51,082 nucleotides of DNA. Source: an uncultured archaeon A07HR60. GTDB lineage: Archaea; Halobacteriota; Halobacteria; Halobacteriales; Haloferacaceae. The position numbers and the translations under genes are program-made. The notes under the pieces were generated by a model. The model did no database searches. It was given only the letters and a program-made list of their open reading frames with translations, and had not been told where the DNA came from. This document shows positions 1 to 51,082 of this stretch, in pieces. The DNA is taken from assembly GCA_000496235.1 (NCBI GenBank), contig KI543233.1, positions 130,559 to 181,640 on the forward strand, in the 5' to 3' direction. Every line of letters starts with the position of its first letter. Position 1 is the stretch's first letter.

Positions 1-1396
<1,396 letters not shown>

Positions 1397-1416
1397 TTAT
1401 ACTAGACGACAGCCCG

Positions 1417-1423
1417 ACTTAAA
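1417..1423 (-). promoter_or_regulatory. TATA-like box of gyrB
   Basis: On the minus strand this reads TTTAAGT, about 30 nt before the gyrB ATG at 1387. That spacing would give a leader of only a few nucleotides, as is common in haloarchaea. A GC-rich hairpin-like stretch lies just upstream near 1425-1445. Confidence 0.45.
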
Positions 1424-1840
1424 CCCCCCGCCCGCGCGGGCGAGAGTCAGGTCTCAGTCTGCCGATTTTGTGGTGTACTCGGTCGTCTCTCTACAGTATG
1501 AGACACACAGTAGCGACTATTTACAGGTGTGCACGGCAAGTGTTTCGGAACTCGACCTCAAGGTATTTGATCTCCCACTGTCGTCCGGCTGAATTGATAT
1601 CTGAAGTTCTTCGACAGTTACCAGGACAGGCAGGCACCCGAATCGCAGCACTCTCCGAGAGTTGGTCTCGTCTGGTGGTCGTCACTCGCCACCCTTCGGT
1701 CAGTTGTATGACCCGTAGATGTGCCAATCTACAGATATGCAAGGCGAGTGGCTCAAGACCTGTGTTCCGAGGATTCACGTGACGATACGGTGGGGGCCTG
1801 CCCCGACTGTCGGGCCACTTTCACCTTGCCGTCGGTGATA

Positions 1841-1847
1841 TTTTATA
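1841..1847 (+). promoter_or_regulatory. TATA box of top6BA
   Basis: TTTTATA, centred about 31 nt before the top6B ATG at 1875. This predicts a start of transcription around 1868-1871 and an almost leaderless mRNA. No promoter-like box is apparent before top6A, so both genes are probably read from here. Confidence 0.6.
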
Positions 1848-1874
1848 CCTAAGCGGACTAGTTCGGACTATAGA

Positions 1875-4800
1875 ATGTCGGGTTTCCAGTCATCGCTCGG
1901 CGAAGACGAGGGGATCGCCGAAGAGTTGGCAGAAAGCCAGCGAGCGATTTCTATTGCCGAGTTTTTCGAAAAGAACAAGCACATGCTGGGCTTCGACTCG
2001 GGCGCCCGAGGGCTGGTCACGGCGATCAAAGAAGCCGTGGACAACTCTCTTGATGCGACCGAGGAAGCCAATATCCTGCCGGATATTTACGTCGAAATCG
2101 CCGAGGCAGGCGATTACTACAAACTGATCGTTGAGGATAACGGTCCCGGTATCACCAAAGAACAACTTCCGAAGGTGTTCGGGAAGCTACTGTACGGGAG
2201 TCGGTTTCACAAACGAGAGCAATCGCTACCGCCAGACCAGACACTGCTCGTCCGTGAGGACGGCGAGGCGAAGCTCCTGTCTATCGGCGACCTGTGTGAC
2301 CGATATCTCCCCGACGAAGGGGCGTCGACACAACCTGTCACCGACCAACTCGAAGCACCCGCGTTTACCCGTGATAGCCATCAGACTGGATGGGAACCAG
2401 TCACCCACGCGATCCGCCACGAGACGGCAGCAGACACGTATGCGGTTACGACCGAGCTAGGCCGGACAGTCGAGGTGACAGGAAATCACAGTCTCTTCGC
2501 ACTGACCGACGCCGGGGAAACGACAGAAGTCGATGCGGGTGAGATAAAGCCAGGAGACGAAATCTTGGCTCCAGCTCGATTACCTCGGGCTGGCGACCCG
2601 GTAGAGCAGCTGAATCTTCTGACCCAGGTGGGACAAGAGCGACTGTCGGGTTCGGGGCTGATGGTATTCGGATTCGACGAATCCACGGTGGACAGCTTGC
2701 CATCTACGACTGCTGTGGAAGGGGGAGCAGTTCCGGCGGTAGACATCGTTCAGGCTGGTCTAGCGGGTGAAGTAGCCGAGCAGGAGTGTCTCATCGGGTT
2801 TTCTCGCCGCGCTGGCCCGAGCGACAGTCTCAAACTCGAACAAGAGTCAAATCACGAGCCGGTCGTAGACGAGACCACCACGACGGATATTCGATTGCCC
2901 GTCGAAATCGAGCCTAGCGGTTCATTCGCACGGTTTTTGGGGCAATTCCTCGTATCTGAGGGAGTCGGGTCTGCCGTGGATGCGCTCAAAGAGCATGTTA
3001 CTCTCCAATCTGATCCGACGGCAAGACCAATAGCCGATGGCGGAGTGATGCCGGGCGACGCAGTGTCACCGGGTGGTGACGTCAATGCGCTCACACGGAT
3101 AGCCTCGATTCTCGGAGTAGGCCTCTGTGGGACCGGCGCTGAAAGGCGCGTTCCGCAGTACCTATTTTGTGCCTCAGAGAAGTCTCAGCAGGCATTCCTG
3201 GCCGGCTTGCACGGCGTTGAGGATGTGACAGAGCCGAGTGAGAGCCGACTCACATTTGGGACCAGTATCGACACCCTTCGCAGTCAGGTCTCGATTCTGT
3301 GGAGCATGCTCGGGGTGACTGCTGGAAGTCCAGACGCCGAGTCTCCGTCGGATGCAGATCATCGAATCGCGGTTGGTCCGTCCCGCTGCAGGTCCGATGC
3401 GTTCGGCCACTCCTCACCGAGCGCACGTCGAGACGCGAATGAGCAACTGGACGAGACCAACCAGGCGCTGAAGGGGACGGATATGCGACTGCTGGAGGTA
3501 GAGTCAGTTGAGCAGACCGCTCCGCCAGAGTACGTGTACGACATTTCAGTGCCGGGTGCCAACGGTGATGATGAAAACTTTGTCGTCGCCAACGACGGCC
3601 CAATATCGGTCAAAAACAGCCGCGGCCAACAGGGGATCGGAATCTCTGCAGCTGTGTTATACTCACAGCTGACCTCGGGGAAACCTGCGAAAATCACCTC
3701 TCGGCCCAAAGGAACTGAGACGGCTCAGTACTTCGAGTTGATAATCGACACCGATACGAACGAGCCGGAAATCAAGGCTGAATCCGAGACTACGTGGGAT
3801 CGACCCCACGGGACCCGGATCGAATTGGAGATGGAGGCCAACATGCGAGCCCGGCAGCAACTCCACGATTATATCCAACACACAGCCGTCGTCAACCCTC
3901 ACGCCCGGATCGAACTCAGAGAGCCGAAACTATCGGAGCCGAAGAAATTTGAGCGGGCGACAGATCAGCTTCCCGACGAAACCAGCGAAATTCGACCCCA
4001 CCCTCACGGGGTGGAACTGGGGACGCTGATCAAGATGCTGGAATCAAGCGATTCGTACTCGCTGTCAGGCTTCCTGCAGAGTGAATTCACGCGGGTCGGG
4101 ACGAAAACGGCCGACTCGGTGTCGGACGCCTTCCGTGACCGTTACTTTGGACGCGAGTTCTCGTGGACACCTCCTGCAGCCCACGACCCAGTCGATATCG
4201 CGGCTGCTGTCACAGAGGCTGTCTCGAACAAGGGAGCAGCCGCGACCGAAGACTTCGCCGACACAGTTGCTAATCAGATCAGCAACCACGACCGGATCGC
4301 GCATCATCAAGTGGTCGAGATTGTCGAAGAGACGGCCAAAGAGGTGGCGGCAAGCCACGACCGCACCTTCGGTGCGACGGTCAGGGAAAATGCCATCGCG
4401 GCCGCCTGGGGGCAAGTCACAGCCTTCGGTAGCGGTGATGCTGATTCTCCCGATAGCGGAGAGGAGACTCCCGATCAGATCAGCCCCGACGTGTACAATC
4501 TCATCGACCAGGTGACCGGCAAACGGAAAGATGACGCCACTGTGACGGCGCTGGCGAAGGCGTTGGCCCGCCGGCTGGTCGACCGTGGGGAAACCCGCGG
4601 TCGCATCACACAGGAGCAACTGGAACGAATCGCCGATGACGCCGCAGAGTTCGTCATCGATCAGCGGGACGCGACCATCGGTGATACGGCCCGCGAGAAG
4701 ATTGTCACTGCGCTGGCCGAGGTGACGACGACTGTCCCAGACGACCCGCCGGCTGTCACCGAGATAGCCGAGAGCCGGGACACTGCGAGCGAGCTGTTAG

Positions 4801-5714
4801 AGGCGATGCAGGAGACGGACATTCTCTCGCCACCGACCGACTGTCTGGCCCCAATCACAGCGGACCTGCTTGAGGCGGGTCTGCGCAAAGAGTTCGATGC
4901 GGACTTCTTTGCGGCCGCTACCCGGGACGCGGAGGTACATGGCGGTGATCCCTTCATCGTTGAGGCGGGGGTCGCTTACGGCGGCGAAATCGAGAGTGGT
5001 TCCGTGGAGGTCATGCGATTCGCTAACAGGGTTCCGCTGGTGTACCAGCGGGGTGCCTGTGCTACGACGGACGTCGTCAAACAGATTGGCTGGCGCAATT
5101 ATGGGCTTGACCAGCCCGGCGGGGCCGGGATTCCCTCGGACCAAGCAGTCATCATGGTCCATATCGCCTCGACGAACGTCCCGTTCACGAGCGAGTCGAA
5201 AGACGCTGTCGCGAACGTGCCCGAAATCGAGGACGAAATCGAACTGGCGATCCGAGAGGCGTCTCGTGAGTTGAAGTCGTATCTCAACAAACGGCGGTCG
5301 CTGAAGAAACGGCGGAAAAAACAGGATGTCCTCGGCCGGATCCTCCCCGTGATGGCGGACAAAGTATCGGAGGTGACCGAGCGGAATCGCCCGGAAATCG
5401 ACGGAGCGATGGCGCGGATTATGAACAATCTCAGCGTCAAGCGGGCCCGTGAGGGCGATGAAATTTCGCTGTCGGTGCACAATTACTCGGACACCACAGA
5501 ATCACCGGAAGTAACCGAGATTCTGGACACAGAACCCACCGAGGTGAGCGATGGGGCCACTGCCGTCGAGATGGATGGTGAGTGGTTCCTCAACTGGGAG
5601 CCGACGGTGTCGAGCGGCGAAACAGCCGAACTGACGTATTCGGTGCCAGATGCCTCCGATTTCGAGCTGATGGTAGAGGGTGTCGAAGACGAGAAACTGA
5701 CCGTGGAGACATAA
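1875..5714 (+). CDS. top6B: DNA topoisomerase VI subunit B with intein
   Basis: ATPase subunit of the archaeal type IIB topoisomerase, which relaxes and decatenates DNA as an A2B2 complex. The 1279-residue product contains a 465-residue intein (residues 117-581). The spliced protein would be about 814 residues. The GHKL ATP site has the N-box EAVDNSLDA (53-61) and VEDNGPGI (86-93); the G2 lid SRGQQGIG (582-589) follows the intein directly, so an intact ATP site requires splicing. The transducer domain follows, with a conserved stretch [16 protein letters not shown] near 5083-5130, a basic region [12 protein letters not shown] and a C-terminal Ig-like extension. top6A begins 4 nt after the stop, so the two are surely co-transcribed. 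Confidence 0.97.
2223..3617 (+). other. Intein in Top6B, degenerate homing endonuclease
   Basis: 465-residue in-frame insertion (Top6B residues 117-581) between REQ and SRGQQG. It starts with Ser in a block-A-like [15 protein letters not shown]. Block B carries TGNH (His205). Block F is VYDISVPG followed by NFVVAND. It ends GPISVKN with Ser as the +1 extein residue. The penultimate residue is Lys rather than the usual His. A central endonuclease remnant is suggested by [10 protein letters not shown] (354-363, block-C-like) and [11 protein letters not shown] (441-451, block-E-like), where the usual acidic-glycine pair is not preserved. Splicing may still work; I infer that homing activity has been lost. 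Confidence 0.92.
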
Positions 5715-5718
5715 CCCA

Positions 5719-6840
5719 ATGAGCACTGATGACCTACAATCGACGGGACACGCCGACAGAACAGATGCGGAAGCACGACAGCGACTGATCGATCTGGCTG
5801 ACGACATCTACGAGCAGTTCGCTGACGGAGATATCCCGCAGATGCAGTTGCCCACGCGGACAAAAAACAACATTATTTTCGACGAAGACTCCAACGTCTG
5901 GGTGTACGGTGACCGAACCTCCACGCGGAGTGCAAACTCCGTCCGTGGTGCCCGAAAGTTACTGAAGGCGACCTACACGATCGAGTTCCTCGCCGACCAG
6001 CTTGACCAGGAGCGCTCGTCGACGCTGCGGGAGTTGTACTATCTCTCAGAGTCGTGGAACAACGAGGAAGCACAGTTCGAGACACAAGACGAGTCAAACG
6101 ATCTGATCGAGGATCTCGAAATCGTGTCCGGCGTCACCCGCGAAGACCTCCACATGCGTCCCGAGGAGTCGGGTGCCACGCTGATGGGGCCGCTCAGGCT
6201 CCGCGAACAGACCCGACGGGGCGAACGCGAAATCCACTGTCAGAAAGATGTCGGTGAGGGGGGCTATCAGATCCCGAACAATCCCGATACGATCGACTTC
6301 CTCAGCGACGATGTCGATTTTGCGCTGTGTGTGGAAACCGGGGGGATGCGTGATCGCCTTGTCGAGAACGGTTTCGACGACGAATACAACACGCTGATCA
6401 TCCACCTGAAAGGTCAACCTGCCCGAGCGACCCGCCGGATCACCAAACGAATCCACGATGAGCTACACGTCCCCGTGGTGGTGTTCACTGACAGTGATCC
6501 GTGGTCGTACCGGATCTACGGCTCCGTGGCGTACGGGTCGATCAAATCTGCCCACCTGTCGAAGTATCTGGCCACACCTGAAGCCGACTTTATTGGCATC
6601 CAACCGAACGATATCGTCGATTACGACCTGCCGACGGATCCACTGTCGGATTCTGATATCAACGCCCTCGAGTCTGAACTTGAGGATCCGCGATTCCAGA
6701 CCGACTACTGGGAAGAGCAAATCGAACTTCAGCTGGATATCGGGAAGAAAGCCGAACAGCAGTCACTGGCCTCGCGCGGACTCGACTTCGTTACCGACAC
6801 CTACCTCCCCGAGCGACTCGACGAGATGGACGTCCTGTGA
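5719..6840 (+). CDS. top6A: DNA topoisomerase VI subunit A
   Basis: Spo11-related cleavage subunit of Topo VI; it makes the transient double-strand break through a tyrosine-DNA link. It has 373 residues, a normal length. The winged-helix/CAP region holds LRELYYLSE (Tyr107-Tyr108, the second probably catalytic). The TOPRIM domain has the acidic set Glu206 (CVETGG) and Asp258/Asp260 (TDSDPW). The C-terminus ends in the usual LPxRLDEMD-like tail. The start ATG lies 4 nt after the top6B stop, indicating translational coupling. Confidence 0.97.
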
Positions 6841-7294
6841 CTGTCTTCGCCTAGTTGGTTGTGTCACTGGCCGGTGCTTGTACCGCGGTCAGCCCCTGGC
6901 TGACCTCCCTACTGTGGTGTCAGCCTGTCGGGTCTTTCGTCCGTTGCCGTCGGACTTCCCCGAGCGAGGCCCCTCGAAACAGATGACCGGGTCACGTGGG
7001 ACTCGTGGAGTCTTCTCGCGCTGGATCAAATTCGAATTCTAACACTGGGAGAGGTTCTCTCAGTACGATTGAGGAAATCGTGGTGTGTGCGTGGACCGTC
7101 CAGCGTTGACATGACGGCCCCCAGTGGAGAGAATCAACTAGTACGGCCTGCCTAGCCTAGCCTAGCCTAGCTACTTTCAGATGCAGACCGAGTGATGTAG
7201 TCGTCTGTCTCGTGGAAAATCACACACAGTTGCATCCTGTTGCTATCCTGTTCGCGAACGGAACCGGTATGAGGTCGGCGGTTGTAAATAGTGC
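6841..7294. other. Intergenic region between top6A and msrB
   Basis: 454 bp without a supported gene. It contains a pentanucleotide tandem repeat (7151-7170) and a promoter-proximal stretch before msrB. An open frame running past the top6A stop near 6460-7040 is only the +1 shadow of top6A read through. Confidence 0.55.
7151..7170. repeat. CCTAG pentanucleotide tandem repeat
   Basis: Four perfect copies of CCTAG, preceded by an imperfect GCCTG and followed by CTA. It lies in the non-coding gap upstream of msrB. CTAG is usually rare in haloarchaeal genomes, which makes the run stand out. Confidence 0.85.
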
Positions 7295-7711
7295 ATGAGC
7301 GAACCGAATCCTGCTGAGGAGGCGTCTGCTGAAATCACCCGTGTAGAAAAGCCAGACGCTGAGTGGCGCGCAGAGCTGAGCGATGAAGAATACGACATCC
7401 TCCGAGAGCGAGGAACCGAAGCCCGGTTCAGCGGCGAGTTGGTCGATGTCGCGGACGGGGTGTACCGGTGTGTTGGGTGTGGGACGGAGCTGTTCGACGC
7501 TGAGACGAAGTACGACTCAGGCTGCGGATGGCCTGCGTTCTATGCTGCCAACGAGGAGGCCGTCGAGACGCGCGAAGACACCCGTCACGGCCGGTCACGA
7601 ACCGAAGTATTGTGTGCCGGGTGTGATGGACACCTCGGACACGTGTTTGACGATGGACCCGAACCTACCGGCAAACGGTTCTGTATCAACGCTGTCGCAC
7701 TCGACGAGTAG
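7295..7711 (+). CDS. msrB: Peptide-methionine (R)-S-oxide reductase
   Basis: Reduces methionine-R-sulfoxide in oxidised proteins in the cytoplasm. It has 138 residues, normal for MsrB. Structural zinc cysteines lie in CVGC (59, 62) and CAGC (107, 110). The catalytic Cys130 is in RFCINAVAL, and GCGWPAF (76-82) and GHLGHVF (112-118) are family signatures. The gene is free-standing; it converges on the metallo-hydrolase ending at 7715, only 3 nt away, so the two transcripts may overlap. Confidence 0.95.
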   Translation: MSEPNPAEEASAEITRVEKPDAEWRAELSDEEYDILRERGTEARFSGELVDVADGVYRCVGCGTELFDAETKYDSGCGWPAFYAANEEAVETREDTRHGRSRTEVLCAGCDGHLGHVFDDGPEPTGKRFCINAVALDE

Positions 7712-7714
7712 CTA

Positions 7715-8440
7715 CTAATCGACGCCAGACTCGTCGAGGGCAACCGGGATCGATTGGCGAGCCACATCACGAGCGAAGGCACCGCTGTCAGCGGCCAGAC
7801 TATCGGGGGTATCGTAGTGAACCGGGATGACGAGATCCGGTCGCATCGCGCCCGCCAACTCAGCGGTCTCGTGTCGATCTGCGACGACCCCGCCGCCACC
7901 AATATTCGCGAGAAAGACGGAGACATCGAGTTCTGCGAAGCCCTCAAGCGCGTCTGAATCTCCCATCCAAAAGACGCTGTGACCGCCCATCGCGATCCGG
8001 AATCCACAGCCGAATCCTGGGGGGTGTGTCACGTCTCCGCTCGGGCTCGCATTAGCGCCGTCTGGATCGTTGTACGCTTCAACCGACCACACGGTGATAT
8101 CGGCGACCGTGACGCAGTCATCGTCACTGACCCGGATCACGTCGAATGTGGTTGCCAGGTCATCGATTGTATCCACGTCACGGCCGATTCGGCTGGTATC
8201 GACGCCCTCGTAAATCACCAGCGTGGCATCGTTCCCGGCGACTGACCGAATCCCGTCGGGGTCGTAGTGGTGGTCGTGAGTCACGACGACCAGATCGGCA
8301 TCTTTGCCCCAGTACTCGTCCAAGACACCATATCGCCCCGGGTCGGTGTACACGACAGTCCCGTCTGCGGTCTCAAGTCTGACACTTGCGTACCCAAGCC
8401 ATTCTGCACTCAAATCCCCGTATCGGACAGTCATACGCAC
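7715..8440 (-). CDS. MBL-fold metal-dependent hydrolase
   Basis: Metallo-beta-lactamase-fold protein of 241 residues, related to the UlaG/UPF0173 group. It starts with the WLGYASVRLETADGTVVYTDP strand pair typical of that group. The metal-binding loop is THDHHYDPDG (His55, His57, His58, Asp60), a variant of the usual HxHxDH. A late histidine sits in VIPVHYDTPDS. The substrate is unknown. An internal Met two codons on (8434) is an alternative start. It is the first of four MBL-fold genes in the window; they are not close relatives of one another. Confidence 0.85.
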   Translation of the reverse strand: MRMTVRYGDLSAEWLGYASVRLETADGTVVYTDPGRYGVLDEYWGKDADLVVVTHDHHYDPDGIRSVAGNDATLVIYEGVDTSRIGRDVDTIDDLATTFDVIRVSDDDCVTVADITVWSVEAYNDPDGANASPSGDVTHPPGFGCGFRIAMGGHSVFWMGDSDALEGFAELDVSVFLANIGGGGVVADRHETAELAGAMRPDLVIPVHYDTPDSLAADSGAFARDVARQSIPVALDESGVD

Positions 8441-8525
8441 TTTCGTGGGTCAATCCCCTTGAGCGTGGCTTCAACGAACTGTGATGGAGGTGATATCCGT
8501 TCCAGATGGCAGAACGCGACAGCGT

Positions 8526-8700
8526 TTGACATCCTCCCACGGCTGAAGCCGTGGGATTCCTCTGTGGGGATATTGGCTATGCCGTTTCCCCGGAGGCAAC
8601 TTTCCCATCTCGGTGGACGGTACTCTGGTCTGTGCGCTGCTCTTTGGGACTTTCCCGCGTGGGAGAGTGTGATGACTCCGACCATTCGTGGTCGTCCCAC
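8526..8700 (-). ncRNA. Putative omega-RNA/sotRNA at the tnpB 3' end
   Basis: In haloarchaea, IS1341-type tnpB genes give rise to sense overlapping RNAs at their 3' ends. In related systems these end in the right-end hairpin followed by a guide copied from flanking DNA. The hairpin is at 8536-8555. The guide, if any, would be the flanking sequence below about 8526. Only the hairpin is visible; the 5' limit given is a guess. Confidence 0.4.
8536..8555. repeat. Right-end palindrome of the tnpB element
   Basis: CCCACGGCTGAAGCCGTGGG, an 8-bp stem with a four-base loop (palindromic apart from the centre). It is the classic haloarchaeal IS1341 right-end hairpin and would lie in the 3' end of the tnpB-associated RNA. 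Confidence 0.9.
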
Positions 8701-9932
8701 TCGAACCGCACGGGCCGTGCCATCGGCCTGACTTCTGTCTGCGTGTGCCGCTTCAAGAACGTTTCTGACGCCGTGAGGTCGGCGTGGCCCTCGAACCCAC
8801 ACGGGCAAGTGAGTGTGTCCTGATGTCGAGTTGTTCGATCTGTTGAGCCACACTGAGGGCACTCACTGCTCGTCCAGGCTTCTGACTGAACCCCAACTGA
8901 AATCCCGTACTCTTCGGCAGTACACGCCAGTCGCTTGCTGAATTTTTTGAACGCCCAGAAATTGTGAGTCTTGGCGTTGGTTTCGGCTGACCAATGCGCG
9001 TCTAACACATCAGTCAGGTCGCCGATATACACCGTATCCACGCCCTCAGCGTATAGCCGTTCCAACAGCTCACGACACAGCGCCTCTTGGGCGTGATCAC
9101 GGCGACAAGTTCGTTTGCGATACAACCGCCGGATGCGCTTGCTACTATATTGGTCCTCTTCGAGTTTGGACTGTAGCCGAGCGATCTCTCGTGTCGTTTC
9201 GCGGAACCGCTCGAACAACAGACGGCCTTCGTACAGGTATTGCTCGCCGGTCGTGGTCGTACAGGCGACGAGATTGTTTACACCAATGTCCAGAGCGGCC
9301 GTTTCATCGGCCAGTGGAGTCTCCCGTGCATCGTCAGAAACAGTCACGGGTTGCGAAGCTCGGAACGTGTAATTAGTCTCGTCGTACCACAAATCCAATC
9401 GGCTTTGATCCTCGTAGTCAGGCCAGTTCGGCTCGCCAACGATTTCCAGCCGAAGACGACTCTTTGGGCTGTTGTGCTTATTTCGGAGGTCTGCTCCGAC
9501 AAGTATCTCAAGCCGGGATCGGCTGCCCCACTCGACAGAGTATGCGTCCTTCCGAATGACGCTTTTGAGAACACGCCCATCATCTTTGTTGCCACGGAAG
9601 CCTGGCGGCTCCGGGTGTTCCGTGACCGACGTGTTTGACTCGTCGTGATACGCCTTCTTTGTCCTGAAAAATCCACGCCATGCCTCGCTGTTCTTCGCAA
9701 TCACCTGTTGAGCAGTGGAGCCGCCAAGAACGCCTTTATATTTGCCTTCGAGATGCCCGGTGTCGGCGTCCCACACGTCTTCATCTTCAAAGCCGTCTTT
9801 ACCGTTGTACCGCATGAGTCGTTGATAATTTACCTCATTCCAGAGGGAAGCAGAAGCGTCCAACACATTCCGTAGTACCTGCTCATCGTCGTCAGTGAGC
9901 GGGCGCACGGAGAACGTGTTGGTCCGCTTCAT
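8577..9932 (-). CDS. tnpB: TnpB, RNA-guided nuclease family (IS1341 type)
   Basis: 451-residue TnpB homologue, full length and without frameshifts. RuvC-I Asp215 is in ALDIGVNN. The RuvC-II position reads VYIGDL (301-306), with Gly304 where the family normally has Glu. The zinc ribbon has Cys358, Cys361, Cys376 and Cys378, and RuvC-III has Asp385 in GHADLTAS. The tail is Ser/Pro/Arg-rich, as in other haloarchaeal members. Proteins of this family act as RNA-guided DNA nucleases that help retain the element. The missing glutamate makes activity here uncertain. It is transcribed away from the 43-residue ORF, with 42 bp between the two starts. Confidence 0.93.
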
Positions 9933-9974
9933 GACAACAGATGCTTATACTTTCAGTCTTAAAGACCTTACGTC

Positions 9975-10106
9975 ATGCGCCCTAACATCGACATCACCCA
10001 CACACTCGGTGGCCGAATCAAAGACTACGCAGAAGAGAACGATTTGGACCTGTCAGAAGCTTATACAAAAGTGTTGGAAGCAGGGTTGAACGAGCTAGAA
10101 GCATAA
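9975..10106 (+). CDS. 43-residue ribbon-helix-helix-like protein inside the IS
   Basis: Complete small frame that starts MRPNIDITHTLGGRIKDYAE and ends LEAGLNELEA. A basic N-terminal strand followed by two helices, with a KVLEAGL-type second helix, resembles ribbon-helix-helix DNA-binding proteins. Its start is 42 bp from the divergent tnpB start, so a DNA-binding product could repress both promoters. Good codon use and an ordinary ATG support it. I infer the fold from pattern only; no ligand or target is known. Confidence 0.7.
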   Translation: MRPNIDITHTLGGRIKDYAEENDLDLSEAYTKVLEAGLNELEA

Positions 10107-10157
10107 ATATCCGGATTTACAACGGCTCGTGGGTTAATTCCCAGTTGTCAGATTCAC

Positions 10158-10177
10158 CCCACGGCTCAAGCCGTGGG
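10158..10177. repeat. Left-end palindrome of the tnpB element
   Basis: CCCACGGCTCAAGCCGTGGG. It differs from the right-end palindrome at 8536-8555 by a single base in the loop. The matching pair marks the approximate limits of the element and is what a single-strand transposase would recognise. Confidence 0.9.
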
Positions 10178-10400
10178 CTCTCTCTTTGACTATCTGTAGG
10201 CCCACACCAGGCCAACACTCCTGCCGCAAGGTGGTGGACACCCTCCGGAATCCAGTGGTGGGTTTAATCTGTCAGCCAAGCCCTGAGACGAGTCTCGCTT
10301 CCGTCGCTTCCACAGCGAGAGAGTCGCTTCACTCGGGAGTCACATTCGGAGACCGGCCTTGGCGACCCTGATAAGGAGTACTCACAGATTGACGGGTGGA

Positions 10401-10409
10401 CTTTTTCTA
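10401..10409 (+). promoter_or_regulatory. TATA-like box of the GCS2-like gene
   Basis: CTTTTTCTA, about 26 nt before the ATG at 10431. It supports that ATG as the start of a leaderless or nearly leaderless mRNA. Confidence 0.4.
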
Positions 10410-10430
10410 TCCGCGGTGAATTGACAGGTT

Positions 10431-11978
10431 ATGGCCGGGGACGTGACGCTGGCAGACCGTGTGAACGAGGTTCTCGCGGTCGACCCAGACGAGTTTCGCG
10501 ACCGTGTACGAGCAGACGCTGATCTGGTGAAATCGGCATTGCGGGAGGGAACCTTCGATAATTATCAGTCTGTCGTCGGGCTAGAATACGAGTTTTTCGC
10601 CGTCGCCAACGGGCGATGGCAAGCCAGCAGTCGGCCGGACGAATGCACGCTGATGCGAGTCCCTCGACGGATGCTCCAACTGATCGGATTCGAACCCGAA
10701 CTGGGCCTCCACAACGCCGAGATGACGGTTACCCCACAGCCTCTGTCGAACGCCGGACTCCGTGCCCAGGAAGCAGAAGTGAGGGCGCGTCTGAATGCAG
10801 CGGCCGACTGCACGCGGCCGGAAGGAATGCGGTTGGTCTCTGACGGCATCTGGAAGATCCCCCCGATAGGTGAGGCCGCGACTGACTATCTCACTGACTC
10901 CGTGGACGTGAACGGGACGCGCATCGCGACAAATATGAGCGATGCCATCCGGTATCACGCGATGGGGAACGGTGATGCGGTGGAGACGGCCACGATGGAG
11001 GCCCCCGGTGTGAGTCTTGAGGCGGATACCGTTATGCCCGAGAGTCTCATCACCTCGATTCAGCCTCATTACCAGGTCGCTCATGCGAGTGAGTTGCCGA
11101 CGTACTTCGACTACGCACTACGGATTGCCGGCCCTCTGCTGGCGATTGCGGCGAATTCGCCATTGTTCCCGCCGGATCTGTATCACGACCACTGGACCGG
11201 TGAGGATATTCTCGAGCAGGGCTGGGCGGAAAATCGCATTCCTGTATTCGAATCCGTGTTGAATACGTTCACTGACGACGAGAAAGTGGCGTTCCCAGAG
11301 GGGTTTGATTCCGTGGGAGAGGCTGTCGACCGAATCGTGCGTGATTCGGTGTTTATTCCGATGCCTGCAGACGATGGAACCCGCTTCGACGACACATTCG
11401 CGACATTCACACAGAAACACGGGACCTACTGGCGGTGGATCCGCCCGGTCTTCGACGGCGCGACGCAGTCGGCAGCCAACGCTCGGATCGAGTTCCGGAT
11501 CCTGCCTGCTCAACCAACCCTCCGTGATACGATGGCTCTGCAGGCGGCGTTTGCCGGTCTGATGGAAAAACTTTCACGCCAGAATCACCCGGTGATCGAC
11601 CTTTCGTGGGATCAGGCGAACGAGAACTTCTACGCGGCCGCTCGCGACGGTATCCAGGCTGAGCTTGAGTGGGTCCACACCGACGGCTATCAAACACGTG
11701 ATAACGATGTCATCTACACTGACGTGTTGGACCAGGCTGTCGCGGGCCTCCAGGTGTGTGGGTGCGATGAGAAGACCGCCGAACAGTGGATTGCGCCGCT
11801 TCGCTGGCGAGTGGATCAAACGGTCTCTCCGGCCTCTTGGAAACGGACCCGTCTTCGTGACCGACTCGCAGCAGACCAGTCGCTCCGTGAGGCGATTCAC
11901 GGAACACACCGCGACTACATCGATAATCAGTCCGCGTCACTGACAAAGGGAAACTTCAGTGACTGGAAAGCAGGCTGA
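10431..11978 (+). CDS. GCS2-superfamily carboxylate-amine ligase-like protein
   Basis: 515 residues with glutamate-cysteine-ligase-2 features: GLEYEFFAV near the N-terminus (nucleotide/metal-binding acidic strand), HNAEMTVTPQPLS, and RIEFRILPAQPTLRDTMAL in the second half, which matches the VEFRxxDxQPT strand-helix of GCS2 enzymes. The family joins a carboxylate to an amine through ATP hydrolysis. This member is considerably longer than the roughly 360-residue haloarchaeal gamma-glutamylcysteine synthetase. Its substrate cannot be told from sequence. It stands alone, with a 200-bp gap to psmB on the other strand. Confidence 0.65.
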   Translation: MAGDVTLADRVNEVLAVDPDEFRDRVRADADLVKSALREGTFDNYQSVVGLEYEFFAVANGRWQASSRPDECTLMRVPRRMLQLIGFEPELGLHNAEMTVTPQPLSNAGLRAQEAEVRARLNAAADCTRPEGMRLVSDGIWKIPPIGEAATDYLTDSVDVNGTRIATNMSDAIRYHAMGNGDAVETATMEAPGVSLEADTVMPESLITSIQPHYQVAHASELPTYFDYALRIAGPLLAIAANSPLFPPDLYHDHWTGEDILEQGWAENRIPVFESVLNTFTDDEKVAFPEGFDSVGEAVDRIVRDSVFIPMPADDGTRFDDTFATFTQKHGTYWRWIRPVFDGATQSAANARIEFRILPAQPTLRDTMALQAAFAGLMEKLSRQNHPVIDLSWDQANENFYAAARDGIQAELEWVHTDGYQTRDNDVIYTDVLDQAVAGLQVCGCDEKTAEQWIAPLRWRVDQTVSPASWKRTRLRDRLAADQSLREAIHGTHRDYIDNQSASLTKGNFSDWKAG

Positions 11979-11980
11979 GC

Positions 11981-11996
11981 TGTGTGGGTTCGCTCA
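11981..11996. repeat. 16-bp direct repeat, copy 1 (flanks psmB)
   Basis: TGTGTGGGTTCGCTCA, identical to the copy at 12956-12971. It begins 2 nt after the stop of the GCS2-like gene. The flanking bases differ, so the repeat is exactly 16 bp. Confidence 0.8.
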
Positions 11997-12183
11997 GATG
12001 AACCGTCTCAGTTTATGTTAGAATTTGGCTTCGCGTGAGCGCACAGAAGACCCGCGGTTAGAATAATGATTTCCGCACAAGGCACACAGCGAACAGTACG
12101 AGTTGGTCACAACTCCCAGATCACGTCTGAGCCAGCTGAGAAACGGTCGTCACCGCACGGCTCAACTCGAGTGTTCGACTTAC

Positions 12184-12903
12184 TCAGACGAGTTCGCTGA
12201 TATCTTCGTAGCGAGTGATGTCGACACCATCTTCGGTGACGACTGCAACGTTGATTCCGTTTCCGGACGCCAGGTCGCGTTCGACAGCCGACTGAATACA
12301 CTTCGCGGCGACCGTCTCTGCCTCTTCGACCGACATTTCATCCTCGAATTCTTGCTCCAGGACACCGAGAGCGTATTGTGACCCGGACCCAGTGACAGTG
12401 TAGTCTTCCTCGGTAGTCCCACCGAGCGCGTCAATTGAGTAAATGTGACCGCCCTCGTCGTCGACACCGCCGAGGATCGGCTGGACGATGTAGAATGCGC
12501 CAGACCGGAGCAGGTTACCCGTCAGCGTGGATAGCGCCTGCATCGACATATCTTTTCCACGCCGGGCTTCGTACAAACTCACTTCTGCTCGAAGCGACGA
12601 GATGAGCGATTGTGCTGCCGAGACAGACCCGGCGATCGTCAGCGCACCACGGGGGTGAATTTCCTCAACCTTCTGCACGTCTTTTGAGGAAACCATCCGG
12701 CCAAGCGAGGCACGCATATCCGTCGCGAGAACGACACCATCAGCGGTTGAGAGTCCGACAGTGGTCGTCCCGGTTTTCATCTCTTTGTCTTCTGAGATTT
12801 CTCCAGCGCGCTGTTCTGCGTGAGAGAAATCACCGATTTCGGGGCCGAACACTGGCGCGTCATCGCTAGCTAACTTGTCAGAGAGTTCGCTCGGATTTCG
12901 CAT
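12184..12903 (-). CDS. psmB: Proteasome subunit beta
   Basis: Catalytic beta subunit of the 20S proteasome, an N-terminal-threonine protease. From the start chosen here (MRNPSELSDKLASDD) the precursor has 239 residues. The propeptide would be removed between Gly45 and Thr46 in KTGTTTVGLS, exposing the nucleophile Thr. Downstream, LATDMRASLG carries the conserved Asp and the Lys equivalent region, and GSGSQYALG the active-site-stabilising residues. An upstream in-frame ATG at 12930 is less likely because it falls in the TATA box. No psmA or other proteasome gene is nearby. Confidence 0.95.
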   Translation of the reverse strand: MRNPSELSDKLASDDAPVFGPEIGDFSHAEQRAGEISEDKEMKTGTTTVGLSTADGVVLATDMRASLGRMVSSKDVQKVEEIHPRGALTIAGSVSAAQSLISSLRAEVSLYEARRGKDMSMQALSTLTGNLLRSGAFYIVQPILGGVDDEGGHIYSIDALGGTTEEDYTVTGSGSQYALGVLEQEFEDEMSVEEAETVAAKCIQSAVERDLASGNGINVAVVTEDGVDITRYEDISELV

Positions 12904-12927
12904 TGCAATACATTGCCCCGGCGCGTT

Positions 12928-12936
12928 CATAAATGC
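12928..12936 (-). promoter_or_regulatory. TATA-like box of psmB
   Basis: Minus strand CATTTATGA, centred 29 nt before the ATG at 12903. It decides the start: the in-frame ATG at 12930 lies within the box and so would not be in the mRNA. Confidence 0.5.
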
Positions 12937-12955
12937 ACGCCTTCAGGCCCGACGG

Positions 12956-12971
12956 TGTGTGGGTTCGCTCA
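12956..12971. repeat. 16-bp direct repeat, copy 2 (flanks psmB)
   Basis: Second exact copy of TGTGTGGGTTCGCTCA, 975 bp from the first. It lies about 50 bp upstream of the psmB start, just outside its TATA box. Confidence 0.8.
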
Positions 12972-13124
12972 CATCGAGTAGTCCCGCGAGAGAAGCGTCG
13001 AGACGCGCATAAAACGGTATTCCAGTGACTGTCTCCCCAGGCAGTCGGCCGGCCAACCGGTCGATTCACGAGCCCGTCAGCCCGAAGCCAAAGAGGGATA
13101 TCCTCCGGGCTGCAACCGACTGGT

Positions 13125-13494
13125 ATGGGCAATTATATGGCTATCATGGAGGCAGCGTGGTTAGTGCGTGATGTGGAGGATCTCGACGACGCTAGTTGGG
13201 GTGGCGGTCAGCGAGGCTGGAAAGCGGCTCAACGAGACCGATAAACAGTATGTCGAAGTCGACATCGGAATGACGGACTGTCCAGCCTGCGGTGAGCCAT
13301 TCGACTCGGCGTACATTGCTGCCGAAACTGCGCTCGTCGGACTGATGCTCGAAATCGAGATTTTCAACGCCGAAACGCGTGATCACGCAGCCCAAATCGC
13401 TAAAAGTGAGGTCGGCGGGGCACTTCGCGACGTTCCACTGACTGTCGTCGACTTGGTCCAGACTGAGGAAGACCCGGGTGAGGCAGCCTCCTGA
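13125..13494 (+). pseudogene. UPF0212 (DUF555) protein, single-base frameshift
   Basis: The 5' part, from ATG 13125, reads MGNYMAIMEAAWLVRDVEDL, the conserved UPF0212 start. The frame then goes out at about 13194-13201 and would stop at a TAA near 13245. The second frame continues with GVAVSEAGKRLNETDKQYVE and the CPACGEPF zinc-type motif and ends normally at 13494. Removing one base in 13194-13201 restores a 122-residue family-length protein. It is either a real frameshift or a sequencing or assembly error. The family is conserved in archaea and its function is unknown. Confidence 0.88.
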
Positions 13495-13512
13495 CGCCCG
13501 ACACACTTACGT

Positions 13513-13527
13513 ATTACCGATGGTAAT
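13513..13527. promoter_or_regulatory. Inverted repeat, likely operator of the XRE-CBS gene
   Basis: ATTACC-GAT-GGTAAT, a perfect 6-bp inverted repeat with a 3-bp spacer. It ends 8 nt before the regulator's ATG at 13536, so it sits over the expected transcription start. The symmetry suits a dimeric helix-turn-helix protein and suggests autoregulation. Confidence 0.5.
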
Positions 13528-13535
13528 CGCCGCGT

Positions 13536-14075
13536 ATGGAACTGCCGACGCCACAGGACCTTCGTGAGCGGCGGACCGAGTTGGGACTGACGCAAAATGA
13601 GCTTGCAGACGCGGCGGGCGTGTCTCAGCCATTAATCGCCCGGATCGAAGGGGGCGATGTCGACCCGCGGCTATCGACGCTCCGACGAATCGTCGGCGCC
13701 CTCAATGAGGCTGAGGGAGAGGTCGTCCGCGCCGAGAATCTCATGCACGAGTCCGTCGTGAACGTGTTACCGGACGATTCGGTCCACGCAGCTGTGGAAC
13801 TCATGGATAAGGAGGCATACTCTCAGTTGCCAGTCATTCAGAACGGTGTGCCGGTCGGGTCGATTAGCCAAGGTGATATCGTCGAGGCTGGGTCTGATGT
13901 CGGTAACTTGCCAGTCTCGGAGGTCATGAGTGAATCGTTCCCGACGATAGCCCGGGAGGCTACCGTCGACGAGATTCGGAATCTCCTCGATCACTACAAA
14001 GGCATCGTCGTTACCGAGGGCGGCGAAACGATTGGTATCATCACCGAAGCAGACATCGCCTCTCATCTGTCCTAA
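13536..14075 (+). CDS. XRE-family HTH regulator with CBS domain pair
   Basis: 179 residues. Residues 1-65 form a Cro/C1-type helix-turn-helix (LRERRTELGLTQNELADAAG, then VSQPLIARIEGGDVDPR). Residues 68-179 are two CBS motifs (LMHESVVNVLPDDSVHAAVE and VMSESFPTIAREATVDEIRN) that in other proteins bind adenosyl ligands. The architecture is a known archaeal transcription factor type in which ligand binding to the CBS pair is thought to modulate DNA binding. The likely operator overlaps its own promoter. It follows the UPF0212 gene by 41 bp. Confidence 0.88.
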   Translation: MELPTPQDLRERRTELGLTQNELADAAGVSQPLIARIEGGDVDPRLSTLRRIVGALNEAEGEVVRAENLMHESVVNVLPDDSVHAAVELMDKEAYSQLPVIQNGVPVGSISQGDIVEAGSDVGNLPVSEVMSESFPTIAREATVDEIRNLLDHYKGIVVTEGGETIGIITEADIASHLS

Positions 14076-14225
14076 CGACTTGGCCCGTGACCTCTCTGAC
14101 CTGGTGAGTGAGATTTGTCTCGAAAATCAGGCGATGTCAGTGACGAATGTCACAAATTACCATGTCTCGTTCGTGCGAGCTACGTCCCGCCCACTCTTCA
14201 GTGACGAACCGGTCGATCCGTAACT

Positions 14226-15206
14226 TCACGCGGATAGCTGCAGTCCGCGGAGGTGGATACTGTCACCCTGGTTCACCTGCCCGATGACTCGGCCTTCAGT
14301 CGCGGCTGCGAGACGTTCTGCGCTGTCCGGTGGCGCCGCGGCCACAAACCCGGTCCCCATGTTGAACGTTCGGTGCATTTCCTCGTCGGAGACGCCGCCG
14401 CAGTCTTGTACGAACTCGAACACGTCGTGGGCCGGCAAGGGATCGTCGACGACGTATCGATTCTCGCCGAGGCGGCCGAGATTCGTCCAGCCACCGCCGG
14501 TGATGTGTGCTGCCCCTCTGACATCGTGGTCTCGCATCGGCTGGAGTAAGTGGGTGTATATTCGCGTCGGCTCCAGCAGGGCCTCGCCGATGGATTCGTA
14601 CTTACCGAACGGGCAGGCGTCACCAAACGCGTGATTGCGGGAGACAGCCGTTCGAGCGAGAGTGAGCCCGTTAGAGTGGATTCCTGACGACTCCCACCCC
14701 ACGAGCAGATCACCTGGTTCCGCCGTCGCCTCGAACGGTGCTCCCTTTGGGGCGATACCGGCACATGTGCCGGCGAGATCGAGTCCCGAGACCACTTCTG
14801 GCATCACGGCCGTCTCGCCACCCACGAGTTCGATATCTGCCAAATTCGCGCCTTCATCGAGTCCGCTGCCGATCTCTGCGGTGACTGCGTCGTCGGCTTC
14901 GTCGATGGCCAGATAATCCACGAACGCGACGGGCTCCACCCCGGAGGCGACGAGATCGTTCACGTTCATAGCGATGCAGTCGATCCCCACCGTCGAGTAA
15001 TCGTCCAGATGTTCGGCGACCAGTAACTTTGTCCCGACGCCATCAGTCGCGAGCGCGAGATACCGGTCGCCGATATCCAGTAGTCCCGCGAATCCATCCA
15101 CCCCATCATCGCCGGTCACCCGGCTCACGAGCGCGGCGGTGGCCGCCTCGCTGGCATCGATATCGACCCCCGTGTCCGCGTACGTGAGGTCCTCGTCATC
15201 GCTCAT
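14226..15206 (-). CDS. purM: Phosphoribosylformylglycinamidine cyclo-ligase
   Basis: AIR synthetase of purine biosynthesis: ATP-dependent ring closure of FGAM to AIR in the cytoplasm. From MSDDEDLTYADTGVDID it has 326 residues, the normal length. Conserved stretches are LATDGVGTKLLVA, IGIDCIAMNVNDL-like VGIDCIAMNVNDLVASG, LVGGETAVMP and ESSGIHSNGLTLAR. An in-frame ATG nine codons upstream (15233) is less like family starts. It lies downstream of the site-2 protease on the same strand with 46 nt between them, possibly as one transcript. No other pur gene is in the window. Confidence 0.95.
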   Translation of the reverse strand: MSDDEDLTYADTGVDIDASEAATAALVSRVTGDDGVDGFAGLLDIGDRYLALATDGVGTKLLVAEHLDDYSTVGIDCIAMNVNDLVASGVEPVAFVDYLAIDEADDAVTAEIGSGLDEGANLADIELVGGETAVMPEVVSGLDLAGTCAGIAPKGAPFEATAEPGDLLVGWESSGIHSNGLTLARTAVSRNHAFGDACPFGKYESIGEALLEPTRIYTHLLQPMRDHDVRGAAHITGGGWTNLGRLGENRYVVDDPLPAHDVFEFVQDCGGVSDEEMHRTFNMGTGFVAAAPPDSAERLAAATEGRVIGQVNQGDSIHLRGLQLSA

Positions 15207-15252
15207 ATCACAGTCAGCGTGAGGCACCCGCAAAAGCCCACCGTCCCAGACG

Positions 15253-15915
15253 TCAGAACACGAGAGCGCCAGTTGGTCCGTACATGAACACTATCGTTGC
15301 CGCAATCGAGACAGCCAGCGTCACCGCCCACACAGGCTTGTTCCAGCCGAACACAGTCTTACCGTCTAGTGGTCCGTACGGAATCAGGTTGAACGCTGCG
15401 AGAAAGACGTTAATCGCCACACCACGGGCACCCAGGACTGCCAGTAGCTCTGAGCCCCCGACCAGCGCCAGTCCAAGCACTGGCAAAAACACCACCGCGA
15501 GCGCCAGATTCACCGCCGGACCTGCCAGAGCAATCAATCCGTGTTCCCGTTCGGTGACTCGGCCGCGGTGGTGAACTGCACCGGGAGCTGCGAAGATGAA
15601 CCCCAACAAGGCGCTCATCAGGGCGAGAAACAGCATCCCGTAGTCGGCACGGAACTCAGCAATTTGGCCGAACCGGATCGCCGTCACCTTGTGTGCGAGT
15701 TCGTGAAGGAGAAATGCAATCCCAGCCGTCAACAGACTGACGCCAATCAGTGCAATACCGCCTGTCGACGTGAGTGTCTCGACCGCGCCTGCTCCTCCCT
15801 CGAAAAACAGTGCGAATGCCAGCCCTAAGGCCAGCCACGCGACGCCAAGATCTTTCAGCTCGGTTCTGCTGAACTTGAGTCCAGATATAGAAACGCTGCT
15901 GCGCGCGTTGGCCAT
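15253..15915 (-). CDS. Site-2 protease family membrane metallopeptidase
   Basis: 220-residue multi-spanning membrane protein of peptidase family M50. The zinc motif HELAH (71-75) sits in a membrane helix, and the third ligand Asp184 lies in NLIPYGPLDG. About five or six hydrophobic segments are visible. Family members cut transmembrane substrates within the membrane to release regulators or clear signal peptides. There is no PDZ domain, so it belongs to the small archaeal subgroup. The substrate is unknown; the membrane-tethered HTH protein at 18190-18909 is a conceivable but unproven candidate. Confidence 0.88.
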   Translation of the reverse strand: MANARSSVSISGLKFSRTELKDLGVAWLALGLAFALFFEGGAGAVETLTSTGGIALIGVSLLTAGIAFLLHELAHKVTAIRFGQIAEFRADYGMLFLALMSALLGFIFAAPGAVHHRGRVTEREHGLIALAGPAVNLALAVVFLPVLGLALVGGSELLAVLGARGVAINVFLAAFNLIPYGPLDGKTVFGWNKPVWAVTLAVSIAATIVFMYGPTGALVF

Positions 15916-16171
15916 CTGTTACATACTAGACCAACCGGTGGTAAATCAGTTCCGTGGGCATAGCCGGTATGCGCCACAGTGACGATTCACGAGCCGACGG
16001 TGCCGGGACTCGACACAGACTGGTGATTGAATGCGCCCTCACCCGCGTGATTGTGGCTCACGGGACAGCGACAGCCATTGAGAATAGTCTCCGACGACCA
16101 CTAGTTGCCGCGGTCTATGGCCCGATAAGCCACTCTCAAGCGACTCCCGTGGTCACCCGGTTGTCGGTTTC

Positions 16172-17839
16172 TCACACGCTCGTGACCGTTTCCCAGATCA
16201 AATCCGCGCTGTTCCGGGCTCCCTCGAGCATGAGTTGAGACACTCCTTCGACCCCGCCCAGTTCCGCCCCGAAAGCTGGTAGCACGAACACTGCAAAGAG
16301 GAAGCTCGCGATCACGCTTCCCACGTTCGTCATCGCGACGACCATTATCAGTCTGAACAGTGGAACATCAAACATATCGCCGACGATCTTCCGAACCGGC
16401 TTGGTCTCATCTGATAGAAGACCGTTGAGCGTCGCAATATCTCCCACGTTCACCTGGAGATGGCGCAACTCTACGTAGCCCGTGAACCAGCCCGGCGCGA
16501 GCAACGGATTGATAGACGTCATCCAGGCTACTGCCCCACCGACACCGGCCGACACCCACCGCGCGCCCGCAACTTTCGCGAAGGTGAACGCGAAGACGGC
16601 ATTGATCAGAAACCAGGCGCCGAACAGCTGGAGTAAAAACGTGTTCTGCACGCCAGCCATCGCTAGCAAGAGGAAAAACGAGACGAATATTACAGTGATC
16701 CCGTATCCCAGAAGTTTCCCCCACGGAATCCCTCTCCCGGTCTCGCGCCCGACAAGCGACGACATGGGAGGGAGACCCGAGGGGTCTTCGAGGTGCTGCT
16801 CCACGCCTTGACGGTGACCGGCTCCGATGACTGCGACGACATCTCGACCGGCCTCCCGCAGCGCGAGGAGTTTGTGCGCGATGAACGCGTCACGCTCGTC
16901 AATGAGTGCTTCGGCCCCGCCCGGCGAGAACTGCCTGAATTCCTCCATCATCATCGTCACCACGTCCGTGTCCGTGAGTTCCTCTGGATCAAGTTCTTCG
17001 ATCCCGCCAGTTTCTGGCTCGCTGCTCCCCCGCGGGCTGACCAGCAGCGTCAGTGTCAATCCGGCGATCAGACCAACGAGAATCCCGATGGCAAGACTGC
17101 CGATCGCCCTCCCAGCGAACAGGCCCAAGGTGCTGACGATCAATCCGCCCACCTGCCCGGTCGCCGTACCGACGACTGTCCCGGCAACCCCGGCCGTGAT
17201 CGACCCGTAGAGTCGCTGGTTAGGCCCGAGCGTCGCTTTGCCAAGCCTGTCGACGAGATACGCGGCAGTGACCCCGAGGACAGCTCCACCCGCTGCTCGC
17301 ACTAACAGCGCGTCAGTGATCCCGAGACTGCCCCCAAATAGCCCGATCAGTGGGCCAGCGATGAGGCCGACAGCAAGCCCTCCGACCACTCCGACCGCGC
17401 GGCTATCGGTAATCCCGAGCGCCAGACCACCGATCATCTGGACTTTCTCCGTTATCGACATTCGTGCCCAAAATCGCTGGATTGTGGTCTGAATCTCGCG
17501 ATCCACCAGTGCCACCTCAAGGCCAAATTGCTCTGCCGTGTCGATGGCTGCCATCATGTCGGCTCCGGGTTCAACATCGAATCGATCGCCAAGCCGGGTC
17601 TGCACGTACGACAGCATCCAGTAGGCGAGAAACTGGAATACGGTATTTCCACGGAGAATATCCCCGGCATCCAGATTGTCGGGTGTATCTCCCTGCAACT
17701 GTCGGTATCGTCCGTCGTCGAGTTCGACTGCGACCATATCCGGTCGCTCGGCGTCGATCGTCTCTCGAACCCGCTCGACACTATCGGCAGAAACGTGCGC
17801 CGTCCCGACGAGAGTCACCGATCCGGTCTCTGACGCCAT
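16172..17839 (-). CDS. TraB-family membrane protein
   Basis: 555 residues from MASETGSVTLVGTAHVSADS. The TraB/GumN-type N-terminal domain holds the GTAHVS motif and VAVELDDGRYRQL, with a matching VIGAGHRQGVEQHL later. The glycine-rich hydrophobic stretch GVVGGLAVGLIAGPLIGLFG and further membrane segments in the middle and C-terminal half show integral membrane placement. The family is named for Enterococcus pheromone shutdown TraB and is suspected to be a metalloprotease. The open frame extends to 18007, but the extra 56 residues do not look conserved. It diverges from the HTH gene at 18190. Confidence 0.85.
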   Translation of the reverse strand: MASETGSVTLVGTAHVSADSVERVRETIDAERPDMVAVELDDGRYRQLQGDTPDNLDAGDILRGNTVFQFLAYWMLSYVQTRLGDRFDVEPGADMMAAIDTAEQFGLEVALVDREIQTTIQRFWARMSITEKVQMIGGLALGITDSRAVGVVGGLAVGLIAGPLIGLFGGSLGITDALLVRAAGGAVLGVTAAYLVDRLGKATLGPNQRLYGSITAGVAGTVVGTATGQVGGLIVSTLGLFAGRAIGSLAIGILVGLIAGLTLTLLVSPRGSSEPETGGIEELDPEELTDTDVVTMMMEEFRQFSPGGAEALIDERDAFIAHKLLALREAGRDVVAVIGAGHRQGVEQHLEDPSGLPPMSSLVGRETGRGIPWGKLLGYGITVIFVSFFLLLAMAGVQNTFLLQLFGAWFLINAVFAFTFAKVAGARWVSAGVGGAVAWMTSINPLLAPGWFTGYVELRHLQVNVGDIATLNGLLSDETKPVRKIVGDMFDVPLFRLIMVVAMTNVGSVIASFLFAVFVLPAFGAELGGVEGVSQLMLEGARNSADLIWETVTSV

Positions 17840-18189
17840 TCCAGCGTCCGGTTTGGAACCGGACGGAACCGGATCGGGACTCAGACCCTGCTCCGGAGCC
17901 GGGCCGTGACTCCTCGTCGAATCCACCGTCGGTAACGGCCAAGGCCGAGTGACGAATCTCTGAATCGGCCGGCCTCTCTGACATTGAATAAGATAATATC
18001 TGCCCAATGTATAGTGGTTGTGTGTCTGCGTTGGGTCCCGTGATCGGTCCGAACAGCGACAGGTATCCGCAGTATGACTTCGTCACGCCGGCCAGCCACT
18101 CTCCGTCGAGAGCCGTGAGATTGCCTCCAAGCAGAATCTCTGCCGTTCGAAATAACTGATATGTGTCGGCCGCCGCTGGCTTTCCGTGT
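17840..18189. other. Divergent traB-like/HTH intergenic region
   Basis: 350 bp. The traB-like frame stays open through it on the minus strand to 18007, but without family resemblance. It should hold divergent promoters; a GTG in frame at 18163 is an alternative start of the HTH gene. I see no strong repeat or RNA. Confidence 0.45.
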
Positions 18190-18909
18190 ATGTCGCGGCG
18201 TTTGCCCTCGTCTACGAACATTTCTGTCGACGAACAGGAGCCTCGGGTCGTTGGGCTCGCGACTGACGAAGCGTCTGCACTCATGTCTGCGCTATCGTCT
18301 GAAACGGCGCGGGATATGCTCTCGACGCTCCACCGCGAGCCGGCCACAACATCGGAACTGGCCGCTAGTCTGAACACCTCACTCCAGAACGTACAGTATC
18401 ATTTAGAAAATCTCACCGAGGCTGGGGCGGTGGAGGTAGTCGACACCGTGTATTCGACGAAGGGGTGTGAAATGGATGTGTATGCCCCAGCCGACGACCC
18501 GCTCGTCTTGTTTGCCGGGCGCCAGACGAGCGAGTCTGACGTGACATCTGCGCTCACGCGGCTGCTGGGCGGCTATGGGATCGCAGGGCTGGTTGGAGTC
18601 GCTGCCCAGTCGACTCTCTCGGCGATATCCTCACCTGGTGAGAGCGATGCCGAGGCGGGGACGATTGCTGGCACCGAGACCACAGCGTCGCCGAGTTCAC
18701 CCGCTGGAGAGCCGCCTTCATCCGGACCCGCACTATTTAACATTCAGTCCGATATGACGGCTTTCGACCAGTTTGTGACAGTCGCCGACCACGCCTTCTC
18801 AGCGCTCACGCCAGCGGTGGTCGTGTTTCTCGCCGTGGCGGCGCTCGTGTCTGTGGTCTGGGCGATCCGATACCGGGAACTCGTGTCCCGGTCCCTGTCA
18901 AGATACTGA
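18190..18909 (+). CDS. Membrane-tethered winged-helix (ArsR-type) regulator
   Basis: 239 residues from MSRRLPSSTNISVDEQEPRV. Residues 25-110 form an ArsR-like winged helix: ALSSETARDMLSTLHREPAT, then TSLQNVQYHLENLTEAGAVE as the recognition helix and wing. A Ser/Thr/Pro/Gly-rich linker follows, then a hydrophobic C-terminal helix (TPAVVVFLAVAALVSVVWAI) and a short basic tail. I infer a DNA-binding head held at the membrane, a layout seen in other haloarchaeal regulators. Effector and targets are unknown. It diverges from the TraB-like gene. Confidence 0.8.
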   Translation: MSRRLPSSTNISVDEQEPRVVGLATDEASALMSALSSETARDMLSTLHREPATTSELAASLNTSLQNVQYHLENLTEAGAVEVVDTVYSTKGCEMDVYAPADDPLVLFAGRQTSESDVTSALTRLLGGYGIAGLVGVAAQSTLSAISSPGESDAEAGTIAGTETTASPSSPAGEPPSSGPALFNIQSDMTAFDQFVTVADHAFSALTPAVVVFLAVAALVSVVWAIRYRELVSRSLSRY

Positions 18910-19110
18910 CTCGTTGCTCTCTGGCATCCATGGTCCGGTGGCCGTCTGCAGCTACTCGTCTCTCACTACTGATTTGAATGGCTAGATAGAACCTCCACGA
19001 GCGGGCGCCCATCGGGATCAATTGCCCATCTGCACCGGATCACCGCTTCGATCAAGATCACCACGAGTTGTGTTCATTAAGACGTCGGCTGCTGTCGTTC
19101 GGGAACAGCT

Positions 19111-19118
19111 ATTCATAC
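19111..19118 (+). promoter_or_regulatory. TATA-like box of the DUF151 gene
   Basis: ATTCATAC, about 25 nt before the ATG at 19139, which it supports over the upstream in-frame start at 19022. Confidence 0.4.
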
Positions 19119-19138
19119 CCACTGGTCATACCGAAAAT

Positions 19139-19639
19139 ATGGACAACGAGGCAGAGGTCATTGGGATCGGAGCAGGAACGGAACCGGACGGTGGTGACCC
19201 GATCCCGGCGGTTATTCTGGAAGCCCGTGGCGAGTATCTGCCGATATTCGTCACTGGCGATCAGGCCGAGTCTATCCGTCTGGCGCTGGCTGGAGAGCCG
19301 TTTGAGCGACCACTGACCCATGATCTGTTTGTCGAGATGGTTACAGAATTCAGTGGCGTGATCGACGGTGTCAGAATTGACGATCTCTCGGATGGCACGT
19401 TCTTCTCGAAGTTGGACGTCGAGCGGTACGACGACGGCAAGCCGAAGAGATGCGTTTTCGATACTCGTCCCTCCGATGCAATTGCCCTGGCTGTCCGGGC
19501 TGAATGTACTATCACAATCTCTGATGAGGTACTTGATGAAGCCGCCCAACCGCCAGAGGTTATGGATATCGGTGAAGACACTGAACCACCCAGCAGAGAA
19601 GCCAGTGAGCAATCCGACCCTGACGACGAGTTCCGCTGA
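19139..19639 (+). CDS. Bifunctional nuclease (DUF151) family protein
   Basis: 166 residues from MDNEAEVIGIGAG. The DUF151 core is clear: PAVILEARGEYLPIFVTGDQ, IRLALAGEPFERPLTHDLF, GVIDGVRIDDL and FDTRPSDAIALAVRAECTI. Some members have DNase/RNase activity. The C-terminal 40 residues are an acidic, Ser/Pro-rich tail. The gene is monocistronic, between convergent htrA and the HTH gene. Confidence 0.88.
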   Translation: MDNEAEVIGIGAGTEPDGGDPIPAVILEARGEYLPIFVTGDQAESIRLALAGEPFERPLTHDLFVEMVTEFSGVIDGVRIDDLSDGTFFSKLDVERYDDGKPKRCVFDTRPSDAIALAVRAECTITISDEVLDEAAQPPEVMDIGEDTEPPSREASEQSDPDDEFR

Positions 19640-19777
19640 CGGGGACTGTGACTGGTACGATCATCAAATCATATCCGAGTCGGTGTCGGAACACCCACGC
19701 TCTATGCGAGATTTGTGCAGAAACACTCATCCCACACAGCAGATATCTGGAACGATTATTGAGCCACAAGGGGGAAG

Positions 19778-19823
19778 CCGTGAAGTACCTCGGGGTCAAG
19801 CCCCGAGGCACTCGCCTTGTTCC
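19778..19823 (+). repeat. Orphan insertion-sequence end, copy 1
   Basis: 46-nt block around the hairpin CCTCGGGG-TCAAG-CCCCGAGG (19788-19808). The reverse complement of 50674-50719 matches it at most positions. No transposase is beside it. The type of palindrome fits a haloarchaeal IS200/IS605 or palindrome-associated element end. Confidence 0.6.
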
Positions 19824-19907
19824 CTCTGTAGACAAAACTGAACCGACACGAGACGAGCAAGAGAGACAGTGAGTCTCGCCGAAAACAAGAGGTCTAGACA
19901 GCCGTCT

Positions 19908-21014
19908 TCACTCGGGGGTCGGTCTCGCTCCGAGTGTGAGTTCGACCGTCTGCTGGCTCCCGTCACGGACGATGGTGACAGCGACAGTGTCCCCTGGACG
20001 TGTCATGAGCGAGAGGACGCGAGACAGGTCTGGATTTGCTCCGATTGAGTTCCCCGCCAGCCCGACAATAGTGTCGCCTCCGACGGGGATGTCCGCACCC
20101 TCCACGAGACGTGAGTCAGTCGATCCCTCGAGAACCCCGCTCGAGGGTCCATCGTCTCGAACCGCCGAGACGTAGACTCCACGCGTTTCTGGAAGATCGT
20201 TTGCACGCGCCACCAGCGGGTCGACCGGCCGCACCCGGACGCCCAGATACGAGTGCTCGTATGAGCCGGTGGCGATCAGCTCCGGGATAACCCGCTTTAC
20301 GAGCCGTGTGGAGACGCCGAATCCCAGATTCTCTCCCCGCGTCGCCGTGGCGACGGCCGCGACCCTTCCAGAGCGAGTTACGATTGGGCCGCCGCTATTA
20401 CCCGGATTCAGTGCCGCGTCCGTCTGGACTGCATCTGGGATCGTGAACCCGCCCGGGCCTGGGATCGTTCGGTTTCGGCCACTGACAATCCCCTGTGAGG
20501 CAGACCCCTCCAGGCCTAGCGGCGCACCCACGACCATCACCTCTGTCCCGATTTCTGGGACCGACTCCAACATCGTGAGTGGCTCCCCTGACGACGCGGC
20601 TGACACTTTCAGTACTGCCAGATCCGAAAACGGGTCTGTCCCAACGATATCGCACTCTTCCCACTCGCCATCGGCATACTGGACACGAACCGTCGTTGCC
20701 GTCTCCGTGCCCAACTCTGACCGGACTTGCAAGACGTGGTTGTTGGTGACGAGGTGATCCTCGTCGTATTGGAATGCCGTGCCCTGGCCCGCTGGCCCCC
20801 CGTTGTAGGTTCTGACTCTGGCGACCGAGGGAGCCACCATATTGTACAACTCACTCCACGACTGTGCGGGCTCCCCAGATTCACTGTCCGTCGACTGATC
20901 ATCGCTAGCATTCGTCTGTCCGTCGTCCTCACTCTGCTGGGCTGCCAACGACGTACAACCCGCCACCGCAGCGATACCGACCGCGCTCAGCACTCCTCGG
21001 CGGGTTCGGTCCAT
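19908..21014 (-). CDS. HtrA/DegP-like serine protease, Tat lipoprotein
   Basis: 368-residue secreted trypsin-like protease. The N-terminus MDRTRRGVLSAVGIAAVAGC joins a twin-arginine signal to a lipobox, with Cys20 as the lipid anchor, so it should be exported folded and held on the outer face of the membrane. An acidic linker (21-50) follows. The catalytic triad is His93 (TNNHV), Asp131 (SDLAVL) and Ser207 (NPGNSGGP). One PDZ domain covers about 255-365. Likely role: quality control of extracytoplasmic proteins. The upstream region 21015-21345 carries its promoter. Confidence 0.94.
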   Translation of the reverse strand: MDRTRRGVLSAVGIAAVAGCTSLAAQQSEDDGQTNASDDQSTDSESGEPAQSWSELYNMVAPSVARVRTYNGGPAGQGTAFQYDEDHLVTNNHVLQVRSELGTETATTVRVQYADGEWEECDIVGTDPFSDLAVLKVSAASSGEPLTMLESVPEIGTEVMVVGAPLGLEGSASQGIVSGRNRTIPGPGGFTIPDAVQTDAALNPGNSGGPIVTRSGRVAAVATATRGENLGFGVSTRLVKRVIPELIATGSYEHSYLGVRVRPVDPLVARANDLPETRGVYVSAVRDDGPSSGVLEGSTDSRLVEGADIPVGGDTIVGLAGNSIGANPDLSRVLSLMTRPGDTVAVTIVRDGSQQTVELTLGARPTPE

Positions 21015-21345
21015 ATGTAGTACACGGCATCTACCCGGATAACGATTGGTGGTGCCATAATCATACTATCCAGGTTCACCCCGTTCAGAGGCTTGTTCTA
21101 CCCGGACCCCCGGAGTTGTGCCGACCGAGCGTTCTGTGTGTCTACCGACTGGTATGGCCAGCGAAATTCAACATTTGTGTCAGTGCGGCCGCAAAAATCC
21201 TGCTGCCACACGCCGCCCCCCAGACACTCCACAAGTGATCTAGTCAGTAGCGTCTCGACAGTATCGGCGACATCCGACCCGTGGAAGAAAATGGATAGGG
21301 GTGTCCGTCGACACACCCTTATTCGTCGTCCGCTTGGGTCCGATT
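21015..21345. other. Divergent htrA/hypothetical intergenic region
   Basis: 331 bp between htrA and the gene at 21346. A CTTATT box near 21317-21322 may be the promoter of the latter. Nothing else is supported. Confidence 0.45.
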
Positions 21346-21801
21346 ATGTCACTTGATGTCGCTACGCCCGCCCCGCCGGGACTACAACAGACAGATCCCA
21401 ACGAGTACGATGACGCTGATATCGTCGGAGATACAGACTACAAACGCGACGAACTGGAAGCACACCTTTCTGATGGCGCCTGGACAGAGGCGTTTCAGGA
21501 GTGGGCCGAGACGACAGATATGACCGAGCCGGAGTTCGATATTCTCACCGATCTGGAGATGATCCAACAGTTCGACTTCTTCTGGGATTCGTTTGCCGAG
21601 CGGGTCGGCTATCACGCTCCGGGGATCCCCGAAGACTGGAAACAGGCCAACTATCATCCCGATATCGACTCCTGGGGGACCGTTTCGAGTATCAACGCCT
21701 CGCTGACTGAGTTGGGACAACTCATCTGTGATATCCTCAAAGACAACTACATCGACTTCGATGGCAGTTACGAGGCGCCGGACGATCTGCCCGACTTCTG
21801 A
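21346..21801 (+). CDS. Conserved-looking acidic hypothetical protein
   Basis: 151 residues from MSLDVATPAPPGLQQTDPNE. It is strongly acidic, without signal peptide, membrane segment or cysteine cluster apart from a lone ICD. It is rich in Trp, Tyr and Phe in the centre (FDFFWDSFAERVGYHAPGIP), which suggests a folded alpha-helical domain. I do not recognise a family. Start chosen because the in-frame upstream ATG at 21301 lies before the TATA-like box. Codon use matches its neighbours. Confidence 0.7.
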   Translation: MSLDVATPAPPGLQQTDPNEYDDADIVGDTDYKRDELEAHLSDGAWTEAFQEWAETTDMTEPEFDILTDLEMIQQFDFFWDSFAERVGYHAPGIPEDWKQANYHPDIDSWGTVSSINASLTELGQLICDILKDNYIDFDGSYEAPDDLPDF

Positions 21802-21995
21802 CTGCGACACAGACGAGACTTCCACCCCAGCTAGCCATTGACCCAGATCTGAGCGGTGTTCGCTCTGAATCCGGACATAGCTCCAGGATATTGCCACCCG
21901 GGACTCAGACGAGCGAACTACCACCTGGGAAGATATTAGCCCCCCGATTTGGACAGCCGGAATACCAGATTGGGGCTTAGCCGGATATAGGCGCT

Positions 21996-22068
21996 CAGCC
22001 CCCACCCTCACCGAGTCCCGCAGTCAGCGCCAGCGGACGAGGAACGCAGGAGCGTAGGGTGGGGAGGG
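21996..22068 (+). repeat. Degraded IS end-like block
   Basis: Begins with CCCCACCCT and ends with AGGGTGGGG, which can pair across about 50 bases. It resembles the blocks at 22423-22478 and 44105-44162 in composition and hairpin layout, but it lacks the terminal GGGTAGTTCAC. Confidence 0.4.
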
Positions 22069-22352
22069 AATACAATACAGCGCCGTCATCAGCTGGGTTG
22101 CACGTTCTGTTGCCGACATACAGGCACACGCAACCACTGTTTCCCACTGAACGCCGAGTGACCAGTCAAGATGGGTGTCCCGACCTGTCGGCTGCGACTC
22201 GCCCGTCGGTCTGTACGGAACGACTCGCTGCTTGCGAAGTCGACGGACACGGACAGCGTTCACACGCGACACGAAGCGTGCGCTGTCTGACGGACCGGTT
22301 CCCTCGAGCAACGAAGAATAGGAGTGGGACTGGGACACTCCGAAGCAACGCC

Positions 22353-22418
22353 TGTGGAGTGGAGACTGCGCTCGCTGTGGAGACACCTGTCTCTGCAAAG
22401 CGCGTCGTGGAAGCAGGA
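22353..22418 (+). pseudogene. C-terminal remnant of a tnpB
   Basis: In one frame this reads CGVETALAVETP and then VSAKRVVEAG, a tail I recognise from haloarchaeal IS1341-type TnpB proteins. No RuvC or zinc-ribbon sequence precedes it, so the rest has been deleted or has decayed. It abuts a right-end-like block, the normal arrangement in an intact element. Confidence 0.5.
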
Positions 22419-22422
22419 AGCC

Positions 22423-22478
22423 AAGCCCAGCCCTGCCCTCAGCGAGTGCGTCAGCGCGAGCAGGGCGGGGTAGTTCAC
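22423..22478 (+). repeat. Orphan IS1341-type right end
   Basis: Starts AAGCCCAGCCCTGCCC and ends GGGCGGGGTAGTTCAC, and can form a long GC-rich hairpin. It shares layout and the terminal GGGGTAGTTCAC with 44105-44162. It lies straight after the tnpB tail remnant. Confidence 0.6.
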
Positions 22479-22573
22479 ACAGGCGCGGCAGGGAGAGTGA
22501 TCACAGTTCAGTCGCGGCACAGTGAGTGCTGCAACACCACCGTCTTGAAATGGACGCATCGCTTGGATAAAAT

Positions 22574-25500
22574 ATGGAGCAGGTAGACGACCAGTATTCT
22601 CCGGCAGACATCGAGTCGACGGTAACGGAGCACTGGGAGCGACACGACGCCTACGAGACGACGAAGGAGGCGCACGCAGACGACCCCTCCTTTTACTTCG
22701 TGGACGGCCCGCCGTACACATCCGGGCAGATGCACTTGGGGACTGCCTGGAACAAGACGCTCAAAGACTCTATCATCCGGTACAAGCGGATGACAGGTCA
22801 CCAGGTGACCGACCGCCCGGGATACGACATGCACGGGCTCCCGATCGAAGTGAAAGTCGAGGAGAAACTAGGCTTCGAAACTAAAGCCGATATCGAAGAG
22901 TTCGGCATGGAGTCGTTCATCGAGGAGTGCAAACAGTTCGCCGAGGAGAATCGCCAAGCCATGGACGAGGATTTCCAGTCGATCGGGGCCTGGATGGACT
23001 GGGACAACCCCTACAGAACGATCGATCCAGAGTACATGGAGTCGGCGTGGTGGGCGTTCAGTCAAGTCGCCGATCGTGGACTCGTCGAACAAGGGAAACG
23101 CTCGATTTCTCAGTGCCCCCGATGCGAAACGGGACTCGCGAACAATGAAGTCGAGTACGAGGATGTTGAGGATCCGTCGGTCTACGTGAAATTCCCGCTA
23201 CGCGAGCGGGAGGGAGCAGTCGTTATCTGGACGACGACACCCTGGACGATTCCGGGGAACACCTTTGTCGCTGTCGACGGCGACCTCACGTACCAGGCAG
23301 TGCGAGCCGAGAGTGACAGCGGGAGTGAACTGCTGTATCTGGCGGAGCCGTGCGTCGAATCGGTGCTCCGCAAGGGGCAGTACACCGACTACGAGGTGGT
23401 CGACGAATTCCAGGGGCAAGAGCTCGTGGGATGGGCGTACGATCACCCACTGCAGAACTATGTTGACGAGTATCCCGACGGGGAAGCCGCCGGCACCGTA
23501 TACACCGCCGACTACGTCGAAGCCGACCGCACGGGGCTGGTCCACTCGGCGCCCGGTCACGGAGAAGAGGATTTCCACCGCGGAACAGAACTTGAGTTGG
23601 AGCCATTCTGCCCGGTAGGCCCTGACGGTCACTTCGACGACCGTGCTGGCGATTACGCCGGAACATTCGTTCGCGACGCGAACGAGCAGATCATCGAGGA
23701 TCTCGACACGACAGACCACCTACTGGCTGGAGAGACAATCGACCACTCGTACGGCCACTGCTGGCGGTGTGACACAGGGATCGTACAGTTGGTGACCGAC
23801 CAGTGGTTCATCACGATCACCGATATCAAAGACGAATTACTGGGGAATATCGACGACTCTGAGTGGCACCCATCGTGGGCGCGAGACAGTCGGTTTCGGG
23901 ACTTTATCCAAGACGCGCCCGACTGGAACGTCTCCAGACAGCGCTACTGGGGGATTCCAATCCCCATTTGGGTCCCCGAGGGCACGCAGCCTGGTCCCGA
24001 CCAGGAGATGATCGTTATCGGAAGCCGCGAGGAACTCGCACAGCGAGTCGATCAGGAAGTTGACCCTACGGCGATTGATCTGCATCGACCGTCCGTCGAT
24101 GGTCTCACTATCACTGAGGAGGGAACGACCTACGAGCGTGTCGAAGACGTCTTCGACGTCTGGCTGGACTCCTCAGTCGCTTCATGGGGCACCCTTGGCT
24201 ACGCCGGCGACACCGACAATGAGGCATTCGACAATCTCTGGCCAGCCGACCTGATTGTGGAAGCCCACGACCAGACCCGAGGCTGGTTTTGGTCACAGTT
24301 GGGAATGGGCTCGGCCTCGGTCGATCAGATCCCGTACGATGAGGTGCTGATGCACGGGTTCGCGAACGACGAACACGGCCGGAAAATGTCGAAATCCCGG
24401 GGGAATATCGTCACCCCTGAGGAGGCAATCGACCGGGCGGGCCGCGACCCGCTGCGGACGTATCTGCTCTCACATGACCAGCAGGGAGTTGACCTTTCGT
24501 TCGGATGGGACGGACTCGGCGATACCGTGGGAACGTTCAATATATTCTGGAACGTATTTCGATTCCCGCTGCCGTATATGGATCTCGACGGGTACGACCC
24601 CGCTGAGGCGTCGTTGGCGGATGGACAACTCACCACGGTCGATGACTGGATCCTCTCTCGTCTGCAGTCGACGAAAAGAGAGGTGTCGCAGGCCTGGGAC
24701 GACTACCGGATCAGTGATGCCGTCACTGCGCTATTAGATTTCGTCACCGACGACGTCTCACGGTATTATATCAAAGCGATTCGCGACCGCATGTGGATGG
24801 AAGACGACTCCGCCAGCAAGCGCGGCGCCTATGCCACCCTGGCGACTGTTCTCGATGAGACAATTCGACTGTTGGCGCCCGTGGCACCGTACATCACCGA
24901 ACGGATGTACCAGTTGCTCGATGGCGAGGCGACCACCGTCCACGCCCTGTCGTATCCGACCGTCGACGAGGAGCTCCGTAATCCGGACTTGGAAGCTCAG
25001 ATTGCCGTTGCTCGAGAGGTCGAAGAGGCGGCAGCGAACGCCCGCCAGCAGGGCGACCGAAAACTCCGGTGGCCGGTCTCGCGGGTCGTTGTCGAGTCAT
25101 CAGATTCTGACACCCGAGAAGCGGTGGACAGTCTCGAGGCGTTGCTGGCCGACCGGGTGAACGCGCGGAATATCGTTGTCGTTGACGAGTTTGACGAACT
25201 CGTCGAGTTCGCACAGCCACAGATGAGCAAGATTGGCCCCGCCTTCGGTGCCGACGCACAACGGGTAATGGACGCTATCTCTGACACGCCGCGAACAGAA
25301 TTAGAGTCGGCCAGCCCTGACGGAATGGCCGGGACAGTCACCATCGACGGTGACACCGTTCAATTGGAGTCCGAGATGGTCAGCTACAGAGCCGAGCCAC
25401 CGGAAGGCGTCGTCGCGGCGGAATTCGACGCGATTGACGGAGTGTCCGACGGTGGGTCTGTGTACGTCGACACTGCGCTCACACCGACCCTGGAATCTGA

Positions 25501-25777
25501 GGGGTACGCGCGAGATGTCATTCGTCGAGTCCAGGAGATGCGTGGCGATCTCGAATTGCAAGTCGACGCTCAGATTCGGGTTGGACTTGAAATTGATGAC
25601 GACCGCGTGTCCGAATTCGTCGACGAACACCGCGAACTCATCGCAGAAGAAACTCAAACCCGCGAGTGGCTACCCACAGCCGCCGCTGCCTCCGGTGTCA
25701 CTGAGGAGTGGGAAATCGAGGGCCGCCCAGTGACGATCGGTCTTGAGCGTGCCTCTGCGGAAGTAAGCTCGGATTGA
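22574..25777 (+). CDS. ileS: Isoleucine--tRNA ligase
   Basis: Class I aminoacyl-tRNA synthetase charging tRNA-Ile. It has 1067 residues, typical of the archaeal/eukaryal type. The HIGH motif appears as HLGT (54-57) and KMSKS is at 604-608. Zinc-type cysteine pairs are CPRC and CWRC. The editing domain occupies about 200-400, with GLVHSAPGHGEEDF. The C-terminal anticodon-binding region is complete. The gene is free-standing, between IS debris and an acetyltransferase. Confidence 0.97.
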   Translation: MEQVDDQYSPADIESTVTEHWERHDAYETTKEAHADDPSFYFVDGPPYTSGQMHLGTAWNKTLKDSIIRYKRMTGHQVTDRPGYDMHGLPIEVKVEEKLGFETKADIEEFGMESFIEECKQFAEENRQAMDEDFQSIGAWMDWDNPYRTIDPEYMESAWWAFSQVADRGLVEQGKRSISQCPRCETGLANNEVEYEDVEDPSVYVKFPLREREGAVVIWTTTPWTIPGNTFVAVDGDLTYQAVRAESDSGSELLYLAEPCVESVLRKGQYTDYEVVDEFQGQELVGWAYDHPLQNYVDEYPDGEAAGTVYTADYVEADRTGLVHSAPGHGEEDFHRGTELELEPFCPVGPDGHFDDRAGDYAGTFVRDANEQIIEDLDTTDHLLAGETIDHSYGHCWRCDTGIVQLVTDQWFITITDIKDELLGNIDDSEWHPSWARDSRFRDFIQDAPDWNVSRQRYWGIPIPIWVPEGTQPGPDQEMIVIGSREELAQRVDQEVDPTAIDLHRPSVDGLTITEEGTTYERVEDVFDVWLDSSVASWGTLGYAGDTDNEAFDNLWPADLIVEAHDQTRGWFWSQLGMGSASVDQIPYDEVLMHGFANDEHGRKMSKSRGNIVTPEEAIDRAGRDPLRTYLLSHDQQGVDLSFGWDGLGDTVGTFNIFWNVFRFPLPYMDLDGYDPAEASLADGQLTTVDDWILSRLQSTKREVSQAWDDYRISDAVTALLDFVTDDVSRYYIKAIRDRMWMEDDSASKRGAYATLATVLDETIRLLAPVAPYITERMYQLLDGEATTVHALSYPTVDEELRNPDLEAQIAVAREVEEAAANARQQGDRKLRWPVSRVVVESSDSDTREAVDSLEALLADRVNARNIVVVDEFDELVEFAQPQMSKIGPAFGADAQRVMDAISDTPRTELESASPDGMAGTVTIDGDTVQLESEMVSYRAEPPEGVVAAEFDAIDGVSDGGSVYVDTALTPTLESEGYARDVIRRVQEMRGDLELQVDAQIRVGLEIDDDRVSEFVDEHRELIAEETQTREWLPTAAAASGVTEEWEIEGRPVTIGLERASAEVSSD

Positions 25778-26050
25778 ACGAGCACTTTCAGCAGAAAACA
25801 CGGGCAAGCACACACCCTGGTCTCCGGGCGGCAGAGGACAATTTGTGGCCTCTGGCGGACTGTGTCGGAGCTGACGAGTGATCTACGGGGCGATCACCAG
25901 CTCCGATACATAACGTATCGGCGAAGAGGGGCCACTACGTGAATCCGACAGTGGTGAGCCGATGACATGGGAGAGAGGCGGCATTTGTTGCCTCCTGTTG
26001 GGAGGTGGTAATCCGGAAGGTATTCATTGAATGGTTTCTTGTTGTCTGAC

Positions 26051-26524
26051 ATGCGAGTCCGACCGGCGTGCCCCGATGACTCGGAGGTGCTACGGGCGGC
26101 GGTGGCGAAAGCCAAAGGAAACGTACTCGAAGATGCGGAAACTCCTGTGGGAGGTGATTTTTCCGTGGCAGGCGTGTGCGAGGCGGCTGCGTGTGATGAG
26201 TGCGGATTCGTTGCGGAAGCAGACAACAAGTGTGTGGGATTTGCGTTCGCGCACCCGGACTCAGAGGGTGGCGAAGCAGAACTCAATGCCCTCTGGGTCC
26301 ACCCAGCCTACCGCAACACTGAGGTCGAAGACGAACTCTTAGGCCGAATTGCGGCCGGCCTGGCAGATGGCGGGATCAATCAACTTCGCGCGGCTATCGA
26401 TGTGGGTAACGATGTCAGTCACGAGTTCTACCAGAGCCGCGGGTTCGATCATCGGACAGAGCGGACAGCCCCAGAAGGAACTCGCCAGCGCGTGGTCGTT
26501 GCACCTGTCGAATCGCTACGCTGA
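26051..26524 (+). CDS. GNAT-family N-acetyltransferase
   Basis: 157 residues from MRVRPACPDDSEVLR. The GNAT core is visible: ELNALWVHPAYRNTEVEDEL (beta4-alpha3 region) and NDVSHEFYQSRGFDHRTERT (beta6-beta7). The canonical acetyl-CoA loop RxxGxG is weak, appearing as YRNTEVE, so cofactor binding could be altered. A small hairpin CCTCC-TGTTG-GGAGG at 25991-26005 precedes it by 45 nt. The substrate is unknown. Confidence 0.75.
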   Translation: MRVRPACPDDSEVLRAAVAKAKGNVLEDAETPVGGDFSVAGVCEAAACDECGFVAEADNKCVGFAFAHPDSEGGEAELNALWVHPAYRNTEVEDELLGRIAAGLADGGINQLRAAIDVGNDVSHEFYQSRGFDHRTERTAPEGTRQRVVVAPVESLR

Positions 26525-26528
26525 TAGG

Positions 26529-27004
26529 TGATCGCGACGGCGAGAGTCAAGATTACACTGAGAGATGTTTCAAGTGACGATCCACTTTGAGCCGTGCCTG
26601 CTGCGTCTGTCGAAACTGTGGTAAGCGAATCCCGACCCAGTAGCCGTTCGAGATGCCTTCGGCGACGAACTCGCCACTGGTGTCCAGTTCACCCGCATCT
26701 CGCTAACATCTGTACAGGGTAGCTGTGGTCCGGCGTGCACAGGTAGCCGAATCACAGCTCTTACCCGTCTTATTTGCACTGCGACACAGCACTGATTTAT
26801 CGAGACTACTCTAGGGTCGCTGTGGGATAGGATGTGCCCGTCAACCTGAATCAAGCCGTAGCTACGCGCGGGATCCGTGAGGATTCGACGATATGAGTTC
26901 CATAGCTGGGACAGACCAAACGTCTCCGGTCTTGTGCCGAGACCGGTCCACCACTCCTGAATGATTTGTGTGTATCGCGAGGCTGTCAATCGTCTCCGTT
27001 CCAT
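26529..27004 (-). pseudogene. Possible decayed gene downstream of the MutS-like gene
   Basis: One minus-strand frame gives a protein-like run including SRYTQIIQEWWTGLGTRPET and QVDGHILSHSDPRVVSINQ. After about 26690 a different frame gives SGEFVAEGISNGYWVGIRLP followed by QFRQTQQARLKVDRHLK. A single frameshift would join them. I do not recognise the family, and the region may instead be non-coding. It overlaps the MutS-like stop by 19 nt. Confidence 0.22.
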
Positions 27005-28746
27005 TGTACGTCCGACAGCGTTCGTTGAACAGCTTCCTCACCAACGGTCCCGGCGAGTTCTTCAAACCCCTGTCTGACGACTCTTCGGTCCGCATTCGCC
27101 ACGAGTCGTGAGACGATGAACTCGGGGGTTGACTTCCCGATGGTCCCGTATCTCGGCTGATAATCCACGCGCAACTCCAGGTCACTGGTGAGCCCCTCGG
27201 CAAAAATCCCGTCAATCCGGGCTTCATCCGGGAGTGGAGCCAGGTCTTCGGCCAGATGGGTGACGAACGCACCTAGTGACTGATGCTGGACGGTCAAATC
27301 GACGAGCCCATTGAGCAGATCGGCTGCCCGTCCGGGCTCGGTGATTGCTTCAAACTCATCCACCAACATGAGCGTTCGGCCGGAATCGACCAATGGCGGG
27401 ACGACTGACCGAAGCGTCGATTCGAGGACGCCAGCGTTGAACGACGCATGACGTCGGTGAAACACGACCCGGTCGACCCAGCTCACTTCTGCATCCGCGG
27501 CCGGCACAGGCAGTCCCATCGACGCCATCACAGCGACTGAACACAGCGTTTCCAAAAGTGTGGTCTTCCCACCGGAGTTGGCGCCGGTGACGACCGCTAC
27601 CCGGTCACCCGACGGGATAGAGTCGGGTCGAGAGTTGGTGATGTCGTGCTGTCCTACAGCGTACGAGACTGGCTGGACGTCCCCAGAGAGAAACAGATTC
27701 CGGGCTTGTCTCACTGCGATCCCATCTTCCACGAAAGACGGTCTCGTGAGTTCGTGCCGAGAGGCGAATCGGCCTAACGAGAGCGCGAACGCCAAATCTG
27801 GAACTGCTTGCACCGCGGTTTCGACGTCGTCACCGGCGGCTGCGATTTCTGACTGAAGACGACTCGCTACCGATTCTTCTTGATCTGTCTCCTGAGACTC
27901 CAGATCAGCCACTAGCTCTCGGAGTGTTCCTGAGACGAAATCCGCCGCGTCGACGGCCTCTTCCGCAGCCGCACGCCGAATCGTGTTGGTTGGAATCTCG
28001 GTTTCAGTCGCGATGTGATCAATCACGCTCCGTTGAAAGGTGTCCAGATCCCGAATGCTCCCGTCTCGGACCGTGTCGATGATATCGAATGCATCATTTT
28101 CCATGCTCCGGGCGTCGGCAAGTTGCTCCCGGAGTTGGTCCAGTTGGTCATCCGCACCCCCAGTCACGGTGACATCGCCGTCGACCTCACGAACCGCCCC
28201 GAGAGCCCCGGCGGCCTCCTCAAGTGAGCCGGCGTCGATCCCCTCTAAGACCGGGAAGTGTCGCCCATCGAACCCGATCTCACGAAGCGTCGCCGTTACG
28301 CCAACAGCCTCCTGATCTGTCTCTCCGGACGCGTCGTATCGCTCGAACACTTCGATTAAATCGTCACGATCGTCCGCCTCCAAGCGGTTCCACGCCTTGG
28401 TGGCACGACTCACGAGATTGAGCCGGTCCGTGGCGGCGGTCTGGTCCGGCAGCGGCGTGAGTACCCGAATTCGGTCGGCAGCCCCAGCGGTCAGAGCTGA
28501 CGCTGACGCGAGATTCAGAATTTTGTCGTACACTGCACGGGTGTCGCTCGTGGCTAACTTCTCCATCGCATCTGCGCCCGCTGCTCGCCGGAGGATCCGG
28601 GTGGCTCGGCCACGAGATACCCCAGCATCGACAAGCGCGCTCACGTTCGCCGACTCGATCGCCTCGATTGCTTGCTCATCGTCTAACTGGTCCGTCAGAA
28701 GCGCGCTCGTCTTCGGGCCAACACCCCAGTAGTCCTCAAGTCGCAT
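26986..28746 (-). CDS. MutS-family ATPase (archaeal MutS2-like)
   Basis: 586 residues. The N-terminus has a helix-hairpin-helix-like motif (YWGVGPKTSALLTDQL). A long helical MutS core/clamp region (about 200-320) follows. The C-terminal ATPase has Walker A GANSGGKTT (388-396), Walker B LMLVDEF (459-465) and a signature region following SLGAFVTHLAEDL. No mismatch-recognition domain I and no Smr nuclease domain are present. This matches archaeal MutS homologues of uncertain role, more plausibly in recombination or structure handling than classical mismatch repair. Confidence 0.88.
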   Translation of the reverse strand: MRLEDYWGVGPKTSALLTDQLDDEQAIEAIESANVSALVDAGVSRGRATRILRRAAGADAMEKLATSDTRAVYDKILNLASASALTAGAADRIRVLTPLPDQTAATDRLNLVSRATKAWNRLEADDRDDLIEVFERYDASGETDQEAVGVTATLREIGFDGRHFPVLEGIDAGSLEEAAGALGAVREVDGDVTVTGGADDQLDQLREQLADARSMENDAFDIIDTVRDGSIRDLDTFQRSVIDHIATETEIPTNTIRRAAAEEAVDAADFVSGTLRELVADLESQETDQEESVASRLQSEIAAAGDDVETAVQAVPDLAFALSLGRFASRHELTRPSFVEDGIAVRQARNLFLSGDVQPVSYAVGQHDITNSRPDSIPSGDRVAVVTGANSGGKTTLLETLCSVAVMASMGLPVPAADAEVSWVDRVVFHRRHASFNAGVLESTLRSVVPPLVDSGRTLMLVDEFEAITEPGRAADLLNGLVDLTVQHQSLGAFVTHLAEDLAPLPDEARIDGIFAEGLTSDLELRVDYQPRYGTIGKSTPEFIVSRLVANADRRVVRQGFEELAGTVGEEAVQRTLSDVQWNGDD

Positions 28747-28900
28747 GCCTTCAACTCACCTGCGACCGATTTGATATTGGCGGTCCGGACTTCTGGTCCG
28801 ATTCTGTGTGCGAACGAGCTTTCTCGGCGGCACCTGTCGCCCGTGAACAGCGTAATTCGAGACAGTATTATTATCAGCTGTTCTTGTGTAACTGCCAGTT

Positions 28901-29152
28901 CTATGCAGTTCGAGTTTGAGTGTCCTGTGGGAGTGACTGATCACCCTCCTGCTGGGCCGCCGCCGCGAGTTCGGTGGCGAGTGCTAACACGGCCTCTTCG
29001 TGTTCATCCCGTGATCCTGTCATTGTCATCGGGGATACTCCGAGCGACTCGTACTCTGCGAGGTCGTCCTCGTGTAAGACCCCGTCAGCGACGAACTGCT
29101 CTGCGATTGTACTCAGCAGCGCGTGAAAATGTATTAACTCTCGTTTTTTCAT
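28901..29152 (-). CDS. UPF0058 family protein
   Basis: 83 residues from MKKRELIHFHALLSTIAEQF, the typical start of this short haloarchaeal family. VLHEDDLAEYESLGVSP is the second conserved stretch, and a Gln/Thr-rich tail ends it. The function is unknown. The frame is open upstream to 29293, but family similarity starts at the ATG chosen. Confidence 0.85.
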   Translation of the reverse strand: MKKRELIHFHALLSTIAEQFVADGVLHEDDLAEYESLGVSPMTMTGSRDEHEEAVLALATELAAAAQQEGDQSLPQDTQTRTA

Positions 29153-29490
29153 GGCTCGGATGTCGTAAATACGTCTGCAGAGGGTAAAACGGTGCCTCGT
29201 AGTCCGACAGAATCGATTTCGGCTGGGCTCTCTACACTCTCGGCGAGATCCCTGATACTGACGAATAAACAAGGCAAGTTCTGCGGGCCACAACCTCGAG
29301 GTGTGTTCATCAGGTAAGACTGGTCACGACAATTTAATGCCAGACTTGACGAATGTTCGACTGATGATGCGTGATGAATCTCGCTACCGAAACGGGGTCA
29401 TCTCGAGAAACGCTTGGGACCTGTTCGTGCAATGGGCAATGACAACACTCCAGACAGTCGACATTGGCTGTCCGCTGCATTTCCAGCACT
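29153..29490. other. Region between UPF0058 and mamA
   Basis: 338 bp without a supported gene; it must contain the divergent promoters. No riboswitch-like fold for cobalamin was identified by eye, although MamA needs B12. Confidence 0.45.
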
Positions 29491-29967
29491 ATGTCGACAC
29501 GATCTGAACAGACACCAGGACCCGTCGTTGTGCTAGGCACGATTGGGTCGGACGCACACGTCGTCGGTATCACACTGCTAGAACACGCGCTCGAAGACGC
29601 TGGGTTCGAAGTTCACAATCTTGGGGCCCAGACCTCGTGTGCTGAATTTGCCGAGGCAGCCGCTGCGACGGGCGCGGACGGTGTGTTGATTTCATCACTG
29701 TACGGCCACGCCGAACAGGATTGCCGGGGACTTCACGACAGGCTCGAACAAACCGGGAACGAGTACGTCACCTGCATCGGTGGGAATCTCTCCGTCGGGC
29801 AGGCTGAACTCTCTGAGGTCCAGCAGACATTCCGTGAGATGGGGTTTGACCGCGTGTTCGGTCAAAACGCCGAGTTCGACACGGTGATTGAAACGCTTCG
29901 TGACGCGATTGCCGGTGAAAAACCGGCCCGTGACCGCGAGTCTGATCCGGTGAGCGTACGAACCTGA
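29491..29967 (+). CDS. mamA: Methylaspartate (glutamate) mutase sigma subunit
   Basis: Small B12-binding subunit of glutamate mutase, which interconverts L-glutamate and L-threo-3-methylaspartate. It has 158 residues. The base-off cobalamin motif is DAHVVG (Asp21, His23, Gly26); the SSLYG and IGGNLSVG loops follow. It starts the mamA-mamB-mal cluster, 132 bp before mamB. In haloarchaea these enzymes serve the methylaspartate cycle for acetyl-CoA assimilation; glutamate fermentation is the other known use. Confidence 0.94.
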   Translation: MSTRSEQTPGPVVVLGTIGSDAHVVGITLLEHALEDAGFEVHNLGAQTSCAEFAEAAAATGADGVLISSLYGHAEQDCRGLHDRLEQTGNEYVTCIGGNLSVGQAELSEVQQTFREMGFDRVFGQNAEFDTVIETLRDAIAGEKPARDRESDPVSVRT

Positions 29968-30036
29968 ATGACCGTTTCTCTCGATTAGACCTCACTAGCT
30001 TAAGTTGAGTTAACCCTTCCCGAATTTCACTGATAT

Positions 30037-30069
30037 GACCCGACCCAACCTGACCTAACCTGACCTAAG
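30037..30069 (+). repeat. Degenerate pentanucleotide repeat before mamB
   Basis: Six consecutive five-base units of the form RACCY (GACCC, GACCC, AACCT, GACCT, AACCT, GACCT), including a perfect double AACCTGACCT. It lies in the mamA-mamB gap, 30 nt before mamB, where it may affect its translation or transcription. Confidence 0.75.
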
Positions 30070-30099
30070 CCACGCTACCAATACCTGCGCCTACAACAC

Positions 30100-31530
30100 A
30101 TGATCTCAAACACCCGGTTGACAGAATCCGAGTTCCACGCCACCGCTGAGCGAGTCCAGCAGAACGGCCCAGACGACTTGGCGACTGAATTCAACTCAGC
30201 TGTCCAGTTCCACCGAGGATTGGCACCTAACAAGCGATTCACCCCAACACTCCGTCACGCGGATCACGTTCTCTTGCAACCACGTGGCGGTGTTGCTCGG
30301 CTCTCCAAGCAGATCGCGTTGTTGAATCACCTGGAATCTGAGGGCAGCGCCGATCTGCTCCCGACGACAATCGACTCGTACACGAGAGACAATGAGTACG
30401 CAAAAGCCAGAGACGGTCTCGAACGGTCCCGGGAGACAGGAGACAGTCACTTGAACGGGTTTCCCGCTGTGACTCACGGTGTCGACGGCTGTCGAGAACT
30501 CGTTGAGGCCGTGGAACGTCCGGTCCAGGTGCGTCATGGGACGCCTGACGCCAGACTCCTCGCGTTGGTCACGCTCGCGGGAGGCTTCCAGAGTTTCGAG
30601 GGTGGCCCCATCAGCTACAATCTACCATACACGAACCGACACGATCTGGCAGAGACTATCGAGTACTGGCAGTTCGTTGATCGATTGTGTGGTGCCTACA
30701 CGGACCGCGGTGTGAAAATCAATCGTGAGCCGTTCGGCCCACTAACGGGCACACTCGTGCCGCCATGCGTGGCAATTACGATTTGTATTATCGAGGGACT
30801 ATTAGCGGCAACACAGGGTGTACGCAGTGTGACTCTCGGCTACGGGCAAGTCGGAAATCTGGTGCAGGACGTAGCGGCTCTCCGGGCAATTCGGGCACTT
30901 GGGGATGAGTATCTTCCGAATGACGTGACTGTGACTACGGTGTTTCACCAGTGGATGGGCGGGTTCCCGCGTGACGAGGCTCAGGCTCACGGGGTGATCG
31001 GATTAGGAGGACTCACTGCCGGGATAGCTGAACCAGACAAAGTCATCACGAAATCCCCGCAAGAGGCGGCTGGCGTTCCCACTGCCGAATCCAATGCGGC
31101 CGGCCTTCGAGCCACAGGCCAAGCGCTGCACATGCTGAGTGACCAGGAGATCGCTCTTGAGGGAATGCAACAAGAGTATGACCTCATCTCCCGGTCGGTG
31201 CGGTCTCTGTTGGCGGCTGTACGAGCCGCCGGTGACGGCGATATCGCGAAGGGGACGATCGACGCGTTCGAAACCGGCCAACTGGACGTTCCATTCCCGC
31301 CGAGTGACGCCTCAGCAGGGGATCTGCTCCCGGTCCGTGACGACCGTGGTCGCGTGCGATTACTGAAATTCGGGAATTTAGCGCTGACCGACGATATCAA
31401 AGATATCCACCGCTCTCATCTCGAAGACCGCGCCGCGACAGAAGGACGCCGCCCCTCGTTTCGCATGGTTGCTGATGACGTGTCTGCCGTCAGTGAGGGC
31501 GGGCTGATCGGCCGGCCAGACGAGGACTGA
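30100..31530 (+). CDS. mamB: Methylaspartate (glutamate) mutase epsilon subunit
   Basis: Catalytic subunit of glutamate mutase; a TIM barrel that binds substrate and docks on the B12 subunit MamA. It has 476 residues, normal length. Conserved stretches include LLQPRGGVARLSKQIALLNH, GPISYNLPYT, FGPLTGTLVPPCVAI and VTTVFHQWMGGFPRDEAQAH. Its stop codon overlaps the mal start codon by one base (TGATG), so mamB and mal are translationally coupled. Confidence 0.95.
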   Translation: MISNTRLTESEFHATAERVQQNGPDDLATEFNSAVQFHRGLAPNKRFTPTLRHADHVLLQPRGGVARLSKQIALLNHLESEGSADLLPTTIDSYTRDNEYAKARDGLERSRETGDSHLNGFPAVTHGVDGCRELVEAVERPVQVRHGTPDARLLALVTLAGGFQSFEGGPISYNLPYTNRHDLAETIEYWQFVDRLCGAYTDRGVKINREPFGPLTGTLVPPCVAITICIIEGLLAATQGVRSVTLGYGQVGNLVQDVAALRAIRALGDEYLPNDVTVTTVFHQWMGGFPRDEAQAHGVIGLGGLTAGIAEPDKVITKSPQEAAGVPTAESNAAGLRATGQALHMLSDQEIALEGMQQEYDLISRSVRSLLAAVRAAGDGDIAKGTIDAFETGQLDVPFPPSDASAGDLLPVRDDRGRVRLLKFGNLALTDDIKDIHRSHLEDRAATEGRRPSFRMVADDVSAVSEGGLIGRPDED

Positions 31531-32774
31531 TGGAAATCGAATCTGTCCGGGCGGTCCCCGGTGTCTCCGCGTATTTCACCGACGACCAGGCCGCTATCAC
31601 CGACGGAACGCCCAAAGACGGCTTCGGTTATGCTGGTGAGCCGACGACGGCCGGTTTCCAGCAGATCCGCGAACCCGGAGAAGCATTGCTCGTCGAAATC
31701 GGGCTCACAAGCGGACAGCGGGTCAGAGGCGACTGTGCGGCCGTCCAGTACTCTGGCGTGGCCACACGAGACCCCATATTCCGTGCCGACGAACACGTCG
31801 CTATCGTCGAAGAGCGTCTCGGTCCCGAACTAGTTGGCCGCTCTGCCGACAGATTCGTCGATAACGCCCGGATACTGGAGCAGTGCGAACAACCCGACCA
31901 CCAGCGGGACTCACTCCATACGGCCGTTCAGTACGGCGTATCACAGGCACTCGCGGCAGCAGCTGCGCGGAGTCGGGAGACAACTCAGACCCAGGTGTTG
32001 GCGACTGCGCTCGAGACGACACCCGCGAGCGACCCGATTGCAGTGTTCGGTCAATCTGGCTCGGCCCGGCGCGACGCCGCAGAGCGGATGCTCCGGAAAC
32101 GCGTTCCAGTCTTACCACACGGCTTATTCAATAGTCTCGAGACCGTCGGGGCCGACGGGGAGAAGCTGCTCGAGTACGTCTCCTGGCTATCCGACCGGTG
32201 TCAGCAGGTCGAATCAGCGTATCGGCCTCGATTTCACGTCGATATTTACGGGGCAGTCGGCAGGCTGTTCGGGAGCCCCTACGATCGGTCGGAAGTGATC
32301 GATTATTTCCGCGAACTTGAGCGGGCGGCCGCTCCATATCACCTGCAAGTGGAGGAGCCGATGGACGAAGGCTCCCGGTCAGCCCAGATCAGAGCGATGC
32401 AGGAACTCCGTGACGGGCTGGCTGACGAGCAGGTGACAGTTGACCTGGTCGCCGATGAGTGGTGTGACAGTCGAGCCGATGTTGAAGCGTTCGCTGACGC
32501 AGACGCGGTCGATCTCGTACAGGTGAAACCCCCAGATATGGGTAGCTTACTCGAGTCTGGTCGCGCCATCCGGCAGTGTGCTGGCACCGATACACGGGTG
32601 TATCTCGGCGGGTCCTGCAACGAAACCACGCGCTCGGCACAGGCCTGTACTCACCTCGGTCTGGCGACCGATGTGGACCAGATTCTCGCGAAACCTGGGA
32701 TGGGATTTGACGAAGGGTTCGCCGTCGTCACCAACGAAATGCGGCGGACGCTGGCTCGGCATCGCTGTGACTGA
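31530..32774 (+). CDS. mal: Methylaspartate ammonia-lyase
   Basis: Removes ammonia from 3-methylaspartate to give mesaconate. It has 414 residues and is an enolase-superfamily barrel: N-terminal cap ([20 protein letters not shown]), [13 protein letters not shown] with the first metal Asp, EEPMDEGSR with the metal Glu, LVADEW with the next Asp and VQVKPPDMG with the catalytic Lys region. The enzyme follows MamB in the same pathway. The next two steps of the cycle (mesaconate CoA-transferase, mesaconyl-CoA hydratase) have no gene in the window. Confidence 0.95.
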
Positions 32775-32826
32775 TCGGCTCCACGGCACGAATGTCCCAC
32801 CGATGCGAACCTGGAGCCGGCAACAC

Positions 32827-32844
32827 TCACAACTGCAGTTGTGA
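32827..32844. repeat. 18-bp perfect palindrome after mal
   Basis: TCACAACTGCAGTTGTGA, fully symmetric. It lies 53 nt after the mal stop and 80 nt before the TATA-like box of the next gene. It could be a protein-binding site or an RNA hairpin. Confidence 0.7.
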
Positions 32845-32923
32845 CAGAAACTCACAGGCGAGCCCTACCGCGATAGCTACGTTGTTGAGACCTCATTGGG
32901 TTCTTCTATCCGCTACGCAGACG

Positions 32924-32933
32924 CTTTTTTGTA
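32924..32933 (+). promoter_or_regulatory. TATA-like box of the UPF0173 gene
   Basis: CTTTTTTGTA, about 28 nt before the ATG at 32957, which fixes that start and indicates transcription separate from mal. Confidence 0.45.
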
Positions 32934-32956
32934 CCTGCTATCTGAATCCCGATGTG

Positions 32957-33679
32957 ATGGAACTCACCTGGCACGGCCACTCTACGTGGCACGTCACGGT
33001 CGGAGACACGGACTTGTTAATCGACCCGTTTTTCGACAATCCGTTCACGGAGGCTACTCCAGAGACGATTGACAGCCCAGACTTCGTCTTACTCACGCAC
33101 GGGCATGCAGACCACGTGGCACACGCGCCGGCGTTCAGTGACGCGACGCTCGTGGCGACTCCGGAACTGGTGGGATACGCCCAAGACGAGTTTGGCTTCG
33201 ACGACGCTATCGGTGGCACGGGAATGAATCTCGGCGGGACTGTCTCGGCCGGAGACGCGACCGTGACCATGGTCCGGGCCGACCACTCGAACGGCATCGA
33301 AAACGATCCCGACACCTCAGCGGGTATGCCTGCCGGATTCGTCATCGCGGACGGGCCCACGACCCGAGAGGCCGATCCGGCTGTCACGAGCTTCTATCAC
33401 GCGGGCGATACCTCGCTCATGTCCGAGATGCGAGACGTGATTGGGTCGTTCCTCCACCCTGACGCAGCCGCACTTCCCGTTGGTGACCACTTCACCATGG
33501 GGCCAGGACAGGGCGCGATTGCTGCAGACTGGGTTGGCGCCGAGACCGTCTTTCCGATGCATTATGACACGTTCCCCCCAATCGAAATCGACATAGACGA
33601 GTTCGTTCGCGAAGTCGATGCCGTCGGCGGCGACAGTGAAGTGGTCGTGCTCGAGGGTGACGAGAGCCACACGCTCTGA
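32957..33679 (+). CDS. UPF0173 metal-dependent hydrolase
   Basis: 240-residue MBL-fold hydrolase starting [20 protein letters not shown]. The metal motif is HGHADH (48-53), with a later FYHAGDTSL (Asp ligand) and [12 protein letters not shown] (last His). These match UPF0173 exactly. The substrate is unknown. It runs separately from mal, with its own promoter, and converges with the MFS gene, whose stop is at 33756. Confidence 0.93.
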
Positions 33680-33755
33680 GGGTTCCGCCACGACGTGTTT
33701 GAACAATCGAGACTGTCGGGACTATCGGGGGTATCAGGGGGCTTCAGGGAGCTTC

Positions 33756-34943
33756 TCACAAATCGAGTTCGAGCAGTCGGTTTGTAATCAGTGTGGCGAA
33801 GCCGAATCCAGTCACGCCGATCAAAAGCGAGAACGCCGCCGCCCATCCGAGAAAGTCTGCCAGTGCCCCAGTCACGACTGACCCTGTCGCGCCGACGATC
33901 ATATACGAGGTTCGGACAAGGCCGAATCCGGCTCCCCGCTCGGCGTCTCCAAGTGTGTCGATGAACCGCGATTGAAGCGGGGCTCCCCAACTCATCGCCA
34001 CCCCGACTATCACACACGCCACTGCTAAGCGACCGATTGCCCACCCACGAGTTGCCCCGACGACGAGCAGTCCGTAGCCCACGACGCCTGCGGCCATCGT
34101 TATCGTGGCTGCAGAGTCCCGGCTCAGTCTGTCCGAGATCCACCCGGTCACCGGCTGGGTCGCCCCGTGGACGATGAAGTACAAGGAAAACAGGAGGCTG
34201 GCCCGGGCAGGCGACAGGCCCGCAGCAGTCACCAGAAAAGCCGGTAGAAACGAGGCTGTCGCCTGCCAGGAGAACGCCCCGGCAATCGACAGCAGAGTCG
34301 TGTAAACGATTGGTGGGCGGCTCATCAGCTCGATCAGTGGGCCGATTGTGGTCAACCGATCGATTACAGGCCCGTCGGGACGGCTAGGTTCGGTCGGGTC
34401 TGTGGCCGTCCAGAAGAGCCCGAATATGAGGACAGCGACACCACTTCCCAGGAGAATCGCCGGCCGCCAGCCGTATCGAGCCCCTACGAGCGCGGCAACC
34501 GGCGGCGCAATCAGCCCGGCCAACGGGCCGCCGGCCACGTGGACCCCGATTGCCCGCCCGATTTCGTCAAACTGCCGAGAGAGAAACGTTGTGGCCACCG
34601 AGTAGTGGAGACCAGCGCCAGCGCCGAGGATGACAGCAACGGCCAGAAATGCTTCCGGCCCGGGAGCTGCTGCGAGCAGGAGACTCGCCACGGCGGTGAT
34701 ACCGAGAGCGGCGAGGATAATCTTCCGTTCACCAATTCGGTCGGCGAACACCCCGCTGGGGAACTGCGCCATTGCGTACGCCAGCCACATGCCTGACAGC
34801 GCCAGACCGATCCTCGTATTCGAGATCCCCAGATCAGCGGTGATCAGCGGGACGACCGGGCTAATCACCAAGCGGGCGACCATCGTCGCGCCGAACGCGA
34901 GCGTACAGGCGACGAGAGCCGTGTAGGCGTACCGCCAGTTCAC
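33756..34943 (-). CDS. MFS transporter
   Basis: 395-residue major facilitator with about 12 hydrophobic segments. The A-like motif GVFADRIGERKII between helices 2 and 3 is a strong family mark, and a second loop GWISDRLSRDSA occurs at the pseudo-symmetric position. The substrate cannot be deduced; the general form is that of drug/anion exporters. It is convergent with the UPF0173 gene and has no operon partner. The 76-bp gap to UPF0173 contains an imperfect 9-10-bp repeat run at about 33705-33755. Confidence 0.88.
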   Translation of the reverse strand: MNWRYAYTALVACTLAFGATMVARLVISPVVPLITADLGISNTRIGLALSGMWLAYAMAQFPSGVFADRIGERKIILAALGITAVASLLLAAAPGPEAFLAVAVILGAGAGLHYSVATTFLSRQFDEIGRAIGVHVAGGPLAGLIAPPVAALVGARYGWRPAILLGSGVAVLIFGLFWTATDPTEPSRPDGPVIDRLTTIGPLIELMSRPPIVYTTLLSIAGAFSWQATASFLPAFLVTAAGLSPARASLLFSLYFIVHGATQPVTGWISDRLSRDSAATITMAAGVVGYGLLVVGATRGWAIGRLAVACVIVGVAMSWGAPLQSRFIDTLGDAERGAGFGLVRTSYMIVGATGSVVTGALADFLGWAAAFSLLIGVTGFGFATLITNRLLELDL

Positions 34944-35060
34944 AGTGACAAGTTCCTCGTAGGTGGTTTCCTCATTGTGGGCTTCCGAACGCGTTGCCGG
35001 AACCGACAGGTGTCAGTTCAGTTGTGGGATGTGACGCGACGCTAATCTGTAGTGTCTCGC

Positions 35061-36218
35061 TCACTCGACGACCAACTCGATCGGATAGTCGGTGAGATTG
35101 CGGTATCCATCGGCTGTCACAGCCACGATATCCTCAATGCGGACACCGCCAATAGCGGGGTCGTACAGCCCAGGTTCCACCGTGATAATGTGGCCTGCTT
35201 CCAGTTCACCACCACGCGGCGAGAGACTCGGCCCCTCGTGGACATCGAGACCGACGCCGTGGCCCGTAGAATGAATGAATCCCGTTTCCGTGTCGGGCTC
35301 TGCCCGCAAGGTCGGGAGACCGGCGTTTTCGTACACGTCGCAGGCAGCCGCATGCACGGCCTCACCGGTAGCCCCCGGTTCCACGGTAGCGAGTGCCTCC
35401 TTGAGCGCCTCCTGAGTGAGACTGAACCACTCTTCAAGTTGCTCGTCTGGGGATCCTACGACGAACGTCCGGGTCATGTCCGCGTGATACTTACTCGTCT
35501 TATCACGCGGGAAAATGTCGATAATGATCGGCTCGCCTGGTTCAAGCGGGCCCGCGCCGCGATCGTGGGGGTCTGCGGCCTGTCCACCACAGGCGACAAT
35601 CGTCTCGTCCAGCGCACACCCGTGTTCAAGAAGTGTCATCTCGATTTCTCGTTTTACTCGTTCGCTGGTGAGCGGCTCCCCGCCGTGGAGCAACTGACCA
35701 TCTCCGGGCGTCGCTTCCGAGAGAAGTCGTTCTGCGGCTGCCAGTGCCGCCTCGTTGGCCTCCTGTGTGGCAGCCACGTATTCGACTTCGGTGTTAGTCT
35801 TCACCTCCCGGCTCTCCCCGATGACCCCTGCAGTGTCGACCGTCACTGCCAAGCCACGCTCTCGGAGTCCGTCTGCAGTTCCGACCGGGGCCCGTCGTGG
35901 CATCGCGACAGAATCGACTCCCTTCGAGCGAACGAATTCTGCGTACAGATCAAGACGGTCTTCCCGGCCGCCGTATTCGAAGTCGTAATCAGCGTGTCGC
36001 TCGACGGAATCTGCACGTGATTCGGTTTGTGCCCGGCCGTACTCTAGCCCGGAGACGAGAAGATGCGTCTGGCCATCATACAGCGTCACAAACGGATCTG
36101 GCCCCGTGAAATCAGAGAGGTATAGTTGATCGGACTCTTCCTGTGAGGCATCGAGTAGATACCCGTCGATACCTTCTTTCTCGAGATAACGGTCCAAACT
36201 AGAAATATCTCGGCTCAT
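35061..36218 (-). CDS. M24 family Xaa-Pro peptidase
   Basis: 385 residues. An N-terminal creatinase-like domain (1-150) and a C-terminal pita-bread domain are present. Metal ligands are visible: Asp in PIIIDIFPRD, Asp in HADMTRTF, His in STGHGVGLDVHE, Glu in TVEPGLYD and Glu in VRIEDIV. The family hydrolyses Xaa-Pro dipeptides or N-terminal Xaa-Pro bonds. A long antisense open frame across it is a codon-bias artefact. Confidence 0.93.
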   Translation of the reverse strand: MSRDISSLDRYLEKEGIDGYLLDASQEESDQLYLSDFTGPDPFVTLYDGQTHLLVSGLEYGRAQTESRADSVERHADYDFEYGGREDRLDLYAEFVRSKGVDSVAMPRRAPVGTADGLRERGLAVTVDTAGVIGESREVKTNTEVEYVAATQEANEAALAAAERLLSEATPGDGQLLHGGEPLTSERVKREIEMTLLEHGCALDETIVACGGQAADPHDRGAGPLEPGEPIIIDIFPRDKTSKYHADMTRTFVVGSPDEQLEEWFSLTQEALKEALATVEPGATGEAVHAAACDVYENAGLPTLRAEPDTETGFIHSTGHGVGLDVHEGPSLSPRGGELEAGHIITVEPGLYDPAIGGVRIEDIVAVTADGYRNLTDYPIELVVE

Positions 36219-36580
36219 AATCGTAGCACGGTTGGCTGGAGTATATTAGTTGTCACACTCACTTCAATCCGCGAACCATTATCGTGAAGTCGAACTGAGT
36301 AGGCCGGCACCCCCGTGATTTCTGCTCAGCCCATAGGTTCGGGACTCGGGTTGCTACCGGCCACGGCCGGTATTTCTGGGTCATGAACAGTCCAGCTCTA
36401 GACGCACACTGTGAGTCTGAGCAGGGCCCACCAATCAGCATGCCCTCCCGCAGCACGTGTCAGGGAAACCGTGAGGGATGCTCCAATTCTTGGCCATCCG
36501 CCATCGGTTCAGCCTCCGGTCACGGTAGCAGTCAGACGTAGCGTCGGTACTCTCATACCCGCCCCGGCCGGACGCAGAGT
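36219..36580. other. Divergent M24 peptidase/aroA intergenic region
   Basis: 362 bp with the aroA promoter at its right end. A minus-strand open frame at 36259-36456 shows no recognisable domain. No RNA or repeat is supported. Confidence 0.45.
36552..36558 (+). promoter_or_regulatory. TATA-like box of aroA
   Basis: CTCATAC, 26-29 nt before the aroA ATG at 36581. Confidence 0.35.
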
Positions 36581-37900
36581 ATGGACGCTCACGTCTCCCG
36601 CTCGCTGGTGAGCGGCACCGCTCGGGCACCGCCGTCGAAGAGTTATACCCATCGCGCGCTCTTAGCGGCCGGCTACGGCGATACAACGAGCGTGGATACC
36701 CCGCTGATCAGTGCTGATACCCGCGCGACAGCTCGGGCAGTGGAGTCATTTGGGGGTACCGTGTCCGAAGTCGATCAGTCACTCGTGGTTGAGGGGTTCA
36801 ATGGCCATCCGGCTGTCCCGGATGACGTGATCGATTGTCAAAATAGCGGGACGACGATGCGGCTCACCACCGCAACCTCAGCGCTGGTCGACGGGCTGAC
36901 AGTGCTGACCGGTGACGCGTCGTTGCGGTCACGACCTCAGGGCCCACTTCTCGCCGCGTTGACAGACCTGGACGTACGAGCGCAGAGCACGCGTCACAAC
37001 GGGCAAGCGCCGCTCGTAGTCGAGGGACCGATGTCAGGCGGTGAGGTAACAATCCCCGGAGATGTCTCCTCACAGTACGTGACAGCACTTCTGATGGCAG
37101 GTGCTGTCTCTGAGGAAGGGGTCGAAATATCGCTATCGACAGAGCTGAAATCTGCTCCGTATGTAGATATTACGCTGGAACTGCTGGACTCGTTTGGAAT
37201 CGACGCCTCCCCTGTGGGTGCCGACACCGCACTGGGGGCGACTGGATTTGTCGTGGCTGGCGGCCAACAGTATCATCCTGACGGCGGGCACTATGAGGTG
37301 CCCGGCGATTTCTCTTCGATATCGTATCTGCTCGCAGCAGGTGCTATTGCAGCCGACACCGACGGGATCCGAGTGGAGGGGGCCAGACCGAGTGCGCAGG
37401 GTGACGACGCAATTGTTGATATCCTTGAGCAGATGGATGCCAGAATCGAGTGGGATCGACCTGACGGGGTGATTACCGTTGAGCAGTCCTCACTGTCGGG
37501 AACAGACGTTTCAGCCGCTAATACGCCAGATTTACTGCCGACGATAGCTGTACTCGGTGCTGTCGCTGATGGAGATACGCGAATCCAGGACTGTGAACAC
37601 GTCCGCTACAAAGAAACTGACCGCGTCGCGGCGATGGCGACTGCGCTCAAACGCATGGGTGCATCAGTGACTGAAACTGACGATACCCTCACCGTCCACG
37701 GCGATGCCTCCGAGCTGACCGGCGCGAAAGTGGACGGCCGTGGTGACCATCGCCTCGTCATGGCGTTGACGGCTGCTGGGCTTGCGGCCGATGGGACCAC
37801 AACTATCCTGGGAGCCGAACACGTCGATGTGTCGTTTCCCGGTTTTTTCGATATATTCACTTCCCTCGGCGCCGCCGTCGAAACCGAACACCGGCCCTGA
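36581..37900 (+). CDS. aroA: 3-phosphoshikimate 1-carboxyvinyltransferase (EPSP synthase)
   Basis: Sixth step of the shikimate pathway: transfers enolpyruvyl from PEP to shikimate-3-phosphate. It has 439 residues, normal length. Substrate-binding motifs are [15 protein letters not shown] (Lys20, Arg25), NSGTTMRL, the loop [11 protein letters not shown] with its conserved Arg, and the C-terminal [11 protein letters not shown] and [11 protein letters not shown]. It stands alone; other aro genes are not in the window. Confidence 0.96.
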
Positions 37901-38168
37901 CCTCCGTCGAACCAACGGAGTAGTGACTGATCTTTCAATCACCAGGGCCGGGGGTAGACGCGGTCCCGAACACTCAGATCGGGGCTCTTCGAGTGGCGCC
38001 GATGGTCCCGTGTCAGCATGCTTGATCACAGCGAGACTGGATATCGGCACCGAGGATTCGGCTCAGGGTGACCCGGAGGGAGCTCTGACAGTGACGGATG
38101 TGTCCTGCACCTGTATGCTGAACCGAATTGCCTCCCAACAGATACCCCCGATTTTTCGAGAGTGTATG

Positions 38169-39314
38169 TCAGCAGTCGATCACCCGGTCAGCGATAGTGT
38201 TCCGGAGGATTTCAGAGGTGCCCTCGTAGATTTCGTTGAGTTTGGCGTCACGATAAAACCGCTCAACGGGATACTCAGTCGTATACCCGTATCCGCCGTG
38301 CACCTGTATTGCCTGGTTCGCCACCTCTCGTGACACCTCAGACGCGTGTAATTTCGCTTGGGCGGCGGCTTTGACGAACGGCTCGTCTCGGATTTTGCGG
38401 TCAGCCGCCCTGTGCATCAGCATTTTCGCCGTTTGGAGTTTGGTATCCATATTCGCCAGTTTGTGTCGAATCGATTGGAACGCCCCAATCGGCTGGTCGA
38501 ACTGTTCGCGCTGTTCGGCATATGCCACCGACGCGTCAAGAGCCGCCTGTGCGATGCCGACGCCTCGCGCAGCGACACTGATCCGTCCGCAGTTGAGCCC
38601 ATGAAGCGCCTGATAGAAGCCGTCTCCCTCCTCTCCGAGACAGCGCCCTGCTGGAAGGTACACAGAATCAAACCGAAGTGCCGCTGTGGGACAGCCTCTG
38701 TCACCGAGTTTTGCCTCCGTCCCCTCGACACAATACCCGTCGTCCTCTTCGGGCCGAACGACGAACGATGACAATCCTTGTCGCCCGGCCTCCGGGTCTG
38801 TTTTTGCCACGACAATTACCGTGTCCGCGACAGTGCCGTTAGAGACCCACATTTTCGTGCCCTCAAGCCGATAGCCATCGCCATCCTGTTGGACGGTTGA
38901 ATCCATGGCTGTGATATCTGAACCTGCGTCAGCCTCCGACAGCGCGAACGCACCAATATCCTCTCCTTGGCTGAGTGACGTGAGATACGCTCGTTTTTGA
39001 GCCGTGGTACCGTGCTGGAAGAGCAGGTGCGCGGCAAGTGACGTGTGTGCTCCCACTATTGTCCCCAGTGCTCCGGACCCTCGAGAAATCTCTGCGAGAC
39101 ATGATACGTATGCGTGATAGCTCAGTCCCGCACCACCGTACTCTTCCGGGAAGGGCATCCCCAACAAACCTAGTTCTCCCATCTCTTCGATGAGAGCTGC
39201 GGGAAACTCACCGGTCGCGTCGATCTCGGCTGCGACCGGAATGACTTCTCGGTCGACGAACTCTGAAACTGTCTGCCGAATCTGGCGCTGTGCCGGCGCA
39301 AGCTCAAACTCCAT
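38169..39314 (-). CDS. Acyl-CoA dehydrogenase
   Basis: FAD-dependent oxidation of an acyl-CoA to the 2-enoyl-CoA. It has 381 residues, a normal soluble ACAD. Conserved features are the N-terminal helical domain, FALSEADAGSDITAMDSTVQ (FAD/acyl site), KMWVSNGTVADT and the C-terminal QVHGGYGYTTEYPVERFYRD; the catalytic Glu would be in NEIYEGTSEIL. The chain-length preference is unclear. It diverges from the squalene/phytoene synthase gene. Confidence 0.95.
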   Translation of the reverse strand: MEFELAPAQRQIRQTVSEFVDREVIPVAAEIDATGEFPAALIEEMGELGLLGMPFPEEYGGAGLSYHAYVSCLAEISRGSGALGTIVGAHTSLAAHLLFQHGTTAQKRAYLTSLSQGEDIGAFALSEADAGSDITAMDSTVQQDGDGYRLEGTKMWVSNGTVADTVIVVAKTDPEAGRQGLSSFVVRPEEDDGYCVEGTEAKLGDRGCPTAALRFDSVYLPAGRCLGEEGDGFYQALHGLNCGRISVAARGVGIAQAALDASVAYAEQREQFDQPIGAFQSIRHKLANMDTKLQTAKMLMHRAADRKIRDEPFVKAAAQAKLHASEVSREVANQAIQVHGGYGYTTEYPVERFYRDAKLNEIYEGTSEILRNTIADRVIDC

Positions 39315-39446
39315 GTCGACACCCGAATCCGGCCGTCTTTACTGGTTTCCCCGCCTCCCACCAACTGGAAACACAGCCTGTTTGAGGTGGGCGCTATCGC
39401 CGTACTGTGTCACATGGCTACTGGAGTGTTCGACCAGCCCACCGGA

Positions 39447-39455
39447 CTTTTTATT
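39447..39455 (+). promoter_or_regulatory. TATA-like box of the squalene/phytoene synthase gene
   Basis: CTTTTTATT, about 30 nt before the ATG at 39482. Confidence 0.45.
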
Positions 39456-39481
39456 CCCCCTTGCCTAGTACAGTTATCTGA

Positions 39482-40549
39482 ATGAGCGGACAACGATACA
39501 CGCCCGATGAGGCGGATATGGAGTGGTGCCGTGAGGCCGTCCAGGGCGTCTCCAGGACATTTGCGTTGACCGTCGATGTCCTCAACGAACCGATGGCGAC
39601 ACACATCTGTCTCGGCTATCTCTTGTGCCGGGTCGCCGATACGGTCGAAGATTCCGGCCGGATCCCGCCGGCCGAGCAGACGGCACTTCTCCAGACGTAC
39701 AACGATGTCTTGAATCCAGACGACCCCACAACGATCGAGCAGTTCCGGACCAACGTCGACGAGTGGGTCCCCCCAGAGGATGAGCGGAACGATGATTGGG
39801 ATGTAGTCGCGGAATCGCCGACCGTGCTGGCGACGTTTGCACAGCAGCCCGCCGATGTCCGGGCTGCCATCGTCCCGCCGGTGCGAGAACTGGTTGACGG
39901 GATGGCGATGTTCGTGGATCGACACGCTGACGACGGGGGACTGCGGATCGGTGACCGCGACGAGTTGGAAGAGTACTGCTATTATGCTGCCGGGACAGTC
40001 GGCAATCTGATCACGAATCTTCTCACACGCGGGGATCTCGCAGAAGAACGGGTGACTCAATTATACGACACTGCAGAGGAGTTCGGGTTATTGCTTCAAC
40101 TGGTGAACGTCTCGAAAGACGTGTACGACGATTACACCGAAGAAAACAATATCTATCTCCCGGGTGAGTGGCTCGCAGACGAAGGCGTGTCACAAACGGC
40201 TATCGTCGACCCGGAGAATAATAAACGCGCAGCGAAGGTCGTTGAGCGGACTGCTGATCACGCCCGCTCATTTCTCGATGATGCGCAGTCGTATCTGGAA
40301 ACTATGCCGTTACAACACGGAAACACGAAAGCCGCGTGGGGGATTCCGTTCTTGCTGGCGGTGGGCACGCTCCGAGAACTCCAGAGCCGGCCCGAAGACG
40401 CGCTGACTCAAAAAGGCGTCAAAATAACACGGAAAGAAGTGTTCGCCGTCGTCTCGACAATGTCCGCCGAGGCGCCGGTTTCACTCCCGCGGCTCCGGGA
40501 GATAATCGCCATGGAGCCATTCCATCGGACCACCGGAAACGCCGAGTAA
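39482..40549 (+). CDS. Squalene/phytoene synthase family protein
   Basis: Head-to-head prenyl transferase of 355 residues. The first aspartate-rich motif is DTVED (53-57) after GVSRTFALTVDVL; the second is KDVYDDYTEENNIYLPGEWL. Length and sequence resemble squalene synthase (two farnesyl-PP to squalene) more than the shorter crtB phytoene synthase, but this is a judgement. Haloarchaea use squalene for membrane isoprenoids. No carotenoid gene is nearby. Confidence 0.88.
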   Translation: MSGQRYTPDEADMEWCREAVQGVSRTFALTVDVLNEPMATHICLGYLLCRVADTVEDSGRIPPAEQTALLQTYNDVLNPDDPTTIEQFRTNVDEWVPPEDERNDDWDVVAESPTVLATFAQQPADVRAAIVPPVRELVDGMAMFVDRHADDGGLRIGDRDELEEYCYYAAGTVGNLITNLLTRGDLAEERVTQLYDTAEEFGLLLQLVNVSKDVYDDYTEENNIYLPGEWLADEGVSQTAIVDPENNKRAAKVVERTADHARSFLDDAQSYLETMPLQHGNTKAAWGIPFLLAVGTLRELQSRPEDALTQKGVKITRKEVFAVVSTMSAEAPVSLPRLREIIAMEPFHRTTGNAE

Positions 40550-40762
40550 CCGGTCACTAGTGGTGATAGCCGAGTCTTACTGAGTCTCTCTGAGATCCCA
40601 GCTCAATTGTGAATATTCGCAATCCAGTAGGATGGTATTGATTCCATGAACCGATTGGCGATGCGATATGATATCTGATTCCAACTCCGAGAAGTGTGCT
40701 GCTCGGCGGGTTGTGTCACTTTCTGCGTGACCCCGAGACGAGAACCGCACGATACATGCTTA

Positions 40763-40781
40763 TGACCCAACTCAAGGGTCA
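40763..40781. promoter_or_regulatory. Inverted repeat TGACCC-N7-GGGTCA
   Basis: Perfect 6-bp arms with a 7-bp spacer, about 45 nt upstream of the TATA-like box of the next gene. This is a plausible activator or repressor site, or a terminator hairpin of the preceding gene. Confidence 0.4.
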
Positions 40782-40823
40782 CACTGGCGTCACAGAGAGG
40801 TTCTTGACCCCCGAATCACACCC

Positions 40824-40832
40824 CTTTTTACT
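40824..40832 (+). promoter_or_regulatory. TATA-like box of the small SH3-like gene
   Basis: CTTTTTACT, about 26 nt before the ATG at 40854. Confidence 0.4.
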
Positions 40833-40853
40833 GCGGCACAGAAAATGCAGAGT

Positions 40854-41099
40854 ATGAGCTACGAGGAAGGTGACGACGTCGTCCTCTCCGATGAACACAG
40901 CGAGTTTGACGGCGATACCGGGACGATCACGCAGAAGATGGAAACGATGTTTGGAGACGCTACGTACACAGTCAATTTTGAAGATGGCCAGGAAGTTGGT
41001 GTCGCAGCCGACCAGTTGGACACCGCGGAAGATGACTCTGAGTCTCAAGACGAAGAGTTAGCAACTGGTGAAGCGCCGGAAGCTGAAAACAGCGAATAA
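40854..41099 (+). CDS. Small SH3/KOW-like haloarchaeal protein
   Basis: 81 residues from MSYEEGDDVVLSDEHSEFDG. The first 50 residues form a KOW/SH3-like beta-barrel pattern (GDTGTITQKMETMFGDATYT, then VNFEDGQEVGVAADQL), and a very acidic tail follows. Such proteins are widespread in haloarchaea without an assigned role. An ATG three codons upstream (40845) is possible but closer to the TATA box. The RNA-binding gene follows after 23 nt, so the two may be co-transcribed. Confidence 0.82.
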   Translation: MSYEEGDDVVLSDEHSEFDGDTGTITQKMETMFGDATYTVNFEDGQEVGVAADQLDTAEDDSESQDEELATGEAPEAENSE

Positions 41100-41122
41100 C
41101 GCTCACCGCTCGAATTCCCACT

Positions 41123-41563
41123 ATGGCTCGTGTCCCGTTCCATTACATCGACTTTCGCGCGTTTTCGTATGCGACCGAAGATGAAAAGCGCGTGAAACAG
41201 GCGCTCAAGCGATTCTTACCCGACGAATTCGAACTTCAGCGAGTGGTCAATGAGGGTCACCACGGTGATCGAATCGTCGTGCTATCGGCCCGGGTCGATA
41301 CTGCCGACGAAATGCGCACAGTGTTACAGCAAGTTGCGGACCTGGAGGGGCTTGATCAGGTACTTGATGAACTCGACGAGCGGGTAACAGACGACTGTGA
41401 ACTGTTCGTGCGACTAGATAAACAGGCTGCATTCGGCGGTGACGTGCGTCTTGGAGAAGGGCTCACGCTCCGCGCGAAAGTGGAAGCGTATCCCGCGAAA
41501 AAATCTGCTGCGGTCGAAAACGCCCGTGAGACACTCGAGAGCGCCGCCACCGGTCCCGAGTGA
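41123..41563 (+). CDS. RNA-binding protein, COG1325/DUF54 (exosome-associated type)
   Basis: 146 residues from MARVPFHYIDFRAFSYATED. The family features are a conserved N-terminal strand, ALKRFLPDEFELQRVVNEGH, a strand IVVLSARV and the C-terminal FVRLDKQAAFGGDVRLGEG. Members are called RNA-binding or exosome-subunit-like proteins and lie near exosome or ribosome genes in many archaea. Here it follows a KOW-like gene, consistent with an RNA role. Confidence 0.88.
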   Translation: MARVPFHYIDFRAFSYATEDEKRVKQALKRFLPDEFELQRVVNEGHHGDRIVVLSARVDTADEMRTVLQQVADLEGLDQVLDELDERVTDDCELFVRLDKQAAFGGDVRLGEGLTLRAKVEAYPAKKSAAVENARETLESAATGPE

Positions 41564-41677
41564 TTGCCCTTACCGCAACGGTGAACACGCGGATTTGAAT
41601 TCGCACCGTCATCTCAATATTGTGTGGGGCGGGTACCCGATAGAAGAACCCATGTCGGTTGGTCTAGAGTGTGAGTT

Positions 41678-42508
41678 ATGACGAGTTCGGACTGGGGCGA
41701 CTGGCTGCCGAAGGCAATCGCCGAGGCCTCGCCAGAAACGGTCGCGGTGTGGTATTTAGGCTGCAATGGCTTTGCTATCAAAGGCTCTAGTGGAACCACG
41801 CTGTGGATCGACCCGTATCTCGGGACCGGAGACCCACCGCGGACCATCCGAATGATCCCTGTTCCATTCGATCCTGCTGATGTGCGGGCGGCGGCAGCAT
41901 TGTTAGCCACGCACGAACACACAGACCATGTCCACGGCCCGTCACAGGCACCACTTCTCGAGCAGACGGAGGCGAATATGTTCGCCCCCGAACCATCACT
42001 GGGTGTGGTCGAGTCTGAGGAGTGGGTAGCGACGCGTGATCTGACGGCGACTGAGTTCACAGCAGTCCGACCCGGACAGTCGTTTGCTGTCGGCGAGTTC
42101 GACATCGACGTGGTCGCGGTACACGATCCAGATGCAATCTCACCCGTCGGATACGTGATCTCTCACGACTCAGGGACCATCTTTCACGGCGGTGATACCA
42201 AGCCTGCAGACGAATTCACCCGCTACGGAGATCTGTATGATATCGATCTCGGGATCCTCGCGTTCGGCTCTGCCGGGGTTATTCCCGACAAACAGACGGG
42301 TGAGCCAACAGAGAAAGTGTGGTACAGTGACGAAAATCAAATCACCCGAGCGGCAGGCGATCTGCAACTCGATCGACTCGTCCCGACCCACTGGGACATG
42401 TGGAAAGGACTTACGGCCGACCCAACGACTCTCCACTCTCACACGGCCAGTCACAGGTACCCCCGGCGGCTGGAAGTCGTCGAGATTGGTGATCGGATCG
42501 ATCTGTGA
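41678..42508 (+). CDS. MBL-fold hydrolase, UlaG-like
   Basis: 276 residues with AVWYLGCNGFAIKGSSGTTL at the N-terminus and the metal motif HEHTDH (79-84). GGDTKPADEF carries the bridging Asp and VPTHWDMWKGL the last His. It resembles the L-ascorbate-6-phosphate lactonase UlaG group. There is no ascorbate pathway gene nearby, so the substrate is open. It stands alone, 114 nt after the RNA-binding gene. Confidence 0.88.
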   Translation: MTSSDWGDWLPKAIAEASPETVAVWYLGCNGFAIKGSSGTTLWIDPYLGTGDPPRTIRMIPVPFDPADVRAAAALLATHEHTDHVHGPSQAPLLEQTEANMFAPEPSLGVVESEEWVATRDLTATEFTAVRPGQSFAVGEFDIDVVAVHDPDAISPVGYVISHDSGTIFHGGDTKPADEFTRYGDLYDIDLGILAFGSAGVIPDKQTGEPTEKVWYSDENQITRAAGDLQLDRLVPTHWDMWKGLTADPTTLHSHTASHRYPRRLEVVEIGDRIDL

Positions 42509-42564
42509 CGATCGCTCTATCACGCCCCGTTTGATTTAAGCCGCTAGTGGGGAACAAGATTTAT

Positions 42565-44060
42565 ATGAGCGATTCCACGGACCCTGCCGATAACATCAGT
42601 GTCACTGATGAGAGCTTGACAGTCGAGAAGTCGTTCAGGGCTGATGAGTTCCCCGTACAGCTGTAAATTTCCAGATCGAGTCCGCCAGTGACGAGCCTGT
42701 CCGTGTCCGCTTGACCGATGAAATCCCGGAAACATTCCCGATGGAGCGAATCGGATTTCATCCCGAGTTCGAGGGGAAAAACTGGACAGCGTACCAGAAT
42801 CATACCGTCGAGTTCGAACGGATAATTCAGCCCGATGAAGGGCCGATCCGGACAGTGCTCGGGATCCGAGCTGAGGATCCAGACATTGAGACGTTTTTGA
42901 CCCCACCCTCGATCGACCAGGCACGTATCGGCGAAGAAATCGAGTCTGTCGTGGGATCTGACGACTCCGAGGCCGTTCGGGAGGTGATTGCAGGTGATCG
43001 CGATTCGCTGCTTGAGAGTGGAGACGTCGCCGGGTCCGACCCGGACAGCTCTGCTATGAGCGGGCCAGACCCGGACGGGACAGCCCCGATCGACGAAGCC
43101 GAAGAGACGAGTTCACCAGCAAGTGGCAGTCGTGCGGGCGAGGAATCGGCAGTGTCTGACGCCGACCAATCCCACACCGCGGGTGATGTGGGCGATGAAT
43201 CCTCGACACCGAGCGGGACAGAAGAGACACATGCCACATCATCGGACTCCAGCGGGTCCACAGTGGATGGTAACGACGCCCCTGAGTCGGTCCTATCGGC
43301 GGGAGATTCGACACCAGAGAGTAGCTCAGTCGTGGAGAATGGAGAAGTCGCGGCCGCGCTCGCGGACGAGATTCGGCAGGGAACTGTAGACGACGACGAC
43401 CTTGCCACACTGTCTCAAAAACTCGATTTGGGCACCGAACAGAGTGTCACAGTCCAGGTAGAGCAGTTACAGAGCCAGATGGCGAATCTGCAGGCGTATA
43501 CGTCCGCGCTGGAGGAATTTCTCAACGAGGAGGGGACCGCCCAGCAGGTGTTTTCAGAACTCCGAACCGACGTGGATAGGATGTCTTCGGATGTCGCTGA
43601 TCTGCGGGCCCGAATCGATGTGGCAGACTCGAACAGACAAGAGGTCGCAGATGTCGCCGAACAAGCGCGGTCCCGGGTGCGATCCGTGGACGACCGCCTA
43701 GCCGATGTATCGTCGTCTGTTGATGACAATGCCGACGATGTCGCGAATCTCCAAGCAGAAATGCGAGACGTGACTGATGAGGTCGGCTCACTGGATGCAG
43801 AACTTGGTGAAGCCCGGACTGAAATCGGTGATCTCGAGGGGACAGTCCAAACAACCGAGGAGCGACTCGAAGACGAAATCGAGTCTGCAGTCTCAGAATT
43901 AGAAGATAAAATCGAGTCTGCGGTCGATGATCTCGAACAGGAACTCGAAGCAGTCGATGGTGATCTGGGAGATGTCGACGAATCACTCGAGGCTATCCGA
44001 GACCATCTCAGCGAGCTTGACGAATTCCGGGACAGTCTGAGTAGCGCGCTCGGGGACTGA
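42565..44060 (+). pseudogene. Coiled-coil haloarchaeal protein, single-base frameshift
   Basis: ATG 42565 opens MSDSTDPADNISVTDESLTV, then KSFRADEFPV, and stops at TAA 42664. The next frame begins immediately with AVNFQIESASDEPVRVRLTD and runs to 44060. Adding one base near 42650-42663 joins them into one protein of about 498 residues. Layout: a beta-rich N-terminal domain (to about 42960), a long Ser/Asp/Glu/Gly-rich linker (42990-43350) and a coiled coil with clear heptads (about 43430-44040). Membrane segments are absent. The function is unknown; it may be cytoskeletal or scaffold-like. The break is a true mutation or a sequencing error. Confidence 0.8.
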
Positions 44061-44104
44061 ATCGCCAGTCAGACCGCGATTTTACTTCACCGGTTCACAG
44101 GCGG

Positions 44105-44162
44105 TAAGCCCCCGTCCCCAAGGAGCGAGGCGAAGCCGAGCGAGTAGGGTGGGGTAGTTCAC
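44105..44162 (+). repeat. Orphan IS1341-type right end
   Basis: Starts TAAGCCCCCGTCCCC and ends AGGGTGGGGTAGTTCAC, with a GC-rich hairpin between. It resembles 22423-22478. No tnpB remnant adjoins it; the coiled-coil gene ends 44 nt upstream. Confidence 0.55.
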
Positions 44163-44331
44163 CTGGTCAGCACACTCTCAGACGCACTACCACTGTCTCA
44201 CGAATCGAGAAAGCCCCGCTTCCCCGATTGGTGTGCGCGGTTCGTCAAGCCAGTTTGTAGTGTCGGCACCGATCACATCTGTGAGTGGGAAACCGGAACT
44301 CGTTTGACTCCCGCTAATTCATGGCGAGGTA

Positions 44332-45201
44332 ATGACGGACCCGGTGCCAATCGCGGTTCCGCGCAAAGGAAGACCGCTTGAGGCCGTCCTTGAGCGGGTT
44401 GCTTCTGTCGCGGGAGTGACGCCCCTGGCTGATAGCATCTCCTCGGCACTGCGGTACGAGAAGGGTATCACGAAAGGCGCAATCACGCCTGAGGCGGGGC
44501 CATACACCCGTCTCACGAACTACTCAGACCCGACGAGTGCCCAAAGTCCAGAGTACACACTCGTCCGCGACAATCGCGACGGCAAGCCCCGACGAATCGT
44601 GTTCGACTCGGTCACACTTGATATCGCGGGCACGACAGTCCGCCTCGTCGGGCGGGAAGAACCATTTCGGGCGCTGCGCACTCACTCGTTCGCTCTCGGC
44701 TTCGACGCTGCCGATCTCGTGTTAGAAGAGGTGGTGGAGCTGCGACCGACGGGACTGGGGAGTCTATCTGATCTTAACGACCGGATCGACCCGCAGGAAT
44801 CTGACGTCAAAGTCGTATCCGGAATGGACGATACAGTGTATCATACCCTGCTAGCGACGCCACAGAAGTTGCCGGCCGGCCAGCAACTCGACCGGTCGTT
44901 TGTGGCTGATTACGAAGGACCCGTCTGTATCTCCCCGCGATACGAGCGATTGGTGACGGCCGTCGTCGGGACGCATGCACTCGACGGCTGCCACTTCACC
45001 TATCCCGGGTCGAATCAAGACGAAGAAACAGCAATCGCCGATACTGGATTCGGTGTGTATCTGACTGTTACCGGGTCGACCGCTCGGGAACACGGGCTCA
45101 TACTCGGGGCAAATCTGTTCCCTAGCGAGACCGTCCTTTTGGAAAACACCGTCGAGACGACTCCGCGTGTCCAGACGGTCCGCGAGGCAGTGGCTCCGTA
45201 A
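44332..45201 (+). CDS. HisG-like (ATP phosphoribosyltransferase-related) protein
   Basis: 289 residues. IAVPRKGRPLEAVLERV at the start resembles the IAVPNKGRLxEPxxxLLxxAG start of HisG. FALGFDAADLVLEEVVEL resembles its mid-domain, and ADTGFGVYLTVTGSTAREHG near the C-terminus resembles the PRPP-binding loop D-x-V-x-T-G-x-T. Between them the insertion and the lost conserved acidic positions (Tyr for the loop Asp) argue against a normal HisG. No other histidine gene is nearby. A paralogue with altered substrate or a ligand-binding role is possible. An SD-like GAGGT precedes the ATG. Confidence 0.6.
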   Translation: MTDPVPIAVPRKGRPLEAVLERVASVAGVTPLADSISSALRYEKGITKGAITPEAGPYTRLTNYSDPTSAQSPEYTLVRDNRDGKPRRIVFDSVTLDIAGTTVRLVGREEPFRALRTHSFALGFDAADLVLEEVVELRPTGLGSLSDLNDRIDPQESDVKVVSGMDDTVYHTLLATPQKLPAGQQLDRSFVADYEGPVCISPRYERLVTAVVGTHALDGCHFTYPGSNQDEETAIADTGFGVYLTVTGSTAREHGLILGANLFPSETVLLENTVETTPRVQTVREAVAP

Positions 45202-45333
45202 GACGGCTCTGTCTTGCCGCTGTGACCGGCTGCTGTGTCGTGCATCATCCGTGTCTCGACTCTGATAGAATCAATGCCAGAGAAAAATCTCCGCTCTTCT
45301 CGAATACAGAATCACCGACGCTGCAGTGTGTGA

Positions 45334-45741
45334 TTAATACTGACTCGGGCTGTGTGCCTGCTCGGACTCCTCACTGTATTTTTCGTCGAATTCGCCAATC
45401 AATTGCCCCATCTGAGCGTACCAATCGTTGAGCATCCGCTGCATTTCACGGGCGATTTCGTCGGTATCTCGAGGGAGATAGACGTGATAGTATCCACCCT
45501 GGTCGTAGTTGACCTGCTGTTTCTGAATGACCCCAGCCTGCATCAATCGCTGAACCGAGCGATACGCAGTCGAGCGCTCGCGGTCGATTTCCTCTGCGAT
45601 ATCGTCGACTGTGAGGGGGTCGTCCACCTCGTTCAGTATTCGAAACACCTGCCTGTCGATCTGTTTCAGACTGTGAATGCACTCGAGAAGCCCCTCACAT
45701 TCCATATCCTGCTGGAGCATCTCGCTCATCGAATCGGGCAT
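45334..45741 (-). CDS. Helix-turn-helix (TrmB/MarR-like) regulator of the sulfur locus
   Basis: 135 residues from MPDSMSEMLQQDMECEGLLE. The winged helix spans about 25-95 (QVFRILNEVDDPLTVDDIAE, then STAYRSVQRLMQAGVIQKQQ). A Cys-containing N-terminal helix (MECEGLLECIHSLKQ) might sense redox or sulfur species. AAGGAG lies 7 nt before the ATG. It is on the same strand as the yeeE genes and rhodanese gene upstream, so a local regulatory role is likely. Confidence 0.82.
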   Translation of the reverse strand: MPDSMSEMLQQDMECEGLLECIHSLKQIDRQVFRILNEVDDPLTVDDIAEEIDRERSTAYRSVQRLMQAGVIQKQQVNYDQGGYYHVYLPRDTDEIAREMQRMLNDWYAQMGQLIGEFDEKYSEESEQAHSPSQY

Positions 45742-45790
45742 AGACTACTCCTTACTCGCCTCCGATGAGTCAAAAGGATTTGCATAGTCA

Positions 45791-45800
45791 GTACAATACT
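45791..45800. promoter_or_regulatory. Candidate operator GTACAATACT upstream of the HTH gene
   Basis: It lies about 50 nt upstream of the regulator's start. The same 10 bases recur inverted at 49275-49284, and its last eight bases recur at 48196-48203 in the divergent rhodanese/tusA region. Confidence 0.35.
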
Positions 45801-45991
45801 CCTCACCTTGTGTTGGGATCTTACTGTCGCGCTGTGGACAGCCCGGCCCGGCCTGGCATCGATGCCGAGCATGCGGCGTCAAATCGTCCCGGTCGCGAGA
45901 GAGTATGTATTAGGCTTTGATATACTGTCGCAACGATCACAAGTTGAAACTCCGCCGAATTCGCCTACTCAATCTGTGCGGATTGGCCGCA

Positions 45992-46465
45992 TCAAGAGCC
46001 CGATGACGCGCCTATCCCGTCGTCGTCGCCCGTTGCCCGCCGAGTGCGCCAGTATCCCTGGGCGTATGCACCTACGAACATGCCAGCCAGCGCCCAGAGG
46101 ATCGGATAGTTCCCGATGCCGATACTCGCGTATGCGGCCCCTGGACAGATCCCCGAGATTCCCCAGCCTACGCCAAAGATAGTCCCACCGAAGATAACGT
46201 TGTTATCGAAGTCTTTCATCCGCCGGGTGAACGCCGAACCGGTCACGAGTGCGTGCCCTTCCGAGCGTGTTGCGAGAGCGATCGTCGTTCCCGTCACCAC
46301 GGCCGCACCACCCATGACGAATGCCAGTCCGAAGTCGTCAAACTGGAGGAAATCGAGCACGACTTCCGGGCGTGCCATTCCACTGATCGCGAGCCCAACG
46401 CCGAAGACTAACCCCCCGAGATAGATGATCGGGGTGAACAGGCGACTCCGCTGGCCGTCACTCAT
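45992..46465 (-). CDS. YeeE/YedE family membrane protein (small, second half)
   Basis: 157 residues from MSDGQRSRLFTPIIYLGGLV. Two YeeE-type signatures are present, GLVFGVGLAISGM and FGVGWGISGICPGAAY, with a conserved Cys in the second; about four membrane helices follow. The family transports thiosulfate or related sulfur compounds. Its start overlaps the stop of the larger partner (46462-46465), ATGA-style, so the two are coupled and may form a two-chain transporter. Confidence 0.9.
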   Translation of the reverse strand: MSDGQRSRLFTPIIYLGGLVFGVGLAISGMARPEVVLDFLQFDDFGLAFVMGGAAVVTGTTIALATRSEGHALVTGSAFTRRMKDFDNNVIFGGTIFGVGWGISGICPGAAYASIGIGNYPILWALAGMFVGAYAQGYWRTRRATGDDDGIGASSGS

Positions 46466-46956
46466 GGGGCGACCCCCACGAATTGGACCAGTTGAGCAAT
46501 ACCAACGGCGACCGCGAGAAACGTCGCCACGTTCACGAGTGATGTATTCGATAAGGATCCGACGCCACAGACGCCGTGGCCTGAAGTACACCCTTTCCCG
46601 ACCCGCGTCCCAATCCCGACGAGTACACCTCCGCCGAGTAATCGCCACCACTGGACGTCAGTCGTCCAGATTGCCTCCTGAGTGACTACCGCGAACACGG
46701 CAGCCCCGCTGATGATCCCAGCGGTGAATACGAGTCGCCAGTCGCGTGACTGCGTATATTTGAGTCGATTGAACCGGGACACATCAGAAACGTACGACAG
46801 CGTCGACTCCAGAAACGTACTCGCACCGGCAGTAATCCCGGTGGCAACGTAGATTATCGCGATCCCGAGCCCGACCAGCAGGCCACCGGTAATATACGGG
46901 AGGATGCCGCGGGGGAACAACTCCCCGATCGTGAGCAGGAGGCCGACCTCGCTCAT
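46462..46956 (-). CDS. YeeE/YedE family membrane protein (first half)
   Basis: 164 residues from MSEVGLLLTIGELFPRGILP. YeeE-type signatures: GGLLVGLGIAIIYVATGITA and GGGVLVGIGTRVGKGCTSGH, where the Cys is the usual substrate-contacting position. About five membrane helices. It begins one nucleotide after the rhodanese/MBL gene ends and overlaps the following YeeE half, so all three are one operon. Confidence 0.9.
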   Translation of the reverse strand: MSEVGLLLTIGELFPRGILPYITGGLLVGLGIAIIYVATGITAGASTFLESTLSYVSDVSRFNRLKYTQSRDWRLVFTAGIISGAAVFAVVTQEAIWTTDVQWWRLLGGGVLVGIGTRVGKGCTSGHGVCGVGSLSNTSLVNVATFLAVAVGIAQLVQFVGVAP

Positions 46957-46957
46957 C

Positions 46958-48136
46958 TCAGGCCCCCTGTGTGTCCGCGCCGGCGGCGCAGTTGTTCGGG
47001 CCAAGTTCCAATTCGAACGCCTCTTGATCGGTAGGAGACTGATGACCCAGATTTGTCGCGATGATCTCCTGGTAATTCGTGGGTTGTGGCGGCATATCGG
47101 CGAGAACATACTCGACGAACCGGTCTGTAGCCATCGATAAAGCACTCATCGTATCTTGCAGTTCCTCCAGAGTCGCTATATATGTGCCGTCGTCGGTTGG
47201 ATCTGCAGCCCCACTGAAGTGTCCGGGTGCAATAACCGTTTCACCAGACCGAGTGGACACGAGTGTGGTGAGTGAATCGTGCAGTATTTTGGCCGCCTCT
47301 CGAGCTGCATCTCTGTCCTCCAGGTCCGGACGGGCCACGCTCTCGACGAATAGGCCGTCGCCAGTAAACAACACGTCACTCACTGCGTACGCCGTCATCC
47401 CACTGGTGTGTCCCGGCATAGCAACGGCGTCAATTGTTACATCGCCGACCGCCAGGGAATCTCCATCTGTGAGGGTCTGGTACGGCCCAGCGTGCTCGAA
47501 GCCGCGATCCGCAGCTGCCTGGGGCAAAGTCACCGTGGCTCCTGTCTCGTCGGCGACGGTCCGGGTCCCGGAGATATGGTCGGCGTGAATGTGAGTGTCG
47601 ACAGCGTGGATGATTTCGGCGTCGGCCGCCTCGGCATCTCTCATATACACGTCACTGAAGGCACGCAATGGGTCGATCACCGCCGCCTCATCGCCTGATA
47701 CGACGAGATACGCGAGACAGCCGCTGGACGGACGCTGGTACTGTGTTATTATCGCCGAAGACGCGACCGGTAATTCGGCAGACTCGTAAATCTCAGCCCA
47801 CCCGTTCATCCCCTGCTCGAGATGATTGACCGTGTGTCCCTCGTCTTCCAACTTGCCGGCCACCATCTCACTGGCGCCGCCTTTGGCACAGACGACGGTA
47901 ATCGTCCGGCTGGTAGGCAACTCTGTGAGGAGCTCTTCAGGGATCCCATCGAGAAGACGAAAGTACGGGTAATTGATGATCTCGACCGTGTCCCCCTGGA
48001 TGTGCCAGGTGTCGAACTCGTTTTCAGACCGGGTGTCGAGAATGACAATCTCTTTGCCCGCCGTGATCTGCTCGTCAAGCTCGCTCGGGGTGACCGTCGC
48101 AACCTGCGATTCGCCGTCGGAACCCTTCTCAGCCAT
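46958..48136 (-). CDS. Rhodanese-MBL fusion, persulfide dioxygenase-like
   Basis: 392 residues from MAEKGSDGESQVATVTPSEL. The N-terminal rhodanese domain (about 15-120) has active-site Cys83 in CAKGGAS. The C-terminal MBL domain (130-370) has HIHADH (182-187), PGHTSGM and FTGDGLFVESVARPDL, which match persulfide dioxygenases (ETHE1/Blh-type). It is likely to transfer or oxidise sulfane sulfur. It heads the operon with two YeeE halves and diverges from tusA. An in-frame ATG four codons upstream (48148) is an alternative start. Confidence 0.9.
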   Translation of the reverse strand: MAEKGSDGESQVATVTPSELDEQITAGKEIVILDTRSENEFDTWHIQGDTVEIINYPYFRLLDGIPEELLTELPTSRTITVVCAKGGASEMVAGKLEDEGHTVNHLEQGMNGWAEIYESAELPVASSAIITQYQRPSSGCLAYLVVSGDEAAVIDPLRAFSDVYMRDAEAADAEIIHAVDTHIHADHISGTRTVADETGATVTLPQAAADRGFEHAGPYQTLTDGDSLAVGDVTIDAVAMPGHTSGMTAYAVSDVLFTGDGLFVESVARPDLEDRDAAREAAKILHDSLTTLVSTRSGETVIAPGHFSGAADPTDDGTYIATLEELQDTMSALSMATDRFVEYVLADMPPQPTNYQEIIATNLGHQSPTDQEAFELELGPNNCAAGADTQGA

Positions 48137-48178
48137 GTATACCAGCATAACGCCCGGATTCGGAATAAGACTTTGCAA

Positions 48179-48203
48179 AGTATTACTCCAAACGCACAAT
48201 ACT
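48179..48203. promoter_or_regulatory. Inverted repeat AGTATT-N13-AATACT
   Basis: Lies in the 185-bp divergent region between the rhodanese gene and tusA, the natural place for joint control. The right half extends to ACAATACT, which is shared with 45791-45800. Confidence 0.4.
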
Positions 48204-48321
48204 GCGTAGGGCAGACCTCACCACCACAAGACAAATGTGTTCTATGAGCTGTCTGTACCCGGGCATTTTGACCGACACCGATTTAATCCATCCGGTGGTA
48301 TTGGTATTTAGATTCAATACA

Positions 48322-48564
48322 ATGACTGGACACGATCCCGTCGAAACTCTCGACGTCAAAGGACAGAGCTGTCCGATGCCTGTGATCAAGACGAAACAGA
48401 GTATCGACGATATTGCGACCAGTGAGGTCCTGGAGGTGCTGGCGACTGATCCTGGCAGTGTCAGCGACATCGCCGGATGGGCGACTGAGACTGACGGCGT
48501 CGAACTGGTCGATCAAGACGAGGGGACTGACGTGTTCACCCACTACGTCCGCAAGACGGAGTAA
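48322..48564 (+). CDS. tusA: TusA/SirA-family sulfur carrier
   Basis: 80 residues. The CPxP motif is QSCPMPV with Cys17 as the sulfur carrier, following LDVKGQ as in the family. It passes sulfane sulfur between proteins. The gene diverges from the rhodanese/MBL-YeeE operon and is followed by the DsrE gene after only 4 nt. The open frame extends upstream to 48235, but family similarity begins at the ATG chosen. Confidence 0.93.
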   Translation: MTGHDPVETLDVKGQSCPMPVIKTKQSIDDIATSEVLEVLATDPGSVSDIAGWATETDGVELVDQDEGTDVFTHYVRKTE

Positions 48565-48568
48565 TCGA

Positions 48569-49159
48569 ATGAGTACAGATACCCCAGAGTCGGCTGACGA
48601 CGCAGCCCCAACTGAAACACTGTCACGGGCTGAGTTGGAGACCCGTATTAAAGACCTGGAAAGCCGATTGGCTGCTGTCGAGTCCGACGAAGCCGACGAT
48701 CAGCCGAAAATGTCGATCATCTCCACAAAAGGGACGCTGGATATGGCGTATCCTCCGCTTATCCTCGCAAGCACGGCCGCGGCGTTCGGTTACGAGGTGA
48801 CCGTGTTCCACACGTTCTGGGGGCTCGATATCCTCCACGAGCAAAATTCACAGGACTTGCAACTCAGCTCCGTCGGAAACCCAAATATGCCGGTCCCGAA
48901 CCTTATCGCCGCCATCCCTGGTATGGATCGAATGACGACGAAAATGATGGAACGGCGAATCGAGGACAACAACACTGCCACGATACAGGAACTGATCGAG
49001 ACATCTCTGGACATGGGCGTCGAATTTCAGGCTTGCCAGATGACGATCGACTTGCTCGACTACGACGAGGCTGACTTCTACGACGGCGTCACCGTGGGTG
49101 TGGGCGCTGCCACTGCGATCCAAGACATGGCCGACTCCGACATCCAACTGTTTGTCTGA
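48569..49159 (+). CDS. DsrE/DsrF/DrsH-like (DsrE2-type) protein
   Basis: 196 residues. An acidic N-terminal region with a short coiled coil (ETLSRAELETRIKDLESRLA) leads into a DsrE-like fold: SIISTKGTLDMAYPPLILAS, VTVFHTFWGLDIL, and Cys156 in EFQACQMTIDL, the conserved sulfur-binding position. It is coupled to tusA. The combination with TusA and rhodanese is the standard sulfur-transfer set of archaea and sulfur oxidisers. Confidence 0.92.
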   Translation: MSTDTPESADDAAPTETLSRAELETRIKDLESRLAAVESDEADDQPKMSIISTKGTLDMAYPPLILASTAAAFGYEVTVFHTFWGLDILHEQNSQDLQLSSVGNPNMPVPNLIAAIPGMDRMTTKMMERRIEDNNTATIQELIETSLDMGVEFQACQMTIDLLDYDEADFYDGVTVGVGAATAIQDMADSDIQLFV

Positions 49160-49513
49160 GTGACCAGTCGCTGTCCCGTGTGAGCCTGCCCGCGGTCGAG
49201 ACCGTGTCACTACTCGATTATCTCCAGTGGCCCAAGCGATCGCACCTGTTGCAACAAACATATATATTCTGAATAGTATTGTACAGTATGCTCTATACTA
49301 TCAACGACTATACGAGAGCCACCCCGTTTTTCGGGAGGGCACACACTCTGAGGCATCTGTGACGCCACGAACCTGCCGTCATCTCGATTTGGATCCGTCG
49401 TGGGTGTGGCCGGACAGTGTGGTCGGTCAGAGTGGGGGCAGTCCACCCTGCATTTACGATCTCCGATCGGGGTCATCAGAGTATCTTAGTAGTGTCCAGC
49501 GGGGGCGTAGCTG
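49160..49513. other. AT-rich intergenic region after dsrE2
   Basis: 354 bp, notably AT-rich at 49255-49310 against the genomic average. It contains AGTATTGTAC at 49275-49284 (inverse of 45791-45800), an overlapping TAGTAT...ATACTA inverted repeat and a TATA-like GTATCTTAG near 49481-49489 before the DUF2270 gene. Confidence 0.5.
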
Positions 49514-50215
49514 ATGGCGAAGTCATCAGCCAAAGAGGTTGACCCTGGAGATTCGGAACACAGAGAGATTGGAGAAGGGTTACTTCAAGGGAATATGGGC
49601 CCGAGTTCGGCAACTGCTCACCTGTACCGTGGTGAGATACACCGGATGAAGTTCTGGCGAGAGCGTCTTGACCGGACGACCAATTGGGCAGTACTCATCA
49701 TTTCTGCAATTCTCACCTGGGCGTTCTCTCGACCTGGGGTGCCACACTACATCCTCCTGATCGGTGGGGCAGCGCTGACGGTGTTTCTGGTCATCGAGGC
49801 GAGACGTTATCGGGGATACGACATGTGGCGGAGTAGAGTTCGGAAACTGCAAGAAAACGTCTTCGCGTACGGCCTTGACCCGTCGGCCGGGATGCCGGAT
49901 CCAAACTGGCGACAGAAACTGAGCGAAGACTACAGGAACCCTATGATAAAGGTCGGCATGCGTGAGGCAGTTGCTCATCGTCTCCGCAGAATCTACCTGC
50001 CGCTGTTCTCGGTCGTGTTGGTCGCGTGGGTAGTGCGGATTACTGCCTTTTCAACAGAAAACTGGCTGGTGAGTGCCTCAATTGGGACCGTGCCCGGGGC
50101 GGTCGTTGTCGCTGCGGTTGGACTGTTGTTCACCGCCGCAGCGGTGACCGCGCTGCGTCCCCGGGATTGGCGTGCAAAAGGTGAACTGCGAGCCGAAGAT
50201 TTACGAAAGTCTTGA
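49514..50215 (+). CDS. DUF2270 membrane protein
   Basis: 233 residues. The N-terminal cytoplasmic part contains SATAHLYRGEIHRMKFWRER and then LDRTTNWAVL, the DUF2270 hallmark. Four membrane helices follow, at about 62-80, 82-98, 160-178 and 188-212. Between helices 2 and 3 is a soluble loop with RRYRGYDMWRSRVRKLQENV. The function is unknown. A basic C-terminal tail suggests it stays inside. Confidence 0.88.
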   Translation: MAKSSAKEVDPGDSEHREIGEGLLQGNMGPSSATAHLYRGEIHRMKFWRERLDRTTNWAVLIISAILTWAFSRPGVPHYILLIGGAALTVFLVIEARRYRGYDMWRSRVRKLQENVFAYGLDPSAGMPDPNWRQKLSEDYRNPMIKVGMREAVAHRLRRIYLPLFSVVLVAWVVRITAFSTENWLVSASIGTVPGAVVVAAVGLLFTAAAVTALRPRDWRAKGELRAEDLRKS

Positions 50216-50943
50216 CTTACCCGGTCGGGGCAGAGAAAAATAGCTCTCGCAGACATCGAATCCTGTCCTCACAGGTATCGAGTACAAATACGAGGACTCG
50301 GTGGGTCCGGTTTGTAGCAGTGCCGGTGCCACTCCTGAATTCTTCGTTGCCGCAACTTGTGAATTGCCCGCCAACTCGGCGCTTATCTGCTAATGTATGA
50401 GTCTGGCCGTCTGCTCAGTCTGTGTGTCTGCCGGCGATATGAACCTCTGACATGCGTTTCTAACTCACCGGAACGCGTATTTCGTTTTATTCGGGCTTTG
50501 ATATAGCGACATGCAGTTTATACGGATGATACGAGACACGTCGGTGCGGCTTTGCTATTTCAAAAGGGGGTATTTAGATCGCCAACACACCAAGCCATGC
50601 TGGAAACCTACCCTACGGATACTCACTGAAACTACCAAATCAATCTCAGTGCGGCGCCTCTTGTATCAGGCGGTGCAAGGCGACTACCTCGGGGTTTGAC
50701 GCCGAGGCAGTTCACGCGATTCCTGTCGATCTTGACCTTCTCCCCGTACCAAGGGCGAGGCGCTTTCCCCTCGATTTTCAGTGACTTGCCATATCGGGTC
50801 ATTCAGGTCTCTGTGCCCTCAATTCACGATACTCAGGCCTCGTTCGACGCCACAGTAGGGTCGAGATGTACGGCCCGGTGATATTAGACCCAGATGTCGG
50901 AGCCACACCGAAGGTTTTGCAATCGGAGTTCTAACTCTCAATC
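50216..50943. other. Intergenic region with an orphan IS end
   Basis: 728 bp without a supported gene. It contains the 46-nt IS-end copy at 50674-50719 and a promoter-like stretch before the BtpA gene. The remainder is unremarkable. Confidence 0.5.
50674..50719 (-). repeat. Orphan insertion-sequence end, copy 2
   Basis: Reverse complement aligns with 19778-19823 over 46 nt with most positions identical. The hairpin arms are CCTCGG (50687-50692) and CCGAGG (50702-50707). No transposase is adjacent. Confidence 0.6.
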
Positions 50944-51082
50944 GTGGAATCAACAACGATATTGGGCGCTGATCACGCAATCGTGGGAATGGTTCACCTT
51001 GACCCGCTGCCAGGGGCTCCTGGCGGACATTCGATTGGAGATGTCCTCACAGCAGCCAAGCGAGATGCACGCCGTCTTGAAA
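50944..51082 (+). CDS. BtpA/SgcQ-family protein, 3' end off the window
   Basis: 46 codons from GTG 50944 to the window edge; a stop at 50932-50934 limits the start. GMVHLDPLPGAPGGHS is the first strand motif of the BtpA family TIM barrel, followed by TAAKRDARRLE. In cyanobacteria BtpA stabilises photosystem I; archaeal members are probably phosphate-binding barrel enzymes of unknown reaction. The partial sequence prevents closer assignment. Confidence 0.85.
   Translation, partial: MESTTILGADHAIVGMVHLDPLPGAPGGHSIGDVLTAAKRDARRLE

What the first reader, a model, noticed from the sequence alone, without database searches (positions are those of the whole stretch)
8577..9932. TnpB lacking the RuvC-II glutamate
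Seen: Asp215 and Asp385 are present, but the position expected to hold Glu reads VYIGDL (Gly304). Established: RuvC nuclease activity needs the D-E-D triad, and nuclease-dead TnpB relatives have become RNA-guided repressors in bacteria. Inference: this protein, in an otherwise intact frame, may bind guided DNA without cutting. From memory, GDL here occurs in other haloarchaeal tnpB genes, so it may define a clade rather than decay.
Basis: partly seen in the sequence, partly recalled or inferred. Interest (0 to 1): 0.6.

Follow-up and report, generated by a model that had tools for sequence, protein, structure and literature searches.

The report
TnpB with a relocated catalytic glutamate
The transposon nuclease TnpB here has not lost its third catalytic residue: the glutamate missing from the usual place sits about 47 residues further on, a published alternative layout shared with eukaryotic Fanzor nucleases, so it is most likely an ordinary working RNA-guided DNA cutter.

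Summary
A 451-aa TnpB lies at 9932..8577 on the minus strand, with D215, D385 and Gly304 where TnpB/Cas12f align their RuvC-II glutamate. The nuclease-dead reading does not follow. E351, in [11 protein letters not shown], has exactly the spacing of the published alternative glutamate "Ealt" (Fanzors and some TnpBs; PMC10711439). In 74 haloarchaeal sequences (window plus 73 relatives), G304, E351 and D385 are invariant. Among 66 scorable TnpB ORFs of the host genome, 44 carry Glu only at the canonical place, 22 only at the alternative place, none both and none neither. The gene is under purifying selection (dN/dS 0.12-0.16). The omegaRNA 3' hairpin covaries, transposon ends are present, and guides differ between loci, as in a mobile element rather than a fixed-target repressor. 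The glutamate has moved, not vanished; the arrangement is known. Not shown: cleavage, or the active-site geometry (the AlphaFold RuvC domain was low confidence). Two minor new points: the clade's second zinc knuckle is CxC, so the published Ealt pattern misses all 74; and the window's element, like many without TnpA, carries a divergent, conserved, unannotated 43-aa ORF resembling ribbon-helix-helix repressors.

The parts
8577..9932 (-). tnpB gene, 451 aa, RNA-guided endonuclease TnpB family (Ealt type)
   Evidence: Open ATG-to-TAG frame; NF040570 guided_TnpB 146.7 bits against cut-off 100; PF01385 and PF07282 over cut-off; dN/dS 0.12-0.16
9288..9290 (-). codon of catalytic Asp215 (RuvC-I, D-I-G)
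   Evidence: D in 73 of 74 aligned sequences
9021..9023 (-). codon of Gly304, the place where canonical TnpB has its RuvC-II glutamate (Ecan)
   Evidence: Aligned to Glu of Cas12f; G in 74/74
8880..8882 (-). codon of Glu351, the alternative RuvC-II glutamate (Ealt)
   Evidence: 74/74 invariant; E + 6 residues + CxxC as in PMC10711439; present only where Ecan is absent
8799..8861 (-). zinc-finger region C358-C361 ... C376-C378 (CxxC, then CxC)
   Evidence: All four cysteines invariant in the 53-row alignment; second knuckle CxC
8778..8780 (-). codon of catalytic Asp385 (RuvC-III)
   Evidence: 74/74 invariant; start of helix 384-397 in the model
8536..8555 (-). 3' hairpin of the omegaRNA scaffold / right-end palindrome
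   Evidence: 34 distinct hairpins from 75 loci; every stem position paired in 27-34 of 34, with pairs swapping identity (G-C/C-G, C-G/A-U)
8526..8534 (-). right end of the element, ...GGATGTCAA, last scaffold bases before the guide
   Evidence: Similarity between copies stops at about 8526; GGATGTCA(A/T) kept in nearly all loci while the following sequence differs
8506..8525 (-). inferred guide (ACGCTGTCGCGTTCTGCCAT), flanking DNA read out of the right end
   Evidence: Position by analogy with IS200/IS605 TnpB; unique flank at each locus; length of 20 nt is assumed
10158..10177 (.). left-end palindrome CCCACGGC-loop-GCCGTGGG
   Evidence: Sequence; same palindrome in L060, L079, L002
10196..10199 (-). 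left boundary, CTAC; candidate target-site/TAM tetranucleotide
   Evidence: Similarity between copies starts at about 10199; CTAC or CTAT at this point in most relatives inspected; role inferred
9975..10106 (+). divergent 43-aa ORF, ribbon-helix-helix-like, inside the element
   Evidence: Conserved in 21 of 80 genome-contig loci; dN/dS 0.03-0.09; weak hits mostly to RHH proteins

Best explanation
An IS200/IS605-type (IS1341-like) transposon without tnpA, about 1.67 kb (8526-10199). Its TnpB is an RNA-guided DNA endonuclease whose RuvC triad is D215-E351-D385. The glutamate comes from the loop between the last RuvC strand and the zinc finger instead of from the end of the earlier strand where Gly304 sits. 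The RNA cut from the 3' end of the tnpB transcript (covarying hairpin, GGATGTCAA, then guide) directs it to a site next to the target tetranucleotide, probably the emptied donor site, which it cuts so that repair restores the element. Shown: the residues, their conservation and mutual exclusion, the conserved RNA hairpin, the ends, and purifying selection. Inferred: the position of E351 in the metal site, cleavage, the guide and the TAM.
For: Glu351 is invariant in 74/74. One-genome census: 44 Glu304-only, 22 Glu351-only, 0 both, 0 neither (Fisher p 5e-18, not corrected for shared descent; the tree needs only 1-2 changes). Spacing fits the published Ealt layout: D-I-G, 133 residues, E, 6 residues, CxxC, 14 residues, knuckle, 6 residues, D (against PMC10711439). 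The model's strands and helices place G304 at the end of strand 300-304, E351 just after strand 345-348 and before the zinc finger, and D385 at the start of helix 384-397, which is the order given for the Fanzor/TnpB/Cas12a triad in PMC11423790. An active Fanzor uses D383, E541 and D606 to hold Mg2+ (PMC10432273). dN/dS 0.12-0.16 for tnpB, lowest over the RuvC half in the closest pair (0.10). Ks drops from 0.33 to 0.09 in the last 51 codons, as expected where the omegaRNA overlaps the gene. The hairpin covaries. Guides differ at each locus. Sister elements with the same Gly304/Glu351 carry tnpA (37 loci).
Against: No cleavage data for any member of this clade. Purifying selection would also be expected for a domesticated binder.
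Confidence: 0.88

Rival explanations
1. Nuclease-dead TnpB that works as an RNA-guided DNA binder or repressor (TldR-like).
For: Canonical Glu replaced by Gly. A divergent, putatively DNA-binding ORF is associated with the gene, and TldRs are known to gain gene partners (PMC13418256).
Against: A replacement Glu is invariant and strictly anticorrelated with the canonical one. All three acidic residues stay conserved, which a binder would not need. Transposon ends and right-end hairpins are kept, and guides differ at every locus.
Confidence: 0.04
2. The rearranged site is functional but altered, for example nicking, slower, or with other metal preferences, giving a guide-directed nickase or a roadblock rather than a double-strand cutter.
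For: The Glu comes from another loop, and published Fanzor work shows that changes in the triad tune activity and metal use (PMC11423790).
Against: Nothing specific; Fanzors with Ealt make double-strand breaks.
Confidence: 0.06
3. Decaying pseudogene: the substitution is loss of function by drift.
For: TnpA is absent from the element, and several paralogues in the genome are truncated.
Against: Intact frame, dN/dS 0.12-0.16, invariance of G304 and E351 across genera.
Confidence: 0.02

Closest known systems
D-Phi-G / Ealt TnpB clade of Yoon et al. 2023 (PMC10711439)
   Same: DIG at RuvC-I, no Glu at the canonical RuvC-II place, Glu six residues before the CxxC zinc motif, Asp after the second knuckle; TnpB with a 3' omegaRNA.
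   Different: Second zinc knuckle is CxC, not CxxC, so the published search pattern does not match (0 of 74; 73 of 74 when relaxed). The papers found here do not discuss haloarchaeal members.
Fanzor1/Fanzor2 and pro-Fanzors
   Same: Relocated RuvC-II glutamate.
   Different: They have DPG at RuvC-I; this protein has DIG. They are eukaryotic or IS607-linked; this is archaeal and IS200/IS605-like.
Canonical TnpB (ISDra2, ISFba1) and Cas12f
   Same: Family membership by HMM; best structure matches are AsCas12f and TnpB.
   Different: They carry the Glu at the canonical place (E of 'MEDL') and Pro or another residue at the Ealt place.
TldR, TnpB-like nuclease-dead repressors (Wiegand et al. 2024; PMC13418256)
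   Same: TnpB fold; partner gene nearby.
   Different: TldRs have inactivated RuvC; here the triad is complete by relocation, and the element looks mobile.
IS1341-type tnpB-only elements of haloarchaea and their sotRNA/omegaRNAs (PMC3119063, PMC12558985)
   Same: tnpB without tnpA, palindromic ends, sense-overlapping 3' RNA.
   Different: Rfam scan of the locus gave no match to any sotRNA family, even at E up to 1; extra divergent ORF.

Membership tests
TnpB (RNA-guided endonuclease TnpB family) | Scores over the curated HMM cut-offs | tested here: met
   NF040570 146.7 vs 100 bits; PF01385 105.2 vs 30.5; PF07282 46 vs 26.3
TnpB (RNA-guided endonuclease TnpB family) | Complete acidic RuvC triad | tested here: met
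   D215, E351, D385 conserved; the Glu is at the alternative place; geometry not measured
TnpB (RNA-guided endonuclease TnpB family) | omegaRNA overlapping the 3' end, guide outside the right end | tested here: met
   Covarying 3' hairpin and conserved GGATGTCA, divergent flank; Ks drop. RNA not observed
TnpB (RNA-guided endonuclease TnpB family) | RNA-guided DNA cleavage | not testable with these tools
   Needs biochemistry
Ealt TnpB (Yoon et al. 2023) | Glu six residues before the first zinc CxxC and none at the canonical place | tested here: met
   E351-AWTSSE-C358PQC; G304
Ealt TnpB (Yoon et al. 2023) | Full published pattern D{P}Gx(120,160)ExxxxxxCxxCx(12,18)CxxCx(4,8)D | tested here: not met
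   Only the second CxxC fails (it is C-P-C); with CxC allowed the pattern fits 73 of 74. The pattern was a search tool; the defining Ealt position is met
Fanzor / pro-Fanzor | DPG at RuvC-I together with Ealt | tested here: not met
   D215-I-G217
TldR (nuclease-dead TnpB repressor) | Inactivated RuvC site | tested here: not met
   Replacement Glu invariant and complementary to Ecan
TldR (nuclease-dead TnpB repressor) | Loss of mobile-element ends and a conserved guide | tested here: not met
   Both palindromic ends present in the window; guide-position sequence differs at each locus

The most novel reading that the evidence does not exclude
The haloarchaeal Ealt TnpB elements without TnpA form a two-gene cassette in which a divergently transcribed small RHH-like protein (two sequence families in the same position) represses tnpB or binds the transposon end, replacing TnpA as the partner. 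TnpB with the relocated glutamate stays an active cutter under its control.
Probability: 0.3. Interest if true: 0.45.

Novelty: new member of a known kind. Interest (0 to 1): 0.2.

Why it matters
It is a useful caution: calling TnpBs 'dead' from the canonical glutamate alone gives false positives. In this one genome a third of the scorable TnpB ORFs (22 of 66) would be miscalled. The CxC zinc knuckle also shows that the published Ealt search pattern undercounts archaeal members. If the small RHH-like partner proves functional, it would offer a simple archaeal case of regulated TnpB.

Tried and rejected
Another residue filling the canonical place: D305 next to G304 varies (D/G/A/Y), so it is not a substitute. 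E341 is invariant, but the aligned Cas12f sequences also have Glu there and keep the canonical Glu too, so it is not the replacement. Structure superposition: the 53-sequence AlphaFold model reached only pLDDT 62.7 / pTM 0.51 with a poor RuvC core, and no coordinates were available to measure distances; fold search recovered Cas12f, TnpB and Fanzor2 but adds little beyond family. Viral contigs: no relative with the single protein, one with the alignment (L140). Empty insertion site: no genome lacking the element but holding both flanks was found, so the TAM stays inferred. Rfam: only two sub-threshold palindrome matches, to an unrelated family. Altae-Tran et al. 2023 (PNAS), cited elsewhere as the TnpB/Cas12 diversity census (reference list), is not held in the library; I recall that it describes rearranged TnpB catalytic sites, but could not check it.

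Full report
What is there. The window holds a complete tnpB of 451 codons on the minus strand, 9932 to 8577. It scores over the curated cut-offs of NF040570 guided_TnpB, PF01385 and PF07282. Copies in other genomes are similar from about 10199 to about 8526 and diverge outside, so the element is about 1.67 kb. It has a palindrome near each end (10158-10177 and 8536-8555) and no tnpA.

The observation. Asp215, Gly304 and Asp385 are as described. In a profile alignment with Cas12f structures Gly304 lies opposite the catalytic glutamate of the M-E-D-L motif. This is not an accident of one sequence: in 74 full-length haloarchaeal sequences (the window and 73 relatives) Gly304 never varies, while residue 305 does.

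Why the nuclease is probably not dead. The same alignment shows a second invariant acidic residue in the right region: Glu351, in [12 protein letters not shown], is Glu in 74 of 74. Yoon et al. 2023 (PMC10711439) define two layouts of the RuvC-II glutamate: canonical, about 50 residues before the zinc finger, and alternative (Ealt), six residues before it. They found Ealt in Fanzors, in pro-Fanzors and in a further clade of TnpBs with a D-Phi-G RuvC-I motif. The window protein has D-I-G, 133 residues, E, 6 residues, CxxC, 14 residues, a zinc knuckle, 6 residues, D. The only departure from their search pattern is the second knuckle, CxC for CxxC.

Census in one genome. The host genome (2.88 Mb, 14 contigs, 82% complete) has 77 TNB-domain matches. 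I fetched those not yet held, extracted the frames and aligned them with the window protein. Of 66 frames in which both positions could be read, 44 have Glu at 304 and not 351, 22 have Glu at 351 and not 304, none has both and none has neither. The Fisher p of 5e-18 ignores shared descent: on a tree built without these two columns the trait needs one to two changes, so the statistical weight rests on few events. The main point is qualitative: no TnpB in this genome with both positions readable lacks a RuvC-II glutamate. Two caveats: four frames (L016, L021, L023, L174) have two extra residues between the Glu and the zinc motif, and I read that Glu as the same one by alignment; and fragments and frames running into N were left out.

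Structure. The order of elements agrees with the published description (PMC11423790): Asp on the second strand, Glu in the loop between the fifth strand and the zinc domain, Asp on the helix. In the model G304 ends strand 300-304, E351 follows strand 345-348, and D385 begins helix 384-397. In SpuFz1, D383, E541 and D606 hold the magnesium ions (PMC10432273); I did not verify that E541 is the Ealt residue by my own alignment and rely on PMC10711439 for the Fanzor layout. Fold search finds Cas12f, ISDra2 TnpB, ISFba1 TnpB and mimivirus Fanzor2.

Selection and RNA. tnpB evolves under purifying selection against six relatives (dN/dS 0.12-0.16). In the closest pair (93% identity) Ks falls from 0.33 in the RuvC half to 0.09 in the last 51 codons, as expected where a conserved RNA overlaps the gene, though only three synonymous changes are counted there. 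The hairpin after the stop codon covaries: 34 distinct hairpins from 75 loci, with every stem position paired in 27-34 of them and several positions exchanging G-C, C-G and A-U. It is followed by GGATGTCA(A/T) and then by unrelated sequence at each locus. That is the layout of a TnpB omegaRNA with a locus-specific guide. A domesticated repressor would be expected to keep one guide and to lose the transposon ends. The RNA itself was not observed, and Rfam has no match here, even at E up to 1.

Mobility. Relatives at 56-62% identity with the same Gly304/Glu351 layout carry a Y1-type tnpA directly upstream (37 of 80 loci) and form one clade. So the layout is found in complete, TnpA-bearing transposons.

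Conclusion. What it works like: an RNA-guided RuvC endonuclease of the TnpB kind. Membership: TnpB, yes; Ealt layout, yes by its defining position; published Ealt pattern, no, by one residue; Fanzor, no (D-I-G); TldR, no. The finding is a correct observation with an already published explanation.

A side observation worth keeping. The window's element carries a divergently transcribed 43-codon ORF (9975-10106) within the element. Homologues occur in the same orientation, mostly 40-60 bp upstream of tnpB, in 21 of the 80 loci, with dN/dS 0.03-0.09 in four comparisons with the window. Its conserved pattern fits a ribbon-helix-helix protein; the weak family hits are mostly to RHH proteins (TraM, ORF56, RelB-like antitoxin, MatP) and the weak fold hits likewise (CopG, Arc, MazE6 N-terminus), all below significance. 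In PLSDB plasmids it is called 'hypothetical protein' or is not annotated. A second, different family of about 45 codons with similar character sits in the same place in L043, L046, L047, L049, L050, L052, L094 and L132. It does not occur with TnpA in these loci. One paper search for TnpB with ribbon-helix-helix found nothing on such a link. Its function is unknown to me; autorepression of the divergent tnpB promoter is the simplest guess.

Noticed in passing
window 9975-10106 (+), and loci L060-L096, L002, L003, L055, L057, L058: Divergent 43-47 aa ORF resembling ribbon-helix-helix repressors, conserved next to tnpB in elements lacking tnpA; dN/dS 0.03-0.09; unannotated or 'hypothetical' in public plasmids.
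   Followed up: partly
L043, L046, L047, L049, L050, L052, L094, L132, about 50 bp upstream of tnpB: A second, different family of about 45-aa divergent ORFs (e.g. MATTVQIEIEDDDQYERLRAIKRHNGLTWKGMLLHAAENLDTPD) in the same position.
   Followed up: partly
host genome G000: 77 TNB-domain (TnpB-like) matches in 2.88 Mb but a single Y1 TnpA, an extreme excess of tnpB over tnpA.
   Followed up: partly
C376-P-C378 (window 8799-8807, minus strand): Second zinc knuckle of this TnpB clade is CxC; the published Ealt search pattern therefore misses 74 of 74 members.
   Followed up: yes
L016, L021, L023, L174: Ealt-type TnpBs of the same genome with two extra residues between the glutamate and the zinc motif; L021 also has Glu in place of the RuvC-I Asp.
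   Followed up: no
window 1875-5714 (+): DNA topoisomerase VI subunit B (1279 aa) interrupted by an intein splicing domain (residues about 165-573).
   Followed up: no
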